Assembly (NCBI RefSeq): GCF_015244745.1
Contig: NZ_JABCQI010000011.1
Span: 1-64,000, forward strand
Reading direction: 5' to 3'
DNA from: Gluconobacter cadivus
GTDB taxonomy: Bacteria > Pseudomonadota > Alphaproteobacteria > Acetobacterales > Acetobacteraceae
DNA: 64,000 bases
Shown here one piece after another: positions 1-64,000 of the stretch (its first letter is position 1; the number at the start of each line of letters is the position of its first letter). The notes under the pieces are model-generated. The model worked only from the letters and a program-made list of their open reading frames with translations. It did no database searches and was not told the DNA's origin. The translations under genes and the position numbers were made by a program.

Positions 1-109
1 CTCAAGACCCTCAGTGGCCTTACCCCTTACGAATACGTCTGCAAAATCTGGACTTCAGAGCTAGAAAGATTCATCATCAATCCAACCCATCAAATCCCGG
101 GACTAAACA
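1..109 (+). mobile_element. 3' end of an IS481-family insertion sequence (transposase C-terminus)
   Basis: Frame 1 from the first base encodes LKTLSGLTPYEYVCKIWTSE followed by a tail ending NPTHQIPGLNT, which I recognise as the C-terminus of IS481-family (DDE, integrase-core) transposases. The rest of the element lies left of the window. The frame has no stop at the usual place and runs on into phage sequence to a TAA at 196-198, so the element apparently ends at about 107-109 (ACA, matching the TGT...ACA ends of this family). It sits inside the minor head gene that follows on the other strand. The exact element end is inferred, because the other end and the target duplication cannot be seen. 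Confidence 0.7.
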
Positions 110-642
110 CCGTAGCGGTCCTGCAATTCGGTGGTCAGCGTGGACAGATCGCGCCCGGCCATGACGGAACGCTGAACCATCGCCGAGACGTCGCTTAAAT
201 GCTGCTCGGCGATGCTTTTGATCAGCTCGACGTTCTCATTGATTACGCCATCTAACACATCCGTCACAGCCTTAGATGGTCGGAACTTCACTGCAAATCC
301 GGCCTGCTTCAGCTTGCTCATCAGCGATGTGTCAGCGCCCTTCTGCCACTTCCCCGCCTGCGTCTCCGCCATCTTCCGCGCCCGGTCATCGAACAGACTG
401 CGCCAGCGCACCGTCAGACGGTTCATGACCTTCTGAAGTTCGTCCGCCACGCTGTCCTGCGCAATGGTGGCTTCATGCTTTCGGTAGCTGGCCTTCAGCC
501 AGTAAGTCAGGCTTGCGTCCATTTCGTCGATCAGAGCCATTAGCGCCTTATAGTAGGCAATCTCAACTCCGGCATTGGGTCGGACAGGCTTGAGTGTCTT
601 AGGATGCTTACGCTGCTGCGCAGACACGCAACGTAAAGCCAT
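103..642 (-). pseudogene. Phage minor head protein (Mu gpF / SPP1 gp7-like), truncated by IS
   Basis: The 179 visible residues begin MALRCVSAQQRKHPKTLKPV and carry the N-terminal helical part of phage minor head (head morphogenesis) proteins, which sit at the portal vertex and assist DNA packaging. The frame ends ...LQDRYGV, and its stop codon is made from the last bases of the IS481-type element at 101-109. The C-terminal domain is therefore missing and the protein is probably non-functional. It lies directly downstream of the portal and terminase genes on the same strand, the usual order head-packaging genes take in tailed phages. The family call rests on position and general resemblance; the truncation is seen directly. 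Confidence 0.65.
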
Positions 643-719
643 GGCGATCTCCGATCAAAAGTGCGCCGAAGGGCGGCTCAATGTTTATGTAGGTTCGCCT
701 TGATTGATCGAGATGCCCC

Positions 720-2243
720 CTAAACCCCACTTGCCCCTACATTCCCCGCCGCCGGATCTGACAACAGCGAGATATGATCGTCTCCATCTTCTGGGGGCGG
801 CGGAACATCATCAACATCAATGCCGTCAAACGGGCTATCCGGGTCGTCAGCCACGACCTTGCGCCCTTCCTCTGGCGATACGACCCCGGCTTCGATCAGT
901 TCAACCACGGTATCAGCCTTGGTCTTGAGGATCGCAGCCTTTGCGGCGTCATCCATCTGCCAGAGCGGGATGAATGCAAAATCAATGCTTTAATCAATCT
1001 CCCCCCAGAGAGACAGCATGATGATGCGCATCACTCGCGTGAGGTGAGGCCGGAAGAACTGTTCCTGATAGGCGGCGACCCGGTCATACCAGACCCTGAT
1101 TTCACCATCTGACGAAGCATTGAGCCCGGATGGAGAGATACCCGTAAACTTGACCAGCGGCATCTGGGCGACAACACAGATTTGTTCCAGTGCCTGAGCC
1201 TGAAGCTTGTCCAGCCCCGCCAGATTGGCCGAAAGGATCTGAAGCTCTTCCTTTTCCTTGTCCGTAAGCATAACGCCACGGTTGGAGCGAAACTTGATAA
1301 ATGACTGCACGCGGTCAATTAGGCCGCCAACGCCTACTTTTTGCATGGTGGCCATGAGATCGGTTTTCAGATTAACGATGGAGCAGCCGTTAATAAGATC
1401 TGCCACGGACTGTCGTGTTCTGAGCCAGTTATCGACATAAGGCTTGGCCATCTGGGCCAGAGACATCCCGCCAAAATTGTATGATGGCTTCAGAATGTCT
1501 GGCACGTCGCGAGATACGAAACGCAAAAGACGACTTTCGTGCAGGTTCGCGCCCTGCACCCACCATGTGGATGGGCGATAGAAAGCGGATTTTAGGGGGT
1601 CTGCAGCGTTGTAGTCGTTCGGACTAATCCAGATCGGGTCAATTACCCGCAGCGACTTGAGAGCGCCAATGCCGATGGTTTCAGGTTCGACGAGAAGAGG
1701 TGTGGCAAGATCCGGAGAACGTGTCGGCAAGCCTGTATCCAGATAAAGCATCCCCAGACCATAGAAGCCGTCATATTCCGAGAGTTGACGAAACCGGTCC
1801 CGTACCTTCAGGCGCGTAAATTCTGATCGGAGATCCTTCAGGCGTTCTGATTTATCTTCTCCGTCCGCTGCACGAAACTCGATCCATTCGCGGGTAGATT
1901 CCTCGGCCAGTGTTCCGACGATGTGACGGTATTCGGCCCGCTGAGCCATGGCGGCCAGGCGCGGATAGCCCATGAAGGCCACCCCATCTGCCACAGCGTT
2001 ATTCATGAAGTTCTGAACGGCAGGCGGTATGGCGCTGTCCTGCGCAATGGGAGATGCCTTCGGCCGGACGCCGTCAAGTGGACGGTAAAGGGCGTATGAA
2101 GGCCGGTCCGCCCCACGAGAGAGGCCACGCTCCACCTCGCGCCATACGTCCCCATTGAATGGAAAGGGGGTTGCCTCGGCAATGCGCGGTTCCACCCGAG
2201 CGCGCGTATTGTCCACTGCTCGCTTGCGGGTAAAAGGCCACAT
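720..2243 (-). pseudogene. Phage portal protein (DUF1073 family) with an in-frame premature stop
   Basis: The first 417 codons encode a DUF1073-type portal, the dodecameric ring through which DNA is packaged; residues near the end (LNASSDGEIRVWYDRVAAYQ) are typical of the family. A TAA at 992-990 follows ...LSLWGEID. Reading continues in the same frame as SIDFAFIPLWQMDD and 78 more residues to the stop at 720, so the full gene would be about 507 codons. One base change (GAA to TAA fits the family sequence) explains the break. Pfam labels this family 'anti-CBASS Acb1-like N-terminal' by homology, but next to terminase a portal role is far more likely. It starts at the ATG at 2243, nine bases after the terminase stop. 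Confidence 0.8.
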
Positions 2244-2252
2244 AGATAAATC

Positions 2253-3563
2253 CTAGATCATTGCCATTTCAGCGGGGGTTAGACGCCGGAAGCCGTTAGA
2301 CGGCTGGTCCTCAAGCATGACTTCCGTCAGACCCCAGACCATCGCGTCCGCACGGTCGGGTGAGCGGGCGCCTTGGAAGCCGGAGGCCGAGAACTGGCAC
2401 ATCTGGTCCTCAAGATCCGGGAAGCGGCCGTGATGCATGACCTTGCCCTGTTCGTAGAGGGCGGCAATTGGCTCGGCTCGAGCATATTTCCCGCGGGAGG
2501 CCGTGACCAGTTTAACCGGAGCAGTTGCCCGGACAGACCGGATCGTCTGCTCAACCATCGCGCCGCCAAAGTTCCGTTCAGCGACAATCCGATCCGCTTT
2601 CCACAGATCCAGTGCATCCAGAGCGACTTTTGCCCACCCTGCTGGTCCCTGACGACAGGTGAGATCAGCAAGAACGTGACCAGTGCCATCACGGTCCACT
2701 CCCGTCACCGCAATGCCAATTTCGTCAGAACGATAGTCTTCGGGACCGGAGCATCCGGAGGGGTCGACTGAGACAACAATTCGACGCATCTGCAACAGCA
2801 CCCCACCGCGGTTTGCATCCGCTATCGGTGCCGAGCGTTTGATAAGGTCCAGAGTCCAAAGCGCACCATCAATGGCTGTCTGGTAATTGCCAAATAGAAA
2901 GCGCTGACGTTCCTTCTCGGGCAGGGATTCAAGCTGTTTCAGATATTCGGGCGACAGGTTTGCTCGGTTCGCGTCCGGGTTGATCTGCATCGTCGCATAA
3001 TCGGTAGGGTCGGGCAGGGGGTCTCCGCCCTTGGGCTCAACCTTCCGCTCAAACAGGCTATAGAGCCAGTGCGAAGTCGTTGGCGGGTTGGCGTCGATGT
3101 ATTCCTTGACCGAGAGACAGGTTTTCTGCGCCAAGCGGGTCAGCAGCATATTCCGCGCCGCGTAGCTGATCTGGCTTGCTTCGTTCATGTAAACAGTCGC
3201 GAACTCAAGCCCGAGGATCTTCTCGGTCCGCTCCGAACTGTCCAAGCCGTGAAACAGGATCTCCGAGCCATTCGGAAGGGTGACGTACCAATCAGTCCGG
3301 TTGAGCGTGTATGGCAGATCCGGAAAGCAAAGTCGCATGACCTTCGGGAACGTGTCGCCGATAATCGTGTGCTTCAGGGCATTGAAGCGGTGACGGAAGA
3401 TACCGTGTCGCGAGCCCGGAGCCTTCACCGCCCGGATGATAATGGCGCGGATCAACAGGAAAGTCTTACCCGACCGAGAGCCACCGCGAAGGAGGATATG
3501 CGTTGCTGGAGAGCCTAGAAGACGATTTGCGTCGGCCTGAGCGGGGTTCAGTGTGGCAACCAT
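2253..3563 (-). CDS. Phage terminase large subunit
   Basis: This 436-residue protein is the DNA-packaging motor ATPase and nuclease. A Walker A motif GGSRSGKT lies at residues 27-34, and a hydrophobic strand with acidic residue (ATVYMNEAS, about 124-132) fits Walker B. A C-terminal nuclease-like domain starts with IVVSVDPSGC near residue 262, with further acidic residues (ADAMVWGL near 410). Length and motif order match intact terminases of siphophages. It is preceded after three bases by the small subunit gene and followed by the broken portal gene, all on the minus strand, so the packaging module is syntenic although the prophage is damaged. Confidence 0.93.
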   Translation of the reverse strand: MVATLNPAQADANRLLGSPATHILLRGGSRSGKTFLLIRAIIIRAVKAPGSRHGIFRHRFNALKHTIIGDTFPKVMRLCFPDLPYTLNRTDWYVTLPNGSEILFHGLDSSERTEKILGLEFATVYMNEASQISYAARNMLLTRLAQKTCLSVKEYIDANPPTTSHWLYSLFERKVEPKGGDPLPDPTDYATMQINPDANRANLSPEYLKQLESLPEKERQRFLFGNYQTAIDGALWTLDLIKRSAPIADANRGGVLLQMRRIVVSVDPSGCSGPEDYRSDEIGIAVTGVDRDGTGHVLADLTCRQGPAGWAKVALDALDLWKADRIVAERNFGGAMVEQTIRSVRATAPVKLVTASRGKYARAEPIAALYEQGKVMHHGRFPDLEDQMCQFSASGFQGARSPDRADAMVWGLTEVMLEDQPSNGFRRLTPAEMAMI

Positions 3564-3566
3564 GGA

Positions 3567-4028
3567 TTACAGCGCATTGTCATCCGAGGTGATGGTGACG
3601 GCGATGGCACCGCTCTGTTGAACGTCATGCCGTTCCCGGTACTTCTCAGGTCGATGCGCCTTTAGAAGCAAGGTAGTCAGACTGTCGCTGAACTTCCGCT
3701 GCATAAGGGGTTTGCCCGTCTCGGGATCGCGGACAATCTGCCCCATAGAGATGACGTACTCCTCGTGACCATCCAATGCCCTACGACGTGCCTCAGCTTC
3801 CAAAGCATCGGTTGCCTCGTCAATCGCATCTTCCCATGCCCGGGCAAATTCGGGATCGGCCTCACGCCATTTGTAGGCGGTCGCCCGGTCAATCAACGCT
3901 ATTCTTGCAGACTCCGAAATGTTCGACGTTTTACGAAGATGCTGCAGGAATATCTCACGCGGATTACGCGTTGAGCGTGTTGTTTTCGTTGTCGTCCGAC
4001 CTTTAGCCAGACCTTTTCGCCCAGCCAT
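3567..4028 (-). CDS. Phage terminase small subunit
   Basis: The 153-residue protein starts at the ATG at 4028 (MAGRKGLAKGRTTTKTTRST); a longer frame extends 14 codons upstream without added family features. A basic N-terminus is followed by a helix-turn-helix-like stretch, (R)KTSNISESARIALIDRATAYKWR, matching terminase small subunits that recognise the packaging site on phage DNA. The C-terminal part (SDSLTTLLLKAHRPEKYRER) is a hallmark of this group. The gene abuts the large subunit gene, with stop and start three bases apart. Confidence 0.85.
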   Translation of the reverse strand: MAGRKGLAKGRTTTKTTRSTRNPREIFLQHLRKTSNISESARIALIDRATAYKWREADPEFARAWEDAIDEATDALEAEARRRALDGHEEYVISMGQIVRDPETGKPLMQRKFSDSLTTLLLKAHRPEKYRERHDVQQSGAIAVTITSDDNAL

Positions 4029-4199
4029 AGGCTTGATCCTTCTTGAATGGGAAAACGCTGCCTGTCTCACCGCCCATCATTTATGGGGGCGGAGCCTATC
4101 TATGCGTTGCGTCGATTACGTTTGCCTGTGGGAACGGCCTCAAGGGAGATCAGGCCTCTCAGTTTTGAAATGAGAACCGTAACGAGAGCACCTACAGAG

Positions 4200-4550
4200 C
4201 TACATGGCTTGCAACAGCGAGAAACCATGAGCTTCTTCAAGCTGTCGCGCCGAAACTTCTCGACCGATAGCCAACCTGACACGCGCCACCAATTCCCCGG
4301 TCGCCTGATATCCCGCAGGTTCCACAAAGCGAACAGGGACACCAAAGGGCACACACCTGATTGCAGCTTCGCAATCAACGCGAAGATTGATCGCGTCGAA
4401 CCAGGAGGGCTTCACATCTGCCCGATGACTTGGAACTGGGCATAGAACAATCGGGCAAATCGCCACGCTGTAATGTGTCAGGGAGACAACTAGATAGCGG
4501 CCATTCTTCCACCACACCACATCACCGACTGTGAGGGCGGGTGAGGGCAT
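4200..4550 (-). CDS. Hypothetical phage protein with PemK/MazF-like beginning
   Basis: This 116-residue protein starts MPSPALTVGDVVWWKNGRYL and continues with a valine-rich strand and ICPIV, then a basic segment and FVEPAGYQATGELV. The GDVV...RYLVVS...ICPI pattern resembles the SH3-like barrel of PemK/MazF-type endoribonucleases, but I cannot point to a complete active site and see no paired antitoxin frame beside it. It lies between the terminase genes and an unknown phage gene on the same strand. It could equally be an unrelated small beta-barrel protein. Resemblance is weak and function unassigned. Confidence 0.5.
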   Translation of the reverse strand: MPSPALTVGDVVWWKNGRYLVVSLTHYSVAICPIVLCPVPSHRADVKPSWFDAINLRVDCEAAIRCVPFGVPVRFVEPAGYQATGELVARVRLAIGREVSARQLEEAHGFSLLQAM

Positions 4551-4610
4551 GGCGAATTGTCCGAGATATTTTGCGCTACAGGCGCAATTCTTCAGTGTTG
4601 CCCAACCGTA

Positions 4611-5243
4611 TCAGGGCACGCTGGCAGGTACAAGCCCTTTCTCGGCGGCATTGCGTTCGATCCGCTGCCTGATTTCTCGGCGAGTGTCTGTATAGGCCGC
4701 GGGGAGCTGCTCAAGAACGAGCGCGCATTGAGCGGAGACCTTCCCGCGTTGAAGAGCTTTTCCGAGAGCCGGGTAAAGCGCTGCTCCCATGGCTGAAAAC
4801 GACAGTTCCCGAGCCAGCATCATCTCCAGGCGCACATGAGCGCAGAACCCGAGCCGATCGCGAACCATTCCGATCCGCTCAGCCGCATTCCCACGGGAAA
4901 TTGCGAATGTGTGCACGTTCCCCTTCTCGTATCCAGACGGCAGGACATCACTCAAAATGTCCAAATATCCGTGGTTCGCAAAGACATAATCGCAGATCCA
5001 CCATTTCGCGGCAGTGACTGCATCGCCGTTAATGTCGCCAGCCATGTGCAGAGCGTTGACGGTATTCAGCTTGATCCTCTTCTTGCCCTGCCACTCATAA
5101 TCCCCCTTCGAAAGCCGTTCGGGTGTTGGAGAATTATCCTCCGCTTTGGCTGGAATGAATGCCGTTTTTCGTACCGTCTTCGGCGTTGAAAACTGGCGGA
5201 TCGTATCGCCGAGTCCGGCACGGGATTTCTGGGCTGCTGGCAT
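4611..5243 (-). CDS. Hypothetical phage protein upstream of terminase genes
   Basis: I do not recognise this 210-residue protein. It has a basic, low-complexity N-terminus to about residue 50 and a middle segment around AAKWWICDYVFANHGYLDIL. A helical C-terminus is rich in Arg/Glu (AYTDTRREIRQRIERNAAEK). No signal peptide or membrane segment is visible. It is on the same strand as, and upstream of, the terminase genes, where phages often keep late-gene regulators or packaging accessories; that placement is the only hint of function. The next gene upstream is divergent, so its promoter should lie in 5244-5305. Confidence 0.6.
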   Translation of the reverse strand: MPAAQKSRAGLGDTIRQFSTPKTVRKTAFIPAKAEDNSPTPERLSKGDYEWQGKKRIKLNTVNALHMAGDINGDAVTAAKWWICDYVFANHGYLDILSDVLPSGYEKGNVHTFAISRGNAAERIGMVRDRLGFCAHVRLEMMLARELSFSAMGAALYPALGKALQRGKVSAQCALVLEQLPAAYTDTRREIRQRIERNAAEKGLVPASVP

Positions 5244-5305
5244 GGGGAGAGGTTAGTACAGGGGAGGGTGGCTGTACAAGGAGGAACCTGCCATAAATTC
5301 AGGTT

Positions 5306-5968
5306 ATGAGTGATCCATCTTCGCAAATTATAGAATTCTTCCGACACGTTGACGCAGCAACCGGCGGGTACCCCTCCCATATGCTGGAGCGTTTGGTAGA
5401 TAGTATCTGGGACAAAGGCCTGAGTTACGGCCGAAGACTTCTTTTTCAGAAAACTGCGGACAAAATGCACGCTGCCGGCAAGCCTGTTTCCGAGACGTCC
5501 TCCCCTCGCTTGATTGCAGATATTCTTCGCAATGCGGACGGGGTAACTGATGAAACAATCATGGATTTATGGGCTTCTTTACTCGCTAAAGCAGCAACCG
5601 GGGACGACAAAAATATTAGACCGATATATTTCGATTTGATATCTAAACTTTCTCCACGGGATGCTTTGGTATTTTCAATACTAGGCTCAGAAGAGATAGA
5701 GGATACGAAGGAATTATTAAAACACGTTTCTCCAGTAATGATTCCAAGTACAAAAAGATTACACAGAAGTAAATTTATACAAACTAATTCTTCGATGAAT
5801 GATTATGAACTATCTTTTTGTTACGACGCATTGGAGAGGCTCGGGCTGGTGGAAATGAACCACCAAAATTACCGCCAGCTTTCTATACTCGGCCGCGGCT
5901 TCTACCAAACGGTTTGTTCGCGGAATCAAGAGGACACACCTTCGAACCCCGACACCGAAAACATATAA
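5306..5968 (+). CDS. Abi-alpha (DUF4393) family protein, candidate accessory defence gene
   Basis: The 220-residue protein contains a block LWASLLAKAATGDDKNIRPI followed by YFDLISKLSPRDALVFSIL (about residues 88-130). This matches the DUF4393/Abi-alpha pattern in which a 'dLWa.LLa.a...vhp.F..ilk.Ls..DA' segment is conserved. Family members are soluble and several are tied to abortive infection, though biochemistry is poorly known. The gene is on the plus strand, opposite to the packaging genes, and is visibly more AT-rich than its neighbours from about codon 90 on. That suggests a cargo gene acquired by the phage. The C-terminal tail (NQEDTPSNPDTENI) is polar and likely disordered. Exclusion of competing phages is inference. 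Confidence 0.7.
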   Translation: MSDPSSQIIEFFRHVDAATGGYPSHMLERLVDSIWDKGLSYGRRLLFQKTADKMHAAGKPVSETSSPRLIADILRNADGVTDETIMDLWASLLAKAATGDDKNIRPIYFDLISKLSPRDALVFSILGSEEIEDTKELLKHVSPVMIPSTKRLHRSKFIQTNSSMNDYELSFCYDALERLGLVEMNHQNYRQLSILGRGFYQTVCSRNQEDTPSNPDTENI

Positions 5969-6099
5969 CCGCGACACCAACAAAATCAGGCTGGGCCTAC
6001 GACTGCTGCAAGTGCGGGAAGGGCGCACCGTTTGGTGTTGAGCGCCCGAACGGAGATCTGCACTATTGCTATGAGTGTTGGCCGCAGCGTAAGGATTGA
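5914..6099 (+). CDS. Possible small zinc-ribbon protein (TTG start, low confidence)
   Basis: An open frame overlapping the end of the Abi-alpha gene encodes a segment AYDCCKCGKGAPFGVERPNG followed by HYCYECWPQRKD. The two CxxC pairs 16-19 residues apart look like a zinc ribbon, and similar tiny phage proteins exist. No ATG or GTG precedes the motif; a TTG at 5914 would give 61 residues overlapping the previous gene by 55 bases. It could instead be a broken remnant. The coding claim rests only on the cysteine pattern. Confidence 0.35.
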   Translation: MFAESRGHTFEPRHRKHITATPTKSGWAYDCCKCGKGAPFGVERPNGDLHYCYECWPQRKD

Positions 6100-6107
6100 G
6101 AAACCAA

Positions 6108-6483
6108 ATGACTAAACAAGAAACAATTCAGAAAATTATAGAACGAACAACATCAAGGATTCAAAAGCCAAATCCCAAAGATTATCGATATGTTATTATG
6201 ATCCGTTGGAACGGCACCGAATTATGTCATCGTATAGCCCATTATAATTTTTCTTGGTCTAATACCAAAATCATTAGAAATTAATTACGACCACAATAAC
6301 ATTTATAATATTTGTGGTGCACCCTCACTGGAAGAAGTGATTGATAAAAATTTATTCGATATAGAGAAATTCGAATATGGAGGCGACAAATTCCTCGGAA
6401 AATATTCAGATAAATCTGACAGAGTTGCCTACTCGAATTCGCTCACCACTGCCCTTCCGCCCAAGGATTCAGAAGAGTCATAA
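6108..6483 (+). pseudogene. AT-rich hypothetical gene split by a frameshift
   Basis: From the ATG at 6108 one frame reads MTKQETIQKIIERTTSRIQK and continues to a TAA at 6282-6284. The next frame is open from about 6238 to a TAA at 6481-6483 and encodes a convincing protein-like tail including NNIYNICGAPSLEEVIDKNL and YGGDKFLGKYSDKSDRVAY, but has no start codon of its own. A one-base change between about 6238 and 6284 would fuse both into a single protein of about 124 residues. I do not recognise the family. The composition is AT-rich like the Abi-alpha gene upstream, so both may be one acquired segment. Confidence 0.45.
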
Positions 6484-6506
6484 CTTCATCTCGCGCGTGG
6501 ATGTTC

Positions 6507-6827
6507 TTAAGCAGCAGGATGTATTGGCTTCTGCTCTCCTTGGCCAAGGACTGTACGATCAGGATCTCTTTCAACCATAATTGCGCGTCTTTCCTCACTC
6601 GTGGTTCGGCCTTTCGACACCCACATTTCGAGAGCCCGCATTGCAGCATCCACCGGGGTTTCAGCGCGAGCTATGGGATGTCCTAGATGTGAAAACGTAG
6701 TTAATTGAGGATCAACAATCTCAACAAACCACACGTCTTCTTGAGGCGAAGGAGTCAGAATCCAAGTAACATGAGTTGGCAATTCCGCCTTCAACAGCGT
6801 TACGGCTTGCTCTAAATCAGCGCTCAT
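6507..6827 (-). CDS. Hypothetical phage protein
   Basis: The 106-residue protein starts at the ATG at 6827 (MSADLEQAVTLLKAELPTHV), chosen because GGAG lies seven bases upstream. It has one predicted alpha/beta unit ending VDAAMRALEMWVSKGRT and a charged C-terminus. I do not recognise a family with certainty; the 'TPVDAAMRALEMW' ending resembles small phage proteins that close with a helix of the form 'tpaeAalrAl'. It runs leftward, converging on the broken AT-rich gene. Confidence 0.5.
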   Translation of the reverse strand: MSADLEQAVTLLKAELPTHVTWILTPSPQEDVWFVEIVDPQLTTFSHLGHPIARAETPVDAAMRALEMWVSKGRTTSEERRAIMVERDPDRTVLGQGEQKPIHPAA

Positions 6828-6940
6828 CATTACTCTCCGATATTTTCCCGTCCTCAAGCCCCTTCTGGATCAGGCGACGGATAACTTCGGTGTGGCAGAG
6901 ATGAAGTCCAGTTAAGCTTGGAGAACCCTCTGCGCTCTAA

Positions 6941-7135
6941 TCAGAAATAGGCGCGAACAGGGTCTTTCCCGGCTGCCTTGGCGCGACTTTCCATCCGCCG
7001 CAAAAGCTCCCTTTTGGCAGGCGTCCGTAAGGCGCCCTTATTCCTAAGGCTTTCGATACGCTCGGGCGTCTCCGTCAAGCCGAGCGCTTGCTTTCGGGCG
7101 CTGATGTCGTGAAGCATGTCATCAAGGCGCAGCAT
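6941..7135 (-). CDS. Small basic 64-aa protein, third gene of the RHH/nucleotidyltransferase cassette
   Basis: The protein MLRLDDMLHDISARKQALGL is followed by a strongly basic helix around AKRELLRRMESRAKAAGKDP. The start at 7135 is preceded by AAGGAG seven bases upstream and overlaps the end of the nucleotidyltransferase gene by 14 bases, indicating co-translation. No known motif beyond helical, Arg/Lys-rich composition is visible; nucleic-acid or partner binding is possible but not shown. I do not assign a function. It closes a three-gene minus-strand unit that starts with a ribbon-helix-helix protein. Confidence 0.65.
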   Translation of the reverse strand: MLRLDDMLHDISARKQALGLTETPERIESLRNKGALRTPAKRELLRRMESRAKAAGKDPVRAYF

Positions 7136-7691
7136 AATCACTCCTTGGCAGTAACAGACTAATGTCACCACCTTCTTCCTCAACTCGTTTCCTGAGGTAT
7201 TCCATATCAATTTTCGCTGCCAAAAGAAACATAAGTCTTGCCTGTTCCAGGCGTGATGAATCGTTTGGGGGCGCGACGGAATGCTGTGCCAACCTATCTG
7301 CTATAATATCTTCCACCGCCGGGAGCGTGATGTGGCGTCCTTCACGAACACTTACAGCGACAAGCCTGCGGCGATCAGCGCGCCCATCAAACAATGCCCC
7401 CGAAACGGCCTGAAAGCCGTATTCCGGATGTTGGGGATGATAATAGCCAATGTGTAAGCGCCCAGAGCGGGTTTCTTTGATGAATCCACACTTGGCCATT
7501 ACGTTGCCGAAGACCTGATCATCAATAACGACAAAATCGAAGTCTCCTGAACTGAATGCTCCAGCCGTGTAAAGAACAGTCGCAGCGCCGCCTACAAGAA
7601 CAGCATCGTGCCCCACTGTCTCCCGATAAAGCCTGAACGCTCCGGCTAACTCCGCAAGGGCTTCCAGAAAACTGGCAGGAACATCATTCAT
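7122..7691 (-). CDS. Nucleotidyltransferase-fold protein (candidate toxin or modifier)
   Basis: The 189-residue protein (start at the ATG at 7691, MNDVPASFLEALAELAGAFR) contains VGGAATVLYTAGAFSSGDFD, the GG...DxD signature of minimal nucleotidyltransferases such as AbiEii/MNT/DUF6036 proteins. These transfer NMP to tRNA or protein targets, and several act as toxins. A later acidic segment (LPAVEDIIADRLAQH) is also typical. The frame can be read 47 codons further upstream, but that part overlaps the ribbon-helix-helix gene in another frame. The ATG at 7691 overlaps the upstream stop by eight bases, as expected for a coupled operon. Toxin role is inference from context. Confidence 0.7.
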   Translation of the reverse strand: MNDVPASFLEALAELAGAFRLYRETVGHDAVLVGGAATVLYTAGAFSSGDFDFVVIDDQVFGNVMAKCGFIKETRSGRLHIGYYHPQHPEYGFQAVSGALFDGRADRRRLVAVSVREGRHITLPAVEDIIADRLAQHSVAPPNDSSRLEQARLMFLLAAKIDMEYLRKRVEEEGGDISLLLPRSDYAAP

Positions 7692-7905
7692 GGGGACAGT
7701 TTTCGTCCGTGGGGGCACTATCGTGCGAAGCCAGTCCGCGTTGAATAAGACGTCGAATGGCTTCAGGTCTTGATGGAAGGTCTTCTTGGTTCCGTCTCCA
7801 TCCGTCCAATGCAAGTAGCCCATCACGATCAATACGGACGTTTACCGCCTCACTATCGACAGGGGGTCTACCTTTTTTCGGTTTCTTAGCGCTATCTATT
7901 GACAT
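7684..7905 (-). CDS. Ribbon-helix-helix DNA-binding protein (antitoxin/autoregulator-like)
   Basis: The 73-residue protein from the ATG at 7905 (MSIDSAKKPKKGRPPVDSEA) has a beta strand VNVRIDRDGLLALDGW, a turn and a helix ending SRPEAIRRLIQRGL. This is the classic CopG/Arc ribbon-helix-helix layout, preceded by a basic tail. Such dimers bind operator DNA in their own promoter and often serve as antitoxins. It is the first gene of a unit with the nucleotidyltransferase and the 64-aa protein. The inverted-repeat region at 7932-7966 just upstream is a candidate binding or control site. Confidence 0.8.
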   Translation of the reverse strand: MSIDSAKKPKKGRPPVDSEAVNVRIDRDGLLALDGWRRNQEDLPSRPEAIRRLIQRGLASHDSAPTDENCPHE

Positions 7906-7931
7906 TATGATTTTATAGCGCGATAAAAAGT

Positions 7932-7966
7932 GGGCCGCAAGCGAGTTCGCACCTCGCAAGCGGCCC
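7932..7966. repeat. Imperfect GC-rich stem-loop between divergent units
   Basis: The arms GGGCCGCAAGCGAG and CTCGCAAGCGGCCC pair except for an internal AA/AA mismatch, around a TTCGCAC loop. It lies between the leftward ribbon-helix-helix unit (start 7905) and the rightward antirepressor unit (start 7994). It could be an operator region or an RNA hairpin in either leader. No T-run follows on either side, so a simple terminator is less likely. Confidence 0.55.
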
Positions 7967-7993
7967 TAACCACCAACCGGAGATTACCCGGCC

Positions 7994-8098
7994 ATGGCTA
8001 AAGCCATTCATACCACAATTGCGACTTTTCGTCTTCTGTTCGACCGGAAGTTCTCCGTGACGATCACGCCGATCATGGTGAAGGGAGACGAGGCATGA
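7994..8098 (+). CDS. Small 34-aa ORF translationally coupled to the antirepressor
   Basis: ATG at 7994 encodes MAKAIHTTIATFRLLFDRKF and 14 more residues, ending at a TGA whose first bases form the start of the next gene (ATGA overlap at 8095-8098). The overlap with a well-placed downstream start argues that it is translated, perhaps as a leader peptide coupling expression. No motif is recognised. Confidence 0.4.
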   Translation: MAKAIHTTIATFRLLFDRKFSVTITPIMVKGDEA

Positions 8099-8846
8099 GC
8101 GCGTCACTCGCCAATATCGCCGTTACCATGTCTTCCCGCGAAATCGCGGAACTGACGGGGAAAATCATCAACACGTTCGGCGCGATGTTGAGAAGATGCT
8201 TGCAGACCTGAAGCTAGACGAAAAAGGGTATGTCCAAACTTGGACACACCCCCAAAACGGGCAGGAATACGAGGAATACGCTCTCCCCAAAAACCTGACC
8301 ATGAACCTGATCACCGGCTATCGGGCCGATCTGCGCCTCAAGGTGATTGACCGCTTAATGGAGCTTGAAGCCGCACCAACCTTCAAAGCCCCGACCAACA
8401 TGCGCGAAGCCCTGATGTTGGCACTGGACCAGCAAGAGGAAATCGAACGCCAGAAAGCCCTAATTGACGCAGCTGCGCCAAAGGTAGCCGCCCTCGACCG
8501 GATCAGCACGGCAGACGGATCATACGGCCTGACGGAAGCGGCGAAGATCCTCCAGATCAAGCCCAAGGCGCTGATTGCGTTCATGGCCACGTCACAGTGG
8601 ATTTATCGCCGGAACAACGCGAAGAACTGGCTGGCCTATCAAGCCAAGATCGACGCCGGGTATCTCTGGCACAAGATCGCCACCTACACAGACCCGAACG
8701 GCGAGGAAAAGACCCGCGACACGGTGAAGGTTCTGCCGAAGGGTCTTGCAAAACTGGCCCAGATCGTGCCGGGCGCGAAGATTGATCCGGACCTGATGCA
8801 GATGGAGGCGCGCCCTTTCGCCAAATCCCCGGAGCCGGCGTCATGA
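8095..8846 (+). pseudogene. Phage antirepressor (Rha/KilAC-like) with a one-base frameshift
   Basis: The gene starts at the ATG at 8095, seven bases after GGGAG, and reads MSASLANIAVTMSSREIAEL then TGK, after which the frame is lost. In the next frame the expected Rha-type sequence continues as HQHVRRDVEKMLADLKLDE and on through a KilAC-like C-terminal domain to the TGA at 8846. A one-base loss near 8161-8166 (aaaatcat where AAA-CGT-CAT would restore K-R-H) explains the break. Intact relatives of about 250 residues counteract repressors or alter lysogeny decisions. Internal TTG/GTG starts could still yield a C-terminal fragment of about 216 residues. Confidence 0.75.
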
Positions 8847-9193
8847 ACGCGCTGACCACCCGGCAGGACGCACGGGTTACAGGCGCCGTCATGGTCGAGG
8901 GTAAGATGCTATGCTTTGACGCAACGGACTACGATCTCGAACCGGGAACGGAAGCCGTGGCCATTGGGACGAAAGGCGAGATCTATGTCGCGCCCATCGC
9001 GAAAAACCATCCAGAGGACCGGGCACGACTGGCCCGCATACGCAGCGCGCTCATTCCGTATGTGTCTGGCTTCTATTCCACCAAAGTGCCTGAATTTTTA
9101 CAGGTGAAGGTTCTCAGGCGGTATGTCCCAGTGCCCGCCGCTACCTCGGTAAAAGCAGGGAAGGGCGCTGCCCGGTCGCTGGCAGCAGCCTGA
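8843..9193 (+). CDS. Hypothetical phage protein after the antirepressor
   Basis: The 116-residue protein (MNALTTRQDARVTGAVMVEG) overlaps the antirepressor stop by ATGA, so the two are co-translated. Short beta-strand-like segments (MLCFDATDYDLEPGTEAVAI, GEIYVAPI) and a basic, Ala-rich tail are visible. I do not recognise a family, although genes of this size following Rha-like genes are common in prophages of alphaproteobacteria. A terminator follows immediately at 9202. Confidence 0.6.
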   Translation: MNALTTRQDARVTGAVMVEGKMLCFDATDYDLEPGTEAVAIGTKGEIYVAPIAKNHPEDRARLARIRSALIPYVSGFYSTKVPEFLQVKVLRRYVPVPAATSVKAGKGAARSLAAA

Positions 9194-9201
9194 CTATGGA
9201 G

Positions 9202-9224
9202 CCGCCTTTCGGGGCGGTTTTTAG
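9202..9224 (+). terminator. Rho-independent terminator
   Basis: Stem CCGCC / GGCGG around a TTTCGG loop is followed by TTTTT, nine bases after the stop of the hypothetical gene. It ends the short rightward antirepressor unit and also overlaps the 3' end of the leftward membrane-protein gene. Confidence 0.75.
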
Positions 9225-9715
9225 GTAGATATATTTTTTTGGTCGGCGGGTTGCTCTTTCTTTTTTGTGAAGCGAGCTAATTTTGCGACAATATTATGTA
9301 ATTTTACGAAATTATGTAATTTTACGAACTTATAAATATAACACGCGCCTGTGATCACGGCCAAAATTGTGACTCCTATAGCTAACCAATGGTTCACGTT
9401 GGGATCATTTTTCTGGATGACCGAGACATTATAGGTCCAGTAGGGAATAAGAAATCCAGCAGCAGAAAATAGCGCCGCAAATTCAGCTAGCGATCTGTTT
9501 AGTCTTGCATTTTCCATTTCCCAGCATATTTTCTTAAAGTCATACCATTTCTTTTTGAGTTCAATTTTTTTGTCTATAGTGTCGGCATCACAGGCATCAC
9601 CTAATTCAGTCTCTTTTTTCAGAAAGAGACCATCTAATTCACCTTCAAATCTCAAGATGTCTTCGAGTCTTTTTGCTTGTTCTTTTCCGTTAACAAAGCC
9701 ATCTAGTAAAGACAC
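9221..9715 (-). CDS. Two-TM membrane protein, candidate phage accessory factor
   Basis: The 164-residue protein probably starts at the GTG at 9715 (SLLDGFVNGKEQAKRLEDIL), with GAGG eight bases upstream; a TTG at 9730 is the alternative. A charged, coiled-coil-like N-terminal half precedes two hydrophobic segments (SLAEFAALFSAAGFLIPYW and HWLAIGVTILAVITGACYIY) and a lysine-rich tail. The peptide FVKLHN occurs twice in a row after TM2. The AT-rich composition differs from its neighbours. Small phage membrane proteins of this shape can block superinfection, but nothing here proves it. Confidence 0.65.
   Translation of the reverse strand: MSLLDGFVNGKEQAKRLEDILRFEGELDGLFLKKETELGDACDADTIDKKIELKKKWYDFKKICWEMENARLNRSLAEFAALFSAAGFLIPYWTYNVSVIQKNDPNVNHWLAIGVTILAVITGACYIYKFVKLHNFVKLHNIVAKLARFTKKKEQPADQKNIST
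9293..9328. repeat. Perfect tandem duplication of 18 bp inside the two-TM gene
   Basis: The unit ATTATGTAATTTTACGAA occurs twice without a gap (9293-9310 and 9311-9328). Being a multiple of three, it keeps frame and duplicates six residues (FVKLHN) directly after the second membrane segment. Replication slippage is the simplest origin. Confidence 0.9.
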
Positions 9716-9868
9716 AAAAATAATCCTCAATTCATAAATAAGTTTATGAATAATACTGCATTTGGTTCGATTAAGGAATAATGAAAAACACCGCCCTCGC
9801 TGTTTATTGTTCCATAATTATCGAACAAAGCCGTAGAGGCATCGCCATTGGCCGTAGACGTTTTCGCA

Positions 9869-9961
9869 TCATCGTGGTATCGCCTTACATCCCACACCGC
9901 ACTCAGGGGCCAAAGGCGGTACCTCTCCGTGCATAATATCCGGGATGTTTCGTTGCATCAT
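9869..9961 (-). CDS. Possible 30-aa ORF at the end of the replication operon
   Basis: An ATG overlapping the stop of the upstream gene (ATGA at 9961-9958) opens a 30-codon frame, MMQRNIPDIMHGEVPPLAPE then CGVGCKAIPR. The overlap follows the pattern of almost every junction in this operon, which is the main reason to list it. No family is recognised. About 150 bases of non-coding sequence separate it from the two-TM gene. Confidence 0.3.
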   Translation of the reverse strand: MMQRNIPDIMHGEVPPLAPECGVGCKAIPR

Positions 9962-10563
9962 GTCCGGTTCTCCATTTCTCCACCGGCTGCACGCAGCTCG
10001 CGGATAACCGCATCGGCCAAAGTACCAGCCCGAGCCAGTTCTGCCCGATCCGGCCGCTTGCGCTCCGGCTCATGCGGCTTTTCCGCCATGGCAAGGATCT
10101 CCCGTAGCCCAGCCACCTCGGACCGGATCTGCTCGGCAAAAGGCCGGAGATGCGCGTACAGCTCACCCGGCGCGGGCCAGCGCGATCCAACAGGATAGCC
10201 TTTCCGGTCCGCCTGCCGTGTCCATGCGATCCGGGTTTCCGGGGCCCATGCGCCATCGGGAATGTCAGCACAGACCTCGGCAAAGACCGCGCAGATTTCG
10301 CCGGACGGGACTGGAGCGTTCGAGACCAGCGTTGCGAGCTTGGCCAGCCAGGTCTTGATTCCCTCGAACGGCGGCGGCATCAGCGCGGCTTCAGCCATAG
10401 CGAGCTGGCGGCGAACTGCGGAAAGGCGATCGGGCGTCAGGTCGGAGCGCCAAAGGTACCCTTCGCGCTTGGCTGCGATCAGGGCCCTGAGGTCTCCGCT
10501 TGCCGGAGCGTAGGCCACAGACTTGGCGACGGTGCCACGGTGGATTTTTGCGATGTCTGCCAT
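9958..10563 (-). CDS. Hypothetical phage protein in replication operon
   Basis: The 201-residue protein begins at the ATG at 10563 (MADIAKIHRGTVAKSVAYAP), two bases after the stop of the replication gene. It is mostly helical, with a conserved-looking centre (EGIKTWLAKLATLV) and RQADRKGYPVGSRWPAPGEL, then a charged C-terminus. I have no family name for it. In other prophages, proteins of this size behind a DnaT/DUF1376-like initiator act as replication accessories or helicase-loader-like factors, but that is only context. Confidence 0.6.
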   Translation of the reverse strand: MADIAKIHRGTVAKSVAYAPASGDLRALIAAKREGYLWRSDLTPDRLSAVRRQLAMAEAALMPPPFEGIKTWLAKLATLVSNAPVPSGEICAVFAEVCADIPDGAWAPETRIAWTRQADRKGYPVGSRWPAPGELYAHLRPFAEQIRSEVAGLREILAMAEKPHEPERKRPDRAELARAGTLADAVIRELRAAGGEMENRT

Positions 10564-10565
10564 GG

Positions 10566-11399
10566 TCAGTACCCCTCCAGCATCACGCCGGATTTCCACG
10601 CTTCCGCGTTGTCGGCCCGTTGCTGCGCCTTGCTCGGGGCAGCCTGCGACCGCATCCCGTCCTCACGCCGAACCCAGTTCCGCCACGTCGCGTCCCAGTC
10701 GGCCTTACAGCCCTTGGTGCCCGGCACACCGAGCCAGTAGTCGCGGAACACCTCGGCAGTCCGGACCGGATCGACCTGGTTGGCCTCGGCGAACTGGATT
10801 TGCTCGGGGGTCGGCTGCCAGTCGGCAAGGAGGCGGGAGGCCCGTTTCGGCTTTTCCGATTTCGGTGCGGGAGCGGGTGGCGCGTCGGCAGGCGCGCTTT
10901 CTAACTCACGCAGTGAGTTCTTTCTTTCTGTATCTGCTTCTGCTTCTGTTTCTTGGTGTTTAAGGGGAGGGGTTGCGTTTGCCTTAAGGGAGGGGGTTAA
11001 CCCCTCTGCGTCTTCACCCTTAACCTTGCGCTTTCCCTTTCCGATAATGTTGGGATTACCCCCTTTCTTACCGTTGGCAGCGGCTTCATCGCTGATGGCC
11101 TTATCCCTGACCATACGGCGGCTGAAGATGGTGCCATCTTCGGAACGGCTAAAAACTCCGTTTTCTTCGAGTTCAGCCACCAGCTTGGTTGCCTCGCGTT
11201 CAGAGCATCCGAGCACAGCGGAGAGCTGCCGCATGTTTGGCGAGCGCCCATTGACTAGCAGGTGTCCGACCGGATCAGCGTCTGCCATCAAGCACAGCAT
11301 CTCGATCCAAGCGCCACGTGCTGCGAGCGAGCACATTCGCAGCGCCGGGTCGCGTTGCCAGTCCTGCCACCAAAACTTTGCCCATCTGCGTGCGCTCAT
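10566..11399 (-). CDS. Phage replication initiator/organiser-like protein (DUF1376-type N-terminus)
   Basis: This 277-residue protein starts MSARRWAKFWWQDWQRDPAL. Residues 1-95 form a winged-helix-like region with MRQLSAVLGCSEREATKLVA and ENGVFSRSEDGTIFSRRMV. A low-complexity, charged linker follows (about 108-190, including ESAPADAPPAPAPKSEKPKR). The C-terminal domain has DYWLGVPGTKGCKADWDATW, NWVRRE, a motif common in phage replication organisers and DnaT-like proteins. It likely recruits the host helicase to the phage origin. The start overlaps the resolvase gene stop downstream of the same promoter. Confidence 0.75.
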   Translation of the reverse strand: MSARRWAKFWWQDWQRDPALRMCSLAARGAWIEMLCLMADADPVGHLLVNGRSPNMRQLSAVLGCSEREATKLVAELEENGVFSRSEDGTIFSRRMVRDKAISDEAAANGKKGGNPNIIGKGKRKVKGEDAEGLTPSLKANATPPLKHQETEAEADTERKNSLRELESAPADAPPAPAPKSEKPKRASRLLADWQPTPEQIQFAEANQVDPVRTAEVFRDYWLGVPGTKGCKADWDATWRNWVRREDGMRSQAAPSKAQQRADNAEAWKSGVMLEGY

Positions 11400-11836
11400 G
11401 CCGCCACCTCTGCGCCCACAATTTCAGTGATCGTAACGACCGTCCTCTGTTCGCACAGGCGACACTTCACGGCCTTCACATCAAGTACGAGATGCTTCGG
11501 CCCATCGTCCACGATAAAGCCCAGCCCGCGCTTGTTCTTGATGCGCTGGCGAGCGCCTAGCGTCCGCACAACAAGCGGGCAAGGTGTCGTCAGGCAGTCG
11601 ATTAGACGCTTGGCAGAGCCCGCCAGATTGTCCGTATCAGGCGTTCCGACAGAATGGCGCTCGATCAGGACATGCGCCCGCTCAAACGGCACAGACGGGC
11701 GCAGGTGATACGCCACAGCCATGACTTCGCGCTGCATCTGCTTCTTCTGCCTCGTTGCTGTGAAGTGGCTGTAGCCAGTCGTGCGGTTCACAAGCGGATA
11801 TGGCGCGGGTAGGGTGAAGGTGATTTTCCGGGTCAT
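11396..11836 (-). CDS. RusA-like Holliday junction resolvase
   Basis: The 146-residue protein starts at the ATG at 11836 (MTRKITFTLPAPYPLVNRTT). It carries the RusA pattern of a PxP beginning and an acidic DTDNLAGSAKRLIDCL motif (the DxDN..K...D metal-binding set). RusA-type endonucleases resolve recombination and replication intermediates of the phage. A later part has two cysteines (VKCRLCEQRT), unusual for RusA, so a fused or lineage-specific end is possible. It overlaps the HNH gene upstream by ATGA and the replication gene downstream by four bases. Confidence 0.8.
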   Translation of the reverse strand: MTRKITFTLPAPYPLVNRTTGYSHFTATRQKKQMQREVMAVAYHLRPSVPFERAHVLIERHSVGTPDTDNLAGSAKRLIDCLTTPCPLVVRTLGARQRIKNKRGLGFIVDDGPKHLVLDVKAVKCRLCEQRTVVTITEIVGAEVAA

Positions 11837-12369
11837 TGCACGTGTCTCCACGCTTGACCTTGAGCAATACGGATGATTTGCGCGCGACAGAGGGAGAATT
11901 TCTTATCCAACTCAGCCACAGGCAATCTGAGAGTTTTTAATTCTCGATATCGACGACGAATATATCGCACATCGTCTTCGGTTATTGTTGCACGGCCGTT
12001 TCTGGTGCCACGCGGGTCTGTGCCGTGCCTGCGTCGATCGGCGTCATTCTGACGTCGAGTTGCCCACCGCAAGTTTTCAACAATATTGCATAAACGTGAC
12101 CCATTATTGTGGGCCACCTCATGCGTGATGCTCGGCTTTGGTCCAAGAAAAGCCATTGCGACGAGAGCGTGCGCTGATTTGTTGAGGCTTTTCCCATCCG
12201 TATCAGTGAGTGAGTAACGGATATATCCGTCCACATCGACAAATCCGCGCAGGCGTCTCCCAACTCCTCGTCTGTCACTGTTCAGCGCAATGCGTAAATC
12301 TCCGCAGTTGGAGACTTCATAGTGCTCCAACCCCGGTACAGATTTCCAAATAATGGCTTTCACTTTCAC
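11833..12369 (-). CDS. HNH homing-type endonuclease with NUMOD4 motif
   Basis: The 178-residue protein (GTG start at 12369) begins with a NUMOD4 motif, IIWKSVPGLEHYEVSNCGDL. An HNH core follows: KSAHALVAMAFLGPKP, then HEVAHNNGSRLCNIVENLRW for the His/Asn residues of the beta-beta-alpha-metal fold, and TRRQNDADRR. The C-terminus (VAELDKKFSLCRAQIIRIAQG) is a helix-turn-helix DNA-binding part. These are usually selfish free-standing endonucleases. Here it is set into the replication operon with a four-base GTGA overlap upstream and ATGA downstream, leaving no intergenic scar. Confidence 0.85.
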   Translation of the reverse strand: MKVKAIIWKSVPGLEHYEVSNCGDLRIALNSDRRGVGRRLRGFVDVDGYIRYSLTDTDGKSLNKSAHALVAMAFLGPKPSITHEVAHNNGSRLCNIVENLRWATRRQNDADRRRHGTDPRGTRNGRATITEDDVRYIRRRYRELKTLRLPVAELDKKFSLCRAQIIRIAQGQAWRHVQ

Positions 12370-12638
12370 GCCCCCATCCCGAGCGCGCGCCGATATATGT
12401 CTAAGAGCGTTTCAGCCTCTTCAACATCTGCCGGCTCCATCTTGCGGATCCTGATGATCTGTTTGATAGTTTTAGAGCAGAAGCCGGCCGACTTGGCTTC
12501 GGAGAAAATGTCTTTGATGTCGCCAGCGAGAGCTTTGCGCTCTTCTTCCAGGCGCTCGACCCGCTCGATGATGGAGCGTAGGCGATCCGCCGCGATGCCG
12601 CCCACAGCGGCGGAGTTATGGCCTGTCATATCGGTCAT
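12366..12638 (-). CDS. GapR-like DUF2312 DNA-binding protein
   Basis: The 90-residue protein contains AADRLRSIIERVERLEEERK and ALAGDIKDIFSEAKSAGF, the defining DUF2312 core. The chromosomal family member GapR clamps overtwisted DNA in alphaproteobacteria and aids replication. The end ALLDIYRRALGM-like pattern is present (LLDIYRRALGMGA). Phage copies probably manage supercoiling during phage replication, an inference. The residue stretch FCSKTIKQ differs from the usual FDVK.(M/L)RQ, so DNA-contact details may vary. Starts and stops overlap the neighbours by ATGA and GTGA. Confidence 0.88.
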   Translation of the reverse strand: MTDMTGHNSAAVGGIAADRLRSIIERVERLEEERKALAGDIKDIFSEAKSAGFCSKTIKQIIRIRKMEPADVEEAETLLDIYRRALGMGA

Positions 12639-12853
12639 CGGTTCTGTCCCTTCATCGGGTGGATCGTTTCAACCACGGCGTAACCAAGGGCATTCAGAAC
12701 CCGGTTGCGTGCGTCGGGTCGGCCATTATTCACGGCCTGGGAAATATCGGACTGGTTGATGCGCAACGCGCGAGCCAGCGCGTGCTGACCTCCGGCCAGC
12801 TCGACCGCATCGCTGACGATTGATTGCGCTTCTGAAATCGGACGCTCGGTCAT
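12635..12853 (-). CDS. Cro/YdaS-like helix-turn-helix protein
   Basis: The 72-residue protein has a single helix-turn-helix, GGQHALARALRINQSDISQAV, followed by NNGRPDARNRVLNALGY, the layout of small Cro/YdaS-type phage regulators. It follows the 62-aa gene with an ATGA overlap, so it is a distal gene of the operon, not the gene facing the repressor. It may tune early transcription. Target sites are unknown. Confidence 0.7.
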   Translation of the reverse strand: MTERPISEAQSIVSDAVELAGGQHALARALRINQSDISQAVNNGRPDARNRVLNALGYAVVETIHPMKGQNR

Positions 12854-13038
12854 TTCCGAAGCTCCTCCCGCGCAGCATCCAGCGCACGGCGGTACCGGGC
12901 CATCTCAGCCTCAGCCCAAGCGGACCAGGCATCCCAGTCGCGCCAGAGAATGCGCAGCCACGCAAACCGGTATGACGGAGGCGGCCCCGCGTGATGGCCG
13001 AACCCGCACCGGCCTAGTTTAAGGGTGAACCAGGGCAT
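12850..13038 (-). CDS. Small hypothetical phage protein (62 aa)
   Basis: MPWFTLKLGRCGFGHHAGPP starts a 62-residue protein with a tryptophan-rich centre (RILWRDWDAWSAWAEAEMAR) and a basic helix at the end. It overlaps the upstream gene by 25 bases and the downstream gene by ATGA. Similar tiny Trp-rich proteins occur in alphaproteobacterial prophages without known role. I assign no function. Confidence 0.5.
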   Translation of the reverse strand: MPWFTLKLGRCGFGHHAGPPPSYRFAWLRILWRDWDAWSAWAEAEMARYRRALDAAREELRK

Positions 13039-13292
13039 TGTGTGTCCTCACGCGCCTTGCGGCGCTCTGCGACGAGGCGTTCAACCTCGTCCGCAATGGA
13101 GTTGCAGGAGGCCATCAGCTCGATCAGCGCCTCGGCATCGGGCGTGCATCGACCATCCAGCCAGTTTCGTGCGGCTCTCGGCGTCTTTCCTGAAGCGCGG
13201 GCCAGCATTTCTTGCGCGAAGCGGAGCGGGCGAAATTCGCGGCCAATCACTTCGAGCAGGGCTTCTTTGACGGGACGTGAAAGCGCGTTCAT
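13014..13292 (-). CDS. Hypothetical phage DNA-binding-like protein
   Basis: The 92-residue product from the ATG at 13292 (MNALSRPVKEALLEVIGREF) contains RFAQEMLARASGKTPRAARN then WLDGRCTPDAEALIELM. This resembles a helix-turn-helix in which 'sGkt.RaArnWl.G...P' forms the recognition region, as in small regulators near phage replication genes. An ATG four codons upstream (13304) is possible. It likely binds DNA; the target and role are unknown. It is on the leftward operon strand. Confidence 0.6.
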   Translation of the reverse strand: MNALSRPVKEALLEVIGREFRPLRFAQEMLARASGKTPRAARNWLDGRCTPDAEALIELMASCNSIADEVERLVAERRKAREDTQCPGSPLN

Positions 13293-13403
13293 GCGCCCAT
13301 CCATGTAAAAATTGCGCCCATTTGGGCGGGTTTTTGACCAATCATTCCGCACTGGCTTCCTCCATTCTCTGCCGTGTCACCGAGCAGAGAAGGAGCAACC
13401 ACG

Positions 13404-13586
13404 ATGGAAGGAGAGCCGCCCCAGACGCCACAATTCGAGATCGACGCGGACACGCCGCACCTTGCCGCCGCACTGTGCCGGGACGCCCAACTCTGGGGCG
13501 CTCTGCACAGTCGGCAGCCGCAGGAGGTCAAAGACCACTTGGCGCTCAAACTGGCGATGTTGGTTGGAGCGGACATCTGGGGCTGA
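13404..13586 (+). CDS. Small acidic phage protein (60 aa) on the opposite strand
   Basis: MEGEPPQTPQFEIDADTPHL starts a 60-residue protein (to the TGA at 13586) with a well-placed AAGGAG eight to nine bases upstream. The remainder (AAALCRDAQLWGALHSRQPQ and EVKDHLALKLAMLVGADIWG) is helical. It points against the replication operon around it, so it needs its own promoter or transcription from the left. No family recognised; the good ribosome site is the main support. Confidence 0.55.
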   Translation: MEGEPPQTPQFEIDADTPHLAAALCRDAQLWGALHSRQPQEVKDHLALKLAMLVGADIWG

Positions 13587-13589
13587 GGC

Positions 13590-14108
13590 TCAGTGCAGCC
13601 CGCGGTCCCGACCGAACGCACAGTCCGGAACAGGAGGCGCATGACCGCCGAACAACGCACGCCACGAGACGTCCGAAAACGGCTCAAGCGGCCCCCGTAG
13701 GACCGGCTCGGCACGCTCCTTCTTGGGATGCGTCGCTTCCTGACGGGCTTTCTTCCATCTGGCCCGGAGCGCTTTCGGAGCATGGCGTTCCATCGCGGCC
13801 GACAGGGAGGCAGGCGAAACACCCAGGGCCTTCGCAATGGTGCCAGCGCTTTCATTGCGCTCCATCATCTCAAGGAGCGTCGGCATCAGCGGGTCCCAGT
13901 CGATGCGATTATGCGTGTTCTGCGGAGACGAGCCACCCGTTGCGCTGCCGTTCGGCGACAGGCCCGCAAGGCCATGACGGCCAATCATCGAGGAGAGGGA
14001 GGTTTCCTTCAACCCGAGTTGAGTAGCGATCTCGCGGCGGGTCTTCCCGGCTCGGAGCATCGCCTCGACCTCGGGAAGGTGAGGTGTCCAGTCGTGGCGC
14101 ACCGTCAT
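13590..14108 (-). CDS. Double helix-turn-helix protein, GcrA-like style
   Basis: The 172-residue protein has two similar units: HLPEVEAMLRAGKTRREIAT with QLGLKETSLSSMIGRHGL, and LMPTLLEMMERNESAGTIAK with ALGVSPASLSAAMERHA. Each looks like the helix-turn-helix of GcrA and phage regulators. The C-terminus (PLEPFSDVSWRALFGG) also recalls GcrA-type tails. It may redirect host transcription or act within early phage regulation. The gene starts inside the stop of the 28-aa ORF (ATGA). Confidence 0.65.
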   Translation of the reverse strand: MTVRHDWTPHLPEVEAMLRAGKTRREIATQLGLKETSLSSMIGRHGLAGLSPNGSATGGSSPQNTHNRIDWDPLMPTLLEMMERNESAGTIAKALGVSPASLSAAMERHAPKALRARWKKARQEATHPKKERAEPVLRGPLEPFSDVSWRALFGGHAPPVPDCAFGRDRGLH

Positions 14109-14191
14109 TGTGCGACCCTCCCGGCGAAGTGAGCTCGGATGAACGCGGCAAAGGAGAGGGCGCAGAAGGCAATAGAAGCGAAATCAAGCAT
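14105..14191 (-). CDS. 28-aa membrane-like peptide ORF
   Basis: MLDFASIAFCALSFAAFIRA followed by HFAGRVAQ is a single hydrophobic segment with a basic end. A strong AAGGGAG lies about eight bases before the ATG at 14191, and the stop overlaps the next start as ATGA. Such signals in so short a frame support real translation, as a micro-membrane protein or a coupling leader. Confidence 0.5.
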   Translation of the reverse strand: MLDFASIAFCALSFAAFIRAHFAGRVAQ

Positions 14192-14294
14192 CGTCCCGGA
14201 CTCCCTTCACGGAAGTATCAGGCGTAGCGTCATTGCGGGGATCGGCGGCAACCGAGTCCCCGCTTTCACCATCTGACAATACAGAGGATGAACC

Positions 14295-14543
14295 ATGTCC
14301 GAAAATGCGCCCTTCATGCATGTCACGCCCAAGTACCCGAAATGCGGAGAGAACCTTTCCATCAAGATCTTGGGGACGGAGCCATCGAACGACGATCTCG
14401 TCTTTTGCGAGGCCTGCGGTTTCGAGGCTGGGACACGCCGTGAGGTCTTTGAGCACATTCGCGAGAACAACCGAGACGATATCGTCAATACGGCGCGCGA
14501 TGAGATTGCAAAGCTCCTCAAGAAGTCCCTCGGGAAACTCTGA
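14295..14543 (+). CDS. Small phage protein with a zinc-ribbon-like N-terminus
   Basis: The 82-residue protein (MSENAPFMHVTPKYPKCGEN) has one Cys in YPKCG and a CEACG pair, followed by a helical basic end (DDIVNTARDEIAKLLKKSLG). AGAGGA is placed six bases before the start and third codon positions are strongly G/C, both supporting coding. The opposite strand also has an open frame (14573-14184) whose start and stop overlap its neighbours in operon fashion. I favour this strand, but both could be used. Role unknown; RNA or protein binding is possible. Confidence 0.6.
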   Translation: MSENAPFMHVTPKYPKCGENLSIKILGTEPSNDDLVFCEACGFEAGTRREVFEHIRENNRDDIVNTARDEIAKLLKKSLGKL

Positions 14544-14565
14544 TCTGATCTTGAAGGTGAGGAGG

Positions 14566-14784
14566 TCAGGCATTGGCTGGCTCCTTTGCGGGCAGGAAGT
14601 CATTGAACGTGACTTTCCCCGCCGTGAATTCTGAGATGCGCTGGATTACTGGGAGTGCTGGAGTGCGCTCATGCTTCAGATACCGATATACGGTCCTGAT
14701 GCGATGGGGCCCGGTCACGCCAATAGCATCGGCGAGATCCGAGACGGTAACGCCTTCTTGGCGTCGGTATTCGTCAAGGGTCAT
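14566..14784 (-). CDS. Cro-like helix-turn-helix regulator divergent from the repressor
   Basis: The 72-residue protein from the ATG at 14784 (MTLDEYRRQEGVTVSDLADA) has a helix-turn-helix around VSDLADAIGVTGPHRIRTVY followed by RYLKHERTPALP. It faces the S24 repressor across about 95 bases packed with TGGCCA palindromes, one of which overlaps its own start. This is the arrangement of cro and cI in lambdoid switches, so it is the likely first gene of the leftward early operon and competitor of the repressor. A second ATG at 14790 is possible. Confidence 0.75.
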   Translation of the reverse strand: MTLDEYRRQEGVTVSDLADAIGVTGPHRIRTVYRYLKHERTPALPVIQRISEFTAGKVTFNDFLPAKEPANA

Positions 14785-14869
14785 GGCCATGAACGTATGG
14801 CCGCAATGGCCAGAACGTCAATCATTAACGGCCATCATGGCCATATATTTTTTATGCCAGATATGGCCA
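14781..14869. promoter_or_regulatory. Operator cluster 1 (TGGCCA palindromes) between cro-like and repressor genes
   Basis: Exact TGGCCA occurs at 14784-14789, 14807-14812, 14838-14843 and 14864-14869, with one-mismatch copies at 14798-14803 and 14829-14834. The first site is extended to the 12-bp palindrome TCATGGCCATGA. Neither flanking gene has a clear Shine-Dalgarno sequence, as for leaderless lambda-type cI transcripts. The same motif recurs at 17417-17478. Confidence 0.75.
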
Positions 14870-14879
14870 GACTGGACAC

Positions 14880-15587
14880 ATGACTAACGAGATACCTGAG
14901 AGCCGCGTTCAAGAGCTTCGTTTGATGCGCGGGATGCGTGCCGCTGAAGTCGCACGCATGGCGAGCATGGACCCTTCCACTTACAATAAAATTGATAAGG
15001 GGAAACGGGGAGTATCGCCGCAGTTTGCCAAGCCTCTAGCGTATGCGCTGAAGGTCGGGCGCCTCGATGTTCTGGCCGAAATCGGGTCTCCAATTAGAGA
15101 CGATGCAGACGAAGATCTGGAACGCATAGCTCTCGGACTTGATGAGCCGCAGCAGAACGAAAACAGCCTCAACGTTCCTGAGATCGACGTCAGTCCACAA
15201 GCTGGCATGGGTGCTGTGGTTTCAGATATCGTAGAGCATCAGCAGCCCATAGATCACTGGAGCTTTCCGCGCACACTTGTGAGCGCGTTCATCTCTGATC
15301 CTTCAAAACTGACGATTATCCGTGTGGCCGGCGACAGCATGGAGCCGGATTACTGCGCCGGAGATCGCATCCTGGTCGACACTGGGCACACTACCCCGTC
15401 ACCGGCTGGCGTCTATGTGCTCTGGGATGGTCTGGGCGTTGTCTTGAAGCGTGTGGAAGTCGTGATGGGATCAGAGCCTAAGCGCATCAGGATCATGAGC
15501 ATCAACCCCGCATATCCGGCCTACGAATTGGCTCTCGATGATGTGCGGATCAACGGCCGCGTCGTTGGGAAGTGGACTTGGAAGTGA
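14880..15587 (+). CDS. Prophage repressor, helix-turn-helix plus S24 (LexA-like) peptidase
   Basis: The 235-residue repressor has an N-terminal helix-turn-helix (RAAEVARMASMDPSTYNKID, about 20-39) and a linker. The S24 domain has the catalytic serine in GDSMEPDYCAGDRILVD (Ser153) and the lysine in VVLKRVEVV (Lys190), and an Ala-Gly pair at 108-109 could be the self-cleavage site. Such proteins keep the prophage silent and are cleaved when RecA is activated by DNA damage. It should bind the TGGCCA clusters on both sides of the immunity block. Both catalytic residues are intact, so repression and induction may still work although the virion genes are broken. Confidence 0.9.
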   Translation: MTNEIPESRVQELRLMRGMRAAEVARMASMDPSTYNKIDKGKRGVSPQFAKPLAYALKVGRLDVLAEIGSPIRDDADEDLERIALGLDEPQQNENSLNVPEIDVSPQAGMGAVVSDIVEHQQPIDHWSFPRTLVSAFISDPSKLTIIRVAGDSMEPDYCAGDRILVDTGHTTPSPAGVYVLWDGLGVVLKRVEVVMGSEPKRIRIMSINPAYPAYELALDDVRINGRVVGKWTWK

Positions 15588-15594
15588 GGGTAGG

Positions 15595-16545
15595 ATGAGC
15601 GAAGGACTCGGCAAAAAAAATAACGTTATCAAGGCGATGCCACGAAATATAGCCCGTCAGGAACTCGGGCAAAATCAACATGATTTAGACCTCGGCATTG
15701 AACTCCAAGCTGAAATTGATGGCATTGGAATGGGTGTCCTTCGTGACGGAACGCCTTTTCTAACTGGGAGGGGGCTTGCAAGGCTCGTTGATATTGAAAA
15801 CCTGCATATCCGTACTATTAGCCATGAATGGAATGAAGATCCTCTCAAACCTCGTGTTGCCCGGATAAAAGAGATTTTGGATAAATCTGGGATTGATTAT
15901 AAAAATGCGCATATCGAAATAGTCGATGGATCTCGCACTATACATGCATATCCAGCGCCAATATGTCTTGCTGTGTTAGAATACTATGCGTTTGATGCAG
16001 CTAAACCACGAGACAAAGCGCGGGATAATTTTCGGATCTTGGCTGGAAAAGCTCTTCAAGAACTCATTTACAGTAAAGTCGGATATGACCCGACCGGACA
16101 ACAAAGATTTCGTAAGTGGCATGAGCGCATTGAACTGAACCACCAAAGCGCTCCAGCAGGCTTTTTCAGTATTTTTAATGAAGCACATCCGATAATTTAT
16201 GAACTCATTATGGCCGGTGCTGAAATCGGTGAAAAAATGGTCGTTGATATTTCTATTGGGAAGGGCTGGGCATCCTATTGGGATGCGAATGGCTTAGCTA
16301 AACGATATGGGGATCGAGAAAAATTTCCTCATAGATATCCTGACGATCACCCGCAAGCTAAATCGAACCCTCAGATCGCAAATTGCTACCCGCTTGAATC
16401 TTTAGGTGAATATCGGAGATGGCTTCAAGAAGATTACTTGGGGCAGGGAAAGTTTGCAAAGTACCTGCGAGGAAGAATACCTCCATCAGTGGCTGAGTTA
16501 GCTATTGAAAGGCTGGCTCCTCAAGCGATTGAGAAAAAAAACTAA
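15595..16545 (+). CDS. BstA-like prophage protein, candidate abortive-infection factor
   Basis: The 316-residue protein starts at the ATG at 15595 with GAGGG upstream, seven bases after the repressor stop. An N-terminal part (GVLRDGTPFLTGRGLARLVD) resembles the KilA-N/P63C-type start of phage proteins. The C-terminal half has GFFSIFNEAHPIIYELIMAG, VVDISIGKGWASYWDANGL, HRYPDDHPQAKSNPQ and LGEYRRWLQEDYLGQGKFAK, a pattern I associate from memory with the BstA family. BstA proteins are encoded near prophage repressors, stop replication of invading phages and spare the own phage through a DNA element. The assignment is from recalled sequence pattern plus position, so moderate only. Confidence 0.5.
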   Translation: MSEGLGKKNNVIKAMPRNIARQELGQNQHDLDLGIELQAEIDGIGMGVLRDGTPFLTGRGLARLVDIENLHIRTISHEWNEDPLKPRVARIKEILDKSGIDYKNAHIEIVDGSRTIHAYPAPICLAVLEYYAFDAAKPRDKARDNFRILAGKALQELIYSKVGYDPTGQQRFRKWHERIELNHQSAPAGFFSIFNEAHPIIYELIMAGAEIGEKMVVDISIGKGWASYWDANGLAKRYGDREKFPHRYPDDHPQAKSNPQIANCYPLESLGEYRRWLQEDYLGQGKFAKYLRGRIPPSVAELAIERLAPQAIEKKN

Positions 16546-16550
16546 CCCCA

Positions 16551-16572
16551 CCCGGCTCCGGCCGGGTTTTTT
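16551..16572 (+). terminator. Rho-independent terminator after the BstA-like gene
   Basis: A perfect CCCGGC / GCCGGG stem with TCCG loop is followed by six T. It separates the repressor/BstA-like transcript from the next gene. Confidence 0.88.
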
Positions 16573-16602
16573 GATGCGATCAGCTCAAAAGGGATGTCCG
16601 AC

Positions 16603-17151
16603 ATGGATCTTAGCCAGAGAATTGCAGAGTATGGCGCTGAGGCCGTGAATTATTACGTCAAAATGGCGAGGCTCAAATACGACAATGAGGTCAGAGAAGA
16701 ATTTGTCAGCGCGCGGATAGCAATAGCTTTGTTCGAGCGAGACGGCCTCGCTGCTCATGTTGAACGAGACTACCTCAGAATAGTGCAAGAACTGGGGAAT
16801 GAGGTTAGTTCAAAAGATATTTCCAGCATGGGAAGCAAGCGCGCCGATATCGCAATTTATAATTGCGATGGCAATCCCTTAGCAGTTATTGAGGTGAAAA
16901 TTTGCGACGAGGGCGATCGAAACGGCGCAGCAGTATTAAGTGACTACGAGAAAATCCAGAATCTTCGCGAGAGGGTTACGATAGACACCTATCTTGCTAT
17001 TCTTCTCACAGATATTAACGACACAAAAAGATGCGAGATACGGCGCGGCAATCTAGAAGAAAGCTTGCATAGTCCCTTCACCGGTGACAGTGGTCTCATC
17101 CGCTCTCAAGATGCCGCTTGGGAATGGCAATTCCTTGCAGGAAAATTCTGA
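16603..17151 (+). CDS. PD-(D/E)XK nuclease-like protein in the immunity block
   Basis: The 182-residue protein (MDLSQRIAEYGAEAVNYYVK) has KRADIAIYNCDGNPLAVIEV followed by K, that is D-(x)n-E-V-K, the core of PD-(D/E)XK phosphodiesterases. The residue spacing (D92-like in ADIAIY, ExK 15-17 residues on) and the preceding helix fit restriction-endonuclease-like folds. An ATG at 16594 is the alternative start. It follows the BstA-like gene after a terminator, within the lysogenically active region bracketed by operator clusters, so it may be another defence or exclusion function. That role is inference. Confidence 0.55.
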   Translation: MDLSQRIAEYGAEAVNYYVKMARLKYDNEVREEFVSARIAIALFERDGLAAHVERDYLRIVQELGNEVSSKDISSMGSKRADIAIYNCDGNPLAVIEVKICDEGDRNGAAVLSDYEKIQNLRERVTIDTYLAILLTDINDTKRCEIRRGNLEESLHSPFTGDSGLIRSQDAAWEWQFLAGKF

Positions 17152-17236
17152 CGCTCAAGTCGTTGAAAGCATCTTCCCAGGAAACTCACATCCCAGAACG
17201 GCTTTGAATAATCGTCACCCGCCAATGGAGACGACA

Positions 17237-17374
17237 ATGCCCGACATTCGAACAGCCTGCGGCCAGCCCCCAGTGCCGCCGCCAAGTCCTCCCGGACCTC
17301 CGCACCCAAATCCATACCCGCCACCGGGTGAGGGTCCGCCACCCATGCAGGAACCGTCCCAACCGGTGAGCTGA
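17237..17374 (+). CDS. Proline-rich 45-aa peptide
   Basis: MPDIRTACGQPPVPPPSPPG and the following PPHPNPYPPPGEGPPPMQEP make a peptide that is about half proline, ending in QPVS. GGAGA lies about eight bases before the ATG at 17237. No fold is expected; phage polyproline peptides can bind SH3-like or chaperone partners. Coding is plausible but not certain. Confidence 0.4.
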   Translation: MPDIRTACGQPPVPPPSPPGPPHPNPYPPPGEGPPPMQEPSQPVS

Positions 17375-17416
17375 CAGAGACCTAGTGAGAGCCGGGTTTC
17401 TTTTGGTGGAAATGGA

Positions 17417-17479
17417 TGGCCATAAAAGATATGGCCAACATGGCCAAATAAACATTGACGAACTGGCCATAACGGCCAT
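17417..17479. promoter_or_regulatory. Operator cluster 2 (TGGCCA palindromes) before the rightward operon
   Basis: Exact TGGCCA occurs at 17417-17422, 17432-17437, 17441-17446 and 17464-17469, plus CGGCCA at 17473-17478. The cluster lies 40-105 bases upstream of the first gene of the recombination/integration operon (17522). The motif is the same as between the repressor and the cro-like gene, so both early operons are probably silenced by one repressor. Confidence 0.75.
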
Positions 17480-17521
17480 AAGGTTCTCCCACACCGCACG
17501 AAGCGGCGAGGGAGAACCACA

Positions 17522-17749
17522 ATGGCGAACCTGCCTGACAATTTCTCACAGAGTGCGTTTGATGCCCGCTACGGCGCTGGCAACACGGCTCTGGACGACG
17601 AATACGATTATCTGCGCGGATTGCAGGCTGCGTATGACGCGATCGACGTTCTGGAAGATCCGAACGACGATCAGCTTTCCGAACTACTGACCCTTGAGGA
17701 TCAGATCGCAGATCAGCGCATCACCATCTCGATGATGGAGGATGCGTGA
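17522..17749 (+). CDS. Hypothetical phage protein (75 aa), first gene of rightward operon
   Basis: MANLPDNFSQSAFDARYGAG starts an acidic, helical protein (LEDPNDDQLSELLTLEDQIA). GAGGGAG stands about eight bases before the ATG. It is the first gene after operator cluster 2. No family recognised; its stop overlaps the next start (TGATG). Confidence 0.6.
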   Translation: MANLPDNFSQSAFDARYGAGNTALDDEYDYLRGLQAAYDAIDVLEDPNDDQLSELLTLEDQIADQRITISMMEDA

Positions 17750-17958
17750 TGTCAGCAACACTCACACGCCCGGTCTCTTATGATCAGGCCTGCAAGGATC
17801 TGGCTCCGGTCTGGGAATATCTCAAAGAACAGCGTCAGCAGGCCAATTTCCTGCACGGGACGAGGGCAGAGCGGGCATTGCGGGATGAGCGAACCGCCGA
17901 AATCGACCGGGTGGAAAAGCGCCTGAATGACTTCGTGGCCCAAGTAACCACCGACTGA
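17749..17958 (+). CDS. Hypothetical phage protein (69 aa)
   Basis: MSATLTRPVSYDQACKDLAP begins a small charged helical protein with a central EYLKEQRQQANFLHGTRAER. It starts on the last base of the previous stop, so it is translated from the same message. No known motif; small early genes in this place in other phages are of unknown role or inhibit host functions. Confidence 0.55.
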   Translation: MSATLTRPVSYDQACKDLAPVWEYLKEQRQQANFLHGTRAERALRDERTAEIDRVEKRLNDFVAQVTTD

Positions 17959-17988
17959 CACCAGCAGTAAACGACAGGAATTTCTGAA

Positions 17989-18279
17989 ATGCGTGAAACA
18001 GCAAACGCCCGAGGTGTGTCTGGTGAACTGGAGTTCTTTCCGCCTGCGGTACGGCGGGAGATCCTGAACCTTGAGAGCCTGATCACTTACCACAGCAATC
18101 AGGCGATTATCGCGCCGCTGGAGAATGACCGTCGTGTGGCTCGGGACGTGAAGACGTCGGCGCTGACCCGCCTGAACGGGATCTACGAACGCCCCGACGT
18201 GAAGCAGGTCATGCGGACGCTCGGCGCGGTGCATGCCGGTCTGGCCTTCATCATGATGGAAACGCGGGGGGTGGCATGA
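17989..18279 (+). CDS. Hypothetical phage protein (96 aa) before the exonuclease
   Basis: MRETANARGVSGELEFFPPA begins a helical protein with a C-terminal hydrophobic stretch (GAVHAGLAFIMMETRG). It overlaps the exonuclease gene by ATGA, so it is tied to the recombination module. No family known to me; an exonuclease modulator is possible from position only. Confidence 0.55.
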   Translation: MRETANARGVSGELEFFPPAVRREILNLESLITYHSNQAIIAPLENDRRVARDVKTSALTRLNGIYERPDVKQVMRTLGAVHAGLAFIMMETRGVA

Positions 18280-18971
18280 CACTCCGCGTCTACACCGACC
18301 TTGAGCAGGGCACGGACGAATGGCTGCAGGCACGTTGCGGCGTTCTGACGGCAAGCGTGATCGGCAAGCTGCTGACCCCGACCGGGAAGGCCGCCAAGAA
18401 CGAGACCGCGCGCCGACTAGTTCTGGATCTTCTGGCGCAACGCATCAGTGGCGTGGTTGAGGAAGTGCCTCAGACCTTCGCGATGCAGCGCGGTCATGAA
18501 GACGAGATCGAGGCCAAGCTACTCTACGCCCAGAACATCGCCCCGGTGTCTGAGGTTGGCTTTATGACCGAGGACCGGTTCGGCTTTACGCTCGGATACT
18601 CACCAGACGGCCTGGTTGGTGACGATGGCCTGCTCGAATGCAAGTCACGCGCTCACGGCCTGCAGTTCGGCGTGATCTGCGGTGGGGACGTCCCGGCCGA
18701 ATACATGGCTCAGATCCAGACCGGCTTGCTGGTATCCGGCCGGAAGTGGCTCGACTTCATCAGCTTCCCGGCCATGGGCGGCGGCAAGATGATGATCCGC
18801 CGTGTCTATCCGGATCCAGTGATGCAGGACGCGCTGATTGATGCCGCGATGGCCTTTGAAGGCGAGATCGCAGCCAAGCGCGCTGAATACGAAACAGCCC
18901 TGAAAAGCCCTGATCTGCGGTTCCTGGATACGGAACGGCGCGTCTTCAATGAAATGGAGCTCGTGGTCTGA
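18276..18971 (+). CDS. YqaJ-family viral recombinase / exonuclease (lambda Exo-like)
   Basis: The 231-residue protein matches YqaJ-type exonucleases. It has QGTDEWLQARCGVLTAS at the start, GHEDEIEAKLLYAQNI for the middle acidic helix, GYSPDGLVGDDGLLECKSRA with the catalytic D...ExK, and AEYMAQIQTGLLVSG with the glutamine. These enzymes degrade one strand of double-stranded ends to allow annealing-type recombination during phage replication. The gene after it is the usual companion. Catalytic residues appear intact. Confidence 0.92.
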   Translation: MTLRVYTDLEQGTDEWLQARCGVLTASVIGKLLTPTGKAAKNETARRLVLDLLAQRISGVVEEVPQTFAMQRGHEDEIEAKLLYAQNIAPVSEVGFMTEDRFGFTLGYSPDGLVGDDGLLECKSRAHGLQFGVICGGDVPAEYMAQIQTGLLVSGRKWLDFISFPAMGGGKMMIRRVYPDPVMQDALIDAAMAFEGEIAAKRAEYETALKSPDLRFLDTERRVFNEMELVV

Positions 18972-19645
18972 TGATTGACCTTGCCCCCACTATTATCGCC
19001 AAAAGCGACCAGCTCAATGCGGATGATCTCGTGTCCGGCCCGATGACGATTACGATTAATCGCGTCACCAAAGGGTCCGCTGATCAGCCTGTCCTTTTTT
19101 TCTATGAGGGCAGTGGGAAGAAATCTTTCCGCCCCTGCAAATCCATGCGCCGGGTTATTGCGGAAATCTGGGGGCAGGATGCCACCAAAGCTGTCGGTAA
19201 ATCCATGACCGTCTTCCGCGATGCGCAGGTGCAATACAGCGGGCAAGAAGTCGGCGGTGTTCGCATCAGCCACATGTCTCACATCGACCAACCGCGCTCG
19301 GTATCTCTGATCACCACGCGAGGGCGGCGTGGTCTCTACAATGTCCAGCCGCTTATTGTAGACGTGCAGACCCCACAAGACCGCGGAGAATATTCAGCTC
19401 CGCGCAATAACCCCGCCGAGGGCAAGGCCGCCGAATGGACCGACCGGCAGATCTCCATGATTGCCGCGGTAAACCGCATTGAGGATCTTGAGGCCGGAAC
19501 ATCTTCAGACGGGTTCATGAAGAACCTTCAGCGCCTTGAGAAATCGCGACCCGAACTTGCAGACAGACTGAAGGCTGCATTGGGCCAACGCGTCGAAGAC
19601 CTGACCACGGCTACCAAAACTGCTGATCAGGGCGAATGGGCATGA
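18971..19645 (+). CDS. Exonuclease-associated phage protein, unknown biochemical role
   Basis: The 224-residue protein has SFRPCKSMRRVIAEIWGQDA and GKSMTVFRDAQVQY then GGVRISHMSHIDQP, a block I know from many phage proteins encoded next to YqaJ exonucleases. It looks like a beta-rich, OB-like N-terminal domain followed by a helical tail. A single-strand binding or annealing partner would fit the neighbourhood, but I know of no proof for this family. It starts on the last base of the exonuclease stop. Confidence 0.7.
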   Translation: MIDLAPTIIAKSDQLNADDLVSGPMTITINRVTKGSADQPVLFFYEGSGKKSFRPCKSMRRVIAEIWGQDATKAVGKSMTVFRDAQVQYSGQEVGGVRISHMSHIDQPRSVSLITTRGRRGLYNVQPLIVDVQTPQDRGEYSAPRNNPAEGKAAEWTDRQISMIAAVNRIEDLEAGTSSDGFMKNLQRLEKSRPELADRLKAALGQRVEDLTTATKTADQGEWA

Positions 19646-19815
19646 CCCATCCCCGCGAAATCAACGAGGACCTGAGCGACGTGATTGCGCGCTCCCTCCT
19701 CATGGAGTGGATCGAGCGTGCAGCGGCCCTGCCGTGCCTCTCAGACCTCCGACATGACGACAGCGAAATCCGCCGCGAGTGCGGCCTGCTGAATGCTGAG
19801 AAGTGGAGCGCGTGA
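19642..19815 (+). CDS. Small phage ORF (57 aa) in overlapping gene train
   Basis: MTHPREINEDLSDVIARSLL starts a 57-residue helical protein ending AEKWSA. Its start overlaps the previous stop (ATGA), and its own stop shares a base with the next start. Unbroken junction overlaps support translation. No family. Confidence 0.5.
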   Translation: MTHPREINEDLSDVIARSLLMEWIERAAALPCLSDLRHDDSEIRRECGLLNAEKWSA

Positions 19816-19937
19816 TGCCCAATCTATTCCGCCCGATCCTGTTCGCGGCGCGCTCAATTCGTGACCTGTGGCGCTGGCTCACGAACGATCATGACGACTT
19901 CAATCCCGACCGCGATGACATGGGGCACTACCGATGA
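19815..19937 (+). CDS. Small phage ORF (40 aa) in overlapping gene train
   Basis: MPNLFRPILFAARSIRDLWR opens a 40-residue protein with a short amphipathic or membrane-touching N-terminus and an acidic end (NDHDDFNPDRDDMGH). Start and stop both overlap neighbours (TGATG, ATGA). Function unknown. Confidence 0.45.
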   Translation: MPNLFRPILFAARSIRDLWRWLTNDHDDFNPDRDDMGHYR

Positions 19938-20548
19938 GCCAGACCGAACAGAAGCGTGAATATGGCGAAGCAACGGCTCTAGAAATCATGCGCGCTCTTG
20001 GCTTGTCCTCGCACGACCTGCCGAAATTGGCGCGTTACGCCCGGAAATGCTTTGAAGATGGCGCGGCGGAACAGCGCCGGAAGGATGCGGAGGGGCAGGA
20101 GCCGGTTGCGTGGCATTATTACGACGAAGAGGATGATGACGACCGTGGAGGGTGGCGGTACTCCAGCTCGAAGCCGTCAAGTCGTTATGAAGACGTACAC
20201 CCTCTCTACACGCACCCCGCTAACGTCGCCGCACAGGCAGTACGGATTGCGGAGTTGGAGGCAGAGAACGGACGTCTGCGCAGTCGATATCTTCCAGAAA
20301 ATCTGACCGATCCACTTCGGGAGGTTCTGGGGCGCATGTGTTTCGAGTGCATCACGATTGCCAGAGCGTTGCGGACTGACGGGATGGAAATCCGACATCG
20401 GGCAGAAGACGAACAGGCGGAGGTCATCTTCTTCTTACTTCCGTTTGTTCTCGCTTACGGAAGTGACTGGAGAAAACATGCCGCCGAGGAACTTGGAGGA
20501 ATGGCCGAACGTCACCGCGCCTCCCTCACACGCGAGGGAGGGGTGTGA
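19934..20548 (+). CDS. Ea22-like phage early protein
   Basis: The 204-residue protein contains QEPVAWHYYDEEDDDDRGGW and HPLYTHPANVAAQAVRIAEL, the 'P.a......vyPLYthP' signature of Ea22-like and related early proteins, followed by a coiled-coil segment. The rest is helical (ECITIARALRTDGMEIRHRA). Role in phages is unclear; Ea22 of lambda is linked to lysogeny/lysis balance. Overlaps at both ends tie it to the operon. Confidence 0.6.
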   Translation: MSQTEQKREYGEATALEIMRALGLSSHDLPKLARYARKCFEDGAAEQRRKDAEGQEPVAWHYYDEEDDDDRGGWRYSSSKPSSRYEDVHPLYTHPANVAAQAVRIAELEAENGRLRSRYLPENLTDPLREVLGRMCFECITIARALRTDGMEIRHRAEDEQAEVIFFLLPFVLAYGSDWRKHAAEELGGMAERHRASLTREGGV

Positions 20549-21312
20549 TGGTAGAAGAAGGGCAAACCATTGCAGTCTGGTTTTCATGCGGCGCGGCATC
20601 AGCAGTCGCTGCCAAGATGGCAATCCAGCAGTATGGAAACATAGCGACTATTCGTGTTCTGAACACGCCAGTATTGGAAGAAGGGGCGGATAACCAGCGG
20701 TTTCGGCAGGAAGTGGAAAACTGGATTGGCATCAAGATTGAGACCGTCACCAACCCCAAGTGGCCGGAAAATTCCGCTCAAGCGGTTTGGGATAAGACGC
20801 GGTTCATGTCTGGGCCACGCGGAGCGCGCTGCACTTTAGAACTCAAGAAGAATGCCCGGTACGGATGGGAAAAAAACAATCATGCAGACTGGCACATTCT
20901 CGGATTTACAGCCGATGAGAATGATCGTTTCCAGCGGTTTAAATTGACGGAACGCAGCAACGTCATTCCTATTCTGGCCATGTATGGCCTCAAGAAACGG
21001 GGCTGTTTTGAACTTCTTGAAAAAGAAGGCATCCGGCTGCCTGAAGCGTATGCTTTGGGATATCCAAATGCGAACTGTCGTGGATGCGTCAAGGCAACGA
21101 GCCCGGCTTATTGGGATTTGGTTCGGCGCATTGACCCCAAGGTATTTGTGGCCCGAGCGCAGACTTCCCGCGCTCTAGGGGCTCGACTTGTGGAGATCCA
21201 CAAAGAGCGCATCTTTCTGGACGAGCTGCCCGCCCAGACGGAGCAGCAATCACTCATTTCTGCGCCGGATTGTGGTTTTTGGTGTGAAGAGCCCGCAGGA
21301 GACCCGGCATGA
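20548..21312 (+). CDS. PP-loop (PAPS reductase-like) ATP-pyrophosphatase family protein
   Basis: The 254-residue protein begins MVEEGQTIAVWFSCGAASAV. The FSCGAASAV stretch is the phage variant of the PP-loop SGGxDS found in PAPS-reductase/adenine nucleotide alpha-hydrolase proteins. Three cysteine groups (GARCTLELKK, NCRGCVKA, CGFWCEE) could hold Zn or an Fe-S cluster. PP-loop enzymes adenylate a substrate, and phage copies may take part in nucleic-acid or tRNA modification. The substrate is unknown. The longer frame includes one more Met at 20545; the ATG at 20548 is used here. Confidence 0.7.
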   Translation: MVEEGQTIAVWFSCGAASAVAAKMAIQQYGNIATIRVLNTPVLEEGADNQRFRQEVENWIGIKIETVTNPKWPENSAQAVWDKTRFMSGPRGARCTLELKKNARYGWEKNNHADWHILGFTADENDRFQRFKLTERSNVIPILAMYGLKKRGCFELLEKEGIRLPEAYALGYPNANCRGCVKATSPAYWDLVRRIDPKVFVARAQTSRALGARLVEIHKERIFLDELPAQTEQQSLISAPDCGFWCEEPAGDPA

Positions 21313-21485
21313 ACGGGCGGGAGGATACGGAGCGCCTGGACTGGTTTGACCAGAACTGCGCCCGCGCCCGATCAAGATGGAATGATTCCACCAAAAGCGT
21401 GGAATGGGACGTCCGAGGCGGAAACTGGCGCGCCTCATTCCGCGCGGCGATTGATGCAGCCATGGACCCGGAGAAAATGGGATGA
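21309..21485 (+). CDS. Small phage ORF (58 aa)
   Basis: MNGREDTERLDWFDQNCARA begins a 58-residue protein whose remainder (VEWDVRGGNWRASFRAAIDA) resembles tiny phage proteins with 'R..Ld.l......' and 'lR.aIDaAm' ends. Start overlaps the previous stop (ATGA) and its stop overlaps the next start. Confidence 0.55.
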   Translation: MNGREDTERLDWFDQNCARARSRWNDSTKSVEWDVRGGNWRASFRAAIDAAMDPEKMG

Positions 21486-21661
21486 GTGACGTAATAAGAA
21501 ACGCAGAAATAAAGTGCGATGTGCTCGAAGCCCTTCAGCGGCAGGGTATGGCTCGCAAAGAGAAGCATAGCGTTTCTCCAGGCGAGCGAGTTGACCGCGT
21601 TCTGTACGAACTGAACCGCATGGGCTGGACCATAGTCCGTCAGGGAGAGCGCGATGAGTGA
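21482..21661 (+). CDS. Small phage ORF (59 aa)
   Basis: MSDVIRNAEIKCDVLEALQR starts a helical, charged 59-residue protein with a winged-helix-like end (VDRVLYELNRMGWTIVRQGE). Overlaps at both ends with neighbours. A DNA-binding role is conceivable from the end sequence only. Confidence 0.5.
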   Translation: MSDVIRNAEIKCDVLEALQRQGMARKEKHSVSPGERVDRVLYELNRMGWTIVRQGERDE

Positions 21662-22046
21662 GGCCCTGCAAAACACACTCACCCTGAAAGACGTTCTCGA
21701 GAGGCTCAAGGGCCGGATCGGCCGAACGCGCCTTATCTATCATCTGCGCGATGTCAAAGAATACGATGGCGGCCCAACCCACCGCAGGTGGGGCAAGCGT
21801 ATCATCTTTCTTCATGCCGATTTTAACCGACTGGTACTGAGCCTAGAATGCAAATCAAGGTCGTCAAACGATCATCATCCAACACGCTCTATCTCCGCGG
21901 CTCCCTCAACGGAAAGCGCATTTTTGAAAGCACAGGAACTTCTGACCCCCAAAGGGCAGAAGAATACCGGGCGAAACGCGAAGCCCAGCTATGGACGGAA
22001 AGCGTCTATGGCAAAAAGGCCGTCGTCACTTTCTCCCATGCCGTAG
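21654..22046 (+). CDS. Excisionase-like helix-turn-helix protein overlapping the integrase
   Basis: The N-terminal 65 residues (LTLKDVLERLKGRIGRTRLI then YHLRDVKEYDGGPTHRRWGK and RIIFLHADFNRLVLSLEC) form a winged helix typical of phage excisionases, which bend attachment DNA and favour excision. The frame stays open for another 199 bases inside the integrase gene, giving a Ser/Lys-rich tail (LLTPKGQKNTGRNAKPSYGR). I recall similar tails with LL.P....TGRSAK in relatives, which suggests that the overlap is genuinely double-coding rather than read-through noise. Confidence 0.7.
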   Translation: MSEALQNTLTLKDVLERLKGRIGRTRLIYHLRDVKEYDGGPTHRRWGKRIIFLHADFNRLVLSLECKSRSSNDHHPTRSISAAPSTESAFLKAQELLTPKGQKNTGRNAKPSYGRKASMAKRPSSLSPMP

Positions 22047-22948
22047 CGGCGTATGTTGAGGCCGAGCCGAGGTCTGATGCGACAAAGGCATACCTCTTGC
22101 GACTGCTTAATTACTTCGGAATGACGCGTCTGGCGGACATCAATCAGACTGCGCTTGATGAAGCGTACAAAGTGGTTTTGCGAGATGGTGCCCAAGCTAG
22201 TCCGGCCACGAAGGTCCGTTCAGTTTTAACGCCCCTTCGGTCGGTGCTGGAGTTTGCAGCGATCCGCCAATGGTGCGACCGGCCTGCGTTCGATAAGCCT
22301 CGCATTCCGGTTGGTCGAACGGTCTATCTCCGCCCGGAGCAAGTGAGGCGCCTGATCGACAATGCTGCGCCTCACCTGAAGCCGCTTCTGGTATTCTTGT
22401 TCGGCACGGGCGCACGCATGTCAGAGGCTCTTGAGCTTGACTGGGCCTGCGTGGATCTGAGAGGAGGGCGGGCCGTCGTTTGGCAGAAGCAAGGAAACGA
22501 GCGGCATATCGATCTGCCGCCACGCGTCTGTGCGTCGCTGGCTTCTCTGCCGAAGCGGGATGGGCGCGTATTTCGTCCCGTTCGCGCGAGGAAATCAAGA
22601 AACGGGCAGGGCAGGGAGATCGGAGAGGCTTATTCTGGAAACGGCCGAACGAGTGGCGGCCAGATCAAGTCTGGATGGTCGGTGGCTTGCCGCAAAGCGG
22701 GTCTGCCAGGACACATGCGCGTCTGGACGCCCGTGGGGCAAGAGAAGCCGAAGAGCGTATTTGTGCCAGACGTCACTCCTCACGATGCCCGTCACACATG
22801 GGCAAGCTGGCAATACTGCCTGCACAAGGATCTGATGCGCCTTAAGGCTGACGGCGGATGGGGCAACATCACGACGGTCACGCGCTACGCCAAAGTGATG
22901 CCGGACGCCTATCGAGATGAAATTCTGGAATGGCTGGGGATCCAGTAG
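21848..22948 (+). CDS. Tyrosine-recombinase phage integrase
   Basis: The 366-residue integrase has an N-terminal arm/SAM-like part (NTLYLRGSLNGKRIFESTGT, FSHAVAAYVEAEPR) and a catalytic domain. The residues are Arg190 in FGTGARMSEALELDW, His312 and Arg315 in HDARHTWAS, Trp338 in GGWGN and nucleophile Tyr347 in TRYAKVMPD. All are present, so it should be active. It lies 171 bases from the 3' end of tRNA-Val, the normal position relative to an attachment site in a tRNA gene. The start overlaps the excisionase frame. Confidence 0.93.
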   Translation: MQIKVVKRSSSNTLYLRGSLNGKRIFESTGTSDPQRAEEYRAKREAQLWTESVYGKKAVVTFSHAVAAYVEAEPRSDATKAYLLRLLNYFGMTRLADINQTALDEAYKVVLRDGAQASPATKVRSVLTPLRSVLEFAAIRQWCDRPAFDKPRIPVGRTVYLRPEQVRRLIDNAAPHLKPLLVFLFGTGARMSEALELDWACVDLRGGRAVVWQKQGNERHIDLPPRVCASLASLPKRDGRVFRPVRARKSRNGQGREIGEAYSGNGRTSGGQIKSGWSVACRKAGLPGHMRVWTPVGQEKPKSVFVPDVTPHDARHTWASWQYCLHKDLMRLKADGGWGNITTVTRYAKVMPDAYRDEILEWLGIQ

Positions 22949-23106
22949 GATGCGATTCGCACGAGATCGCTGGCCCCGCAGCACCTGCACCAGTTTTGCA
23001 CACATCATAATGTCGCTAAGCGCATTAATATGAACAAACTTGAACTGACGGGTTAAGATCGTTTGCCTGAAAATTCGGCACTAAGCGACTGATTTTGGGG
23101 AGTTTT

Positions 23107-23206
23107 TCACCGGACCGAGTGGTGGGCGCAACAGGGATTGAACCTGTGACCCCTACCATGTCAAGGTAGTGCTCTACCGCTGAGCTATGCGCCCCCGGTC
23201 CGGTGA
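23107..23206. repeat. 11-bp inverted repeat bracketing tRNA-Val
   Basis: TCACCGGACCG (23107-23117) and CGGTCCGGTGA (23196-23206) are exact reverse complements, placed two bases from each end of the tRNA gene. In the precursor RNA they could extend the acceptor stem as a long helix. They could help processing or act as a structure at the attachment region. Confidence 0.75.
23120..23194 (-). tRNA. tRNA-Val (anticodon GAC), likely prophage attachment site
   Basis: The reverse strand reads GGGCGCATAGCTCAGCGGTA at the 5' end. It has a D-arm, anticodon stem CTACC/GGTAG with loop TTGACAT (anticodon GAC), T-loop GGTTCAATCCC, and an acceptor stem closed by TGCGCCC, discriminator A and encoded CCA (23122-23120). 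Cloverleaf elements are complete. Its 3' end points towards the integrase gene, which fits integration into the 3' half of the tRNA. The other attachment copy would lie left of the window, so the core cannot be defined here. Confidence 0.95.
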
Positions 23207-23268
23207 GGTGGCTTTTAACGGTGTCCGCTAAGCCTTGCAACCCCCTTTGAGGCGGAATATGGAAAATT

Positions 23269-24105
23269 ATGAAAATTCCTTCGCCTCTAACGTCGTTCAA
23301 GGTAGATTATCCGCGGAATAACGCCACTCCTGTCATTGTATCCTCTCCGCATTCAGGACGCTATTATCCTTCTGATTTTCTTGGCAGTGCATCCCTGTCT
23401 CTTTTTGAGCTCCAGCGGATTGAAGATCGCTTCATGGATCAGTTGCTGGAGGATGCCCCTGATTTCGGAGCGACTTTGTTGAGCGCAAACTTTTCCCGCG
23501 CCTGGTGCGATGTGAATAGAGACTGGCGCGAGGTTGATCCGGAGATGTTTGCTCCCACGCCTCCTGAAGACGAGGTTCTGTTAAGCGCCAAGGTACAGGC
23601 TGGATTTGGAGTGATTCCGCGGTGTATTTCGCAGGGACGCCAAATCTACGGGCATTCCTTGCAACTTTCCGAATTAAGAAAAAGAATTGCTACAGCGTGG
23701 CTTCCTTACCATGAAGCTCTTGGGGCGCTTTTGGAAGAGGCACGTCTGCGCTTTGGATACGCAATCCTTCTCGATATGCACTCGATGCCGAAATTACCTT
23801 ATGCGCGTTCAGGCGATATTGTACTTGGAGACGTACACGGAAAAAGCTCCAGTAAAGAGATAATTGACAAAATAGAGACCGAAATAAAATATAGTAATTG
23901 TTCGGTTCGTAGAAATTTTCCATATTCGGGAGGCTATATTACGCAGCATTATGGAAGACCGGAAGAAAAAATACATGCTGTTCAGATAGAAATCTGCCGC
24001 TCTCTTTATCTGAACAGCGCGACCCTTGAGCCGGGAAGCGGCTTTATGGAAACAAAGAAAAATATGCGGCGTTTTCTCGCCGCCATATCGGGCTGGACCT
24101 TGTAA
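23269..24105 (+). CDS. N-formylglutamate amidohydrolase family protein
   Basis: The 278-residue protein shows the FGase pattern: VIVSSPHSGRYYP at the start, EDRFMDQLLEDAP, NFSRAWCDVNRDWREVDPEM, YAILLDMHSMP for the metal site, GDVHG, GGYITQHYG and AVQIEICRSLYL at the end. The family hydrolyses N-formylglutamate to formate and glutamate in histidine degradation, but many members beyond hut operons have other N-acyl substrates. No hut genes are nearby, so the substrate is uncertain. It is the first chromosomal gene beyond the tRNA and prophage. Confidence 0.85.
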   Translation: MKIPSPLTSFKVDYPRNNATPVIVSSPHSGRYYPSDFLGSASLSLFELQRIEDRFMDQLLEDAPDFGATLLSANFSRAWCDVNRDWREVDPEMFAPTPPEDEVLLSAKVQAGFGVIPRCISQGRQIYGHSLQLSELRKRIATAWLPYHEALGALLEEARLRFGYAILLDMHSMPKLPYARSGDIVLGDVHGKSSSKEIIDKIETEIKYSNCSVRRNFPYSGGYITQHYGRPEEKIHAVQIEICRSLYLNSATLEPGSGFMETKKNMRRFLAAISGWTL

Positions 24106-24400
24106 ATTCATAGGGATCGCCCTGTTCATCCCGCCTTGACGGATCATTTTTCTTGGTGCGCGCAGTTTGGTTTGGTTATCGCCATATTGCCGCTTCCAGG
24201 CTGTTTCCGTCGATGAAGCAAAGTGCGTTTCTCCACTGGAAACACTAAGCGCTGTCTGTACCGATGAGGCGGGTCGGTATGGGTCATTGTGGATTATCAC
24301 CGGATCAAACTGGAGAGAGGTCAAGAATAGTCACGTCTAGGACAGACGTCGTTTTTCTTGACCTCAAAACCCTCATAAAATTGAGTAATGGAGACTTGTG

Positions 24401-27244
24401 ATGGTCCAGAATTTTACGCCACTCTGGGGATCCGCAACAGATACGCCAGATGTGATCGGCTTGGTCAAATCACCTCAGATTGCCAGCGCGTTTGGTAATA
24501 AGGTTGATGCAGATGGCGGACAGTCCATCAACCAATCAATTCAGTCCGGTGCGCTTGATGCACTCAGTACGCTCGATGGTGTGAGCGTTACGGATGTGCT
24601 GGCGGCCAGTAGTCGGGCGCAGGTGTCTTCGGTAATGCAGTTCAGGGCGCTTAAGACTGCCCCTGTTGCGGTTACACTGACATCGTGGGACGGGACGACC
24701 CAGACGCGAGGGGCTGCTGGAATTTTTCTTCTGGCATCTGATGGGCTTGTGGCGGATGGAGGTGTCGTCATTGCGACGGCGGGCGCCGGAACCTATCGCC
24801 GCGTTTTTCAGGGCGGGGTGGATCCGGCTTGGTACGGTGCAATCGGGGATGGCACCTCGCACCCGGCTTCAACGATGTTTGCCACACTGGCCGATCTGCA
24901 AACGGTTTTCCCCAAAGCTTATAGCCTATCACAGGAAATGGACTGGCTGGCGATTCAGGCTGCCTCGCTCTCGGGATATGGCGTTTCCGGCCCAAAGCGG
25001 GCCTATATGATGTGCAACAGTGCGGTTGCCTCCGATGACAAACCGCTTGTCTGGATTCCGGGCACTACATTCGGGTCGTTCGGTGGATCAACTTTCGATT
25101 TCACGGCGTTGGAAACCGCCGCTGACAGCCAGGATTTTGTGACAAACGGTACGTTCTCCGATACAAGCGGTGCAGGTTGGTCTAACGCCACGATCTACCC
25201 GGCAATGCAGATCACAGATGCAACCTTTACGACCGGTGCAGCTATATTTACCGATCCGGCTGCCCATGGAGCCTGGACCGGGACAGTCTCGGGCGGTGTT
25301 ATGACCGTGAGCGGGTTTTCAGGAAGTCCTGGGCTGGCTGTGGGTTCTGTGGTTTATGACATTGACAACACGCTCGCTTCGGGGACGACGATCACGAAAC
25401 TGCTGACGGGGACGGGGGGCGACGGCACGTACCAGATCTCTGATGGCGCGGCGTCTATTACAACTGCGGTCGCCATGTCAAACTCCACCGGCCATTATGG
25501 GCAGTTTGGCCAGAAGCTTACGTTGCCGGCCGGAAATTATACGCTGGACGTCAAGTACGAGGTTACGCTCGGGGCATCTTATGCGAATGGAAACGGACAG
25601 CCGGGGAATGTCGGGGTTTCGTTCAGTGCGAATGGTCCAGGGTCTGGAAATAATCCCTGGAATAATTATGTATTCAAAGACACCGGCTGGGCAGATCCAG
25701 CAGTTGAAGGCGAGATTTCGTTTGCATTCAATGTAGCAGAAGCTGGGAGCGCGTGGCTGACCATTTCGGTTTCGGGTTATATCAATGTTCGCGTTACGAG
25801 CGTCTCCGTCAAGGCATTGCGGTGGAACTGCGCAGTTCTTTCGACACGTGATGGTGCCTTGGAGCACTATTCGAATAATGTCCTGATCGAAGGTCTTACG
25901 ATCCTTGGGCCGACGGGTAATGCTGGCCTGACGGGCTTATTTTATAATTCATTTCAGAACACGGACGGCACGATCCACAACTTCAAGGATCTTTCCATAC
26001 AGGGGTTCGGTGTTGGGATTGACTGGCGTAACGGGGCTTATCTCGCTGAATACTGGAACTGCTCCGTAACGTCCTCTGCATTATATGCGGTCCAGTTCCT
26101 GGCGGGCAGCGTCAATGCGGGCGAGAATTTCCGCTGGTACGGCGGCAGTCTTGGAAATTCGACAGGAATTGTGTTCAATCCGGGCGGGGCTGAAATCACA
26201 TTTTATGGAACGTCTCTGGATTATTCGGACCAGATCGTCATCCAGAACACCGGCCGCATCGAGATGCATGGTGTGCATTGCGAAATGTGGGGACCTCAGA
26301 CTGAGAACAAACCGCTGTTTCACTGTACCGGAAGCGGATACTTGGGATGGTTTGGCGGGATGATCCTGCTGGCCGGAAATTCGGCGACCTATAAGACGCC
26401 ACCGGTCTGGATGGAACAGAACCTTTCACAGATCTGTTTTTACGGGACCCAGCTTTACAATCTGACAAGTGCGGATGGTCGGGCAGCTTATGGCGCCGGG
26501 TCGATCAAGACGTTTAACATGCTGAATACCGGAAACCCTAATATCGGGACGTTTATCAACGGGACTTCCGATCGACTGGGACTGTCAGGAAAGTTTATTC
26601 CGCAGTCCAAGTCCGTATTGTGCCGGGATGGGATTGGACTGGCTGGCGGCCTGTACTCCGACAATGCCGATGCGGTCTCCCAATGGGTATCGGATGGCGC
26701 GTCAGTCGCCATGAGCACGGCCTATACCGTCAACGGCAATCCTGCCGCGCTGGCGGTCACGACCCAGGGTAACAGTCGGAACGACCGCGTCGTGCTCTGT
26801 ATCCCGATTGATCGTTATCAGTCAGGTTTTTTTAATATCCAGTGCCTGTTTCCCTACGATCTGACACAGACTGGTAAGGTTCTTTCAACGAATTCGCAGT
26901 CAGCAGCCTACTCGGATGATGTCTTTCCTCTCTATGCGCGAGCGTTTTACGTGTCGATTGTGGGTTATGACAGCTTCGGGAGGCCGAACTTTGGTGCGCG
27001 CGATCTGTTCGCGGGTGAAGCGGATTTCAGAATTCCAAAACAGGGTTGCACCCAATGGATGGAAGCTGGTTTTGCGTGTGCTTATTTGGGGCTGCCATCG
27101 GCAGGCACAGGCGAAAATGATATCTCGCTTGCAGGTGCGGGGGGGGCTCCGTCCTTTGCAACACATATCGCCATTGTTCTGGACAGCGAAAGTCTGCCTG
27201 CGACGACATATTACATTGGGGAATTCGGTGGCTCCGTCTTCTGA
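24401..27244 (+). CDS. Orphan phage tail-spike/fibre-like protein with beta-helix
   Basis: The 947-residue protein has no signal peptide. Residues around 140-190 (VDPAWYGAIGDGTSHPASTM and EMDWLAIQAA) match the 'WfGA.gDG..dDt.aiQaA' entry of pectate-lyase-type tail spikes. A jelly-roll-like module follows. A repeat-rich right-handed beta-helix region follows (NVLIEGLTILGPTGNAGLTG, SIQGFGVGIDWRNGAYLAEY, IQNTGRIEMHGVHCEMWG). Tail spikes bind or cut surface polysaccharides. No other virion genes are near, and it lies outside the prophage beyond the tRNA, so it is a stray or repurposed phage gene. GGAG lies about six bases before the ATG used. Confidence 0.7.
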   Translation: MVQNFTPLWGSATDTPDVIGLVKSPQIASAFGNKVDADGGQSINQSIQSGALDALSTLDGVSVTDVLAASSRAQVSSVMQFRALKTAPVAVTLTSWDGTTQTRGAAGIFLLASDGLVADGGVVIATAGAGTYRRVFQGGVDPAWYGAIGDGTSHPASTMFATLADLQTVFPKAYSLSQEMDWLAIQAASLSGYGVSGPKRAYMMCNSAVASDDKPLVWIPGTTFGSFGGSTFDFTALETAADSQDFVTNGTFSDTSGAGWSNATIYPAMQITDATFTTGAAIFTDPAAHGAWTGTVSGGVMTVSGFSGSPGLAVGSVVYDIDNTLASGTTITKLLTGTGGDGTYQISDGAASITTAVAMSNSTGHYGQFGQKLTLPAGNYTLDVKYEVTLGASYANGNGQPGNVGVSFSANGPGSGNNPWNNYVFKDTGWADPAVEGEISFAFNVAEAGSAWLTISVSGYINVRVTSVSVKALRWNCAVLSTRDGALEHYSNNVLIEGLTILGPTGNAGLTGLFYNSFQNTDGTIHNFKDLSIQGFGVGIDWRNGAYLAEYWNCSVTSSALYAVQFLAGSVNAGENFRWYGGSLGNSTGIVFNPGGAEITFYGTSLDYSDQIVIQNTGRIEMHGVHCEMWGPQTENKPLFHCTGSGYLGWFGGMILLAGNSATYKTPPVWMEQNLSQICFYGTQLYNLTSADGRAAYGAGSIKTFNMLNTGNPNIGTFINGTSDRLGLSGKFIPQSKSVLCRDGIGLAGGLYSDNADAVSQWVSDGASVAMSTAYTVNGNPAALAVTTQGNSRNDRVVLCIPIDRYQSGFFNIQCLFPYDLTQTGKVLSTNSQSAAYSDDVFPLYARAFYVSIVGYDSFGRPNFGARDLFAGEADFRIPKQGCTQWMEAGFACAYLGLPSAGTGENDISLAGAGGAPSFATHIAIVLDSESLPATTYYIGEFGGSVF

Positions 27245-27444
27245 TTTTTTTTTGTTGCAAAACCGAGATACGCTTAAAGAAATGCTAGCTTTAGAGACTT
27301 CATATTTTCCGCCCTTCTGAAGTTCAGTCCGGGTCGGAGGCGGGGAGCGATCATTCGTATCGTCCTCCTTATCGACGACCCGGCATAGGGCGGCTCATAG
27401 GATCACGTTTCCACTGAAATAATATCATTCTACAAACAGCCAGC

Positions 27445-28812
27445 TCACCACACTGGTTTCGGATCGCTTTGTTCACCGGGAGACGCCGTTTTTCTCGCGG
27501 CTTGCTGTAATGCAGCCGCGATGCGTTCGAAATCGCCGGAGAGGTGAGAAATCGAGAAGCGGATATGAGAGGGTGCCAATAAGGAACATTGGTGGCCAGC
27601 CGAAACCCGGATGTTTTGCGAAGCAAGAGAAGCACAGGCGGCCTCATCATTCAGAACAGGAATCCAGAAACTGAAACCTTCTCCGGTAGGGATGTCGATG
27701 CCATTGTGGCGGAGAGCAGAGGTCATTTCATGGCGTTGTTCCTGATGATGGCGATAGTTTCCGTGGATGGTTTGGTGAGTTTTCTCATTCTCCAGAAGTC
27801 GGGCGGCGACAGTCTGCAACAGACGACTGGTCCAGACGGGACCAAAGCTGCGATAGGCTTGGATTTCACGAATAATCATGGATGACGCGGAGACGATGCC
27901 CAGCCGCAGGTCTGGTCCCAAAATCTTGGAGAGCGAGCGCACATGGATGACGCGTGGACCAAGCCATACTCCAATGCTTTCTGCCAGCACGTCCGAAAAC
28001 CACGGAAAAGCGTCGTCTTCGATGATCCATGTCGAGGGAGATGTTCTGAGGATCTGGGCAAGTTCGTGCAGGCGCGCGCGCGACATACGCTGACCTGTAA
28101 TAGCATTGATATTGGGCTGCAGATATAGTGCCGTCGGATTTCTAGCCAGAGCCTGTGCCAACGATGCGGGGAGAATGCCGTCGGTATCACTTTGCAGCGG
28201 GAGGATCGAGGTACTCAGGTAATCAAGAATATCGAGAATTCGCATGGGAGCAGGATCCTGAACCGCCACAGTGGATCCTGGAGGAATGAGCGCCTGCATG
28301 GTGTCGAACAAAGCGCTGTAGGCACCATTGGTCGCCATGAAATCCTCGGCCGGATAGGGCCAGTGCGCGGCACAGATCGCGCGAAGAGCCGGAGAAATCG
28401 TTTCGTCGTTATAAGTATTAAGGTTGGGAATAGAGGTCAGTGCCTCGAACGCATCGGAGAGATGGGGCAGGCGGCCAGGATCTGGCGTATAGGACGTCAG
28501 ATTGAGGCTGACATTTTCAGAGCTGAGACTTGCCGTGCGCCTGACAGGGCGGGGCGAGAGAAACATATTGCACACATGCATTCCGCGTCGGCCACGCCCG
28601 GCAATAATTCCCCTTTTCCGCAGGTCGGTCCAGGCGATGGAGACGGTAGCGGGACTGATACCCAGACCGAAAGCCAGATCCCGGATTGAGGGCAGACGTG
28701 TCCCCACCGGCAGTGTTCCACTCTGTATCAGGGCGGAAATCTGCCGTGCGAGACCCCGCGCAGAGCGGTCATGCAGGCGGTTTACAAACCACTCCGGATT
28801 AAACTCTTCCAT
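27445..28812 (-). CDS. MocR-family transcription regulator (GntR HTH + aminotransferase-like domain)
   Basis: The 455-residue protein from the ATG at 28812 (MEEFNPEWFVNRLHDRSARG) has a GntR winged helix (VGTRLPSIRDLAFGLGISPA then TVSIAWTDLRKRGIIAGRGR). It is fused to a fold-type I aminotransferase-like domain with ATNGAYSALFDTMQALIPPG and QPNINAITGQRMSR. The PLP lysine region is HVRSLSKILGPDLRLGIV. MocR proteins sense PLP adducts of amino compounds and typically control a divergent operon. Here that is the TonB receptor / amidase / MFS operon starting 114 bases away. The inducer is unknown. Confidence 0.9.
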   Translation of the reverse strand: MEEFNPEWFVNRLHDRSARGLARQISALIQSGTLPVGTRLPSIRDLAFGLGISPATVSIAWTDLRKRGIIAGRGRRGMHVCNMFLSPRPVRRTASLSSENVSLNLTSYTPDPGRLPHLSDAFEALTSIPNLNTYNDETISPALRAICAAHWPYPAEDFMATNGAYSALFDTMQALIPPGSTVAVQDPAPMRILDILDYLSTSILPLQSDTDGILPASLAQALARNPTALYLQPNINAITGQRMSRARLHELAQILRTSPSTWIIEDDAFPWFSDVLAESIGVWLGPRVIHVRSLSKILGPDLRLGIVSASSMIIREIQAYRSFGPVWTSRLLQTVAARLLENEKTHQTIHGNYRHHQEQRHEMTSALRHNGIDIPTGEGFSFWIPVLNDEAACASLASQNIRVSAGHQCSLLAPSHIRFSISHLSGDFERIAAALQQAARKTASPGEQSDPKPVW

Positions 28813-28925
28813 ATCGTGATTCCAGCAAATAAATGTCCAATAACGTAATATCATTTGCGCCAGAGGAGTGAAGGCCTCTTAATCATTTCGTTGCCGACCC
28901 TTTTTAGAACACGGATCGAAAAGAC

Positions 28926-31265
28926 ATGATGAGCATGCCTTCTTCATTCAGGCAGAGACGCCCCCTTTCGGCCGGAGCAGTTCTTCTCTGCGGAACCGCA
29001 TGTCTCATTTACATGCCGACTGCGTTGGCGGAGACGTCGATCCCACATACGAAGCGCTTCAAAGCCCATCTTGCGGGCAAAGCTACCCCACTGGTGGCGC
29101 CAAAGAAAAGAACTGCGGTGCAGGCATCCCAGGCCGAAAGCCTTCAAGTGGAGGGACGGCATTTTTTTGCATTTGCCCAGGCGCAGCGTCAGCCTGATTC
29201 CAATACACGGATTTCGGCTCAAACCCTGCTGGAACGGCGGGTTGTGTCCGTGACCGATCTTCAGAATTTAGCGCCAAATCTCACAGTACAATCCCTGAAG
29301 GGTACGCAGAGCATCAACTATCACCTGCGGGGCGTTGGGATGGATGATTATTATGAGAACAACGTCTCATCCGTCATGGTTTATCTTGATGGAATAGCTT
29401 ATCCGTTTTCGTCCATGACGGATGGCATGATGTTCGATATCGCAAATGTGGATATTGCGCCGGGCCCGATGGGCTTTACTCATGGCATGCCAGATACGGG
29501 TGGTGAGGTTTCTCTACAGTCGAATGATCCTACGTCTGACTGGCACGGGAATATTACCCAGGATATCGCCAGTTATGCGCGTTCGCGGACAAGTGGCTTT
29601 ATTTCCGGTCCACTCGCCAAGAATCTATCGTTCAGAGTTGCAGCACAGACAACACAAGGCGGGGGATGGCAGTATAACCCGTTGAATGGGGCGCATCTCG
29701 GCGACCAGAACCAGACCTCGCTTCGCGCCAAACTGAAATGGACACCTGACGATAAGACGGTCATTGCCTTGGGAGGACACTGGACGCGGGATCTGTCTGA
29801 ACTGGTCAATGGCAATCCGGTCATCAACCTTGCGCCAGCGTGGCAGAAATATCCGAAATTCTCCGGCTACCGCCAGACGGCCTGGGGAATTCAGCCCGGT
29901 TTTGCAAAACTTGTTGGGCGTCCCGAAAGTCTGAAACCGTCTGAAGATAATATTTTCTGGGGTGCGGATTTCCGGATCAGCCGTGAATTGGGTTTTGCAC
30001 GTCTGGAATCCATTTCGGCGTTCGAAACAGAGCGTCAGGGCGAATACTCGGATGAGGACGGTACAGAACTTGCGACTGGCGACGTTTATCGAAATGTGAA
30101 TGGCGACGTCTTTTCGCAGGAACTGAAACTGGTTTCCACCTTACCAGGAAAACTGCACTGGACAGTAGGCGCCTATTACAATCGCTCCCGTATGCAACAG
30201 CAGTTTTATAACAATTTTAGCGATTATCAGGGGCGCGGATATATTTCAGAAAGCGCGTACGATCAGAACCAGCAGGCGTTTTCGCAGTATGTGAAGGTGA
30301 ACTACGATCTTACGAAAATCATTACGGTGTTTGGTGGCCTGAACCACATGTCGGATGATCGCCAGCTTCTAAATTTCAAAACGATCAAATACGGTGTGAA
30401 CACTTTAGACTTCGCCCCTGAAGGGGCGCTAACGAACCAACTGGGTGGGTTACTTGGGATCCAGGCACAGCTGACAGAACATCTGCAAACCTATTTCAAG
30501 GTCAGCAAGGGGTTCAAGCCCGGTGGGTTTGCTGCCAACAACACGGTTGCGCAGGCGCAGCTTAAGGCGTTCAAGCCAGAATCCCTCGTGGCGTATGAAG
30601 TGGGTTTCAAGAGTGAACCCCTGCCAGGAAAATTGCGCCTCAACGGTGCAGCATTCTATTATGACTACCATAATCAGCAGGTCGTTTCGAGTTTCCTGCT
30701 GAACAATTACGGTCCGCTTGGGACGTATGTGAATGTTCCCCATTCGGCAATCTGGGGTATTGAAATCAGTGCCGAGGCCCATCCGGTATCCCACATCTAT
30801 ATCAATGGTAACATGGGATATGAGCGCGGTTCCTACACATCCTTTTATGCGCTCAATACACCAGCCGTGAACGCCAACCGGGTCGCGACCGGAGTTTATA
30901 AGTCGTTTTATACGGATTATCGTGGGGCTGATCTCGGTATTCCGAAACTGACGCTGAGTGGCAGCATCGCCTATCGCGCCAATCTGCCCTACGGCCTGTC
31001 TACGGATCTGGGCGTAAATGGTAATTACCGGGATTCACAGGCGATGACGATCGGCGGGACGGGTGCCTACAGGCTTCCGCCATATTTCCTGATGGGGACA
31101 TATGTCACCATCGGGAACAAGAAACAGGGCTGGAATGCCACGATCTACGTCACGAATCTTCTCGACCGGCACTACAGCATCACGTCCTCATCGCAGAGCA
31201 CGACATATCAGCATGTACCCGGAGCACCGCGTTTTATTGGCGGCCGTCTGAGTTACGGTTTTTAA
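28926..31265 (+). CDS. TonB-dependent outer-membrane receptor (MocR-controlled operon)
   Basis: The 779-residue protein has a signal peptide (PLSAGAVLLCGTACLIYMPT with cleavage near ALAET). A plug domain follows (SVTDLQNLAPNLTVQSLKGT then NYHLRGVGMDDYYENNVSSV and MVYLDGIAYPFSSM), then a 22-strand-type barrel ending in an aromatic residue (GGRLSYGF). It lacks an STN signalling domain. The plug lacks the common 'GP.S.LYG' wording (GPMGFTHGMPDTGGEVSLQS), resembling receptors used for non-siderophore nutrients. Its neighbours are an amidase and MFS importer, so it may import an amide or amino-acid-like compound. Confidence 0.88.
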   Translation: MMSMPSSFRQRRPLSAGAVLLCGTACLIYMPTALAETSIPHTKRFKAHLAGKATPLVAPKKRTAVQASQAESLQVEGRHFFAFAQAQRQPDSNTRISAQTLLERRVVSVTDLQNLAPNLTVQSLKGTQSINYHLRGVGMDDYYENNVSSVMVYLDGIAYPFSSMTDGMMFDIANVDIAPGPMGFTHGMPDTGGEVSLQSNDPTSDWHGNITQDIASYARSRTSGFISGPLAKNLSFRVAAQTTQGGGWQYNPLNGAHLGDQNQTSLRAKLKWTPDDKTVIALGGHWTRDLSELVNGNPVINLAPAWQKYPKFSGYRQTAWGIQPGFAKLVGRPESLKPSEDNIFWGADFRISRELGFARLESISAFETERQGEYSDEDGTELATGDVYRNVNGDVFSQELKLVSTLPGKLHWTVGAYYNRSRMQQQFYNNFSDYQGRGYISESAYDQNQQAFSQYVKVNYDLTKIITVFGGLNHMSDDRQLLNFKTIKYGVNTLDFAPEGALTNQLGGLLGIQAQLTEHLQTYFKVSKGFKPGGFAANNTVAQAQLKAFKPESLVAYEVGFKSEPLPGKLRLNGAAFYYDYHNQQVVSSFLLNNYGPLGTYVNVPHSAIWGIEISAEAHPVSHIYINGNMGYERGSYTSFYALNTPAVNANRVATGVYKSFYTDYRGADLGIPKLTLSGSIAYRANLPYGLSTDLGVNGNYRDSQAMTIGGTGAYRLPPYFLMGTYVTIGNKKQGWNATIYVTNLLDRHYSITSSSQSTTYQHVPGAPRFIGGRLSYGF

Positions 31266-31280
31266 GAGGGGACTGTGATC

Positions 31281-32081
31281 ATGAAAGTCGCATTGGGACA
31301 ATTTGCAGTCGCTGCGGACTGGGAAACCAATCAGAAGCAGTGTCTGGAACTGATTGAACGTTCAAAAACGGAAGATGCCGACCTCCTGCTTCTGCCTGAG
31401 GGTATCTTGGCCCGCGATATCAACGATCCGGAAATCATGCCTCGGACCGCCCAGCCCCTTGATGGGCCCTTCATGGAAGGGTTGAAACAGGCAAGCTACG
31501 GGATCGCCGTGGCAGGATGCGTGAATGTTCCGGACGGGCAGGGGCGTTTTTTCAATACGCATTTCGTTATGAAGGATGGTGCCTTTATTGCGCTGTATCG
31601 CAAGCTACATCTTTACGATGCTTTCAATATGAAAGAGTCCCAAAGAACGTCTCCCGGCGTAGAACTGCCACCGGTTCTGGACATTGCTGGCATGCGGGTG
31701 GGTCTGATGACCTGCTACGATGTCCGCTTCCCCGAGTTGGCCCGCCATCTAGCGCTGGAAGGCGCAGAGGTTCTCCTCCTGCCGGCTGCCTGGGTGAGGG
31801 GGCCATCCAAGGAACGTCACTGGGAAGTTATGGCCGTAGCAAGGGCGCTTGAAAATACCTGTTATGTCGTGGCTGTTGGAGAATGTGGTCCGCGCAATAT
31901 TGCTGCCAGTATGGTGGTAGATCCGCTTGGTGTCGTGACACTGGCTTTGGGTGAGGGACCAGCGCTTGGTTTTGCGACATTGCACCGGGAGCGCATTACT
32001 CATGCGCGTCGTATCCTGCCCGTTTTAGAGAACCTGCGGTTTACGGCGCCTGTACTGGCGCCCGTTTCGGCCGACGCATGA
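31281..32081 (+). CDS. Carbon-nitrogen hydrolase (nitrilase superfamily amidase)
   Basis: The 266-residue enzyme starts at the ATG at 31281 with GAGGGG upstream. The Glu-Lys-Cys triad is seen at Glu40 (LLLLPEG), Lys108 (LYRKLHLYDAF) and Cys145 (LMTCYDVRFPE). The pattern is that of small omega-amidase / deaminated-glutathione-amidase types that hydrolyse C-N bonds of amides. In this operon it probably acts on an imported amide, releasing ammonia. Substrate specificity cannot be read from sequence. Its stop overlaps the transporter start (ATGA). Confidence 0.85.
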   Translation: MKVALGQFAVAADWETNQKQCLELIERSKTEDADLLLLPEGILARDINDPEIMPRTAQPLDGPFMEGLKQASYGIAVAGCVNVPDGQGRFFNTHFVMKDGAFIALYRKLHLYDAFNMKESQRTSPGVELPPVLDIAGMRVGLMTCYDVRFPELARHLALEGAEVLLLPAAWVRGPSKERHWEVMAVARALENTCYVVAVGECGPRNIAASMVVDPLGVVTLALGEGPALGFATLHRERITHARRILPVLENLRFTAPVLAPVSADA

Positions 32082-33364
32082 CTTCAGAACTGACGTCCAA
32101 GCGAGATGGTCTGCGTCCATGGTTGGCGTTGGTTGGTCTTGTGGTTCCGGTCAACCTGATGATGGCACTCGACAAGAACAGCTTCGCGCTCGCTGCTCCG
32201 CGTATCGGACAGACGTTGGGGCTCGATTATGTGCATATTTCTCTAGTGATTTCCGCTCTGTCCTGGAGCTATGCGGTCATGCAGCTGCCTAGCGGATGGC
32301 TGGTACATCGGCTGGGGCCGCGCCGCGCGCTGGGAATGGCATGTCTGTTGTGGTCCTTAACAACGATGCTTATGCCGCTTTCAGCCGGTTTTGTATCTTT
32401 TCTGGTGCTACGCATGGCGATGGGGGCATTCCAGGCGCCGGACTGGAGCGCGAGTGTTGTGGCGGTGCATGACTGGTTTGCTCCTGAGCGGCGATCACGT
32501 GGCAATGCCGTATTACTTGGTGCCCTGTATCTGGGGTCCACTCTCGCCGGCCCCCTGACGACCGAAACGACGCTGATGTTCGGCTGGCAGCGGTGCCTGT
32601 TCGTTTTCGGATGCTTTGGCGCAGTCCTGAGCGTCGTGTGGCTGTTGCTGTTTCGCGATGGTCCGTACCGTCATCGGGAAGACACGCCAGCACTCCTTCC
32701 CGACAAACATGTTGTATATCAACTTGCCACATCAGGAGGCTTCTGGGCTATCGGCGGCTTTTATTTGTGCATGCTGGCAGTTCAGTCCTTTTATCATGTG
32801 ACATTACCTCAATATCTTCTCTCGGCACGTCATCTGTCTTACCGGGAGATGGGCTGGGTATTTAGTTTGCCCTGGTTCTGTCTTTACGGTTCGGTTGTCA
32901 CCAGTGGCTTTGTCAGCGATCGGATCTATGCGCGAACAGGATCGGTTTTTCAGGCCAGGGTGCTGTTTGGTGCTGCAGGAGCCGTAACAAGTGCGCTGTC
33001 TTTGGAAGCTGCGGCCCTCTGTCACGGGACTATCGCCTCGGTAGTGTTGCTTTGCGCCGCGTTGGCAGCTCTTGGTCCGTGTCAGGTGTCGATCTGGACT
33101 CTGGCACAGGAACTGACCCGTCATCATGCTGCCGTGGTCGTTGGGTGGGCTGGATTCTGCGGGAATCTCGCTGCGGGTGTTGTGCCAGTTCTGACGGCTC
33201 ATCTTCTTAAAACTGGGCTGAGCTGGCCCAATGCATTGCTTTTACCGTGTCTACTCGGTGTGCTCGGAGCAGTGTGCTGTCTGCTGACAGGATATTTCGG
33301 GCAGATCGATGAATGCCAGAATACATCTTCAAGTAATACTTCACGGGAATCGTATGATGTCTGA
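32078..33364 (+). CDS. MFS transporter (ACS-like family)
   Basis: The 428-residue protein has 12 hydrophobic segments and the MFS loop motif GWLVHRLGPRRALGMACLLW between TM2 and TM3. The N-terminus (VVPVNLMMALDKNSFALAAP) and SWSYAVMQLPSGWL recall anion:cation symporters for organic acids. It overlaps the amidase gene upstream and the small gene downstream. It likely moves the substrate across the inner membrane after the TonB receptor brings it into the periplasm. Confidence 0.88.
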   Translation: MTSELTSKRDGLRPWLALVGLVVPVNLMMALDKNSFALAAPRIGQTLGLDYVHISLVISALSWSYAVMQLPSGWLVHRLGPRRALGMACLLWSLTTMLMPLSAGFVSFLVLRMAMGAFQAPDWSASVVAVHDWFAPERRSRGNAVLLGALYLGSTLAGPLTTETTLMFGWQRCLFVFGCFGAVLSVVWLLLFRDGPYRHREDTPALLPDKHVVYQLATSGGFWAIGGFYLCMLAVQSFYHVTLPQYLLSARHLSYREMGWVFSLPWFCLYGSVVTSGFVSDRIYARTGSVFQARVLFGAAGAVTSALSLEAAALCHGTIASVVLLCAALAALGPCQVSIWTLAQELTRHHAAVVVGWAGFCGNLAAGVVPVLTAHLLKTGLSWPNALLLPCLLGVLGAVCCLLTGYFGQIDECQNTSSSNTSRESYDV

Positions 33365-33773
33365 AATTTTCAATGGTGTATGGATGATTGAAAATGCCTC
33401 TTCTTCATGGAGCGATGGAAAATTTCCTCCCGATATGAGCTTACGCCTTTGGCTCAATTTTCAAGACGGGCGGCTGATTTATCACTCGGAAAACAATACT
33501 GATAAAAGCCAGCCTGTCAAAATGCTCGACTATGATACGCCCCTGACCGGAGAAAGCAGCCCACTGCGGGGGAGTGCACGGTTTGACAGTGTACGTGTTC
33601 GCCAGATCTCGGAACGGGAATTCGAAATTTTGGAGATGCTTGGAGACGACGTTGTCGTAGCGGCATATTGGCGTTTTTCAGACGATGCAAAAAATCTCTG
33701 GCGCTGGGGAGTCGGAAAATCTCCGGAAGGGCGCTCTCGATCTTATGAAGAACTGTTTATCCGCCAGAATTAA
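33354..33773 (+). CDS. Small hypothetical protein ending the MocR-linked operon
   Basis: The 139-residue protein (MMSEIFNGVWMIENASSSWS) overlaps the transporter gene by 11 bases, so it is part of the operon. It is rich in Trp/beta-type stretches (SLRLWLNFQDGRLIYHSENN, VVVAAYWRFSDD, RWGVGKSPEG), suggesting a lipocalin- or beta-barrel-like soluble fold. No signal peptide. I do not recognise a family. Whether it binds the operon's substrate is open. Confidence 0.65.
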   Translation: MMSEIFNGVWMIENASSSWSDGKFPPDMSLRLWLNFQDGRLIYHSENNTDKSQPVKMLDYDTPLTGESSPLRGSARFDSVRVRQISEREFEILEMLGDDVVVAAYWRFSDDAKNLWRWGVGKSPEGRSRSYEELFIRQN

Positions 33774-34193
33774 GCTTTATCGATTGGAGGAAAGATCGCA
33801 TTTCCCAAAACTATGAAAGCATGCCAGAAAAGCAGTTTCATAAGGGTTTGTGGCGCCCGGTAGGCGCGAAAGCGCAAGGACAGTATTAGACAGCATGAAA
33901 AAACAGCTCTTCTAACGGAGATTGCCATACAACGTCGCGGCAAACGCAGAGTAAAAAGTCATTACCTAGAACCATCAATCAATCCGGCATACCGTAAAAC
34001 CAGGCGTCTAGGACACAATCAACGCTTCTTTAATCTCTTTGATTCAGAATATTGAAAATTCTGTTATGTTATGAAAATCAAGTGTTTCTCATAAAGGGAA
34101 TGCAGTCACAATTTTAAAAAGAAGATTTTGAAAAATTATAAAATATTATAGACCAATCAGAAAATAGAATATTATAAATATGGAGACACTAAA
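33774..34193. other. 420-bp non-coding stretch, AT-rich towards the right
   Basis: No convincing frame, RNA or repeat seen. The last 150 bases are strongly AT-rich and precede the efflux lipoprotein gene, so they probably contain its promoter. Confidence 0.6.
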
Positions 34194-35768
34194 TTGATAA
34201 AACGCAAAAGAGGGGCGTTTTTAATAGCTTCATTAATAATTTTTTTATCAGGATGCGCGACGTCAGAATTGGATACAGCACCCTCCAGTCCTGATCATCC
34301 ATGGACCCCTAATGTCACGTCTGGAGGTGTCATTATTCCTGGAAAAGAGAAAAGGATCTCCGCTTTATCTCTACCTGGAAAATATACCCTTCCTTCCAAT
34401 CCAAACGCGGCTATTGAGGGGAGTGCGCCATTAATCAATAACCAGAAAAAAACTCCCTATAATTTAGCGGAGTTAATTGATATTTCGCAGTCTTCTAATC
34501 CTCAAACGAGGAAAGCATGGAATACCGCACGGGATGCTGCACTGGCCGTTGGCATCATTAAGAGTACCTATCTTCCAACGTTGACGGCGACTGTTGTAGG
34601 GGGTTGGTCTCGGGCAAGAAGTCAGACTACAGAAGCCTCTCTGAATGCGGATGACTATGGATCCATCGGCATTAACGGCACCCCGAGGCGGGGAAGCTCA
34701 GGTACAGCTGAGGTACAAACTGTAGGCTTGCGCTGGTTACTGTTTGACTTTGGACGAAGAGAGGCATTGATTCGCGCCGCACGCCAAGCCCAGCTGGCTA
34801 CAAATGTTTTATTCACAGGTGTACATCAAAAAATAATCTATAGCGTTACCACTGCCTTCTATACGCATGCAGCGGCATCCACCCGGGCACAACTCTTGCA
34901 AACTGCTCTCGAAAACGCAGAGCATGTGCAGGCTGCAGCCGAAGCGAGGCTGAAGCAGGGGCAGGGAACAATTATGGATGTCACTCAAGCACGGCAGATT
35001 ACGGCTCAAGTTAATCTCCGTCTTGTGCAAGCTGAAGGTGAAGAACAGAATACCTATCTGGCGTTACTTAATAATATGGGTGTTTCAACAAACTCACACC
35101 TCGATCTTGAAGACGTATCGGGTCGTCCTCTATCGTTAGAAGACGTTCGTTTGAGCGATGAAGTGGTTAAGGCCGCGGTTGGACGTCGTCCTGATGTATT
35201 GGCCGCTTATGCTGCAACACGTTCTGCCAAAAGCCGAATTTCTGCAGCGCGAGCGGCATTTCTTCCAAGTATTTTTATGACCGGCAATGTGGCATATTCA
35301 ACGGGAAGAACGAGCCTGACCTCCATCCCGAGTGCCAGCGATAGTGTTTCTCCTACTCTTAATCTTTCAGGAAATCGCTTTAGCACTTTAATTCTTGGCG
35401 GTATTAGCGTGCCTATTTTTGACGGCGGTCTGCGCGCTGCCATTGTCAAACGTGCACAAGACCAAGAAGATAGTGCAGAGGCTACTCTTCAGCAGACAGT
35501 TAATGGCGCCGTCCAACAGATCGTTTTGGCGGAAAATGCTCTTCATACCAGCCTTCAGGCCTACGAAGCAGCCTCTAAACTCCGCGTGGCATCGCAAACG
35601 AATTTCGATGCAGCTTTATTGTCGTATCGCGCAGGGACAGGATCTGTGACGCAAGCGGAGTTAGCGCAAAATGGACTTCTTGATGCCAATATCAGTCGTT
35701 CAGACGCTTATTATGCGGCTCTGATTGCAGCTGCGGGGCTGGCTTTTGGAACAGGCTCGCTGGGCTAG
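34194..35768 (+). CDS. Outer-membrane efflux lipoprotein (TolC/NodT family)
   Basis: The 524-residue protein starts with TTG at 34194, supported by GGAG eight bases upstream and lack of a nearby ATG. A lipobox (IIFLSGCA) ends the signal sequence. Two TolC-type repeats follow: ELIDISQSSNPQTRKAWNTA ... IDVT-like GTIMDVTQARQITAQVNLRL, and VKAAVGRRPDVLAAYAATRS ... GGISVPIFDGGLRAAIVKRA, the family's best-known motif. It forms the outer duct of a tripartite pump or type I exporter. No membrane-fusion or inner-membrane partner is adjacent, so its partner is elsewhere. Confidence 0.88.
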   Translation: MIKRKRGAFLIASLIIFLSGCATSELDTAPSSPDHPWTPNVTSGGVIIPGKEKRISALSLPGKYTLPSNPNAAIEGSAPLINNQKKTPYNLAELIDISQSSNPQTRKAWNTARDAALAVGIIKSTYLPTLTATVVGGWSRARSQTTEASLNADDYGSIGINGTPRRGSSGTAEVQTVGLRWLLFDFGRREALIRAARQAQLATNVLFTGVHQKIIYSVTTAFYTHAAASTRAQLLQTALENAEHVQAAAEARLKQGQGTIMDVTQARQITAQVNLRLVQAEGEEQNTYLALLNNMGVSTNSHLDLEDVSGRPLSLEDVRLSDEVVKAAVGRRPDVLAAYAATRSAKSRISAARAAFLPSIFMTGNVAYSTGRTSLTSIPSASDSVSPTLNLSGNRFSTLILGGISVPIFDGGLRAAIVKRAQDQEDSAEATLQQTVNGAVQQIVLAENALHTSLQAYEAASKLRVASQTNFDAALLSYRAGTGSVTQAELAQNGLLDANISRSDAYYAALIAAAGLAFGTGSLG

Positions 35769-35893
35769 CTCATGTTGACAAAACATCCGACCTAGAGCGC
35801 ATTCCTGATTGTCTCCATCTACAGATATGTGTCCGTGCCTTCGAGCGCGCTCCGACGAAAGGACGCTGGAAGCCACCTGAAGGCATTTTAGGT

Positions 35894-36679
35894 TTATGAC
35901 ATCGGGAATGGTGGCTGGCCGTTTGATGCGGTCACGCCGCCATCCACGGGCATGATGAGACCTGTGATGTAGGACGCGTCGGCGCTCGCTAAAAATGTAA
36001 TGGCGGCGGCCATATCTTCTGGTTCTCCCAAGCGCTGTAATGGCACCCGATCTTCCACACTTTTGACGAAGCCTTCGTCCTTAACCGCTTCTGCCGTCAT
36101 GGCCGTACGTGTGACGGAAGGACAGATTGCGTTGACGCGCACACCCTTTTTGCCGTGGTCCATGGCCATGACGCGGGTCAGGTTCACCACGCCTCCTTTC
36201 GCGACATCATAATACGCCGTATTCCAATCTCCTCGCATGCCAGAAACCGAAGCGGTGTTGACGATGTTGCCTTTCGCTTTGATCAGCATGGGGAGAAATG
36301 TACGGCTAACGTTGAGAGTGCCGGTGAGGGTTGTCGCGCAGACGGTGCTCCAGGTTGCCAAATCGCAATCCAGAACGGTGCCCATAGCAGTCACTCCAGC
36401 GTTATTCACCAGAACGTCAAGTGTTCCAAACTGCTTCTCGACAAATTTATAGAGATCCTCAACCTGTTCCGGAGCAGAAATATCCGTCAGGGATGGCACG
36501 GCATATTTCGGGTCCAGCACCTTTGTAACGTCATCAAGCTTTGCCTTGTCCCGATCAACGAGGAGGACATGAGCGCCCTCGTCAAGAAACCGAAGCGCTG
36601 TAGCGTGCCCAATCCCTGAGGCCGCGCCCGTCACGAGAACCTTCTTATCCTTGAAACGCGATAATCCGTGAATAGACAT
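35894..36679 (-). CDS. Short-chain dehydrogenase/reductase
   Basis: The 261-residue enzyme from the ATG at 36679 (MSIHGLSRFKDKKVLVTGAA) has TGAASGIGHA for NAD(P) binding, DVLVNNAG, catalytic Ser in NTASVSG and YDVAKGG (Tyr-x-x-x-Lys), and ends with the PVDGGVTASNG signature of classical SDRs. It is a soluble oxidoreductase. The substrate is unknown. The frame extends 33 codons further upstream without family features, so the shorter start is chosen. Confidence 0.88.
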   Translation of the reverse strand: MSIHGLSRFKDKKVLVTGAASGIGHATALRFLDEGAHVLLVDRDKAKLDDVTKVLDPKYAVPSLTDISAPEQVEDLYKFVEKQFGTLDVLVNNAGVTAMGTVLDCDLATWSTVCATTLTGTLNVSRTFLPMLIKAKGNIVNTASVSGMRGDWNTAYYDVAKGGVVNLTRVMAMDHGKKGVRVNAICPSVTRTAMTAEAVKDEGFVKSVEDRVPLQRLGEPEDMAAAITFLASADASYITGLIMPVDGGVTASNGQPPFPMS

Positions 36680-37056
36680 GAATGCTTTCCCTACACAGTT
36701 CAGGAGATAAAGCGCTGTCGTCCCGGATGGTTGCCACAATAAGACACTCGGCCTGCCTGACGACAAACCGTCATCCATCGTGGAGATGGGGTGTTGGCCA
36801 TTGTCATTCTGACATCGCGCATTACCGTCGCTGCGTGCGTAGGGCTAATGCATAGCGTGGTGGCTGTCATTCGCATGGCCTTAAGCGCTGCGCTGGGTCA
36901 TAGCACACGCTTCCTTGTCGTTGGCTGGGCAGGAAGCGTATTGCTTTCCTACTCCGCAATCAGCTTCTTCAGCCGATCAATTCCACGTTTTCGGCAATCA
37001 ATATACCTTCCAACAGCACCGTCGCGCTTTCAGAATGATGATAGCTCTGCGCGTCT
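36680..37056. other. Intergenic stretch between dehydrogenase and lipoprotein genes
   Basis: A plus-strand frame with hydrophobic start spans part of it (36791-37141), but it overlaps the lipoprotein gene and shows no known motif or good ribosome site. I see no supported gene; the left end should hold the SDR promoter. Confidence 0.5.
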
Positions 37057-37251
37057 TTATTCGCCATGCGAGGCCGCGCATTTTTGCTGCAGTCGCTGCA
37101 TGGCATCGGGGGACATTGGTGCAACCATCATGGCCCTGTAACTCATGCAGGCAACCGTTTCATGCTCTGGAGGCTTACTAGAGCCGCCAGAACAGGCATT
37201 CAGAACGAAAGCCAGAGAAGCTATAGCAAACAGGCGCAAAACACTTCTCAA
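37057..37251 (-). CDS. Small lipoprotein (64 aa)
   Basis: The frame starts at TTG 37251 with MRSVLRLFAIASLAFVLNAC, a clean lipoprotein signal with LNAC lipobox. A short Gly/Ser linker and 35 residues with two more cysteines (VACMSYRAM, LQQKCAASHGE) follow, possibly a disulfide. The start codon overlaps the stop of the glyoxalase-fold gene (TTGA), so it is likely translated by coupling. Function unknown. Confidence 0.65.
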   Translation of the reverse strand: MRSVLRLFAIASLAFVLNACSGGSSKPPEHETVACMSYRAMMVAPMSPDAMQRLQQKCAASHGE

Positions 37252-37646
37252 ACCTGATAAAGTTCCAGAGGAAGACCGTCTGGGTCTGAGAAAAAAGTGA
37301 AAAGGCGGCCTGTATACGGATCTGTTCGAACAGGCTCCGATTCCACACCATGACGCTCAAGATGCTGCACCACTGCAGAGATGTCCTGAACACGAAAAGC
37401 CAAGTGCCGTAGGCCACAAGCTTCTGGCCGCGATATCCGAGGAGGAGCCGCCGGAAAGGAAAAGAGTTCGATTTGCGCGTCACCAACCTTGAGGTCGCAC
37501 TTCCAGGAGTCGCGTTCGGCACGAAAATTTTCAGCGAGGACGGGGAAGCCCAGCACGTCAACGTAGAAATGTCGGGAACGCTGATAATCGGACGCTATGA
37601 TCGCAACATGGTGGAAACCTAAGATGCCTCCTGAAGTCTGCTCCAT
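37248..37646 (-). CDS. VOC-family (glyoxalase-like) protein, YaeR/GloA2 type
   Basis: The 132-residue protein from the ATG at 37646 (MEQTSGGILGFHHVAIIASD), preceded by GGAGGA eight bases upstream, has HHVAI, YQRSRHFYVDVLGFPV, LRHLAFRVQDI and the ending FSDPDGLPLELYQV. These match single-domain VOC metalloenzymes. Metal ligands would be His18-like in FHHVA, Glu in IELF, His in LRHLAF and Glu in PLELY. The closest style is E. coli YaeR. The exact reaction is unknown. Confidence 0.85.
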   Translation of the reverse strand: MEQTSGGILGFHHVAIIASDYQRSRHFYVDVLGFPVLAENFRAERDSWKCDLKVGDAQIELFSFPAAPPRISRPEACGLRHLAFRVQDISAVVQHLERHGVESEPVRTDPYTGRLFTFFSDPDGLPLELYQV

Positions 37647-38108
37647 TTGGTCTGTCCTCCACACAACATGATCAGATCAGTAGTAATGCCACGATCTTTC
37701 CATATCTACCATTTAGGCGGCAGTTTACCGGTCCGTGCTCTTCCGTCTAGATCGCGGAGGCCGATGTCACCCCTGTCCAGCAAGAAGTCTGGGGACGGGC
37801 CGTAATCTCGCCTGCTAAAGCGTATTGATTAGCGGCCGAGTACATCACAAGCTTGGGGCATAGCACATAGTGCAAGTGGTGAAGGCAAGAAGCTGATAAA
37901 TTCTGCTCACGCCTTCACCTCGGACATACAGGAAACTCACAGTGTTTTCTGCAAGCGCTCACTCGTTGCCGGTCACTATATTATGGCTCACCCATAAATG
38001 CTCCGACTACGGGAATTCCTACAATGCAGCAACGACCACAATATCGAGAAGCATTTGCTCAGCCTCTTATCAGTTGATGACAGACGCCCTCAAGCTGGCT
38101 GTTCGCAC
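37647..38108. other. 460-bp stretch without supported gene
   Basis: No gene, tRNA or insertion end could be supported here. The frames that exist are shadows of the dehydrogenase to the right or short open runs. The left end holds the promoter of the glyoxalase-like gene. Confidence 0.5.
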
Positions 38109-38870
38109 TCAGATAGCCTGGCCGCCGGAAACCTCGATCCGCTGTGCATTGACCCAACGATTGTCTTCGGACAGCAGCGAGGCAATCATCGGGCCGATAT
38201 CATCCGGAACTCCAGGACGTCCAAGCGCAGTTGCTTCCGCGATATGGCGGGCCACCTCCGGATTGTCCCGTACTACACCGCCTGAAAAATCCGTCTGGAT
38301 AGCGCCCGGGGCAATTGTATTCACGGCAATGCGACGCGAGCCGAGTTCCTTGGCCATGTAACGTGTCATAACTTCCACCGCCCCTTTCATGGAGGCATAA
38401 GAGATACGGCCAGGGTAAGAAAAACGGGTCAACCCGGAAGAGATGTTCACGATCCGACCGCCATCTGCGATTAATGGCAGCAACGTTTGCGTCAGGAAGA
38501 GAGGACCTTTCACGTGAACACGATAAGCGGCGTCAAGATCCTCCTCCGTCACCTCGCCGAACAGGCCGCTATGCGACGTCCCTGCCATGTTGATGAGGTA
38601 GTCGAAACGCTCAACGCCCCAGTCGCCCAGCACGCGTTGAATCTCATTGGCAAAAGCCGGAAACGTGTGAATGTCGGCAGTGTCGAGTTGTAAGGCCACA
38701 GCGCGAACCCCGCTGCGTTCTACGCTGGCGACAACCGTGTCAGCAGCAGCCTTATTAGCGTGGTAAGTGAAGATCGACGAAATACCACGTCGGGCCAGCG
38801 CCTCGACAGTCGAACGCCCGAGGCCTCGGCTTCCGCCGGTGAGGAGGGCAATTGTTTTGACTTCAGGCAT
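38109..38870 (-). CDS. Short-chain dehydrogenase divergent from a LysR regulator
   Basis: The 253-residue enzyme has LLTGGSRGLGRSTVEALARR for cofactor binding, DYLINMAG, NISSGLTRFSYPGRISYASM then K for Ser-Tyr-Lys catalysis, and the end ...QRIEVSGGQAI. The lack of an Asp after strand two and the basic residue (YHANK) suggest NADPH. The gene is divergent from a LysR regulator 102 bases away, which very likely controls it. Substrate unknown. Confidence 0.9.
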   Translation of the reverse strand: MPEVKTIALLTGGSRGLGRSTVEALARRGISSIFTYHANKAAADTVVASVERSGVRAVALQLDTADIHTFPAFANEIQRVLGDWGVERFDYLINMAGTSHSGLFGEVTEEDLDAAYRVHVKGPLFLTQTLLPLIADGGRIVNISSGLTRFSYPGRISYASMKGAVEVMTRYMAKELGSRRIAVNTIAPGAIQTDFSGGVVRDNPEVARHIAEATALGRPGVPDDIGPMIASLLSEDNRWVNAQRIEVSGGQAI

Positions 38871-38971
38871 GGGACTCTCCGTTTGGTGGGAGCCCCATAT
38901 TGCTCATCCTATCGACCGTTCGATAAGATCGTCCTTTCCGAAAGCATTGTTTTGCATCATGGAACAATCCC

Positions 38972-39871
38972 ATGGACAGGCTTGCCACGCTCGATCTTTT
39001 TATCCGCATTGTTGATCGCGGCAGTTTCAGTGCTGCAGCCGCTGCCTGTGGCGTTTCGCGGCCGGTCGCGACCGCTGCGATCAAGGCGCTGGAGAGCAGG
39101 CTTGGCACCCGATTGCTACAACGTTCGACCCGGCACGTCCGGCCTACGGTGGAAGGAACCGCCTATTATCGGCGCTGCATCGCGATCCTGGCTGATCTCG
39201 AGGACGCGGATCGTGAAGCGGCTGGAACTGTTTCCGGCATTTTACGCGTGGACGTCGTCGGCTACCTCGCGCGCACCATCCTGCTGCCGGCGCTGCCCGA
39301 TTTTCTCATGCGGCATCCCGCCCTGACCGTCCATCTCGGAGAGGGCGAACGGTTTGTCGATCTGGTCCGGGAGGGGGTGGATTGCGTCGTGCGGGCCGGC
39401 CCTCTTGCTGACAGCGACATGGTGGCCCGCCCCCTGGGGGTGATGGAAGAAATCACCGTGGCCAGCCCGGACTATCTGGCGCGGCATGGAATGCCCACGA
39501 CACCGGAGGACCTTCAAGGCCATCAGATGATCGGTTTCGTATCGTCGCGCACCAGCCAGCCCCTGCCGCTGGAGTTCACGCGCGGAGACGAAGTGATCGA
39601 GATCATACTGCCGACGCAGTTGTTGGTTAGTGGCGCTGAAACCAGTGCCGCGGCCACGCGGCAAGGCTTTGGCCTTGTGCAGGCACCACGTTACCGCTTC
39701 ATTGATGATCTCGCGAATGGCAGGTTGATTGAAGTTTTGCCCGATTTTCCCCCGACACCCACACCGCTCTCGGTGCTCTATCCGAGCAACAGACAGCTTT
39801 CTCCGCGTGTGCGTGTCTTCGTTGACTGGTTGGTGGAAATTATCGGCTCGGGGCTCCTTCCGAGCGGGTGA
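38972..39871 (+). CDS. LysR-family transcription regulator
   Basis: The 299-residue protein has the LysR winged helix (LATLDLFIRIVDRGSFSAAA then AACGVSRPVATAAIKALESR and LGTRLLQRSTRHVRPT) and a periplasmic-binding-type effector domain (VDVVGYLARTILLPALPDFL onward). It belongs to the DsdC/CrgA-like style common beside oxidoreductases. Divergent placement from the SDR gene points to that as target. The effector is unknown. Confidence 0.92.
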   Translation: MDRLATLDLFIRIVDRGSFSAAAAACGVSRPVATAAIKALESRLGTRLLQRSTRHVRPTVEGTAYYRRCIAILADLEDADREAAGTVSGILRVDVVGYLARTILLPALPDFLMRHPALTVHLGEGERFVDLVREGVDCVVRAGPLADSDMVARPLGVMEEITVASPDYLARHGMPTTPEDLQGHQMIGFVSSRTSQPLPLEFTRGDEVIEIILPTQLLVSGAETSAAATRQGFGLVQAPRYRFIDDLANGRLIEVLPDFPPTPTPLSVLYPSNRQLSPRVRVFVDWLVEIIGSGLLPSG

Positions 39872-39900
39872 GGTGTGCCGCGAGAAGCCCGGCATTGACG

Positions 39901-39945
39901 GAAGCAAACCCGTTGTTTTCGAGTAATATTATGGCGGTTTGCTTC
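39901..39945. repeat. 10-bp inverted repeat between convergent genes
   Basis: GAAGCAAACC (39901-39910) and GGTTTGCTTC (39936-39945) are perfect complements around a 25-base loop. It lies between the ends of convergent LysR and SDR genes and could stop or protect both messages. Confidence 0.5.
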
Positions 39946-39977
39946 TCGGAAACATCCAGCACTGATCTCCAAAGAGA

Positions 39978-40805
39978 TCAGCCGTCTGTCGATAGGGTTA
40001 ACTCTTCCCAGTCCGCAATTTCCTTTTCCAGACGAGAGAGACGGTCACGAACCAGTTGCAGAGCATCACTCCCCAAAAGGAGTTGAGGTGGAGGCGTGTC
40101 CGACGCGATGAGTTGAAGCACTGCCGCGGCGAGTTTCGCTGGATCGCCCAGTTGTCTGCCGTTCTTCTCGTGTCGAGCGGCCCGGATAGGGTCGAACAAA
40201 GTATCATAGTCCCCGATCGAGCGCTCAGTCCGCACCATCGAACGCCCGGCCCAGTCTGTGCGGAACGATCCGGGGCACAATGCGGTGACATGAACGTCAA
40301 ACGGCGTCATTTCCGCGCGCATGACCTCTGAAATCCCCTGTAAAGCGAATTTGCTACCACAGTAAGACGCCAAGCCCGGCATGGTGATGAGACCACCCAT
40401 CGATGTCACGTTCACGATATAGCCGCCACGGCGTTTGCGAAAGCGCGGCAGGAAGGCTTTGGCGACTGCAATGGCTCCAAAAACATTCACGTCGAACTGG
40501 TGCCGCATTTCCTCTAAAGGGGATTCCTCCAGAATACCTTCATGGCCATATCCGGCATTGTTGATGAGCACGTCGATCGGACCGTGATCTTCTTCTGCCT
40601 GTGCGACAATGGCGGGAATACGATCGAACTCGGTGACGTCACACAGGACTACGCGGATATCCGGGAGTTGCTCCAGTAACGATGCTCTTGCGGTTGGCGA
40701 GCGGACTGTACCAATCACCCGATGACCGGCTTCAAGGGCAGCCCGGGCGATGGCCAACCCGAAGCCTGAATTGGCGCCTGTGATGAAAAAAGTATGCTTT
40801 GTCAT
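39978..40805 (-). CDS. Short-chain dehydrogenase divergent from an AraC regulator
   Basis: The 275-residue enzyme from the ATG at 40805 (MTKHTFFITGANSGFGLAIA) has TGANSGFG, DVLINNAGYGHEG, NVTSMGGLITMPGLASYCGS then K for Ser-Tyr-Lys, and a longer C-terminus typical of the 'oxidoreductase, SDR family' group with 17-beta-HSD-like style. Basic residues after strand two (GTVRSPTAR) favour NADP(H). It is divergent from an AraC regulator 95 bases away, likely its activator. Substrate unknown. Confidence 0.9.
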   Translation of the reverse strand: MTKHTFFITGANSGFGLAIARAALEAGHRVIGTVRSPTARASLLEQLPDIRVVLCDVTEFDRIPAIVAQAEEDHGPIDVLINNAGYGHEGILEESPLEEMRHQFDVNVFGAIAVAKAFLPRFRKRRGGYIVNVTSMGGLITMPGLASYCGSKFALQGISEVMRAEMTPFDVHVTALCPGSFRTDWAGRSMVRTERSIGDYDTLFDPIRAARHEKNGRQLGDPAKLAAAVLQLIASDTPPPQLLLGSDALQLVRDRLSRLEKEIADWEELTLSTDG

Positions 40806-40900
40806 GGCGTTGCTCTGTCTGGTTGTATTCACGCCTTGACCAATAATATTGAACCGGCGCCTTATCTATTGCAGTTCCTCTAATATTCTTGCCTGATCCT

Positions 40901-41833
40901 ATGATCCCTCATTCCGCACCCTCTGCTCTCCTTGTACTAGCCGCCGCCCTTGCACCGCGCACTGGCTACAACGCCACGCTTTTGCCCGGTATTCGCATCC
41001 TGCGTTCCGAGACCGTCCTTGAAGATGTGCCGGTTCTTTATCGCCCTGGTGCGGTCTTTGTATTGCAAGGGGCCAAACAGGGGTTCCTCAATAGCGAGGT
41101 CTACCGCTATGACGCCGACCATTATCTTGCGGTTTCAGTCCCCGTACCTTTTCGGATGGCGTCGCAGGCCAGCGCCGACCAACCTCTGCTGGCTCTCTAC
41201 TTTGATTTTGACCTGCATCTGGCCGCTGAAATTGTGACAGCACTGGAGGGACACATGGGTCATGACGAGGGAGTGCGAGCAAAAAGCATGGTTTCAAGCC
41301 GGATGACGCATTCCATTGTGGATGTGCTCCAGCGTCTGCTTCACGCTCTCCATCATCCGCAAGAACTTGCCATTCTTGGCCCGGGGCTACTCCGGGAATT
41401 GCATTATCGTGTCCTGATCGGTCCACAGGGGAACGCCCTGATGGCAGCGCTGCGTGGCCACGACACGTCAGACAGGATTGTACATAGCCTGAGGCTGATC
41501 CGCGAACGCTATAATGCTAGACTGTCGGTGCCAGAACTGGCTGCCGAGGCCGGTATGAGCGTTCCGTCCTATCACGCCGACTTTAAGGCCCTCACTGGAA
41601 CGACCCCGATCCAATACATCAAGGTTTTGCGGCTACACGAAGCCCGGTTGATGGTTGCACGGCGCAAGGGTTCGATGGCCATGGTTTCTGCCGAAGTCGG
41701 CTATGCCAGTCCCGCCCAGTTTAGCCGGGATTTCAGGCGCCACTTCCATCGCACCCCAAGCGAAGAGGCTAAATGGATGCAAGAACATCTGGGAGAGTCG
41801 ACCTTACAAGTCGAATTGCTTGTGCCGCCTTGA
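40901..41833 (+). CDS. AraC-family transcription regulator
   Basis: The 310-residue protein (MIPHSAPSALLVLAAALAPR from the ATG at 40901; an upstream TTG adds four residues) has an AraC_N-type domain (GAVFVLQGAKQGFLNSEVYR, DADHYLAVSVPVPFRM). The C-terminal double helix-turn-helix is LSVPELAAEAGMSVPSYHAD and VSAEVGYASPAQFSRDFRRH. This group often controls a neighbouring aldehyde or alcohol oxidoreductase. The divergent SDR gene is the obvious target. Confidence 0.92.
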   Translation: MIPHSAPSALLVLAAALAPRTGYNATLLPGIRILRSETVLEDVPVLYRPGAVFVLQGAKQGFLNSEVYRYDADHYLAVSVPVPFRMASQASADQPLLALYFDFDLHLAAEIVTALEGHMGHDEGVRAKSMVSSRMTHSIVDVLQRLLHALHHPQELAILGPGLLRELHYRVLIGPQGNALMAALRGHDTSDRIVHSLRLIRERYNARLSVPELAAEAGMSVPSYHADFKALTGTTPIQYIKVLRLHEARLMVARRKGSMAMVSAEVGYASPAQFSRDFRRHFHRTPSEEAKWMQEHLGESTLQVELLVPP

Positions 41834-41902
41834 AAAAGGTCGGGAGCACCGGCAGGCTGCGTAGATCGTCTTCAGATCGAACTGGCCATGAGGACGCTGA
41901 TG

Positions 41903-42550
41903 TCAGCCCGCCAGACCCATTTTGACGCTGGCGGTTTCCATACGGGCATGGCGCACAATCTGTGCCCCGCCATGCAGACCCAGTCCTCCCATGATGAAAG
42001 CCACGATGATATCCGGCCATCCCGTACCGGTGCCGAAAACGCCCAATGCCGCCAGTACAACCGCCAGATTGCCGATAGCGTCATTGCGCGAGCAGATCCA
42101 GACCGAGCGCATGTTCGCGTCCCCACTGCGGAAGCGGTACAGCATCAGAGCAACACCCCCATTGGCCAGCAGTGCCAGCGCGCCGATCAGGCCCATGGTT
42201 TCGGCATGCGGCAAAGTTCCTGACCAGGCGTGCCACAGCGTATTGCCCAGCACCCAGAGCGCGAAGACCAGCATGGTCACGCCCTTGAGCATTGCCGCTC
42301 GGCTACGCCACGCCAGCGCCATACCCGTGACGGTAAGGCTGATGGCGTAATTGGCGGTGTCTCCGAAGAAGTCGAGCGCATCCGCCTGCAGGGAGGCGGA
42401 ACCCGCCATGACGCCGGCGATAATCTCGGTCAGGAAAAAACCGCCATTGACGATCAGGGCGATCCAGAGTGCTCGGTGCCAGTGGCGGTCATCGTGACCA
42501 GTCGAAGGAGAGACGGAACTTGGGCAGCAGGAGTCATGACAGCAGGGCAT
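41903..42550 (-). CDS. Cation diffusion facilitator-type metal exporter
   Basis: The 215-residue protein begins with a cysteine/histidine-rich tip (MPCCHDSCCPSSVSPSTGHD) and has about six membrane segments. CDF signatures are ADALDFFGDTANYAISL in TM2 and RNDAIGNLAVVLAALGVFG in TM5, supplying the acidic Zn/Cd site. It lacks the usual C-terminal cytosolic domain, as in short CDF proteins. It is divergent from a CadR/PbrR-like regulator and shares its operator, so it should export Cd, Zn or a similar divalent metal. Confidence 0.85.
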   Translation of the reverse strand: MPCCHDSCCPSSVSPSTGHDDRHWHRALWIALIVNGGFFLTEIIAGVMAGSASLQADALDFFGDTANYAISLTVTGMALAWRSRAAMLKGVTMLVFALWVLGNTLWHAWSGTLPHAETMGLIGALALLANGGVALMLYRFRSGDANMRSVWICSRNDAIGNLAVVLAALGVFGTGTGWPDIIVAFIMGGLGLHGGAQIVRHARMETASVKMGLAG

Positions 42551-42589
42551 GGCGACACTCTCGCAAAAAACGAAGAGCACCCCATATCC

Positions 42590-42610
42590 ACCCTGTAGTC
42601 ACTACAGGGT
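42590..42610. promoter_or_regulatory. MerR-family operator, perfect 21-bp palindrome
   Basis: ACCCTGTAGT (42590-42599), a central C and ACTACAGGGT (42601-42610) form a perfect dyad of the CadR/PbrR/ZntR type. On the minus strand TTGACC overlaps its edge as -35, with a -10-like ATATGG about 20 bases on, the over-long spacer these regulators untwist. It drives the exporter gene and probably autoregulates the regulator. Confidence 0.9.
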
Positions 42611-42623
42611 CAAGAACTTCATG

Positions 42624-43031
42624 ATGCAGACATATACGATCGGGCAGCTTGGCCGCCTGACGGACACGAAGGTTGAAACCGTCCGGTACTATGAACGCAT
42701 CGGATTGCTGCCGCATCCACCACGGAGCGTTGGCAATTACCGCGTTTATGATGGCGCGCATCTGGCGCGTCTGGGCTTTATCCGCCGGGCGCGTGAACTC
42801 GGCTTTCCGCTGGATCAGGTGCGGGAGCTGCTGGAATTGTCCGGGCAGGAGGCTCGGTCCTGTGAACAGGTGGACGAACTTGTCCAAGCTCATGTCACGG
42901 ATATCGAACGCAGGATTCACGATCTGCAGACACTCCGACAGGAACTGACACAACTTCTTGCACAATGTCAGCATGGCAAGATTGCCGAATGCCGGATCAT
43001 TGAGGCGCTTCAGCCTCGTGTGACAGGGTAA
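42624..43031 (+). CDS. MerR-family metal-responsive regulator (CadR/PbrR-like)
   Basis: The 135-residue protein (MQTYTIGQLGRLTDTKVETV) has a MerR winged helix with RYYERIGLL and a dimerisation helix. The cysteines sit as in Cd/Pb sensors: one at SCEQVDELVQAHVTD and two in LLAQCQHGKIAECRIIEAL. The regulator should distort the 21-bp operator upstream and turn on the divergent CDF exporter when metal binds. Cd(II), Pb(II) or Zn(II) cannot be told apart by eye. ATG at 42621 is an alternative start. Confidence 0.9.
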   Translation: MQTYTIGQLGRLTDTKVETVRYYERIGLLPHPPRSVGNYRVYDGAHLARLGFIRRARELGFPLDQVRELLELSGQEARSCEQVDELVQAHVTDIERRIHDLQTLRQELTQLLAQCQHGKIAECRIIEALQPRVTG

Positions 43032-43361
43032 ACAACGGCCTAACGTTGGGCTCCCCGTTATCCACGCCAACGTGGTTGACCGAACCGCCCTGAGATCGGA
43101 GAAGATCGGCTTGCACGCATGACGCAGTATGGGGCGTAGTCCATAGTCGTACGGAACTATTTTTCTGTCCCTGTCATGTGCAAAGCCTGTGCGACAAGTC
43201 CAGACGGCCCTCTACAGGTCCTATTGATACAAAAATCACCTTGGTAGCCTGAAAGTGGTATGTAATACCCGGCTGAGACCGTCCCAAACAGATGATGGAG
43301 CACCGGACGTGGTCATCATGCCGGATATCTTTTGAAGAAAAACCACCTGGATCATGGTGGT
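43032..43361. other. 330-bp stretch without supported gene
   Basis: Only short frames are present. It contains a small inverted repeat (AACGTTGG / CCAACGT) just after the regulator stop. The right end should hold the promoter of the AraC gene. Nothing else recognised. Confidence 0.45.
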
Positions 43362-44141
43362 ATGAAGCGAACGGCGGACCTGCCAGTTTGTCCGCCCCCG
43401 GTCGTAGGTTTTGCAGATCGTTATGCAGACGGTTTTGTGGACACATATCATAGACATGACCGCGCCCAGCTTTCTCTGTTTCTTGGAGGAACGGTCACTG
43501 TCAGCGCTCTGGGCCAGAGTTTCGTACTGGGCACCGGGCAGGGACTGTGGCTTCCCGCCAACACGCTCCATCAGGCGGAGTGCCGCACGGACCTTACATT
43601 TCAGGTGGTTTATGTCGATCCGGGTCTGACCGAAGTCACTGATCTTCCCTGCAAGATGTTTGATGTTTCGTCTCTCATGCGCGGGCTCGTGGACGAGATC
43701 ATTGCCATGCAATACGAATTTGTCATGGATGAGCGCATGACAGCCATCGCACGGCTTCTGGTCGATGAAATCAGACGCGCGGCTCCCATTATGAACCGGC
43801 TGATTTTTCCTGCCGATCAGCGTCTTTTGCGTGTGTGTATGGCCATTGTCGCCCAACCCGGAGACTGTCGGGACATCGACCACTGGGCACGCGAGGCTGG
43901 CATGGCTAGACGGACCTTTACACGACTGTTCCATCAGGAAATGGGGATGGGCTTTGCTGCCTGGCGCCGGCGTGTCCGGGTGATCGAGGCAGCATCCCGC
44001 ATCGCTGCCGGGCAACCTGTCTCCGAAGTGGCATTTGAACTGGGGTACGAGAACGCTGGCAGTTTCAGCACCATGTTTCATCGGACGTTCGGAATGTCTC
44101 CCCGGTCCCTGCGGGCGACCACACTGACACCGGTTCCGTAA
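43362..44141 (+). CDS. AraC-family regulator beside a siderophore receptor
   Basis: The 259-residue protein (start at the ATG at 43362; a TTG 30 bases upstream is possible) has a cupin-like N-terminus (DTYHRHDRAQLSLFLGGTVT, GLWLPANTLHQAEC). A C-terminal double helix-turn-helix follows (WAREAGMARRTFTRLFHQEM, VSEVAFELGYENAGSFSTMF, HRTFGMSPRSLR). It lies 190 bases upstream of a TonB siderophore receptor in the same direction. AraC activators of receptor genes often sense the siderophore itself, which would fit. Confidence 0.88.
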   Translation: MKRTADLPVCPPPVVGFADRYADGFVDTYHRHDRAQLSLFLGGTVTVSALGQSFVLGTGQGLWLPANTLHQAECRTDLTFQVVYVDPGLTEVTDLPCKMFDVSSLMRGLVDEIIAMQYEFVMDERMTAIARLLVDEIRRAAPIMNRLIFPADQRLLRVCMAIVAQPGDCRDIDHWAREAGMARRTFTRLFHQEMGMGFAAWRRRVRVIEAASRIAAGQPVSEVAFELGYENAGSFSTMFHRTFGMSPRSLRATTLTPVP

Positions 44142-44331
44142 CTTTCAACCGTCCTTCCGGCACCTTCCATTATCGTCGATCAGGCAGATTTTGTTTGCGT
44201 TCGGGCCAATGGCTTTCGCATCGGTTGATGACACCTGCAAATATGACTAGGAGCGCAATTAAGAGTTATTCTCAAAAAACAGACCACCGACCCTCTGGGT
44301 GCAGAAGCCGGTGACGACACATGGGTGGGGT

Positions 44332-46545
44332 ATGCAGCGTAACAGGATCATCTACACGGGCCTTTTTTTGATCGTCCTGAATGATACGGCTTTCGCAGCC
44401 GATCAGGAAAAAAAACCTGATGCAGGTCGGCGTTCAGAAGCAGTCGTAGCTGCGCAGACTTCTCCAAAAACCGCGGAAACACGCGCAAAGGATGTCGAGC
44501 AGATCAAGGTTCGCGCTCATCTCGCATCGACCGTCGCTTCATCGGCCACCAAATCGAACACACCGCTTGTCGAGACCGCCCAGTCCGTGACGGTCATCAC
44601 CCGTGACGAGATGGATGCGCGTGGTGTGCTGAACCTCAATCAGGCCGTCCGTTATGCTGCGGGTGTGACTGCGGATACGCGCGGTGGGGAAGGGACGCGC
44701 TATGATCTTTTTGATCTTCGCGGATTTACGGTTCCAACTTTTCTGGACGGGTTGAAATTTCAGGACAGTCCGACAGGTTTTGCGGTAGCCCAGACCGATA
44801 CGTTCCGGCTGGATCGCGTCGAGCTTCTCAAAGGACCGGCCTCCGCGCTTTACGGCCAGTCGAGCCCCGGTGGCCTGACGGCCATGTCCAGCAAACTCCC
44901 CACGGACCAGCGGTTCTATGGCGGCGTAAATGCGACGGGCGGGATGTTCGATCTCTATCGTGTCGATGCGGATGTGGGCGGTTTTGCGACGAATGACGGG
45001 ATGGTCCGTTACCGTGTGTATGGGACGGTCAACGGGCAGCACACGCAATTGAGCAGGACCGGAAGTCGACGTTTCAGCATCAGTCCATCCTTTACGTTCG
45101 GTGGCGATGGCCCGACGACCCTGACTTTGCTTGGGAACTACCAATATGACCCGGAGAACGGCTCTTATGGTGGCGTTCCGCTGATCGGCTCTCTCAAACG
45201 GGCCTCTTACGGGTATCTGCCGCGCAATTTCTATGACGGCGATGTATCAGCAGAAAAATTCAATCGTCGTCAGGGCGCCATTACCTACATTCTGAACCAT
45301 CGTTTCAACAATGACTGGAGCTTCAGCACGCGCGGTCGGTATGATGACATCAGAACGGTCTACCGCAGTGTTTATAACAATGGATATTACGACAGTGATG
45401 ACGGTATCAGCGGCCAGATGCTGTCGCGTTCAGCTTATGGGACGCAGGAACATACCTATAATCTGGCCTTTGACAGTCAGTTCAAGGGGAAAGTCCGCAC
45501 AGGTCCGTTACGTCATACGCTGATGTTCGGCTTCGACTACATGCAGCAGAAAGCGAACGATACGGAAGCCTCTGGCGATGCGCCTGATCTGGACGTACTG
45601 CACCCGGACTATCATATGATTATTCCGGATCTGACGCCCTATCTGCACTATGTTACGAAGTCCCATCAGGCGGGCGTTTATGGTCAGGACGAGATCCGCT
45701 GGAAACGTCTGATCCTGACGGGCAGTCTCCGTAATGACTGGTACCGGTCAAGACAGGTCGAATATTTCGAGCAGTCGAATACACGGCAGAGTGCAAGCCA
45801 GATCACCTGGCGTGCGTCTGGTCTGTATCATTTCGATTTTGGTCTTTCACCTTATATCAGCTACTCGACATCCTTTCAGCCACAGTCCGGTACGGTGTCG
45901 AATGACGGAGGGGCAACGCTGCGTCAGGCTCATCCATCCATCGGAAAGCAGCTTGAAGGCGGCCTGAAATACCAGATCCCCGGCACGTCCGTCCTTTTGA
46001 CTGCGGCGGGCTTTCATATCGAACAAAGCAACGTGCTCGTCTCCGTTGCCAATACCGGATACAGCCTGCAAAGCGGACTTGTTCATTCGGACGGTTTCGA
46101 ATTTGAAGCACATGCCCAGCCATTCCATAATCTGATGGTTACAGCGGCCGTCAGCTTCCAGAAGGTCAAGGATGATTCTACCGGCAAGCCACTGATCCAG
46201 TCCGGCAAGGGGAATGCCTCCCTGTTTGCTTTCTATACGATGCCCTCGGGCCCGCTCAAAGGTTTCGGCTTTGGTGGGGGCATGCGGTATTCGAACAAGG
46301 CTTATGGCGGCGAAGCGACCTATGGGAGTGTTTGGCTTCCGCAATATGCTCTTTTCGACGCATCCGTGGCTTATGATCTGAAAAACCTGTCTCACTCCCT
46401 GCACGGCTGGAAAGTGTCTGCAAGTGTGAGAAACCTGTTTGATAAAAACTATATTGCGAACTGCTTCGCCTACGGCGCTGATGGGCAATACTGCTACTAT
46501 GGTGAACGCCGGAATGCTCAGGCCAGTATAGGATACAGCTGGTAA
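44332..46545 (+). CDS. TonB-dependent ferric-siderophore receptor
   Basis: The 737-residue protein has a signal peptide (MQRNRIIYTGLFLIVLNDTA, cleavage near AFAAD) and a TonB box-like DVEQIKVRAH. The plug is strong: LVETAQSVTVITRDEMDARG, YDLFDLRGFTVPTFLDGLKF, VELLKGPASALYGQSSPGGL. The barrel ends in SIGYSW with the terminal aromatic. The 'GPAS.LYG.s.PGGl' wording is typical of siderophore receptors (FoxA/FpvA-like). It has no STN domain, so it does not signal through FecR. A weak Fur-like element lies at about 44259-44277. The ligand is unknown. Confidence 0.92.
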   Translation: MQRNRIIYTGLFLIVLNDTAFAADQEKKPDAGRRSEAVVAAQTSPKTAETRAKDVEQIKVRAHLASTVASSATKSNTPLVETAQSVTVITRDEMDARGVLNLNQAVRYAAGVTADTRGGEGTRYDLFDLRGFTVPTFLDGLKFQDSPTGFAVAQTDTFRLDRVELLKGPASALYGQSSPGGLTAMSSKLPTDQRFYGGVNATGGMFDLYRVDADVGGFATNDGMVRYRVYGTVNGQHTQLSRTGSRRFSISPSFTFGGDGPTTLTLLGNYQYDPENGSYGGVPLIGSLKRASYGYLPRNFYDGDVSAEKFNRRQGAITYILNHRFNNDWSFSTRGRYDDIRTVYRSVYNNGYYDSDDGISGQMLSRSAYGTQEHTYNLAFDSQFKGKVRTGPLRHTLMFGFDYMQQKANDTEASGDAPDLDVLHPDYHMIIPDLTPYLHYVTKSHQAGVYGQDEIRWKRLILTGSLRNDWYRSRQVEYFEQSNTRQSASQITWRASGLYHFDFGLSPYISYSTSFQPQSGTVSNDGGATLRQAHPSIGKQLEGGLKYQIPGTSVLLTAAGFHIEQSNVLVSVANTGYSLQSGLVHSDGFEFEAHAQPFHNLMVTAAVSFQKVKDDSTGKPLIQSGKGNASLFAFYTMPSGPLKGFGFGGGMRYSNKAYGGEATYGSVWLPQYALFDASVAYDLKNLSHSLHGWKVSASVRNLFDKNYIANCFAYGADGQYCYYGERRNAQASIGYSW

Positions 46546-46632
46546 GTTTTATATCACGCTCATACTTTCTCCGGTGCCTGGGAAAATGGCACTTCATCGA
46601 ATTCAGAGCTGGTCTCTCACGGGGCATGAACT

Positions 46633-47502
46633 TCAGCTATGGTCGGAATGAATATAGAATTCGACGGGAACGGTCAGGGTGATGGGATCACCCTCGACTG
46701 TATCAGGCGGTGGTGGCAAGGGCTGCGCGCGCTTGGGAAGGGCTACAGCTTCCTGATCCAGAAGCGGATGACCCGAGCTGCTGGCGAGCGTTACTGAAAG
46801 CACATGCCCTCTGCGGTCCATCGAGAAAGTGACCGTCGGGGCGCCCTCTTCGTGATCAGCCATGGCGTCGGCGGGATAGCGTTTGAATTTCTCGAGTTGC
46901 GCCAGCAGCGCCCCCTGCCATGTGACAGGATCATGTGAGGCACGGGACGAGGATGCTCCCGGTGCAGGTGTGGCCTGTGACGGGGCGGGAGGGGCCTCAG
47001 AGGACGGCGGCGCGGTTGTCTGATCCGCTGGCGGTGTTTTGTCCGGGATCGGCTTCCGGTGCAGGGGAACCGGGAGATGTTTCTTCACGATCCTATGTGG
47101 TTTTTCCGGCTTGGGCACAGGAACAGGCGGGTGGGGCGCGGGGGATGGGGGCGCGGTAATCTTTGGTGGATCTACGGGTGCCGGATCGGGGATGGACTGT
47201 GTCTGCTGTGGACCGGGTGGAACATCCGTAGGCGGTGTCGGGATTGATACCGGTTCAGGAACCATGTCGATGGCAATCGCGGCAGGGGGCGGCGCGGGAA
47301 CGGCCATAACCGGCGGCGGCAGCCGCATGACGTACCACAGAGTGCCGCTACTGATCGCAAGAACAGCCAGAAAGGACAGCCCCCAGCGGAGCGCGTCTGC
47401 GCGATGTTTCAGTCGGAACTGGTCTCGTTGCCATCTGCTGAAAGAGAAAAGATCCTCCGCGCGGTTGTCCAGTTCCCGCGGCCGCCCGGTCATCCCGATC
47501 AC
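46633..47502 (-). CDS. tonB: TonB energy-transducing protein
   Basis: The 289-residue protein starts with GTG at 47502, six bases after AGGAGG and overlapping the ExbD stop (GTGA). An N-terminal cytosolic part is followed by a membrane anchor (WGLSFLAVLAISSGTLWYVM). A long proline/lysine-rich periplasm-spanning region follows (PVPVPKPEKPHRIVKKHLPV). The C-terminal domain is LEKFKRYPADAMADHEEGAP and VTFSMDRRGHVLSVTLASSS, the TonB signature. It carries proton-motive energy to the five outer-membrane receptors in this window and others. Confidence 0.93.
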   Translation of the reverse strand: MIGMTGRPRELDNRAEDLFSFSRWQRDQFRLKHRADALRWGLSFLAVLAISSGTLWYVMRLPPPVMAVPAPPPAAIAIDMVPEPVSIPTPPTDVPPGPQQTQSIPDPAPVDPPKITAPPSPAPHPPVPVPKPEKPHRIVKKHLPVPLHRKPIPDKTPPADQTTAPPSSEAPPAPSQATPAPGASSSRASHDPVTWQGALLAQLEKFKRYPADAMADHEEGAPTVTFSMDRRGHVLSVTLASSSGHPLLDQEAVALPKRAQPLPPPPDTVEGDPITLTVPVEFYIHSDHS

Positions 47503-47966
47503 GGTGTACCTCCTGGAAAGGCAGCCGGGTTTGACGCTGTTTCGCCCCCTTCTTCCTGTCCTTGCAGGTTGACGAGCGCCACCTTGAGGTAGCCGGCCGA
47601 ACGAAGTCTGTTCATCACCCCCATCAGCGTCCCGTAATCAACCGTCTTGTCTGCCCGCAGGAAGATGCGTTCGTCGTGATTTCCTTTTGTCGCCCGTTCC
47701 ATCGCCGGGCCCAGTCCGCTGGTTTCCAGAGTGTCTTCTCCCAGAGCCAGAGTGTGATCCGCCTTGATCGTCAGGAATACGGGGTCCTCAGGTCGAGGCG
47801 TGGGTTTTTCGCTGGAGGACGGCAGGTCTACCGGCACATTCACGGTGGTCAGGGGGGCGGTCACCATGAAAATCACGAGGAGCACCAGCATCACATCTAT
47901 GAACGGCGTGACGTTGATTTCACTGGCTTCGTGCGGGCTTTCGTCAGCGTGGCGGATGCGGATCAT
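47499..47966 (-). CDS. exbD: ExbD, TonB-system proton-channel subunit
   Basis: The 155-residue protein has a short cytosolic start and one membrane helix with the essential aspartate (EINVTPFIDVMLVLLVIFMV; Asp25-like). A periplasmic domain follows, ending DKTVDYGTLMGVMNRLRSAG and YLKVALVNL. Family members form a dimer in the ExbB pentamer and gate protons. Start ATG at 47966 is five bases after the ExbB stop. Confidence 0.93.
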   Translation of the reverse strand: MIRIRHADESPHEASEINVTPFIDVMLVLLVIFMVTAPLTTVNVPVDLPSSSEKPTPRPEDPVFLTIKADHTLALGEDTLETSGLGPAMERATKGNHDERIFLRADKTVDYGTLMGVMNRLRSAGYLKVALVNLQGQEEGGETASNPAAFPGGTP

Positions 47967-47971
47967 ACGGT

Positions 47972-48721
47972 TTACTCCGCAGCAAGGGAGCGCGCCTCCC
48001 GCGAGACGTCAAAACGGACCACCTGTCCACTCCCGCCAGACGGCTGAATCCGGCTCAGGTCACGTGAGACCAGCCGCATGACAAGGGACGTCAGGTCTGC
48101 GACCTGCGCCCGGCAGGCAGCGGACTGCCGGGCCAGATGATTGTAGATGACGACAGCCGGAATGGCCGCAACCAGACCCAGCGCTGTCGCCAGAAGGGCT
48201 TCGGCGATGCCTGGAGCGACGACGGCGAGACTGGTGGCCTTGCTGGCGGCGATGCCTGTAAACGAGGTCATGATACCCCAGACGGTGCCGAAGAGCCCGA
48301 CGAACGGTGCCGTAGCTCCAATGGTCGCCAGAAGCCCGGTTCCGCGCATGAGATGCCGGCCTTCAGCCGCTTCCAGCCGTTCGAGATGCAGGACGATCCG
48401 TTCTTTCAGGCCATCGCGATCATCAAGGATATCGTGTGAACGCCGACGTTCGGTTTCAGCCGCAAGAACCAAGACATGAGCGATGGATCTGTTGTCCCGT
48501 GTCCATTCCTCTCCCAGATCCAGCGTGTCCGCTTCAGCCAGAGCATTTTCGGCCTTCCGCAGCCTTTGGCGCATACGGAAAAATTCAACCGTTTTGGCGA
48601 TGAAAACGGTCCATGTCAGCAGGCTGGCAAACGCCAGCAGACCCATCACGCACCGCACGACAGGACCAGCGTTGAGAAACATGTCCCAAGGGGAAAAGGA
48701 CATCGAAGTGAGATCGGTCAC
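47972..48721 (-). CDS. exbB: ExbB, TonB-system proton-channel subunit
   Basis: The 249-residue protein is taken to start at the GTG at 48721, since AAGGAGG stands six bases upstream and the codon overlaps the previous stop (GTGA). Three membrane helices are visible (CVMGLLAFASLLTWTVFIAK; GLLATIGATAPFVGLFGTVW; ATALGLVAAIPAVVIYNHLA) with the MotA/TolQ/ExbB proton-channel motif GTVWGIMTSFTGIA. A longer frame exists but lacks family sequence. Confidence 0.92.
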   Translation of the reverse strand: MTDLTSMSFSPWDMFLNAGPVVRCVMGLLAFASLLTWTVFIAKTVEFFRMRQRLRKAENALAEADTLDLGEEWTRDNRSIAHVLVLAAETERRRSHDILDDRDGLKERIVLHLERLEAAEGRHLMRGTGLLATIGATAPFVGLFGTVWGIMTSFTGIAASKATSLAVVAPGIAEALLATALGLVAAIPAVVIYNHLARQSAACRAQVADLTSLVMRLVSRDLSRIQPSGGSGQVVRFDVSREARSLAAE

Positions 48722-48942
48722 AGGGGACCTCCTTTTGAAGACGGTCTGCTCCAGGCACGCCTCAGGCAGACAGTTATGACGGCCAGAGGCATGGACAGGC
48801 TGATCCATGAAACGGCGAGCCAGACGCCGTGCTGGCCCAGCAGCGCCGACATAAGGCCGGACAGCGTGAGAGCTCCAAGCAATGTCGGCCATGTCCAGAT
48901 GGCAGTTGAGGACATGGAGGAGGGAAGGGCTTTAGCCTTCAT
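48718..48942 (-). CDS. Small two-TM protein between PepSY protein and ExbB
   Basis: The 74-residue protein from the ATG at 48942 (MKAKALPSSMSSTAIWTWPT) has two hydrophobic segments (LLGALTLSGLMSALLG and VWLAVSWISLSMPLAVITVC). Proteins of this size follow PepSY-type membrane proteins in iron operons of related bacteria. It overlaps the upstream gene by ATGA and the ExbB start by GTGA. Role unknown; a PepSY partner is likely. Confidence 0.75.
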   Translation of the reverse strand: MKAKALPSSMSSTAIWTWPTLLGALTLSGLMSALLGQHGVWLAVSWISLSMPLAVITVCLRRAWSRPSSKGGPL

Positions 48943-50186
48943 CGCGCCGCATCTCCTGCATCGTGAGAAACGACGAGACCCGTTCTGTCGTCGAATTCGT
49001 AGCCAAGAGTTCGCAGGCGCGTATCTGCGCTGACCCTGCGTTTTGCAGCCCACAGAACAAGACCGCTGATCAGAACGCCGATCACCACGAGATCAAGAAG
49101 CGCCCAGAGAATGCGCAGCGGCATCCCGCCATAGTCGCCGAAATGCAGAGGACGGGAAATTTCCAGAAAGCGGAGATACCAAGGCATAGGGTATGCGCCG
49201 GTCAGTTCCCCGGTTCGGGCGTCAACCAGCACCGGCGTGAAGAGACGTGCGCGTAGTGGCGTAGCCCCATGTGTCCAAAGAACGTAGTGAACCGGGCTGC
49301 CGAAGGAAGAGCCCGGAAAAGACAGTTCAGTGACCACATTCCCCGGAGCTGCTTTCGCCGCAGTTTCAAAAGCGGCCTGTACGGAAGAGAGATGGTTCTG
49401 AGCAGGGACTGCAAGATTGGCATAGGGTTTGAGAATCTGTCGGACATCCGTCACGCGCCACAGGCCGAACAGGGGTGTCTGAAGTTCGTTGATCAGTCCC
49501 GTAAATCCGACAACGCTTGCCCAGACAAGTGTCGCTACTCCCAGCAGATTGTGCAGATCCAGCCAGGTGAGGCGCCGCGCACGATCCCGTCGGACGGTCC
49601 CGAACGGCAGGCGCTTCATGAATCGGCCATACAGAATGGTCCCTGACACAAGCGACGCAACGAAGATGCCGCCCATCAGTCCCAGAAACAGGCGTCCCGG
49701 CAGATAGGCGAACAGGCTGACATGCAACCGGCTGCACGTCCCCATAATGACGCCAGTCCAGGTCCGGGGTGGCGGTGGGGCATCTGCAGGTCGTGACTGC
49801 TTTAGGACTCTGGTGGTTCGGGCATCGAATTTGATCCAGTGACCGGAATTCCGGTCCGGGTATTTTTCGTCGTCTTTCAAGGCCTGCCAGCTTGGCGCCA
49901 TGGACACCAGAACGGCGGGTTCATCATCATCGGGAGCGATGTCCGTGACAATCTGGCCCGGGAACAGGCTGTGTGCCTTTGCCACGATCGTATCCAGACT
50001 GGCATTGGACGTTCCGGGAGGGAGTGTTTCGTAAGGAGGATCGTCGTCTCCGACAAAAATGTCCCAGATCTGTTCGGAAAACAGAAGCGGCAGCCCGGTC
50101 ATACAAACGATCAGAAGGAACAGGGTACAGATCAGACTTGTCCATTTATGCACCAGAAACCAGCGGCGAAGGGTCCGGGTAGTCAT
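48939..50186 (-). CDS. PepSY-associated membrane protein (iron-uptake reductase type)
   Basis: The 415-residue protein has four or more membrane segments (WTSLICTLFLLIVCMTGLPL; FLGLMGGIFVASLVSGTILY; NLLGVATLVWASVVGFTGLI; ILWALLDLVVIGVLISGLVL) and PepSY-type periplasmic parts. Conserved histidines (HKWTSL, CSRLHVSL, DLHNLLG, RPLHFGDYGG) could bind haem. The family (PiuB-like) sits with siderophore receptors and is thought to reduce or release iron in the periplasm. It leads the ExbB-ExbD-TonB operon, with a Fur-like site 38 bases upstream. Confidence 0.88.
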   Translation of the reverse strand: MTTRTLRRWFLVHKWTSLICTLFLLIVCMTGLPLLFSEQIWDIFVGDDDPPYETLPPGTSNASLDTIVAKAHSLFPGQIVTDIAPDDDEPAVLVSMAPSWQALKDDEKYPDRNSGHWIKFDARTTRVLKQSRPADAPPPPRTWTGVIMGTCSRLHVSLFAYLPGRLFLGLMGGIFVASLVSGTILYGRFMKRLPFGTVRRDRARRLTWLDLHNLLGVATLVWASVVGFTGLINELQTPLFGLWRVTDVRQILKPYANLAVPAQNHLSSVQAAFETAAKAAPGNVVTELSFPGSSFGSPVHYVLWTHGATPLRARLFTPVLVDARTGELTGAYPMPWYLRFLEISRPLHFGDYGGMPLRILWALLDLVVIGVLISGLVLWAAKRRVSADTRLRTLGYEFDDRTGLVVSHDAGDAAR

Positions 50187-50223
50187 GACCGGCTGACCGT
50201 ATCAAGAACTCTGATGCATACCA

Positions 50224-50242
50224 TACAATGATACTCATTCGC
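50224..50242. promoter_or_regulatory. Fur-box-like site before the PepSY/ExbBD/TonB operon
   Basis: The sequence TACAATGATACTCATTCGC matches the 19-bp Fur consensus in 14 positions by my count, with the core AATGATACTCATT nearly symmetric. It is 38 bases upstream of the PepSY start and between this operon and the divergent ECF sigma gene. Confidence 0.6.
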
Positions 50243-50555
50243 ATCTTCATTCCGTGAAAAGAGCCACCTCTGCGTCATCTGAACCTTCTCGCCTTATCCG
50301 ATAGGGGGTCTGCAATTTCGAGCCCGACCGGGCTGTGATGTTCCCCTGTTCCTTCAGACGTTCGGGCAAGGCATTTTTTCACAACTCAGCATAAAAAATA
50401 ACGTGGACGTGATATCGCGCTTCCCCAGACAGTCGTGAATGCGGACGGGAGAGGCGCTGTAGCCAGACATCTTGCGAAATGAAGATCTGTGTGTCATCAG
50501 AATTGCAAGTCGTTCTCAACTGCCGTCTGTCGGTCTGGCATCGGGAAGCTGTCTC

Positions 50556-51062
50556 TTGAAGTCTGAATCACTGCCTGTGGATCTGTATGAAACCCATCGC
50601 GCGGGGCTGCTGGCGTATGCCAGACGTCTCTCAGGAGACGGCGTGCTGGCTGAAGATATCGTCCATGATGCGTGGCTGCTCTTTTCGCGGCAGCCGAGTG
50701 GCAGTGTGTTGTCTCCGGTCAGCTATCTGCGGACCATTATTCGTAATCTTTTGCTGGGCCGTCTGCGTCGTGCCGGGATTGAACGTGTCAGTACGGCTGA
50801 TTTTGACATGACTGTTGCCGGTATTGTTGACAATACGGTGTCTCCAGAAGAGACCGTGGCCACGCGGGAAATCGTCGTCAGGATCATGGACGCCATCGAT
50901 GCGATGCCGGACCGTCAGGCTCAGGCGATCCGCATGTATCATTTTGAGGGTATGAAACTGCGCGAGGTTGCCAAGGTTCTGGGAGTTTCCGTCCCTCTGG
51001 TGCATGCTCTGATTGCTGAAGGTATGGCAATCTGTAATAAAATCCGCAGGGAAGGGCAGTAA
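50556..51062 (+). CDS. ECF RNA polymerase sigma factor, FecI-like (module 1)
   Basis: The protein is about 168 residues if it starts at the TTG at 50556 (GGGAAG seven bases upstream); the frame is open to 50472. Region 2 (LYETHRAGLLAYARRLSGDG, AEDIVHDAWLLFSRQP, YLRTIIRNLLLGRLRR) and region 4 (AIDAMPDRQAQAIRMYHFEG and KLREVAKVLGVSVPLVHALI) are complete. FecI-type factors are released when a receptor with an STN domain signals through FecR. The next two genes are that FecR and receptor. Confidence 0.9.
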   Translation: MKSESLPVDLYETHRAGLLAYARRLSGDGVLAEDIVHDAWLLFSRQPSGSVLSPVSYLRTIIRNLLLGRLRRAGIERVSTADFDMTVAGIVDNTVSPEETVATREIVVRIMDAIDAMPDRQAQAIRMYHFEGMKLREVAKVLGVSVPLVHALIAEGMAICNKIRREGQ

Positions 51063-51210
51063 GCCGCGGTGCGCACTACGCTTTTCATGAAAAAGATGCG
51101 GTCTTGCGTATCATTCCGGTATGACTTCTCAGTGCATGCGTTTTTGTCTCCGTCATGCCTGTGTAGGGCTGCGCCTGAGAAACTGTTGTGCGATGGGACC
51201 AGAATGGCTC

Positions 51211-52143
51211 ATGGATAACTCTCACAACGCTGATAAGGCAGCATCTGGCTGGTATATTGCACTGCGCGAAGACAGTGATGATCCGGAACTGAGAAGTGCT
51301 TTTGAGGCGTGGCTGGCACAGGACCCGCAACATCGCCAGTCCTGGCAGGATATAAACGCTACAGCACGGGTCATGAAATCCGTTCCTGTCATGCAACGAC
51401 GGAAAAGGCAGCGCGGTGTCCGGTATGGTGGCTATGTTGCTGCAATGGGCATGCTTGCCGCAGCCTGTCTGGCGACCGTTCTGCTCGTGCCTGATCTGAT
51501 GCTTCGGCTTCGGGCAGACTATTACGCGCCGCCCGGCATGACGCGCGACATCCGCTTGGCAGACGGCAGCAGGATCGTCCTCGCTCCGCGCACAGCGCTT
51601 ACGGTGCATGTCACGCCTCGGGCACGCCAGATCGAACTGCTGCGGGGCGAGGCCTATTTCATTGTTAGACATGATGAAACCCGACCGTTTTCGGTCAATG
51701 CAGGTCCTGTTACAACGACGGATATTGGAACGGAATTTGATGCGAGGACGGACGGGTCAAAGACGGAAATAGTTGTGAAAGAAGGGGAAGTTCATGTTTC
51801 AGCGCGAAGCGGGCTTCCTTTTGAAAAGGATCTTCGTGTCGGAAACTGGGCTGAGATAAGCCGAGCGCGCGCTGCAACGGGTAACCAGAGTCCAGATACG
51901 ATCGCGCTGTGGCGCACAGGGACGCTTGTTGCCCGGGACAATACCATAGGTGAGATGGTCGCAGCCCTTCAGCCCTGGATGCATGCACGCATTATGGTGA
52001 TGCATGGAAGTCTGATGGAAAAGCGCGTGACAGGATCATACGATCTCCATCATCCAGAGGAATCGCTTGCGCTCATCGTGAGGCCTTACGGTGGAGAGAT
52101 AGCCTCTTTTTCTCCGTGGCTTGCAGTCGTGACGGGGCATTAA
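51211..52143 (+). CDS. FecR-like anti-sigma / sigma regulator (module 1)
   Basis: The 310-residue protein from the ATG at 51211 has the DUF4880/FecR_N part (KAASGWYIALREDSDDPELR, WLAQDPQHRQSW). One membrane helix follows (YVAAMGMLAAACLATVLLVP), then the periplasmic FecR domain (MTRDIRLADGSRIVLAPRTA, RQIELLRGEAYFIVRHDE, FSVNAGPVTTTDIGTEFDAR). It relays the signal from the receptor's STN domain across the inner membrane to the sigma factor 149 bases upstream. ATG at 51193 is an alternative start. Confidence 0.9.
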   Translation: MDNSHNADKAASGWYIALREDSDDPELRSAFEAWLAQDPQHRQSWQDINATARVMKSVPVMQRRKRQRGVRYGGYVAAMGMLAAACLATVLLVPDLMLRLRADYYAPPGMTRDIRLADGSRIVLAPRTALTVHVTPRARQIELLRGEAYFIVRHDETRPFSVNAGPVTTTDIGTEFDARTDGSKTEIVVKEGEVHVSARSGLPFEKDLRVGNWAEISRARAATGNQSPDTIALWRTGTLVARDNTIGEMVAALQPWMHARIMVMHGSLMEKRVTGSYDLHHPEESLALIVRPYGGEIASFSPWLAVVTGH

Positions 52144-52327
52144 GTCCGATGGGATTTTTATATCGAAAAAAATAATATTTACTTAAATCAATACCTTATA
52201 AGAAAATAGTTTCTGATGGATGTTTTTTTTCGAAAAACGGAAGACGTCAAACATCTCACTGTCATAGGCAAAAGATGCAAATGACTTGCATTATCAAAAA
52301 GCCGCAGAGACAGGAAATGCTGCGTCC

Positions 52328-54790
52328 ATGTGTCCATCAGGATTTTTAAAGACCCCTCTTGTTGCATCGGTTCTTATACTTGGTGGCACAACTGCCCTGA
52401 GTGCGGCTGTGTGCGGAACGGCTCTGGCGCAGATTGAAGCAGGGCAATCAAAATCACGTTTCGATATTTCAGCAGGCTCCCTGTCAGATGCGCTGGTTGC
52501 TTTCAGTGCGCAATCCCATCTTCAGATCACGTCACAGGCCCCCGCGCTGTCAGGGCATCGCACAAACGGTCTGCATGGCAGTTTTACGCCGGATGAAGCG
52601 CTGGGACATCTCCTGTTGGGAAGTGGTCTGTCCTGGCGGCCAGCAGGATCTTCCGCCGTACAGATCATTCCTGCGACCCGGTCGGCTTCGATCACACTGG
52701 GCCCCGTCCGGGTTGGAGGGACTGCTGCCCGGATGTCCAATCCTCAGGCAGCTTATGGTCCGGGCGAGGGATTTTTTGTAAGTCACTCGACTGCGGCCAC
52801 TAAAACCGATACGCCCATCGTCGACATTCCTCAGTCCGTTTACGTGATTGGACGACAACAGATGGATGATCTTCAGCCACTCAATGTGGCCGAAGTTCTG
52901 CGTTATATGCCCGGAATTACGGACCCGATGGGAGGGAGCGGAATACCGTCGATCAATTCGCACGATATTTATCAGCGCGGATTTCAAAGTGATACATTCG
53001 TGGACGGTTTGATGACGGGCGTGTCGCCTTCTACCGTGGAGCCGTTCATGCTTGACCGGGTGGAAGCCATGAGCGGTCCCGCGTCAGTGATGTACGGACA
53101 GGCGGCGCCGGGCGGGATCATCAATGAAGACCTCAAGCGACCAACCGAACAGGCACAGCATCAGTTCAATGTGGGTTTCGGTAGTTATGGACGCTATGAA
53201 GGCCAGTTTGATACCAGCGGCCCACTGACAAAAGACGGCCAACTCCTTTACCGTATCGTCGCCGTCGGAAATACACAGGGCGATCAGGTTCAGTACGTGA
53301 AATATCAGAGAGTGGTCGTTCAGCCAGCTTTGACCTGGAATATCGATGAAAATACGAAACTCACACTGATTGGGCAGTATAATTATACACCTTCACTGAG
53401 ATATGCCGCCGGCGGACCGGCAATCGGGTCTCTCTTTCCCCAGAAATATGGACGATACAGCCCAACGATTGATACTGGCGATCCGGGGTTCGACAGGTCT
53501 TATGACAAGAGCCATCTGTTCGAATATATTTTCTCGCATAAGTTCAACCGTCATTTGCAGTTCAGCCAGAATTTTCGGTACGAGTATGACGACAGTTACT
53601 TCGCCCAACTCTTCAGTAATGGACTGGTTGCTGGTACGTCCGACATGAAGCGTTATGCGCTCGTTGATCACTTTAAAGGATGGGCCGCTTTACTCGATTC
53701 ACATCTTCAGGGTGATTATGATACGGGTCGGGTTCACCATACTCTTCTGGTTGGCGTGGACTACAGGGATCAGCCCGACTCAGGAACGTACGCATTCGAT
53801 TTTTCCACCGTTCCAACACTAAACCTGCTGAGTCCGAAATATTATCAATATAACTACAGCGATTTTATAAAACAGACCGGCAACAAATGGGATACCGAGA
53901 ACGACTCCCTATCCCAGACAGGTGTCTATTTTCAGGACCAGATGAAATGGAAAGGCCTCAATGTCATGATTGGTGGCCGTCAGGACTGGGACGATTATTA
54001 TAGTACGTTCAAGAAGGCTTTTACGTGGCATGTCGGTGTTTCGTACAAGACAGATTTCGGGCTTTCTCCCTATTTCTCTTATGCAACTTCATTCTTCCCA
54101 CAAACATCCAACGTCTATGGAAAGGGAATTGCTGATCCCCTTGAAGGCAAGCAGTGGGAGGTAGGTTTGAAATATCAGCCAACCAACACGAAAATGCTGT
54201 TCACTGCGGCTGCGTATGATCTGCGGGAAAACAATGTTCTGGAAAGTGATCCAGATCATCAGAACTTTTCTCTTGAAATCGGACAGGTCCGGGCGAGGGG
54301 CGTTGAACTTTCAGCAAACGTCAATATTACACAAGGGCTGAATCTGAACGCTAATTATACATATATGTCTATATATAACAGCCGTACGACACTGACTTCG
54401 ACGGACATCAACGGAAAAACGGTTTCGCTGCAGGGTAAGGCTCCCACCGAACTTCCCCGGAATACCGTTAATCTCTTTGTCGATTATAAATTTCAGAAAA
54501 ATTCCCTGAACGGCATTTTCGATGGCTTATCGTTGAATGCGGGCATGAGATATGTCGGCTTTTCCATGGGGGACGAAGCCAATTCCTTTCATGTTCCCGC
54601 CTACACGGTGTTTGATGGGGGCGTGAGTTACGATTTTGGGACGTTAAGCAGGCGTCTCAAAGGACTTAATATGCGGGCAAGTCTCGTCAATGGTTTCAAC
54701 AAACAATATGTAGTGGAATGTTCGTCGAGCAAATCCTGTTCATGGGGGCAGCTTCGCCGGGTAACGGGGCAGATCGGATATCGTTGGTAA
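52328..54790 (+). CDS. TonB-dependent receptor with STN signalling domain (module 1)
   Basis: The 820-residue protein from the ATG at 52328 has a signal sequence (PLVASVLILGGTTALSAAVC ... ALAQ). An STN domain (FDISAGSLSDALVAFSAQSH, LGHLLLGSGLSWRPAGSS) talks to FecR. Then come a linker with LGPVRVGG and AAYGPGEGFF, a plug (DIPQSVYVIGRQQMDDLQPL, MSGPASVMYGQAAPGGIINE) and a barrel ending TGQIGYRW. The linker and plug resemble those of the receptor in module 2. It probably takes up a ferric siderophore and induces its own module. The ligand is unknown. Confidence 0.92.
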   Translation: MCPSGFLKTPLVASVLILGGTTALSAAVCGTALAQIEAGQSKSRFDISAGSLSDALVAFSAQSHLQITSQAPALSGHRTNGLHGSFTPDEALGHLLLGSGLSWRPAGSSAVQIIPATRSASITLGPVRVGGTAARMSNPQAAYGPGEGFFVSHSTAATKTDTPIVDIPQSVYVIGRQQMDDLQPLNVAEVLRYMPGITDPMGGSGIPSINSHDIYQRGFQSDTFVDGLMTGVSPSTVEPFMLDRVEAMSGPASVMYGQAAPGGIINEDLKRPTEQAQHQFNVGFGSYGRYEGQFDTSGPLTKDGQLLYRIVAVGNTQGDQVQYVKYQRVVVQPALTWNIDENTKLTLIGQYNYTPSLRYAAGGPAIGSLFPQKYGRYSPTIDTGDPGFDRSYDKSHLFEYIFSHKFNRHLQFSQNFRYEYDDSYFAQLFSNGLVAGTSDMKRYALVDHFKGWAALLDSHLQGDYDTGRVHHTLLVGVDYRDQPDSGTYAFDFSTVPTLNLLSPKYYQYNYSDFIKQTGNKWDTENDSLSQTGVYFQDQMKWKGLNVMIGGRQDWDDYYSTFKKAFTWHVGVSYKTDFGLSPYFSYATSFFPQTSNVYGKGIADPLEGKQWEVGLKYQPTNTKMLFTAAAYDLRENNVLESDPDHQNFSLEIGQVRARGVELSANVNITQGLNLNANYTYMSIYNSRTTLTSTDINGKTVSLQGKAPTELPRNTVNLFVDYKFQKNSLNGIFDGLSLNAGMRYVGFSMGDEANSFHVPAYTVFDGGVSYDFGTLSRRLKGLNMRASLVNGFNKQYVVECSSSKSCSWGQLRRVTGQIGYRW

Positions 54791-54868
54791 CTCTGTAGCG
54801 TTTGAAAGCCCACCACCCAGAGAGGCAGTGGGCAATGTTTCAAGGCCAGCAGGGGCTACGGCAATGGA

Positions 54869-57403
54869 TTACCAACGATATCCTATGAGCCCGAAAATTC
54901 GGCGCTGTTCACCGTACTGGCAGGTATCTAAACCACCGCATGATGTATAGGTTTTGTTTGTGGAATTTGTCATACTCAGCCGGACATGTAACCCTTTTAA
55001 CGATGGGAATGTCTGAGCGAAATTATAATTCAGACCGCTATCGAACAAGACATAGGCTGGATTGCGGAAGGAGTTGGCTTCGTCGCCCCACGCAGAACCA
55101 ATATAGCGCACACCGAAATTTATCGACAGCCCCGGTGCAAGAGATGTCGGAAAGCGATAGTCGATGAAGACTGATGCAGTATGTTTCGGTTGATAAACAA
55201 GCGTCCTGTGGAGCAGTGATACTGTCTCACCCCCGATCGTATCAGCTGTCAGGTCTGTTTTTGAGTTGACTGGTCGCGAATAACTATAGCTGGCTGTCAG
55301 ATCCAGCCCTTCTGCCAGATTGGCATTTGCAGAAAGCTCGACACCGCGTGAACGAACCTGTCCGATTTCAAGATCGTAATTCGGAAAATCAGGATCGCTG
55401 ACCAGAACATTATTTTCTTTTACGTCATAATAAGCCGCAGTGAAAAATGTCTGTATATGAGGGATCTGGTATTTCAGCCCAGCTTCCCATTGATGCCCGT
55501 TAAGCGGATCGGCCTGCCTGAGAACCTGATGGTTATAGATAGATCCTGTCTGCGGCATGAAGGATGTCGAATAGTTGAAATATGGTGCCAGGCCGATACT
55601 TGAAACATAGTTAATGCCAGCATTCCATGTGAATGGGCGATTAAATATATGTCTTGCTCCATAAGAATTCCAGTCCTGCCGCCCAGCCAGCGTGAGGTAG
55701 AATTTGCGCCATTTGATCTGGTCCTGAAAATATATGGCATATTGGGAATACTGATAATGATAATGTGTGAATTTTCCCTGTGTTGCTGAAATATAGTCGC
55801 TCATTGTGTATTGATTGTATTTCGGGTCCGTGATGCTGATGGATGGAACATTCCCGAAGGAAAATTTACTTCTCCCGTCTTCAGCCTGTGTCCGGTAGTC
55901 CACACCGACAAGCAGGTTGTGCCTTACCTGGCCCGTGGAAATTTTGTAGCTCAGGTTGCTGGTCATCTGGACGGAGCGTCCATTATTATTGTTGTTACAG
56001 GTTGCATAGCGACTGATCGTTTTATTTGCGAGATCAACAGTATCCAGCTGAAGATTGCAGTGACTGTCTGCCTGACCATCGTACCGGACAGTACTGTTGA
56101 ATTGCATATTTTGGGAAAAATCGTGATGTAGGAGAACTTCTCCCAGATATTCTCTGTCCCAATTGCGATCAAAAGATGGGTCGCCATAATATCGGTTAAC
56201 AGGAATATGCCCTAGAGGACTGCTGAGGGCACTTCCATAAGCAGGAACATAAGCACCAGAAATGGTCTGAGGAGAATAAGCGAACTGTCCAATCAGAGTG
56301 ATGCTGGTTCTGTCATCGATTTTCCATTCCAGGTCACCCTGAATGGCAACGCGCTTGTAGTGCTGGTAATCGACCTGCGAGCCCTGTGTATTGCCGAGGG
56401 CGACAACTCGGTAGAGGACGTTGCGTTTTTTGTTAAGCGGGCCACCGAAATCGAGTTGTCCTTCATAGCGGCCATAATTGCCGAACCCGACATTAACCTC
56501 ATGGCGGGCCGTGGTCGTCGGGCGTTTCAGGGTCATATTGATAAGACCCCCGGGTGTGGACTGGCCATACATGACTGAAGACGGTCCGCTCAGGGCTTCG
56601 ATCCGATCGAGGAAAAACGGATCTGTAACGGAAGTACCGTTCAGGAGGCCATCTACGAAGGTATAGGATTCAAATCCGCGCTGATGCACGGGCTGGAATG
56701 TATCGCTTGAAGGGGAACTTGAGAGAACGTTCCCCGGAGAGGTAACGACGCCAGGTGTGTAGCGCAGGGCTTCGGCAATACTCTGTGGCTGAAGATCATC
56801 CATCTGTTTTCTGGTGACGACATAGATCGATTTTGGAGTTTCGATCATGGCAGTGTCGGTTCGGGTCGCTGATGCGCTTCGGGTTGCGACCAGCCCAACG
56901 CCCGGTCCATATGCTGACTGGGGATCAGAATTCCTGGAGACACGGCCGCCAACCCTGACAGGTCCGAGTCTGATAGCGGAAACAGCAGAAGCCTTCTGGA
57001 TGACGATGGTGTCTTGCTGTGCGCGCCGGTAATTTAATCCATTTGCAGAGAGAAGCTGCTGCAGGGCAGCAGATGCGTCCTTTGCCCCTATAACGGGCTG
57101 TGACGTTTTTCCGGAAGTCAGAGCTGGATCGTATGTGATCTGAAGCCCCGCTTTTTTACCCAGAACTTCCAGAGCCTTATCCAGAGGCATCGCCGGGATC
57201 GTGTATGACTGAGACTGGGAAAGCTGAAGCGGGGCGGCGAGTGCTCCGGTGGATACCCCCAGTGTTCCAGTCACGCCCGCAAATATCAGGATAGATCGGA
57301 TGGAGAGGGATGAAGATTTTTCGAAACTCCGTTCAGTGAGCGGATTTTCACAGGGCTTCGTCGGTTTCAAGAGTGTGGCGTCCTTGTTAAGAATGCATCG
57401 CAT
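54869..57403 (-). CDS. TonB-dependent receptor with STN signalling domain (module 2)
   Basis: The 844-residue protein has a signal peptide (SIRSILIFAGVTGTLGVSTG ... ALAAP). An STN domain (YTIPAMPLDKALEVLGKKAG, LQQLLSANGLNYRRAQQD) leads into a linker with LGPVRVGG and SAYGPGVGLV. The plug (ETPKSIYVVTRKQMDDLQPQ, LSGPSSVMYGQSTPGGLINM) and a barrel ending FGLIGYRW follow. It is clearly a paralogue of the module 1 receptor, sharing the unusual linker motif, and the two genes converge 78 bases apart. It should signal through the FecR upstream. Confidence 0.92.
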   Translation of the reverse strand: MRCILNKDATLLKPTKPCENPLTERSFEKSSSLSIRSILIFAGVTGTLGVSTGALAAPLQLSQSQSYTIPAMPLDKALEVLGKKAGLQITYDPALTSGKTSQPVIGAKDASAALQQLLSANGLNYRRAQQDTIVIQKASAVSAIRLGPVRVGGRVSRNSDPQSAYGPGVGLVATRSASATRTDTAMIETPKSIYVVTRKQMDDLQPQSIAEALRYTPGVVTSPGNVLSSSPSSDTFQPVHQRGFESYTFVDGLLNGTSVTDPFFLDRIEALSGPSSVMYGQSTPGGLINMTLKRPTTTARHEVNVGFGNYGRYEGQLDFGGPLNKKRNVLYRVVALGNTQGSQVDYQHYKRVAIQGDLEWKIDDRTSITLIGQFAYSPQTISGAYVPAYGSALSSPLGHIPVNRYYGDPSFDRNWDREYLGEVLLHHDFSQNMQFNSTVRYDGQADSHCNLQLDTVDLANKTISRYATCNNNNNGRSVQMTSNLSYKISTGQVRHNLLVGVDYRTQAEDGRSKFSFGNVPSISITDPKYNQYTMSDYISATQGKFTHYHYQYSQYAIYFQDQIKWRKFYLTLAGRQDWNSYGARHIFNRPFTWNAGINYVSSIGLAPYFNYSTSFMPQTGSIYNHQVLRQADPLNGHQWEAGLKYQIPHIQTFFTAAYYDVKENNVLVSDPDFPNYDLEIGQVRSRGVELSANANLAEGLDLTASYSYSRPVNSKTDLTADTIGGETVSLLHRTLVYQPKHTASVFIDYRFPTSLAPGLSINFGVRYIGSAWGDEANSFRNPAYVLFDSGLNYNFAQTFPSLKGLHVRLSMTNSTNKTYTSCGGLDTCQYGEQRRIFGLIGYRW

Positions 57404-57452
57404 TTACAATAAGGACGGATGGCGGTAAGAATTTTTAAGAGGGCGGCCGGAA

Positions 57453-58466
57453 TTAATTCAGCAAATCATGTGCCGAAGCGGGCACGACAATCATAAAGTG
57501 GGTTCCGAGCCTGTGTACGGTTCCCCCTGCTGGCATCAGAACAGCGCGCAGGGCGGCGGGGATATCGTGGAGATTATAAAGCCCTCCAATCCGATGCAGT
57601 TTTCGTTCTGGGAATGGTGTAAGAATGAAGCCTGGATAATAGCGTCTCAGGGTGGCGATCACATGATCGCTGGTATCATTTTCAACAACCAGTGTTCCGT
57701 CCCGCCATGCCCCGATACAATCAGGATCGACTGTTGTACGGGAGATTCTGCCGCTTTGCAGATCAAGCGCCAGTTCATCTCCCGGACCCAGTCGTGTCTC
57801 TGGAAGGCTTGGCTTCATTTGCCAGGAAACTCCAACACGTCCGTCCTGAACGTCAACCCGAATTTGTGTAGAATCCATTCGGATATCAAAGCGCGTACCG
57901 ATGTCGCGGGCCTGCAGGATGCCGGCCTTTACCTGAAAAGGGCGACGAGGATCATGTCGGACATCGAATAAGGCTTCTCCGGCAAGGAGTGTGACATTCC
58001 GTCGTTCAGCGCTGTAATGAACGGCAATTGCAGTGTGGCCTCCCAGTGTGACGACGCTGCCATCGGATAGAACGATCCGGCTGTTCTGGCCGACCGCTGT
58101 CTTATGATCTGCCATGGCCGCGGTCTGGATTGCAGGGAACCCAAGCCAGAGTCCTGCGCAGGCCGCAGCGGCAAGGGCGATGGGCAGGCTTTTGGCCAGC
58201 ATTCTGCTGCGGTGGATTTTTTTGAGCGGTTTCCGGCTTTCTGCTGGCAGGGAAACGTGAGCAAAAGCTGGCGTGGTCTGTCCAGTCAGGCTCCAGGTGT
58301 GGAGTGTTTCGCGCCAGGCTTGGGCGTGAAGGGGAGAGGCCGCATGCCAGGCGGCAAAATCCTGTTTCAGGATGTCATTATCTGGATCGTCCGTCAGAAC
58401 AATCGCCCAGAGGTTGGCTTCTGATCTGATCTGCTCAGAAAGAGGGATATCCGGAATCTGTTTCAT
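57453..58466 (-). CDS. FecR-like sigma regulator (module 2)
   Basis: The 337-residue protein from the ATG at 58466 (MKQIPDIPLSEQIRSEANLW) has the FecR_N part (AWHAASPLHAQAWRETLH), a membrane helix (SLPIALAAAACAGLWLGFPA) and the periplasmic FecR domain (NSRIVLSDGSVVTLGGHTAI, RNVTLLAGEALFDVRHDPRR, VKAGILQARDIGTRFDIRMD). It follows the sigma gene by 71 bases and precedes the receptor by 49 bases, forming a complete signalling operon. It parallels module 1 protein for protein. Confidence 0.9.
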   Translation of the reverse strand: MKQIPDIPLSEQIRSEANLWAIVLTDDPDNDILKQDFAAWHAASPLHAQAWRETLHTWSLTGQTTPAFAHVSLPAESRKPLKKIHRSRMLAKSLPIALAAAACAGLWLGFPAIQTAAMADHKTAVGQNSRIVLSDGSVVTLGGHTAIAVHYSAERRNVTLLAGEALFDVRHDPRRPFQVKAGILQARDIGTRFDIRMDSTQIRVDVQDGRVGVSWQMKPSLPETRLGPGDELALDLQSGRISRTTVDPDCIGAWRDGTLVVENDTSDHVIATLRRYYPGFILTPFPERKLHRIGGLYNLHDIPAALRAVLMPAGGTVHRLGTHFMIVVPASAHDLLN

Positions 58467-58537
58467 GGTTCGTCGGCTCTCCTCTTCGCTCGAATGGAGG
58501 TTATCGAGCACGGGGAGCGCATATTGATGTCAGTCAT

Positions 58538-59062
58538 TCAGGTGCGGGGATCGGCAGAATCAAGAACATTCTGGCATGCAAGAAGAGCATCGTTGATAAG
58601 TTGGGAGGCACGTACAACGGAAATATCGAGTGCTATCGCGATTTCCCTCAGTTTGAGGCCTTCAAATCGCTTCATCTCAAAAGCGCGCCGTGTGCGCGCG
58701 GGCAGGGCAGCCAGAGCCTGTTCCACAGCATCCAGTTCTTCTCGTCCTGAAGTATGGAGTTCTGGTGTCAGAGGATCGGCAAGGAGGATTTCCAGCCCCT
58801 GATCCGCAATGTCGGAAGTTTTGCGGATATTGCGTTGGCGCATGGTATCGATGGCAAGACGGCGAACAACCTGAAGGAAGTAAGCCAAGGGATGTCGGAT
58901 CTCCAGCTCCGGTCGGTGGGTCAGCGCAATTTTGACAAAAGCGTCGTGAACAAGATCTTCGGCCTGCGCCCTGCATCCAACAATGGACGCAGCAAGATCT
59001 ACGGACCGGTGCCTGTAACTGAGATAGGCATCTAGGACGCACTTGCTTTCATCTGCCGGCAC
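58538..59062 (-). CDS. ECF RNA polymerase sigma factor, FecI-like (module 2)
   Basis: The protein is about 174 residues from the GTG at 59062 (AGGAAA upstream; the frame is open to 59092). Region 2 (LDAYLSYRHRSVDLAASIVG, AEDLVHDAFVKIAL, YFLQVVRRLAIDTMRQ) and region 4 (ALAALPARTRRAFEMKRFEG, LKLREIAIALDISVVRASQL) are complete. A strong Fur-box-like palindrome lies about 55 bases upstream, so this module responds to both iron shortage and its ligand. Confidence 0.9.
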   Translation of the reverse strand: MPADESKCVLDAYLSYRHRSVDLAASIVGCRAQAEDLVHDAFVKIALTHRPELEIRHPLAYFLQVVRRLAIDTMRQRNIRKTSDIADQGLEILLADPLTPELHTSGREELDAVEQALAALPARTRRAFEMKRFEGLKLREIAIALDISVVRASQLINDALLACQNVLDSADPRT

Positions 59063-59114
59063 GACACGGTCTTTCCTGTCCGATCGGCACAAGGCTGCTG
59101 ATTCGGGTTTTATA

Positions 59115-59136
59115 GATAATGATAATTATTATCATT
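59115..59136. promoter_or_regulatory. Fur box before sigma factor of module 2
   Basis: GATAATGATAATTATTATC (59115-59133) matches the classical 19-bp Fur consensus in 18 positions, and 59118-59136 is a perfect 19-bp palindrome (AATGATAAT-T-ATTATCATT). It is about 55 bases upstream of the sigma gene start. Confidence 0.85.
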
Positions 59137-59251
59137 CAAAACAGTAAAAGAAAACCCCGTTCTGTTTATAGTGCATAGGTCCTGTTGCTGTGTCGGGTAA
59201 CTGCTCTGACTGTTGCCGAGCATCGTAAAATATAAGTGATTTTCAACGTTT

Positions 59252-60616
59252 TCATGATTTTTGCGGTCGGAAAAGAAAAACGGCGATACTTCCCAGGAAG
59301 ACGGCATAATAAACAGAAGTTACGGCGTTTCCGGTCATGATATCGGGTTTGACGAGCCCCAACAGAAGGATGATGGCAGTTCCGCTGATGCAGCCTGCGG
59401 TCCAGCCGGGAGTCAGTCGAGCCAGAATGGCGGTGGGGAGGCTGTCCCGGGAGAGGCCTGCTGCCTTTTCACGGCGGCGGCGGGCGTCGATCCAGAGCCG
59501 GTTGCCGGTATAGAACATGCCGGCTCCTGCAAGACCCAGAACGACATAACCCCATCGGATCGCGTTGCCGCCGAAACTGCCGAAATGCAGTGCGAAGAAA
59601 ACCGTCAGGATGGCAAAGCCGGTTTTCTGATGACCGGGGAGGTAATCCGCGGACAGGATTTTGCCGCTGCGGGGATCGACCGTGGCGAAGCCTGCCGTGG
59701 GACCGCGCATGCTGTAGCGGCTGTCCTGCCCGCTGACACGCAGCATCATGCCGCCATGGCCCTGACTATAGGCCAGTGTGGTGGGGACGAAGCCCGGGGC
59801 CTGTGTTCCGAGAGACGTCACGAGTGCGGTCGGGGTGAGGAGCGGTGCGTCGGGGTGTTGGTCCGCCGTGATGGGATGAGGCCTTGTATGCGTCGGAAGA
59901 TGCTGGGAGGCATGGGATGTGCCGAAAACGCGGCTTTGCACTGCGAAAATGGGGTCATGGAATGCGAAGACCACCGAGGTCAGGGCCATGACGATGTGAA
60001 AGGGCAGCGAAAAGAAGCCCAGCAGATTGTGCAGGTCCAGCCAGAGTTTGCGCGGCCCCTCGCGGAAGCGGAAGGCGAACAGGTTGCGGGCCAGTGTGGG
60101 CAGGAACAGCAGCATGCCTGAGATCAGGGCTATGCCATAGAGCAGCGCGATGATGCCCATGAACGGTCGGCTGATTGCATGGGGCAGGGGGATGCCCAGT
60201 TCCTGATGCAGCATGTCGATGAAATGCGCGACCGGGGTGATGGCCTGCTGACGGACGACCAGCGCGCCGTCTGGGGCCAGCGTTGCGACGAACATCGGCC
60301 CTGCGTCGTGGCCGTGGGGCGGGTGTACAGGCCATGCCACGCGGCCAGGAATGCTGCGGTCCGGGGCTAGCAGGATTGTGTAGGTCTGCCGCGCCTGCGG
60401 ATAGGCGCTAAAGATTTTTTCGAGCAGGTCTGGTGTCCGGGACAAGGGCAGCGGGGGCGGCATGTCGAGTTGAGGTGAGGTCAGGTTCTGGAGGGGCTGT
60501 TCGAACATGCTGATCGCACCGGCGAAGAACGCCACGAACAGAAGCAGCCCGACACAGATCCCGACCCAGCTATGGACTTCGCGGTAGACGCGCAGGATAT
60601 CGGAACGGATTTTCAT
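59252..60616 (-). CDS. PepSY-associated membrane protein (second copy)
   Basis: The 454-residue protein from the ATG at 60616 (MKIRSDILRVYREVHSWVGI) has membrane segments (CVGLLLFVAFFAGAISMFEQ; GIIALLYGIALISGMLLFLP; LLGFFSLPFHIVMALTSVVF; WGYVVLGLAGAGMFYTGNRL) and a further pair at the end. Conserved histidines (REVHSW, HFIDMLHQELGIP, DLHNLLG, LHFGSFGG) are as in PiuB-type proteins. It is the last gene of a receptor-DUF3325-DUF3649-PepSY operon, the standard order of siderophore-iron release clusters. Its start overlaps the previous stop by one base (TGATG). Confidence 0.88.
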   Translation of the reverse strand: MKIRSDILRVYREVHSWVGICVGLLLFVAFFAGAISMFEQPLQNLTSPQLDMPPPLPLSRTPDLLEKIFSAYPQARQTYTILLAPDRSIPGRVAWPVHPPHGHDAGPMFVATLAPDGALVVRQQAITPVAHFIDMLHQELGIPLPHAISRPFMGIIALLYGIALISGMLLFLPTLARNLFAFRFREGPRKLWLDLHNLLGFFSLPFHIVMALTSVVFAFHDPIFAVQSRVFGTSHASQHLPTHTRPHPITADQHPDAPLLTPTALVTSLGTQAPGFVPTTLAYSQGHGGMMLRVSGQDSRYSMRGPTAGFATVDPRSGKILSADYLPGHQKTGFAILTVFFALHFGSFGGNAIRWGYVVLGLAGAGMFYTGNRLWIDARRRREKAAGLSRDSLPTAILARLTPGWTAGCISGTAIILLLGLVKPDIMTGNAVTSVYYAVFLGSIAVFLFRPQKS

Positions 60617-60915
60617 CAGGATAATGCTCTCAGGAGCAGAAAGAGACCCCAGAGGACAACGCAGCCCCCGCCCAGCACTGCCCAGGCCCGGCGACCTGTG
60701 GGGAACAGGAAGCAGGTTCCCAGCACCAGAACCCACAGAATGGCTGTCAGCCACATCAGGGCTTGAGCGGAGAGGCTTCTGGGGTCACCATTTGTGCCAA
60801 TGAGGCGTCCGAGGACGGCCATGATGGCGAATGTCATGCCACCGCCCGCGAGGATGGCGGCGGAGACTTTCGCGACCCAGTGCCGGTTGTCGAGAGTTTG
60901 CGGCAGGCGCGTCAT
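60616..60915 (-). CDS. DUF3649 iron-uptake membrane protein
   Basis: The 99-residue protein from the ATG at 60915 (MTRLPQTLDNRHWVAKVSAA) has three hydrophobic segments (AAILAGGGMTFAIMAVLG; LSAQALMWLTAILWVLVLGT; RRAWAVLGGGCVVLWGLFLL), fitting DUF3649 proteins found next to TonB receptors and PepSY proteins. It starts inside the DUF3325 stop (ATGA). No enzymatic motif is present; it is probably a small partner of the PepSY protein. Confidence 0.82.
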   Translation of the reverse strand: MTRLPQTLDNRHWVAKVSAAILAGGGMTFAIMAVLGRLIGTNGDPRSLSAQALMWLTAILWVLVLGTCFLFPTGRRAWAVLGGGCVVLWGLFLLLRALS

Positions 60916-61190
60916 GGTCGGGACCTGCCAGCGAGGAGAGATGCGCCCAGTGGCAGCAGGCACCAGACGATCATGAGCAGGGTCATGCCCATCAGGCAGG
61001 CGGTGCAGAAACTCGTTGTGGTTGTCAGGATGATTGTTCCGGCAAGCACAGACCCGACCCCGAGCAGAATCGAAACATTGCCTTGCAGGGGGCGGTTCAG
61101 GAGTTTCTGGTTGGCGGAACATGCATAGAGCAGTGCTCCGCCCCCTGCGATGAACAGGGTTGCGAGAGCGTAGGACAGGGCCGGACTCAC
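60912..61190 (-). CDS. DUF3325 membrane protein
   Basis: The 92-residue protein starts with a GTG at 61190 that overlaps the receptor stop (GTGA). Its sequence (SPALSYALATLFIAGGGALL, YACSANQKLLNRPL, TTTTSFCTACLMGMTLLMIV) shows three hydrophobic segments and matches DUF3325. This family is almost always found between a siderophore receptor and DUF3649/PepSY genes, as here. Function unknown beyond iron uptake. Confidence 0.82.
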   Translation of the reverse strand: MSPALSYALATLFIAGGGALLYACSANQKLLNRPLQGNVSILLGVGSVLAGTIILTTTTSFCTACLMGMTLLMIVWCLLPLGASLLAGRSRP

Positions 61191-63466
61191 CAGCGGTATT
61201 CCAGTCGGGCGGTGAGGTTTCTGCCCTGCCCGTAATAACAAGCGGCTACCGCCGTACAGGTTGCGACGAAGCGCTTGTTGGCGACGTTGCGCATGTTGAG
61301 CGAGAGCATCAGGCCCTTATAGGCGGGATGGGCATCGCCGACATCGTAGCGCAGAAAGGTGTCGAACAGCGTGTAGTCCGGGATGGCCAGTTTGTTGGCC
61401 GTGTCGCCGTAGCTTGTGCCGGTGTAGCGCACGCCGCCGCCGACCCCCAGACCGCGGAGGGCGCCGTAGCGGATGCGCTGGTCGATGAAGAGCGAGGCCA
61501 TCCATTTCGGGGCCTGCGGCAGATAGTTGCCGACCTGTCCCGGTGTGTTGGACTGCCGGATGCGGGCGTCGCTGCGCGTTCCGGTGAAGATCACGGCCAT
61601 GTCCCATGGAAGGGTGGCGCGTCCTTCGAGTTCGAGGCCGCGGACGCGACCTTTGCCTGTCTGGATCAGGCAGGTCGCGGTACCGCAGGTTTCGCCGTCG
61701 GGGTCGGGGGTCGTCATGTTCTTCTGGGTGATCTGGTAACCGCCGAACGTGACATAGATGCTCTTGCCGTACTGGTAGCGGATGCCGGCTTCGTACTGGT
61801 CGCCAGTGGTCGGCTTGAAGGGCAGGCCGTTCTTGGCCGTGGACGGATCAGAGACGGTCGGCTGGAAGGACTGGGCATAGCTGAAATAGGGTGCCAGTCC
61901 GTTATCGAACAGATAGACGCCGCCCGCGCGCCAGGTGAAGGCCTGCGATGGCGTGATGTATCGCTTGCGGGTCAGGATATTATAGGTGTTGTCATTGGCC
62001 CAGTCCTGACGGCCGCCGATTGTAACGCGCAGGCGCTCGAACTTGAGCTGGTCCTGAAAATAGATTCCGTTCTGGCGGCTGACCGTGGACGTATAGACCT
62101 GCGGCGACAGGTTGTTTTCGTAACCTGCGCTGCCACGGCTGACAGGATCGAAAATGTTAAGAAGCGGCTTGACCAGTGTCGCGCTGACGAGGTCGCGGTC
62201 ATGGTTCCAGTCCGTGAAGAAATAGTCTGTCCCTGCGAGGAGGAGGTGACGTACGGGGCCGGTGCGGACATGGCCTTCGATCTGTGTGTCCATGGCGACG
62301 CCCTGTGACCGTCCCCGGCCTTCCACGGCACGGCGGTTGACCGTTTCTCCTGCCACACATCCCGCAACAGTACTGGCGCATTTCGCAAGCGTGTCACCCG
62401 AGAGGACCGTGGAGCGGTAGAGTGTGTCGAGATAGGTATAGCGGACGTTGTTCCGCACCGTCAGGAAACGGTTGAAGCGATGTTCCAGAAACGATCCGAA
62501 AAGCGCCTGATTTCGGTCGAATGTGTTCCAGTCGGGTTCGCCGATATTGGCGTCATTGGCGATGTAACGGCCTTTGGAGGCGTAAAGCGTGCCAGTTGCG
62601 GGCAGGAACTGGAACGTCGAACCGCCGACATCGCGCTGGTATTGCGCCAGCAGTGTCCATGTCGAATGGGGAGCAAATTTCCATGTCAGGCTGGGGGAGA
62701 CGTAATAGCGGCCCGCCGTGACGTCATTGACCTGTGTGCCACCATATTTCGCCAGAGCGACCATCCGGCCCGTGAGGCTACCGTTATGGGTCAGTTTTCC
62801 CGACACATCGCCGGAAGCCTGTCCCTGCCAGTTTTCCAGATCGGTGTATCCGCTGCTCTGGACGAAGAACTCTCCTTCGCTTTTTTCCGTCGGACGTTTC
62901 GTGACCAGATTGACCACGCCGCCGGGCGCCGTCTGGCCGTATAACGCTCCGGATGGGCCTTTCAGGACGTCGATCTGCTGGAGGGCGAACGGATCGAACG
63001 ATGTGCGCGTCCACTGGCCACCGGCGGGCAGGCGCAGACCGTCCACGAAATTGTTGTTCGATGAAAAACCGCCCGCCCCAAATCCACGCACGGACACTTC
63101 GTCAACCCGGTTGTCGATGCCCTGTGGTTCGGCCTGCACACCTACGGTGTAGGCGAGGGCATCGGCGATGGTGGGGGAGGAGCGCAGTTCGATTTCATCG
63201 CGGCTGACGATCGAGATCGTCTGGGGAGATTCGATGATGGGTGTGCGGGTTTTGGTCGAGGCTCCGGCCTGCGACAGGCCCGTTGCGGTAACGGTGATGA
63301 TTTCGGCAGGCCAACCTGTCGCTTTCGGCTTCGCAGGCCTGGCGGTCTGGCCAGACGTAGTTTTCCCGGTGCGTTTGTCCTGCGAGTCAGAGGGGGTTGC
63401 GGATGCGATCTGTGCGCTCAGGGCGAGGCAGGACGCCGTACCACAGATAAGCCGGGAGAAACTCAT
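61187..63466 (-). CDS. TonB-dependent siderophore receptor heading the PepSY operon
   Basis: The 759-residue protein has a signal peptide (LICGTASCLALSAQIASATP) and TonB box-like EIITVTATG. The plug (IESPQTISIVSRDEIELRSS, VRGFGAGGFSSNNNFVDGLR, LKGPSGALYGQTAPGGVVNL) and a barrel ending ARLEYRW follow. There is no STN domain. A Fur-box-like site 42 bases upstream and the downstream DUF3325-DUF3649-PepSY genes point to iron-regulated uptake and reductive release of a ferric siderophore. The loop with two cysteine pairs (LAKCASTVAGCVAGE, GETCGTATCLI) is notable. Confidence 0.92.
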   Translation of the reverse strand: MSFSRLICGTASCLALSAQIASATPSDSQDKRTGKTTSGQTARPAKPKATGWPAEIITVTATGLSQAGASTKTRTPIIESPQTISIVSRDEIELRSSPTIADALAYTVGVQAEPQGIDNRVDEVSVRGFGAGGFSSNNNFVDGLRLPAGGQWTRTSFDPFALQQIDVLKGPSGALYGQTAPGGVVNLVTKRPTEKSEGEFFVQSSGYTDLENWQGQASGDVSGKLTHNGSLTGRMVALAKYGGTQVNDVTAGRYYVSPSLTWKFAPHSTWTLLAQYQRDVGGSTFQFLPATGTLYASKGRYIANDANIGEPDWNTFDRNQALFGSFLEHRFNRFLTVRNNVRYTYLDTLYRSTVLSGDTLAKCASTVAGCVAGETVNRRAVEGRGRSQGVAMDTQIEGHVRTGPVRHLLLAGTDYFFTDWNHDRDLVSATLVKPLLNIFDPVSRGSAGYENNLSPQVYTSTVSRQNGIYFQDQLKFERLRVTIGGRQDWANDNTYNILTRKRYITPSQAFTWRAGGVYLFDNGLAPYFSYAQSFQPTVSDPSTAKNGLPFKPTTGDQYEAGIRYQYGKSIYVTFGGYQITQKNMTTPDPDGETCGTATCLIQTGKGRVRGLELEGRATLPWDMAVIFTGTRSDARIRQSNTPGQVGNYLPQAPKWMASLFIDQRIRYGALRGLGVGGGVRYTGTSYGDTANKLAIPDYTLFDTFLRYDVGDAHPAYKGLMLSLNMRNVANKRFVATCTAVAACYYGQGRNLTARLEYRW

Positions 63467-63507
63467 GGAGCGCCTTCATTAAAACTAAATTTACCCCTTT
63501 CTATTTC

Positions 63508-63526
63508 GATAATGAGAATCATTGTC
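63508..63526. promoter_or_regulatory. Fur box before the siderophore receptor
   Basis: GATAATGAGAATCATTGTC matches the Fur consensus in 17 of 19 positions. It lies 42 bases upstream of the receptor start, well placed to block transcription when iron is plentiful. Confidence 0.82.
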
Positions 63527-63785
63527 AACTGGATGACGTGGATGGATAGGAAAAATACTTATTGTTGCCAGAGGCGACACATACCCGATTAAAGTCCGCA
63601 GAAGGCAGGTGCCGCACGTGCAATAACGGAAAAAATGGCTGGATAAATTGACCCGGGAGCGTCGAAGACCGGCTTGTAGCAGTTAGGCTGCCATAGGGAA
63701 TGTGACCCATGGCGGCATAGAACTGCTGCACGGTTTTAGCCTACGCTATGTCTCTCAGTACCACCGCGTGTGCTCAGATATAGGA

Positions 63786-64000
63786 TTATTTTTCCATCAG
63801 ATGATGGGCGATGCCACTGAGGGTCCTTCGCCTTGCCTCCTGAGAATATAACGGCGCACCGATCAGGAGTTCATCAGGCCTGTACCGCTCTGTGAAAGCG
63901 GAAATGTTTTTTGTGACGTCTTCTGCGGTTCCTACGAAAGTATAACGTAGTGTGCTGTCAAGGAGACGCTGTTCCTGACTATTCCAGGACACTGACCGAG
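63786..64000 (-). CDS. Luciferase-like (LLM) flavin-dependent oxidoreductase, C-terminal part
   Basis: The frame is open to the right edge and ends at 63786. Its last residues read LRYTFVGTAEDVTKNISAFT then ERYRPDELLIGAPLYSQEAR and RRTLSGIAHHLMEK. The 'vGtpe.V...l..f.......del.......h...r..s.e..a' pattern is the usual end of class-A LLM monooxygenases using reduced flavin. Only about 71 residues are in the window; the active site lies beyond. A GTG inside (63992) is unlikely to be the true start. Confidence 0.75.
   Translation of the reverse strand, partial: RSVSWNSQEQRLLDSTLRYTFVGTAEDVTKNISAFTERYRPDELLIGAPLYSQEARRRTLSGIAHHLMEK

What the first reader, a model, noticed from the sequence alone, without database searches (positions are those of the whole stretch)
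15595..16545. BstA-like abortive-infection candidate directly behind the repressor
The protein's pattern (FSIF..., DISIGKGWASYW, YRRWLQEDY) and its place behind a prophage repressor resemble BstA. BstA systems carry a DNA element near the gene that protects the own phage. If true, a defective prophage is kept as an immunity island in this strain.
Basis: inference. Interest (0 to 1): 0.65.

Follow-up and report, generated by a model that had tools for sequence, protein, structure and literature searches.

The report
BstA defence gene, self-protection site decoded
The gene is a true member of the BstA family of prophage anti-phage proteins, and comparing it with its relatives suggests that the DNA site protecting the home phage is mostly built on one plan (two matched repeats 56-57 bases apart around a likely IHF bending site), a plan that some phages without the gene also seem to carry.

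Summary
In detail: window 15595-16545 encodes a 316-aa BstA homologue (PADLOC BstA 1.5e-109; PHROG BstA 2e-85) directly behind a prophage S24 repressor. "Defective prophage" is not shown: the contig starts inside the prophage, and portal, terminase, integrase and a tRNA-Val site are present.

Going further, I compared the 5' end of bstA in 124 loci. A direct repeat 56 or 57 bp apart scores 6.5 or more in 86 of 124; other spacing pairs have a median of 3. In BTP1 these are the published aba repeats. Repeat sequence differs between loci while the two copies match. Between them lies an exact IHF consensus in 32 of 124 (0-1 of 124 in five control regions). Codon choice shows DNA-level constraint. 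In the window: repeats 15601-15612 and 15658-15669, IHF-like site 15627-15639, all degenerate.

A similar R1-IHF-R2 element occurs without bstA in phage contigs: 15 of 58 distinct non-BstA hits at spacing 57 carry the IHF core at the expected offset, against 0 of 37 at spacing 60. Three of the 15 lie in replication or helicase genes. I read them as orphan aba elements, probably DNA-only counter-defence. IHF binding and orphan function are inferred and untested.

The parts
14880..15587 (+). S24/HTH prophage repressor directly upstream of bstA
   Evidence: Pfam Peptidase_S24 7.9e-16; phrog_4 repressor 3.1e-33
15595..16545 (+). bstA homologue, 316 aa; N-terminal winged-helix-like domain (about residues 32-153) and a C-terminal domain; residues 1-30 predicted disordered
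   Evidence: PADLOC BstA 1.5e-109; phrog_6287 2e-85; AlphaFold2 model, mean pLDDT 84.7, pLDDT under 50 for residues 1-30
15601..15669 (+). predicted aba (self-immunity) element, in frame inside the first 25 codons of bstA
   Evidence: repeat pair at spacing 57 plus IHF-like site at the family position; the only ACTCGG-N51-ACTCGG without mismatch in the genome. A strict detector asking for an exact IHF consensus misses it
15601..15612 (+). repeat R1 (GAAGGACTCGGC; core ACTCGG)
   Evidence: Acetobacter sicerae L019 has AAGGAACTCGGG in both copies
15627..15639 (+). IHF-like site TATCAAGGCGATG, one mismatch to WATCARNNNNTTR
   Evidence: (-103 from the MGVL codon)
15658..15669 (+). repeat R2 (CAGGAACTCGGG; core ACTCGG), 57 bp after R1
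15547..16572 (+). exchange module: 3' end of the repressor gene + bstA with aba + terminator, 93.4% identical to IMG/VR contig L001, where other genes precede it; similarity stops at both ends
16550..16572 (+). intrinsic terminator-like hairpin with T-run behind bstA
   Evidence: 3 such sites in the stretch, 1.7 expected by chance
103..4070 (-). head morphogenesis, portal, large and small terminase genes of the prophage
   Evidence: PHROGs
21848..22948 (+). tyrosine integrase at the right end of the prophage
   Evidence: Pfam Phage_integrase 3.4e-15; phrog_1 1.1e-38
23120..23194 (-). tRNA-Val(gac), likely attachment site (inferred from its place beside the integrase)
   Evidence: ARAGORN

Best explanation
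The gene is a BstA abortive-infection protein carried by a prophage and probably expressed with the repressor in the lysogen. Its first codons double as a DNA self-immunity element (aba) built as R1 - IHF site - R2. Inferred working: the N-terminal winged helix of BstA binds the two matched repeats; the host factor IHF bends the spacer so that the two BstA-bound repeats meet; the closed complex takes BstA out of action on the DNA that carries it, so the induced home phage can replicate while foreign phage DNA is blocked. Because the repeat sequence varies, each BstA would recognise its own aba. Phages without bstA that carry the same composite site (orphan aba) would use it to escape BstA. Shown here: family membership, conserved spacing, matched copies, IHF consensus, codon-level constraint, existence of orphan elements. 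Shown elsewhere for BTP1 (PMC8585504): abortive infection, aba sufficiency, need for both repeats, DNA nature. Inferred: BstA and IHF binding, folding, function of the window's element and of the orphans.
For: Profiles. Direct repeats scoring 6.5 or more at 56/57 bp in 86 of 124 loci; adjacent spacing pairs not touching 56 or 57 have a median of 3, and the highest of them is 12; two control regions of the same loci show 3 of 124 each at 57. BTP1's two CCCGCC copies, 56 bp apart, are the published essential repeats. The spacer profile of 59 loci aligned on the repeats alone spells W-A-T-C-A-R-N4-T-T-R. Exact WATCARNNNNTTR on the coding strand: 32 of 124 in the element against 0, 1, 0, 0, 1 of 124 in five control regions; permuted consensus mean 0.5, max 17. 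Codons inside the element: GAA 62 of 63 (50% in the rest of the same genes), ATC 89 of 91 (48%), AAG 45 of 48 (60%), TTA 28 of 38 (8.3%). The host has IhfB above cut-off and an IhfA-like gene. Orphans: 15 of 58 distinct non-BstA hits at spacing 57 carry CARN4TTR at the one expected offset (1 in 1024 each for equal base use), 0 of 37 at spacing 60; no BstA in 26 orphan-bearing records. Held-out plasmid locus L409 shows the full plan.
Against: In the window alone the repeat is weak: score 7.0 ties with shift 84, R1 has drifted from the clade form, the IHF-like site has one mismatch, and a detector that asks for an exact IHF site does not find it. 25 of 124 loci score under 6 at 56/57. In the 40 spacing-56 loci the IHF core sits at one central offset in only 5. 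The reverse orientation also gives 4 exact and 29 one-mismatch IHF hits in the element region. R1's own partner is the (tied) best R2 in only 19 of 59 and 11 of 40 loci, so many loci share repeat types. Of three independent held-out loci one (L410) shows neither repeat nor IHF site and one (L411) is weak. The IhfA-like gene is below its cut-off (114.3 against 120.25 bits). No DNA binding was measured; the main text of the BstA paper does not mention IHF. Loci are related, so P values overstate independence.
Confidence: 0.75

Rival explanations
1. The R1-IHF-R2 site is first of all an operator: BstA with IHF represses its own gene through a loop, and self-immunity is a by-product of titration.
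For: It sits around the gene start; in 24 of 40 spacing-56 loci and 14 of 59 spacing-57 loci R1 must lie upstream of the start codon.
Against: In 45 of 59 spacing-57 loci the whole element can lie inside the coding sequence; orphan elements lie in unrelated genes; BTP1 aba protects P22 and works from a plasmid with hardly any transcription (paper).
Confidence: 0.15
2. The composite site is an origin-like replication site of phages that BstA targets; the copy in bstA is a decoy, and the orphans are genuine origins rather than counter-defence.
For: Orphans or orphan-like elements lie in a replication-initiation gene (L319), a primase gene (L206) and helicase genes (L328, L329); BstA blocks phage DNA replication (paper).
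Against: Putting BTP1 aba on P22 protects P22, which a target site would not do (paper); about three quarters of the small-gene family lack the element; 6 of 10 host ORFs scanned have no match at all.
Confidence: 0.2
3. The repeats are only a protein-level repeat (K-E-I-T twice, 19 codons apart) in the N-terminus of alphaproteobacterial BstA and of some other phage proteins.
For: 57 = 19 codons; in 45 of 59 loci both copies can be read in frame; most orphans can also be read in the K/E-E-I frame.
Against: Codons are nearly invariant; spacing-56 pairs cannot share a frame; in 38 of 99 loci R1 must lie before the start codon; the primase gene of L206 uses another frame, and L310 has no long ORF there; the stretch is predicted disordered.
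Confidence: 0.03
4. The window's bstA is real but its aba has decayed, so the prophage is no longer protected from its own BstA.
For: R1 differs from the clade form of L019 at 4 of 12 positions and the IHF site has 1 mismatch.
Against: None of the four differences from L001 within 15601-15669 falls in R1, R2 or the fixed IHF positions.
Confidence: 0.25

Closest known systems
BstA / aba of Salmonella prophage BTP1 (PMC8585504)
   Same: Same protein family over nearly full length (41% identity), same place behind the repressor, aba at the gene start with two direct repeats (spacing 56 in BTP1, 57 here).
   Different: Repeat core ACTCGG instead of CCCGCC; the element here lies inside the coding sequence if translation starts at 15595. 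The paper does not mention IHF in its main text nor, in the parts I read, a general spacing rule or orphan elements.
IHF-assembled nucleoprotein complexes such as phage lambda attP (recalled, no call)
   Same: Sites for one protein flank an IHF bend at fixed phase.
   Different: No recombinase; a defence protein is the proposed partner.
DNA decoy or self-immunity strategies of phages in general (recalled, no call)
   Same: A DNA site rather than a protein gives immunity.
   Different: The orphan elements proposed here sit inside or beside other genes, with matched repeats and an IHF site.

Membership tests
BstA | Significant match to the BstA profile over most of its length | tested here: met
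   PADLOC BstA 1.5e-109, profile positions 4-271 of 292; phrog_6287 2e-85
BstA | N-terminal KilA-N-like DNA-binding domain plus a C-terminal domain | tested here: inconclusive
   Winged-helix-like N-domain in the model; weak matches to the DdrC N-domain (Z 6.4, rmsd 3.6, 96 aligned) and the MBP1 DNA-binding domain (Z 4.3, rmsd 3.9, 84 aligned), all under the Z of 8 that the tool advises; Foldseek had no match at E 0.001 or better
BstA | Prophage-borne, behind the repressor gene | tested here: met
BstA | Cognate aba element at the start of the gene | tested here: inconclusive
   Predicted at 15601-15669 from the family plan, degenerate; function not measured
BstA | Abortive infection by inhibition of phage DNA replication | not testable with these tools
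   needs phage challenge
IHF site | Matches WATCARNNNNTTR (consensus recalled) at a fixed place in the family | tested here: met
   exact in 32 of 124; profile; core at one offset in 36 of 59 spacing-57 loci but 5 of 40 spacing-56 loci; window one mismatch
IHF site | Bound and bent by IHF | not testable with these tools
   needs gel shift

The most novel reading that the evidence does not exclude
aba is a modular nucleoprotein site (variable matched repeats around an IHF bend at a fixed 56/57-bp phase), and phages that lack bstA carry free-standing copies inside their own genes, replication genes among them, as a DNA-only counter-defence against the BstA proteins of their hosts' prophages.
Probability: 0.5. 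Interest if true: 0.87.

Novelty: new variant of a known kind. Interest (0 to 1): 0.75.

Why it matters
How aba DNA silences BstA was left open by its discoverers. A rule that predicts aba in most BstA loci, names a likely host partner (IHF) and the variable letters that may carry specificity makes that question testable with a few deletions and insertions. Orphan aba elements would be an anti-defence device that protein-based searches cannot see, and they could be used to predict which phages escape which BstA.

Tried and rejected
Translation start at 15637 (inside the IHF-like site): considered because two of the first codons differ in kind between window and L001, but the ATG at -135 is conserved in L019, so 15595 is kept as more likely.

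Coupling between repeat letters and BstA residues: effective number of sequences only 12.3; the top pairs rest on single outliers; nothing claimed.

Salmonella-type orphans: 25 stretches match CCCGCCA-N15-IHF-N21-CCCGCCA; 24 have bstA behind the element (L248 is cut after 67 bases, but its contig was seen with bstA as L160), L242 only a decayed remnant. 8 of 8 phage records with the 63-bp aba also carry bstA. So no free-standing orphan of this type was found.

Orphans of the window's own type: 3 contigs match AAGGAACTCG-N47-AAGGAACTCG, all one repeated coding sequence and by eye without an IHF site; not counted.

Second Bradyrhizobium phage record of the small-gene family (OP596615): no repeat at 57; so 1 of 2.

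Pattern AGGAAATCA-N48-AGGAAATCA in 385 alphaproteobacterial genomes: 0 matches. BstA family in 369 genomes of the class of L056: only the centre genome itself. BstA family in 385 genomes of the window's class: 5 with a match, 3 of them partial.

Other half of the prophage: a tRNA-Val search in the genome found what looks like a different prophage's site on C8 and no partner for this one. Rfam: no match in 14000-18000.

Rows dropped: 7 of 179 sequences could not be anchored (L007-L012, L050), two lack 200 bases upstream (L032, L129), L004 and L006 duplicate the window, and the remaining loci were merged to 124 by shared 12-mers. Related loci remain among the 124. L406 was left out of the held-out count because its element looks the same as in L055. 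The repeat register was fitted with a bonus for R1 = R2, and loci were chosen for repeat score 6 or more, so the R1-R2 identity (0.74 against 0.53 permuted; 0.63 against 0.46) is inflated; the spacing counts and the orphan offset count are not affected. Three of the 15 orphans (L213, L225, L340) belong to one small-gene family, so the 15 are not fully independent.

Full report
What is there. The ORF at 15595-16545 is open and encodes 316 aa. It matches the BstA profile of PADLOC with E 1.5e-109 and the PHROG of BstA with E 2e-85. Its ATG lies 8 bases behind the stop of an S24 repressor, and a terminator-like hairpin at 16550-16567 follows it. Left of it are a replication gene and, at 103-4070, head, portal and terminase genes; right of it are an exonuclease gene and an integrase next to tRNA-Val. 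The window begins at base 1 of contig C11, so whether the prophage is complete cannot be told.

The cassette moves. An IMG/VR contig (L001) carries a BstA 98% identical behind a repressor-like ORF of another sequence (by eye, not searched) and a 194-aa ORF. The DNA similarity runs from 15547 to 16572 at 93.4% and stops at both ends: it takes in the last 41 bases of the repressor gene, bstA and the terminator. In the genus, 2 of 26 genomes searched (this one included) have a BstA; the other one (L406, 49% identity) has the same repressor tail followed by a different bstA with a different repeat.

A general plan for aba. In BTP1 the self-immunity element aba is 63 bp around the start codon with essential terminal CCCGCC repeats (PMC8585504; I read the abstract, sections 9 and 13 and found passages). 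A repeat search on six loci showed pairs at 56 or 57 bp in five of them, BTP1 and the window among them, not in L015. I collected homologues, anchored each at the conserved MGVL codon and merged similar ones to 124 loci. Two of these scans returned only their best 80 of 156 and 237 relatives. In the 170 bases before the anchor, repeats scoring 7 or more occur at shift 57 in 51 of 124 and at shift 56 in 30 of 124; the median over shifts is 1; control stretches inside the gene and upstream give 3 each at 57. With threshold 6.5, 86 of 124 have a repeat at 56 or 57; shift pairs not touching 56 or 57 have a median of 3, and the highest of them is 12. With threshold 6 it is 99 of 124. The repeat itself varies (CCCGCCA, AAGGAAATC, AAGGAACTCG, CACCACC, CCGCGCAC and others) while the two copies of a locus match.

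IHF. When 59 loci with spacing 57 are aligned on the repeats alone, the spacer shows W-A-T-C-A-R, four free positions, T-T-R at element positions 27-39. That is the IHF consensus as I recall it. The core CARN4TTR sits at that one offset in 36 of 59; in the 40 spacing-56 loci it sits at one central offset in only 5. Exact WATCARNNNNTTR on the coding strand is found in 32 of 124 in the element region, against 0, 1, 0, 0 and 1 of 124 in five control regions; the reverse orientation gives 4 in the element; permuted consensus sequences give a mean of 0.5 and a maximum of 17. BTP1's aba holds AATCAAATGGTTA, an exact match. The window's genome has a clear IhfB and an IhfA-like gene just under its cut-off.

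DNA, not protein. In 45 of 59 spacing-57 loci the element can be translated in frame, so a peptide repeat had to be excluded. Codon choice speaks against it: GAA 62 of 63, ATC 89 of 91, AAG 45 of 48, and TTA 28 of 38 leucines at the IHF position where TTA makes up 8.3% of leucines in the rest of the same genes. The encoded stretch is predicted disordered in the window's protein (residues 1-30, pLDDT under 50). In 38 of 99 loci R1 must lie before the start codon.

The window's own element. R1 15601-15612, IHF-like site 15627-15639 (one mismatch), R2 15658-15669. It is degenerate next to Acetobacter sicerae L019, where both copies read AAGGAACTCGGG and the IHF site is exact. The repeat score of 7.0 is tied by shift 84, and a detector that asks for an exact IHF site misses it. 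The four differences between window and L001 in 15601-15669 spare R1, R2 and the fixed IHF positions. ACTCGG-N51-ACTCGG without mismatch occurs once in the genome, here. I hold the window's element to be functional with modest confidence.

Held-out loci. Azospirillum plasmid p4 (L409) has CAAGGAAATC twice at 57 and an exact IHF site. E. coli 20.1 (L411) is weak: GATCGC twice at 57 (score 6.0, another shift scores 7.0) and an IHF site with one mismatch. A Sagittula plasmid (L410) shows neither.

Orphan elements. AAGGAAATC or AGGAAATCA pairs at spacing 57 in viral contigs fall into two classes. Of 65 distinct spacers 7 belong to bstA loci; of the other 58, 15 carry CARN4TTR at exactly the expected offset and at most 1 at any other offset; at control spacing 60 it is 0 of 37. 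The 15 lie in different genes; three of them belong to one small-gene family. Most can be read in the K/E-E-I frame; the primase gene of L206, which lacks the TTR half of the IHF site and is not among the 15, uses another frame, and L310 has no long ORF there. The small-gene family gives an internal control: 12 of 49 members (L254-L265) have a pair at 57 scoring 6.5 or more in their variable middle (8 of them 8 or more), 11 of these with their best IHF-like match, 0 to 2 mismatches, in register; of the other 37, one (L286) scores 6.5 at 57 but at another place. The named Bradyrhizobium phage ppBeUSDA76-2 (OP596614) carries AGGAAATCA twice at 57 with a central TATCAACGCCGTA (one mismatch to the consensus); the second record of the family, OP596615, has no pair at 57. 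OP596614 is not among the 12 phage records with a BstA match. A BstA search found none in 15 orphan-bearing records (L242, searched with them, has a remnant) and none in 11 more, with positive controls in both calls; none of these records is rated 90% complete or more, so absence from the phage is likely rather than proven. Four of ten host ORFs scanned match replication proteins (L319 initiation, L206 primase, L328 and L329 helicase), six have no match.

Structure. The model's N-terminal domain (about 32-153) resembles, weakly, DdrC, MerR-type and MBP1 DNA-binding domains (best Z 6.4; Foldseek best E 0.027), in line with the KilA-N-like domain reported in the paper. This supports DNA binding but proves nothing.

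Literature. Searches for BstA with prophage self-immunity, aba, direct repeats, KilA-N, IHF or anti-defence (listings and starts of abstracts only, apart from PMC8585504) listed no title or abstract start that reports the spacing rule, the IHF site or orphan aba. The library holds only openly licensed PMC papers, and the supplement of the BstA paper was not seen.

Noticed in passing
G000 contig C8:98176-98250 and C8:143944-143993: A second tRNA-Val-like copy and a 50-bp partial copy about 46 kb apart: looks like another prophage integrated in a tRNA-Val of the same genome.
   Followed up: no
L068, L088, L091, L123, L124, L131, L133, L156, L178 (upstream of bstA): Nine of 124 loci, all spacing 56, have a CTAGC...GCTAG palindrome around R1; none of the nine has an IHF match with fewer than 2 mismatches.
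   Followed up: partly
L090 and L097: BstA loci of Verrucomicrobium and Limisphaerales have long matched repeats at spacing 55 and 67 instead; 67 is about one helical turn more than 57.
   Followed up: no
L009-L012 (genome G026, same family): Four matches of equal score to the C-terminal half of BstA in one genome, each in a 284-aa open frame; may be a mobile gene using that domain alone.
   Followed up: no
window 16594-17151: 185-aa ORF behind the terminator with a sub-threshold HSDR_N-like nuclease match (E 0.044); possibly a further defence gene.
   Followed up: no
L242:1545-1607: Intact Salmonella-type aba (repeats and exact IHF site) in front of a decayed bstA of which only a short remnant is recognisable.
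   Followed up: partly
window 24398-27244: 948-aa protein with phage tail-protein matches (phrog_13768 5e-12) beyond the tRNA-Val end of the prophage.
   Followed up: no
L189:4090-4155: Possible orphan aba that can be read either in a small lipoprotein-like ORF or in a longer ORF of another frame; core CARN4TTR at the expected offset.
   Followed up: partly
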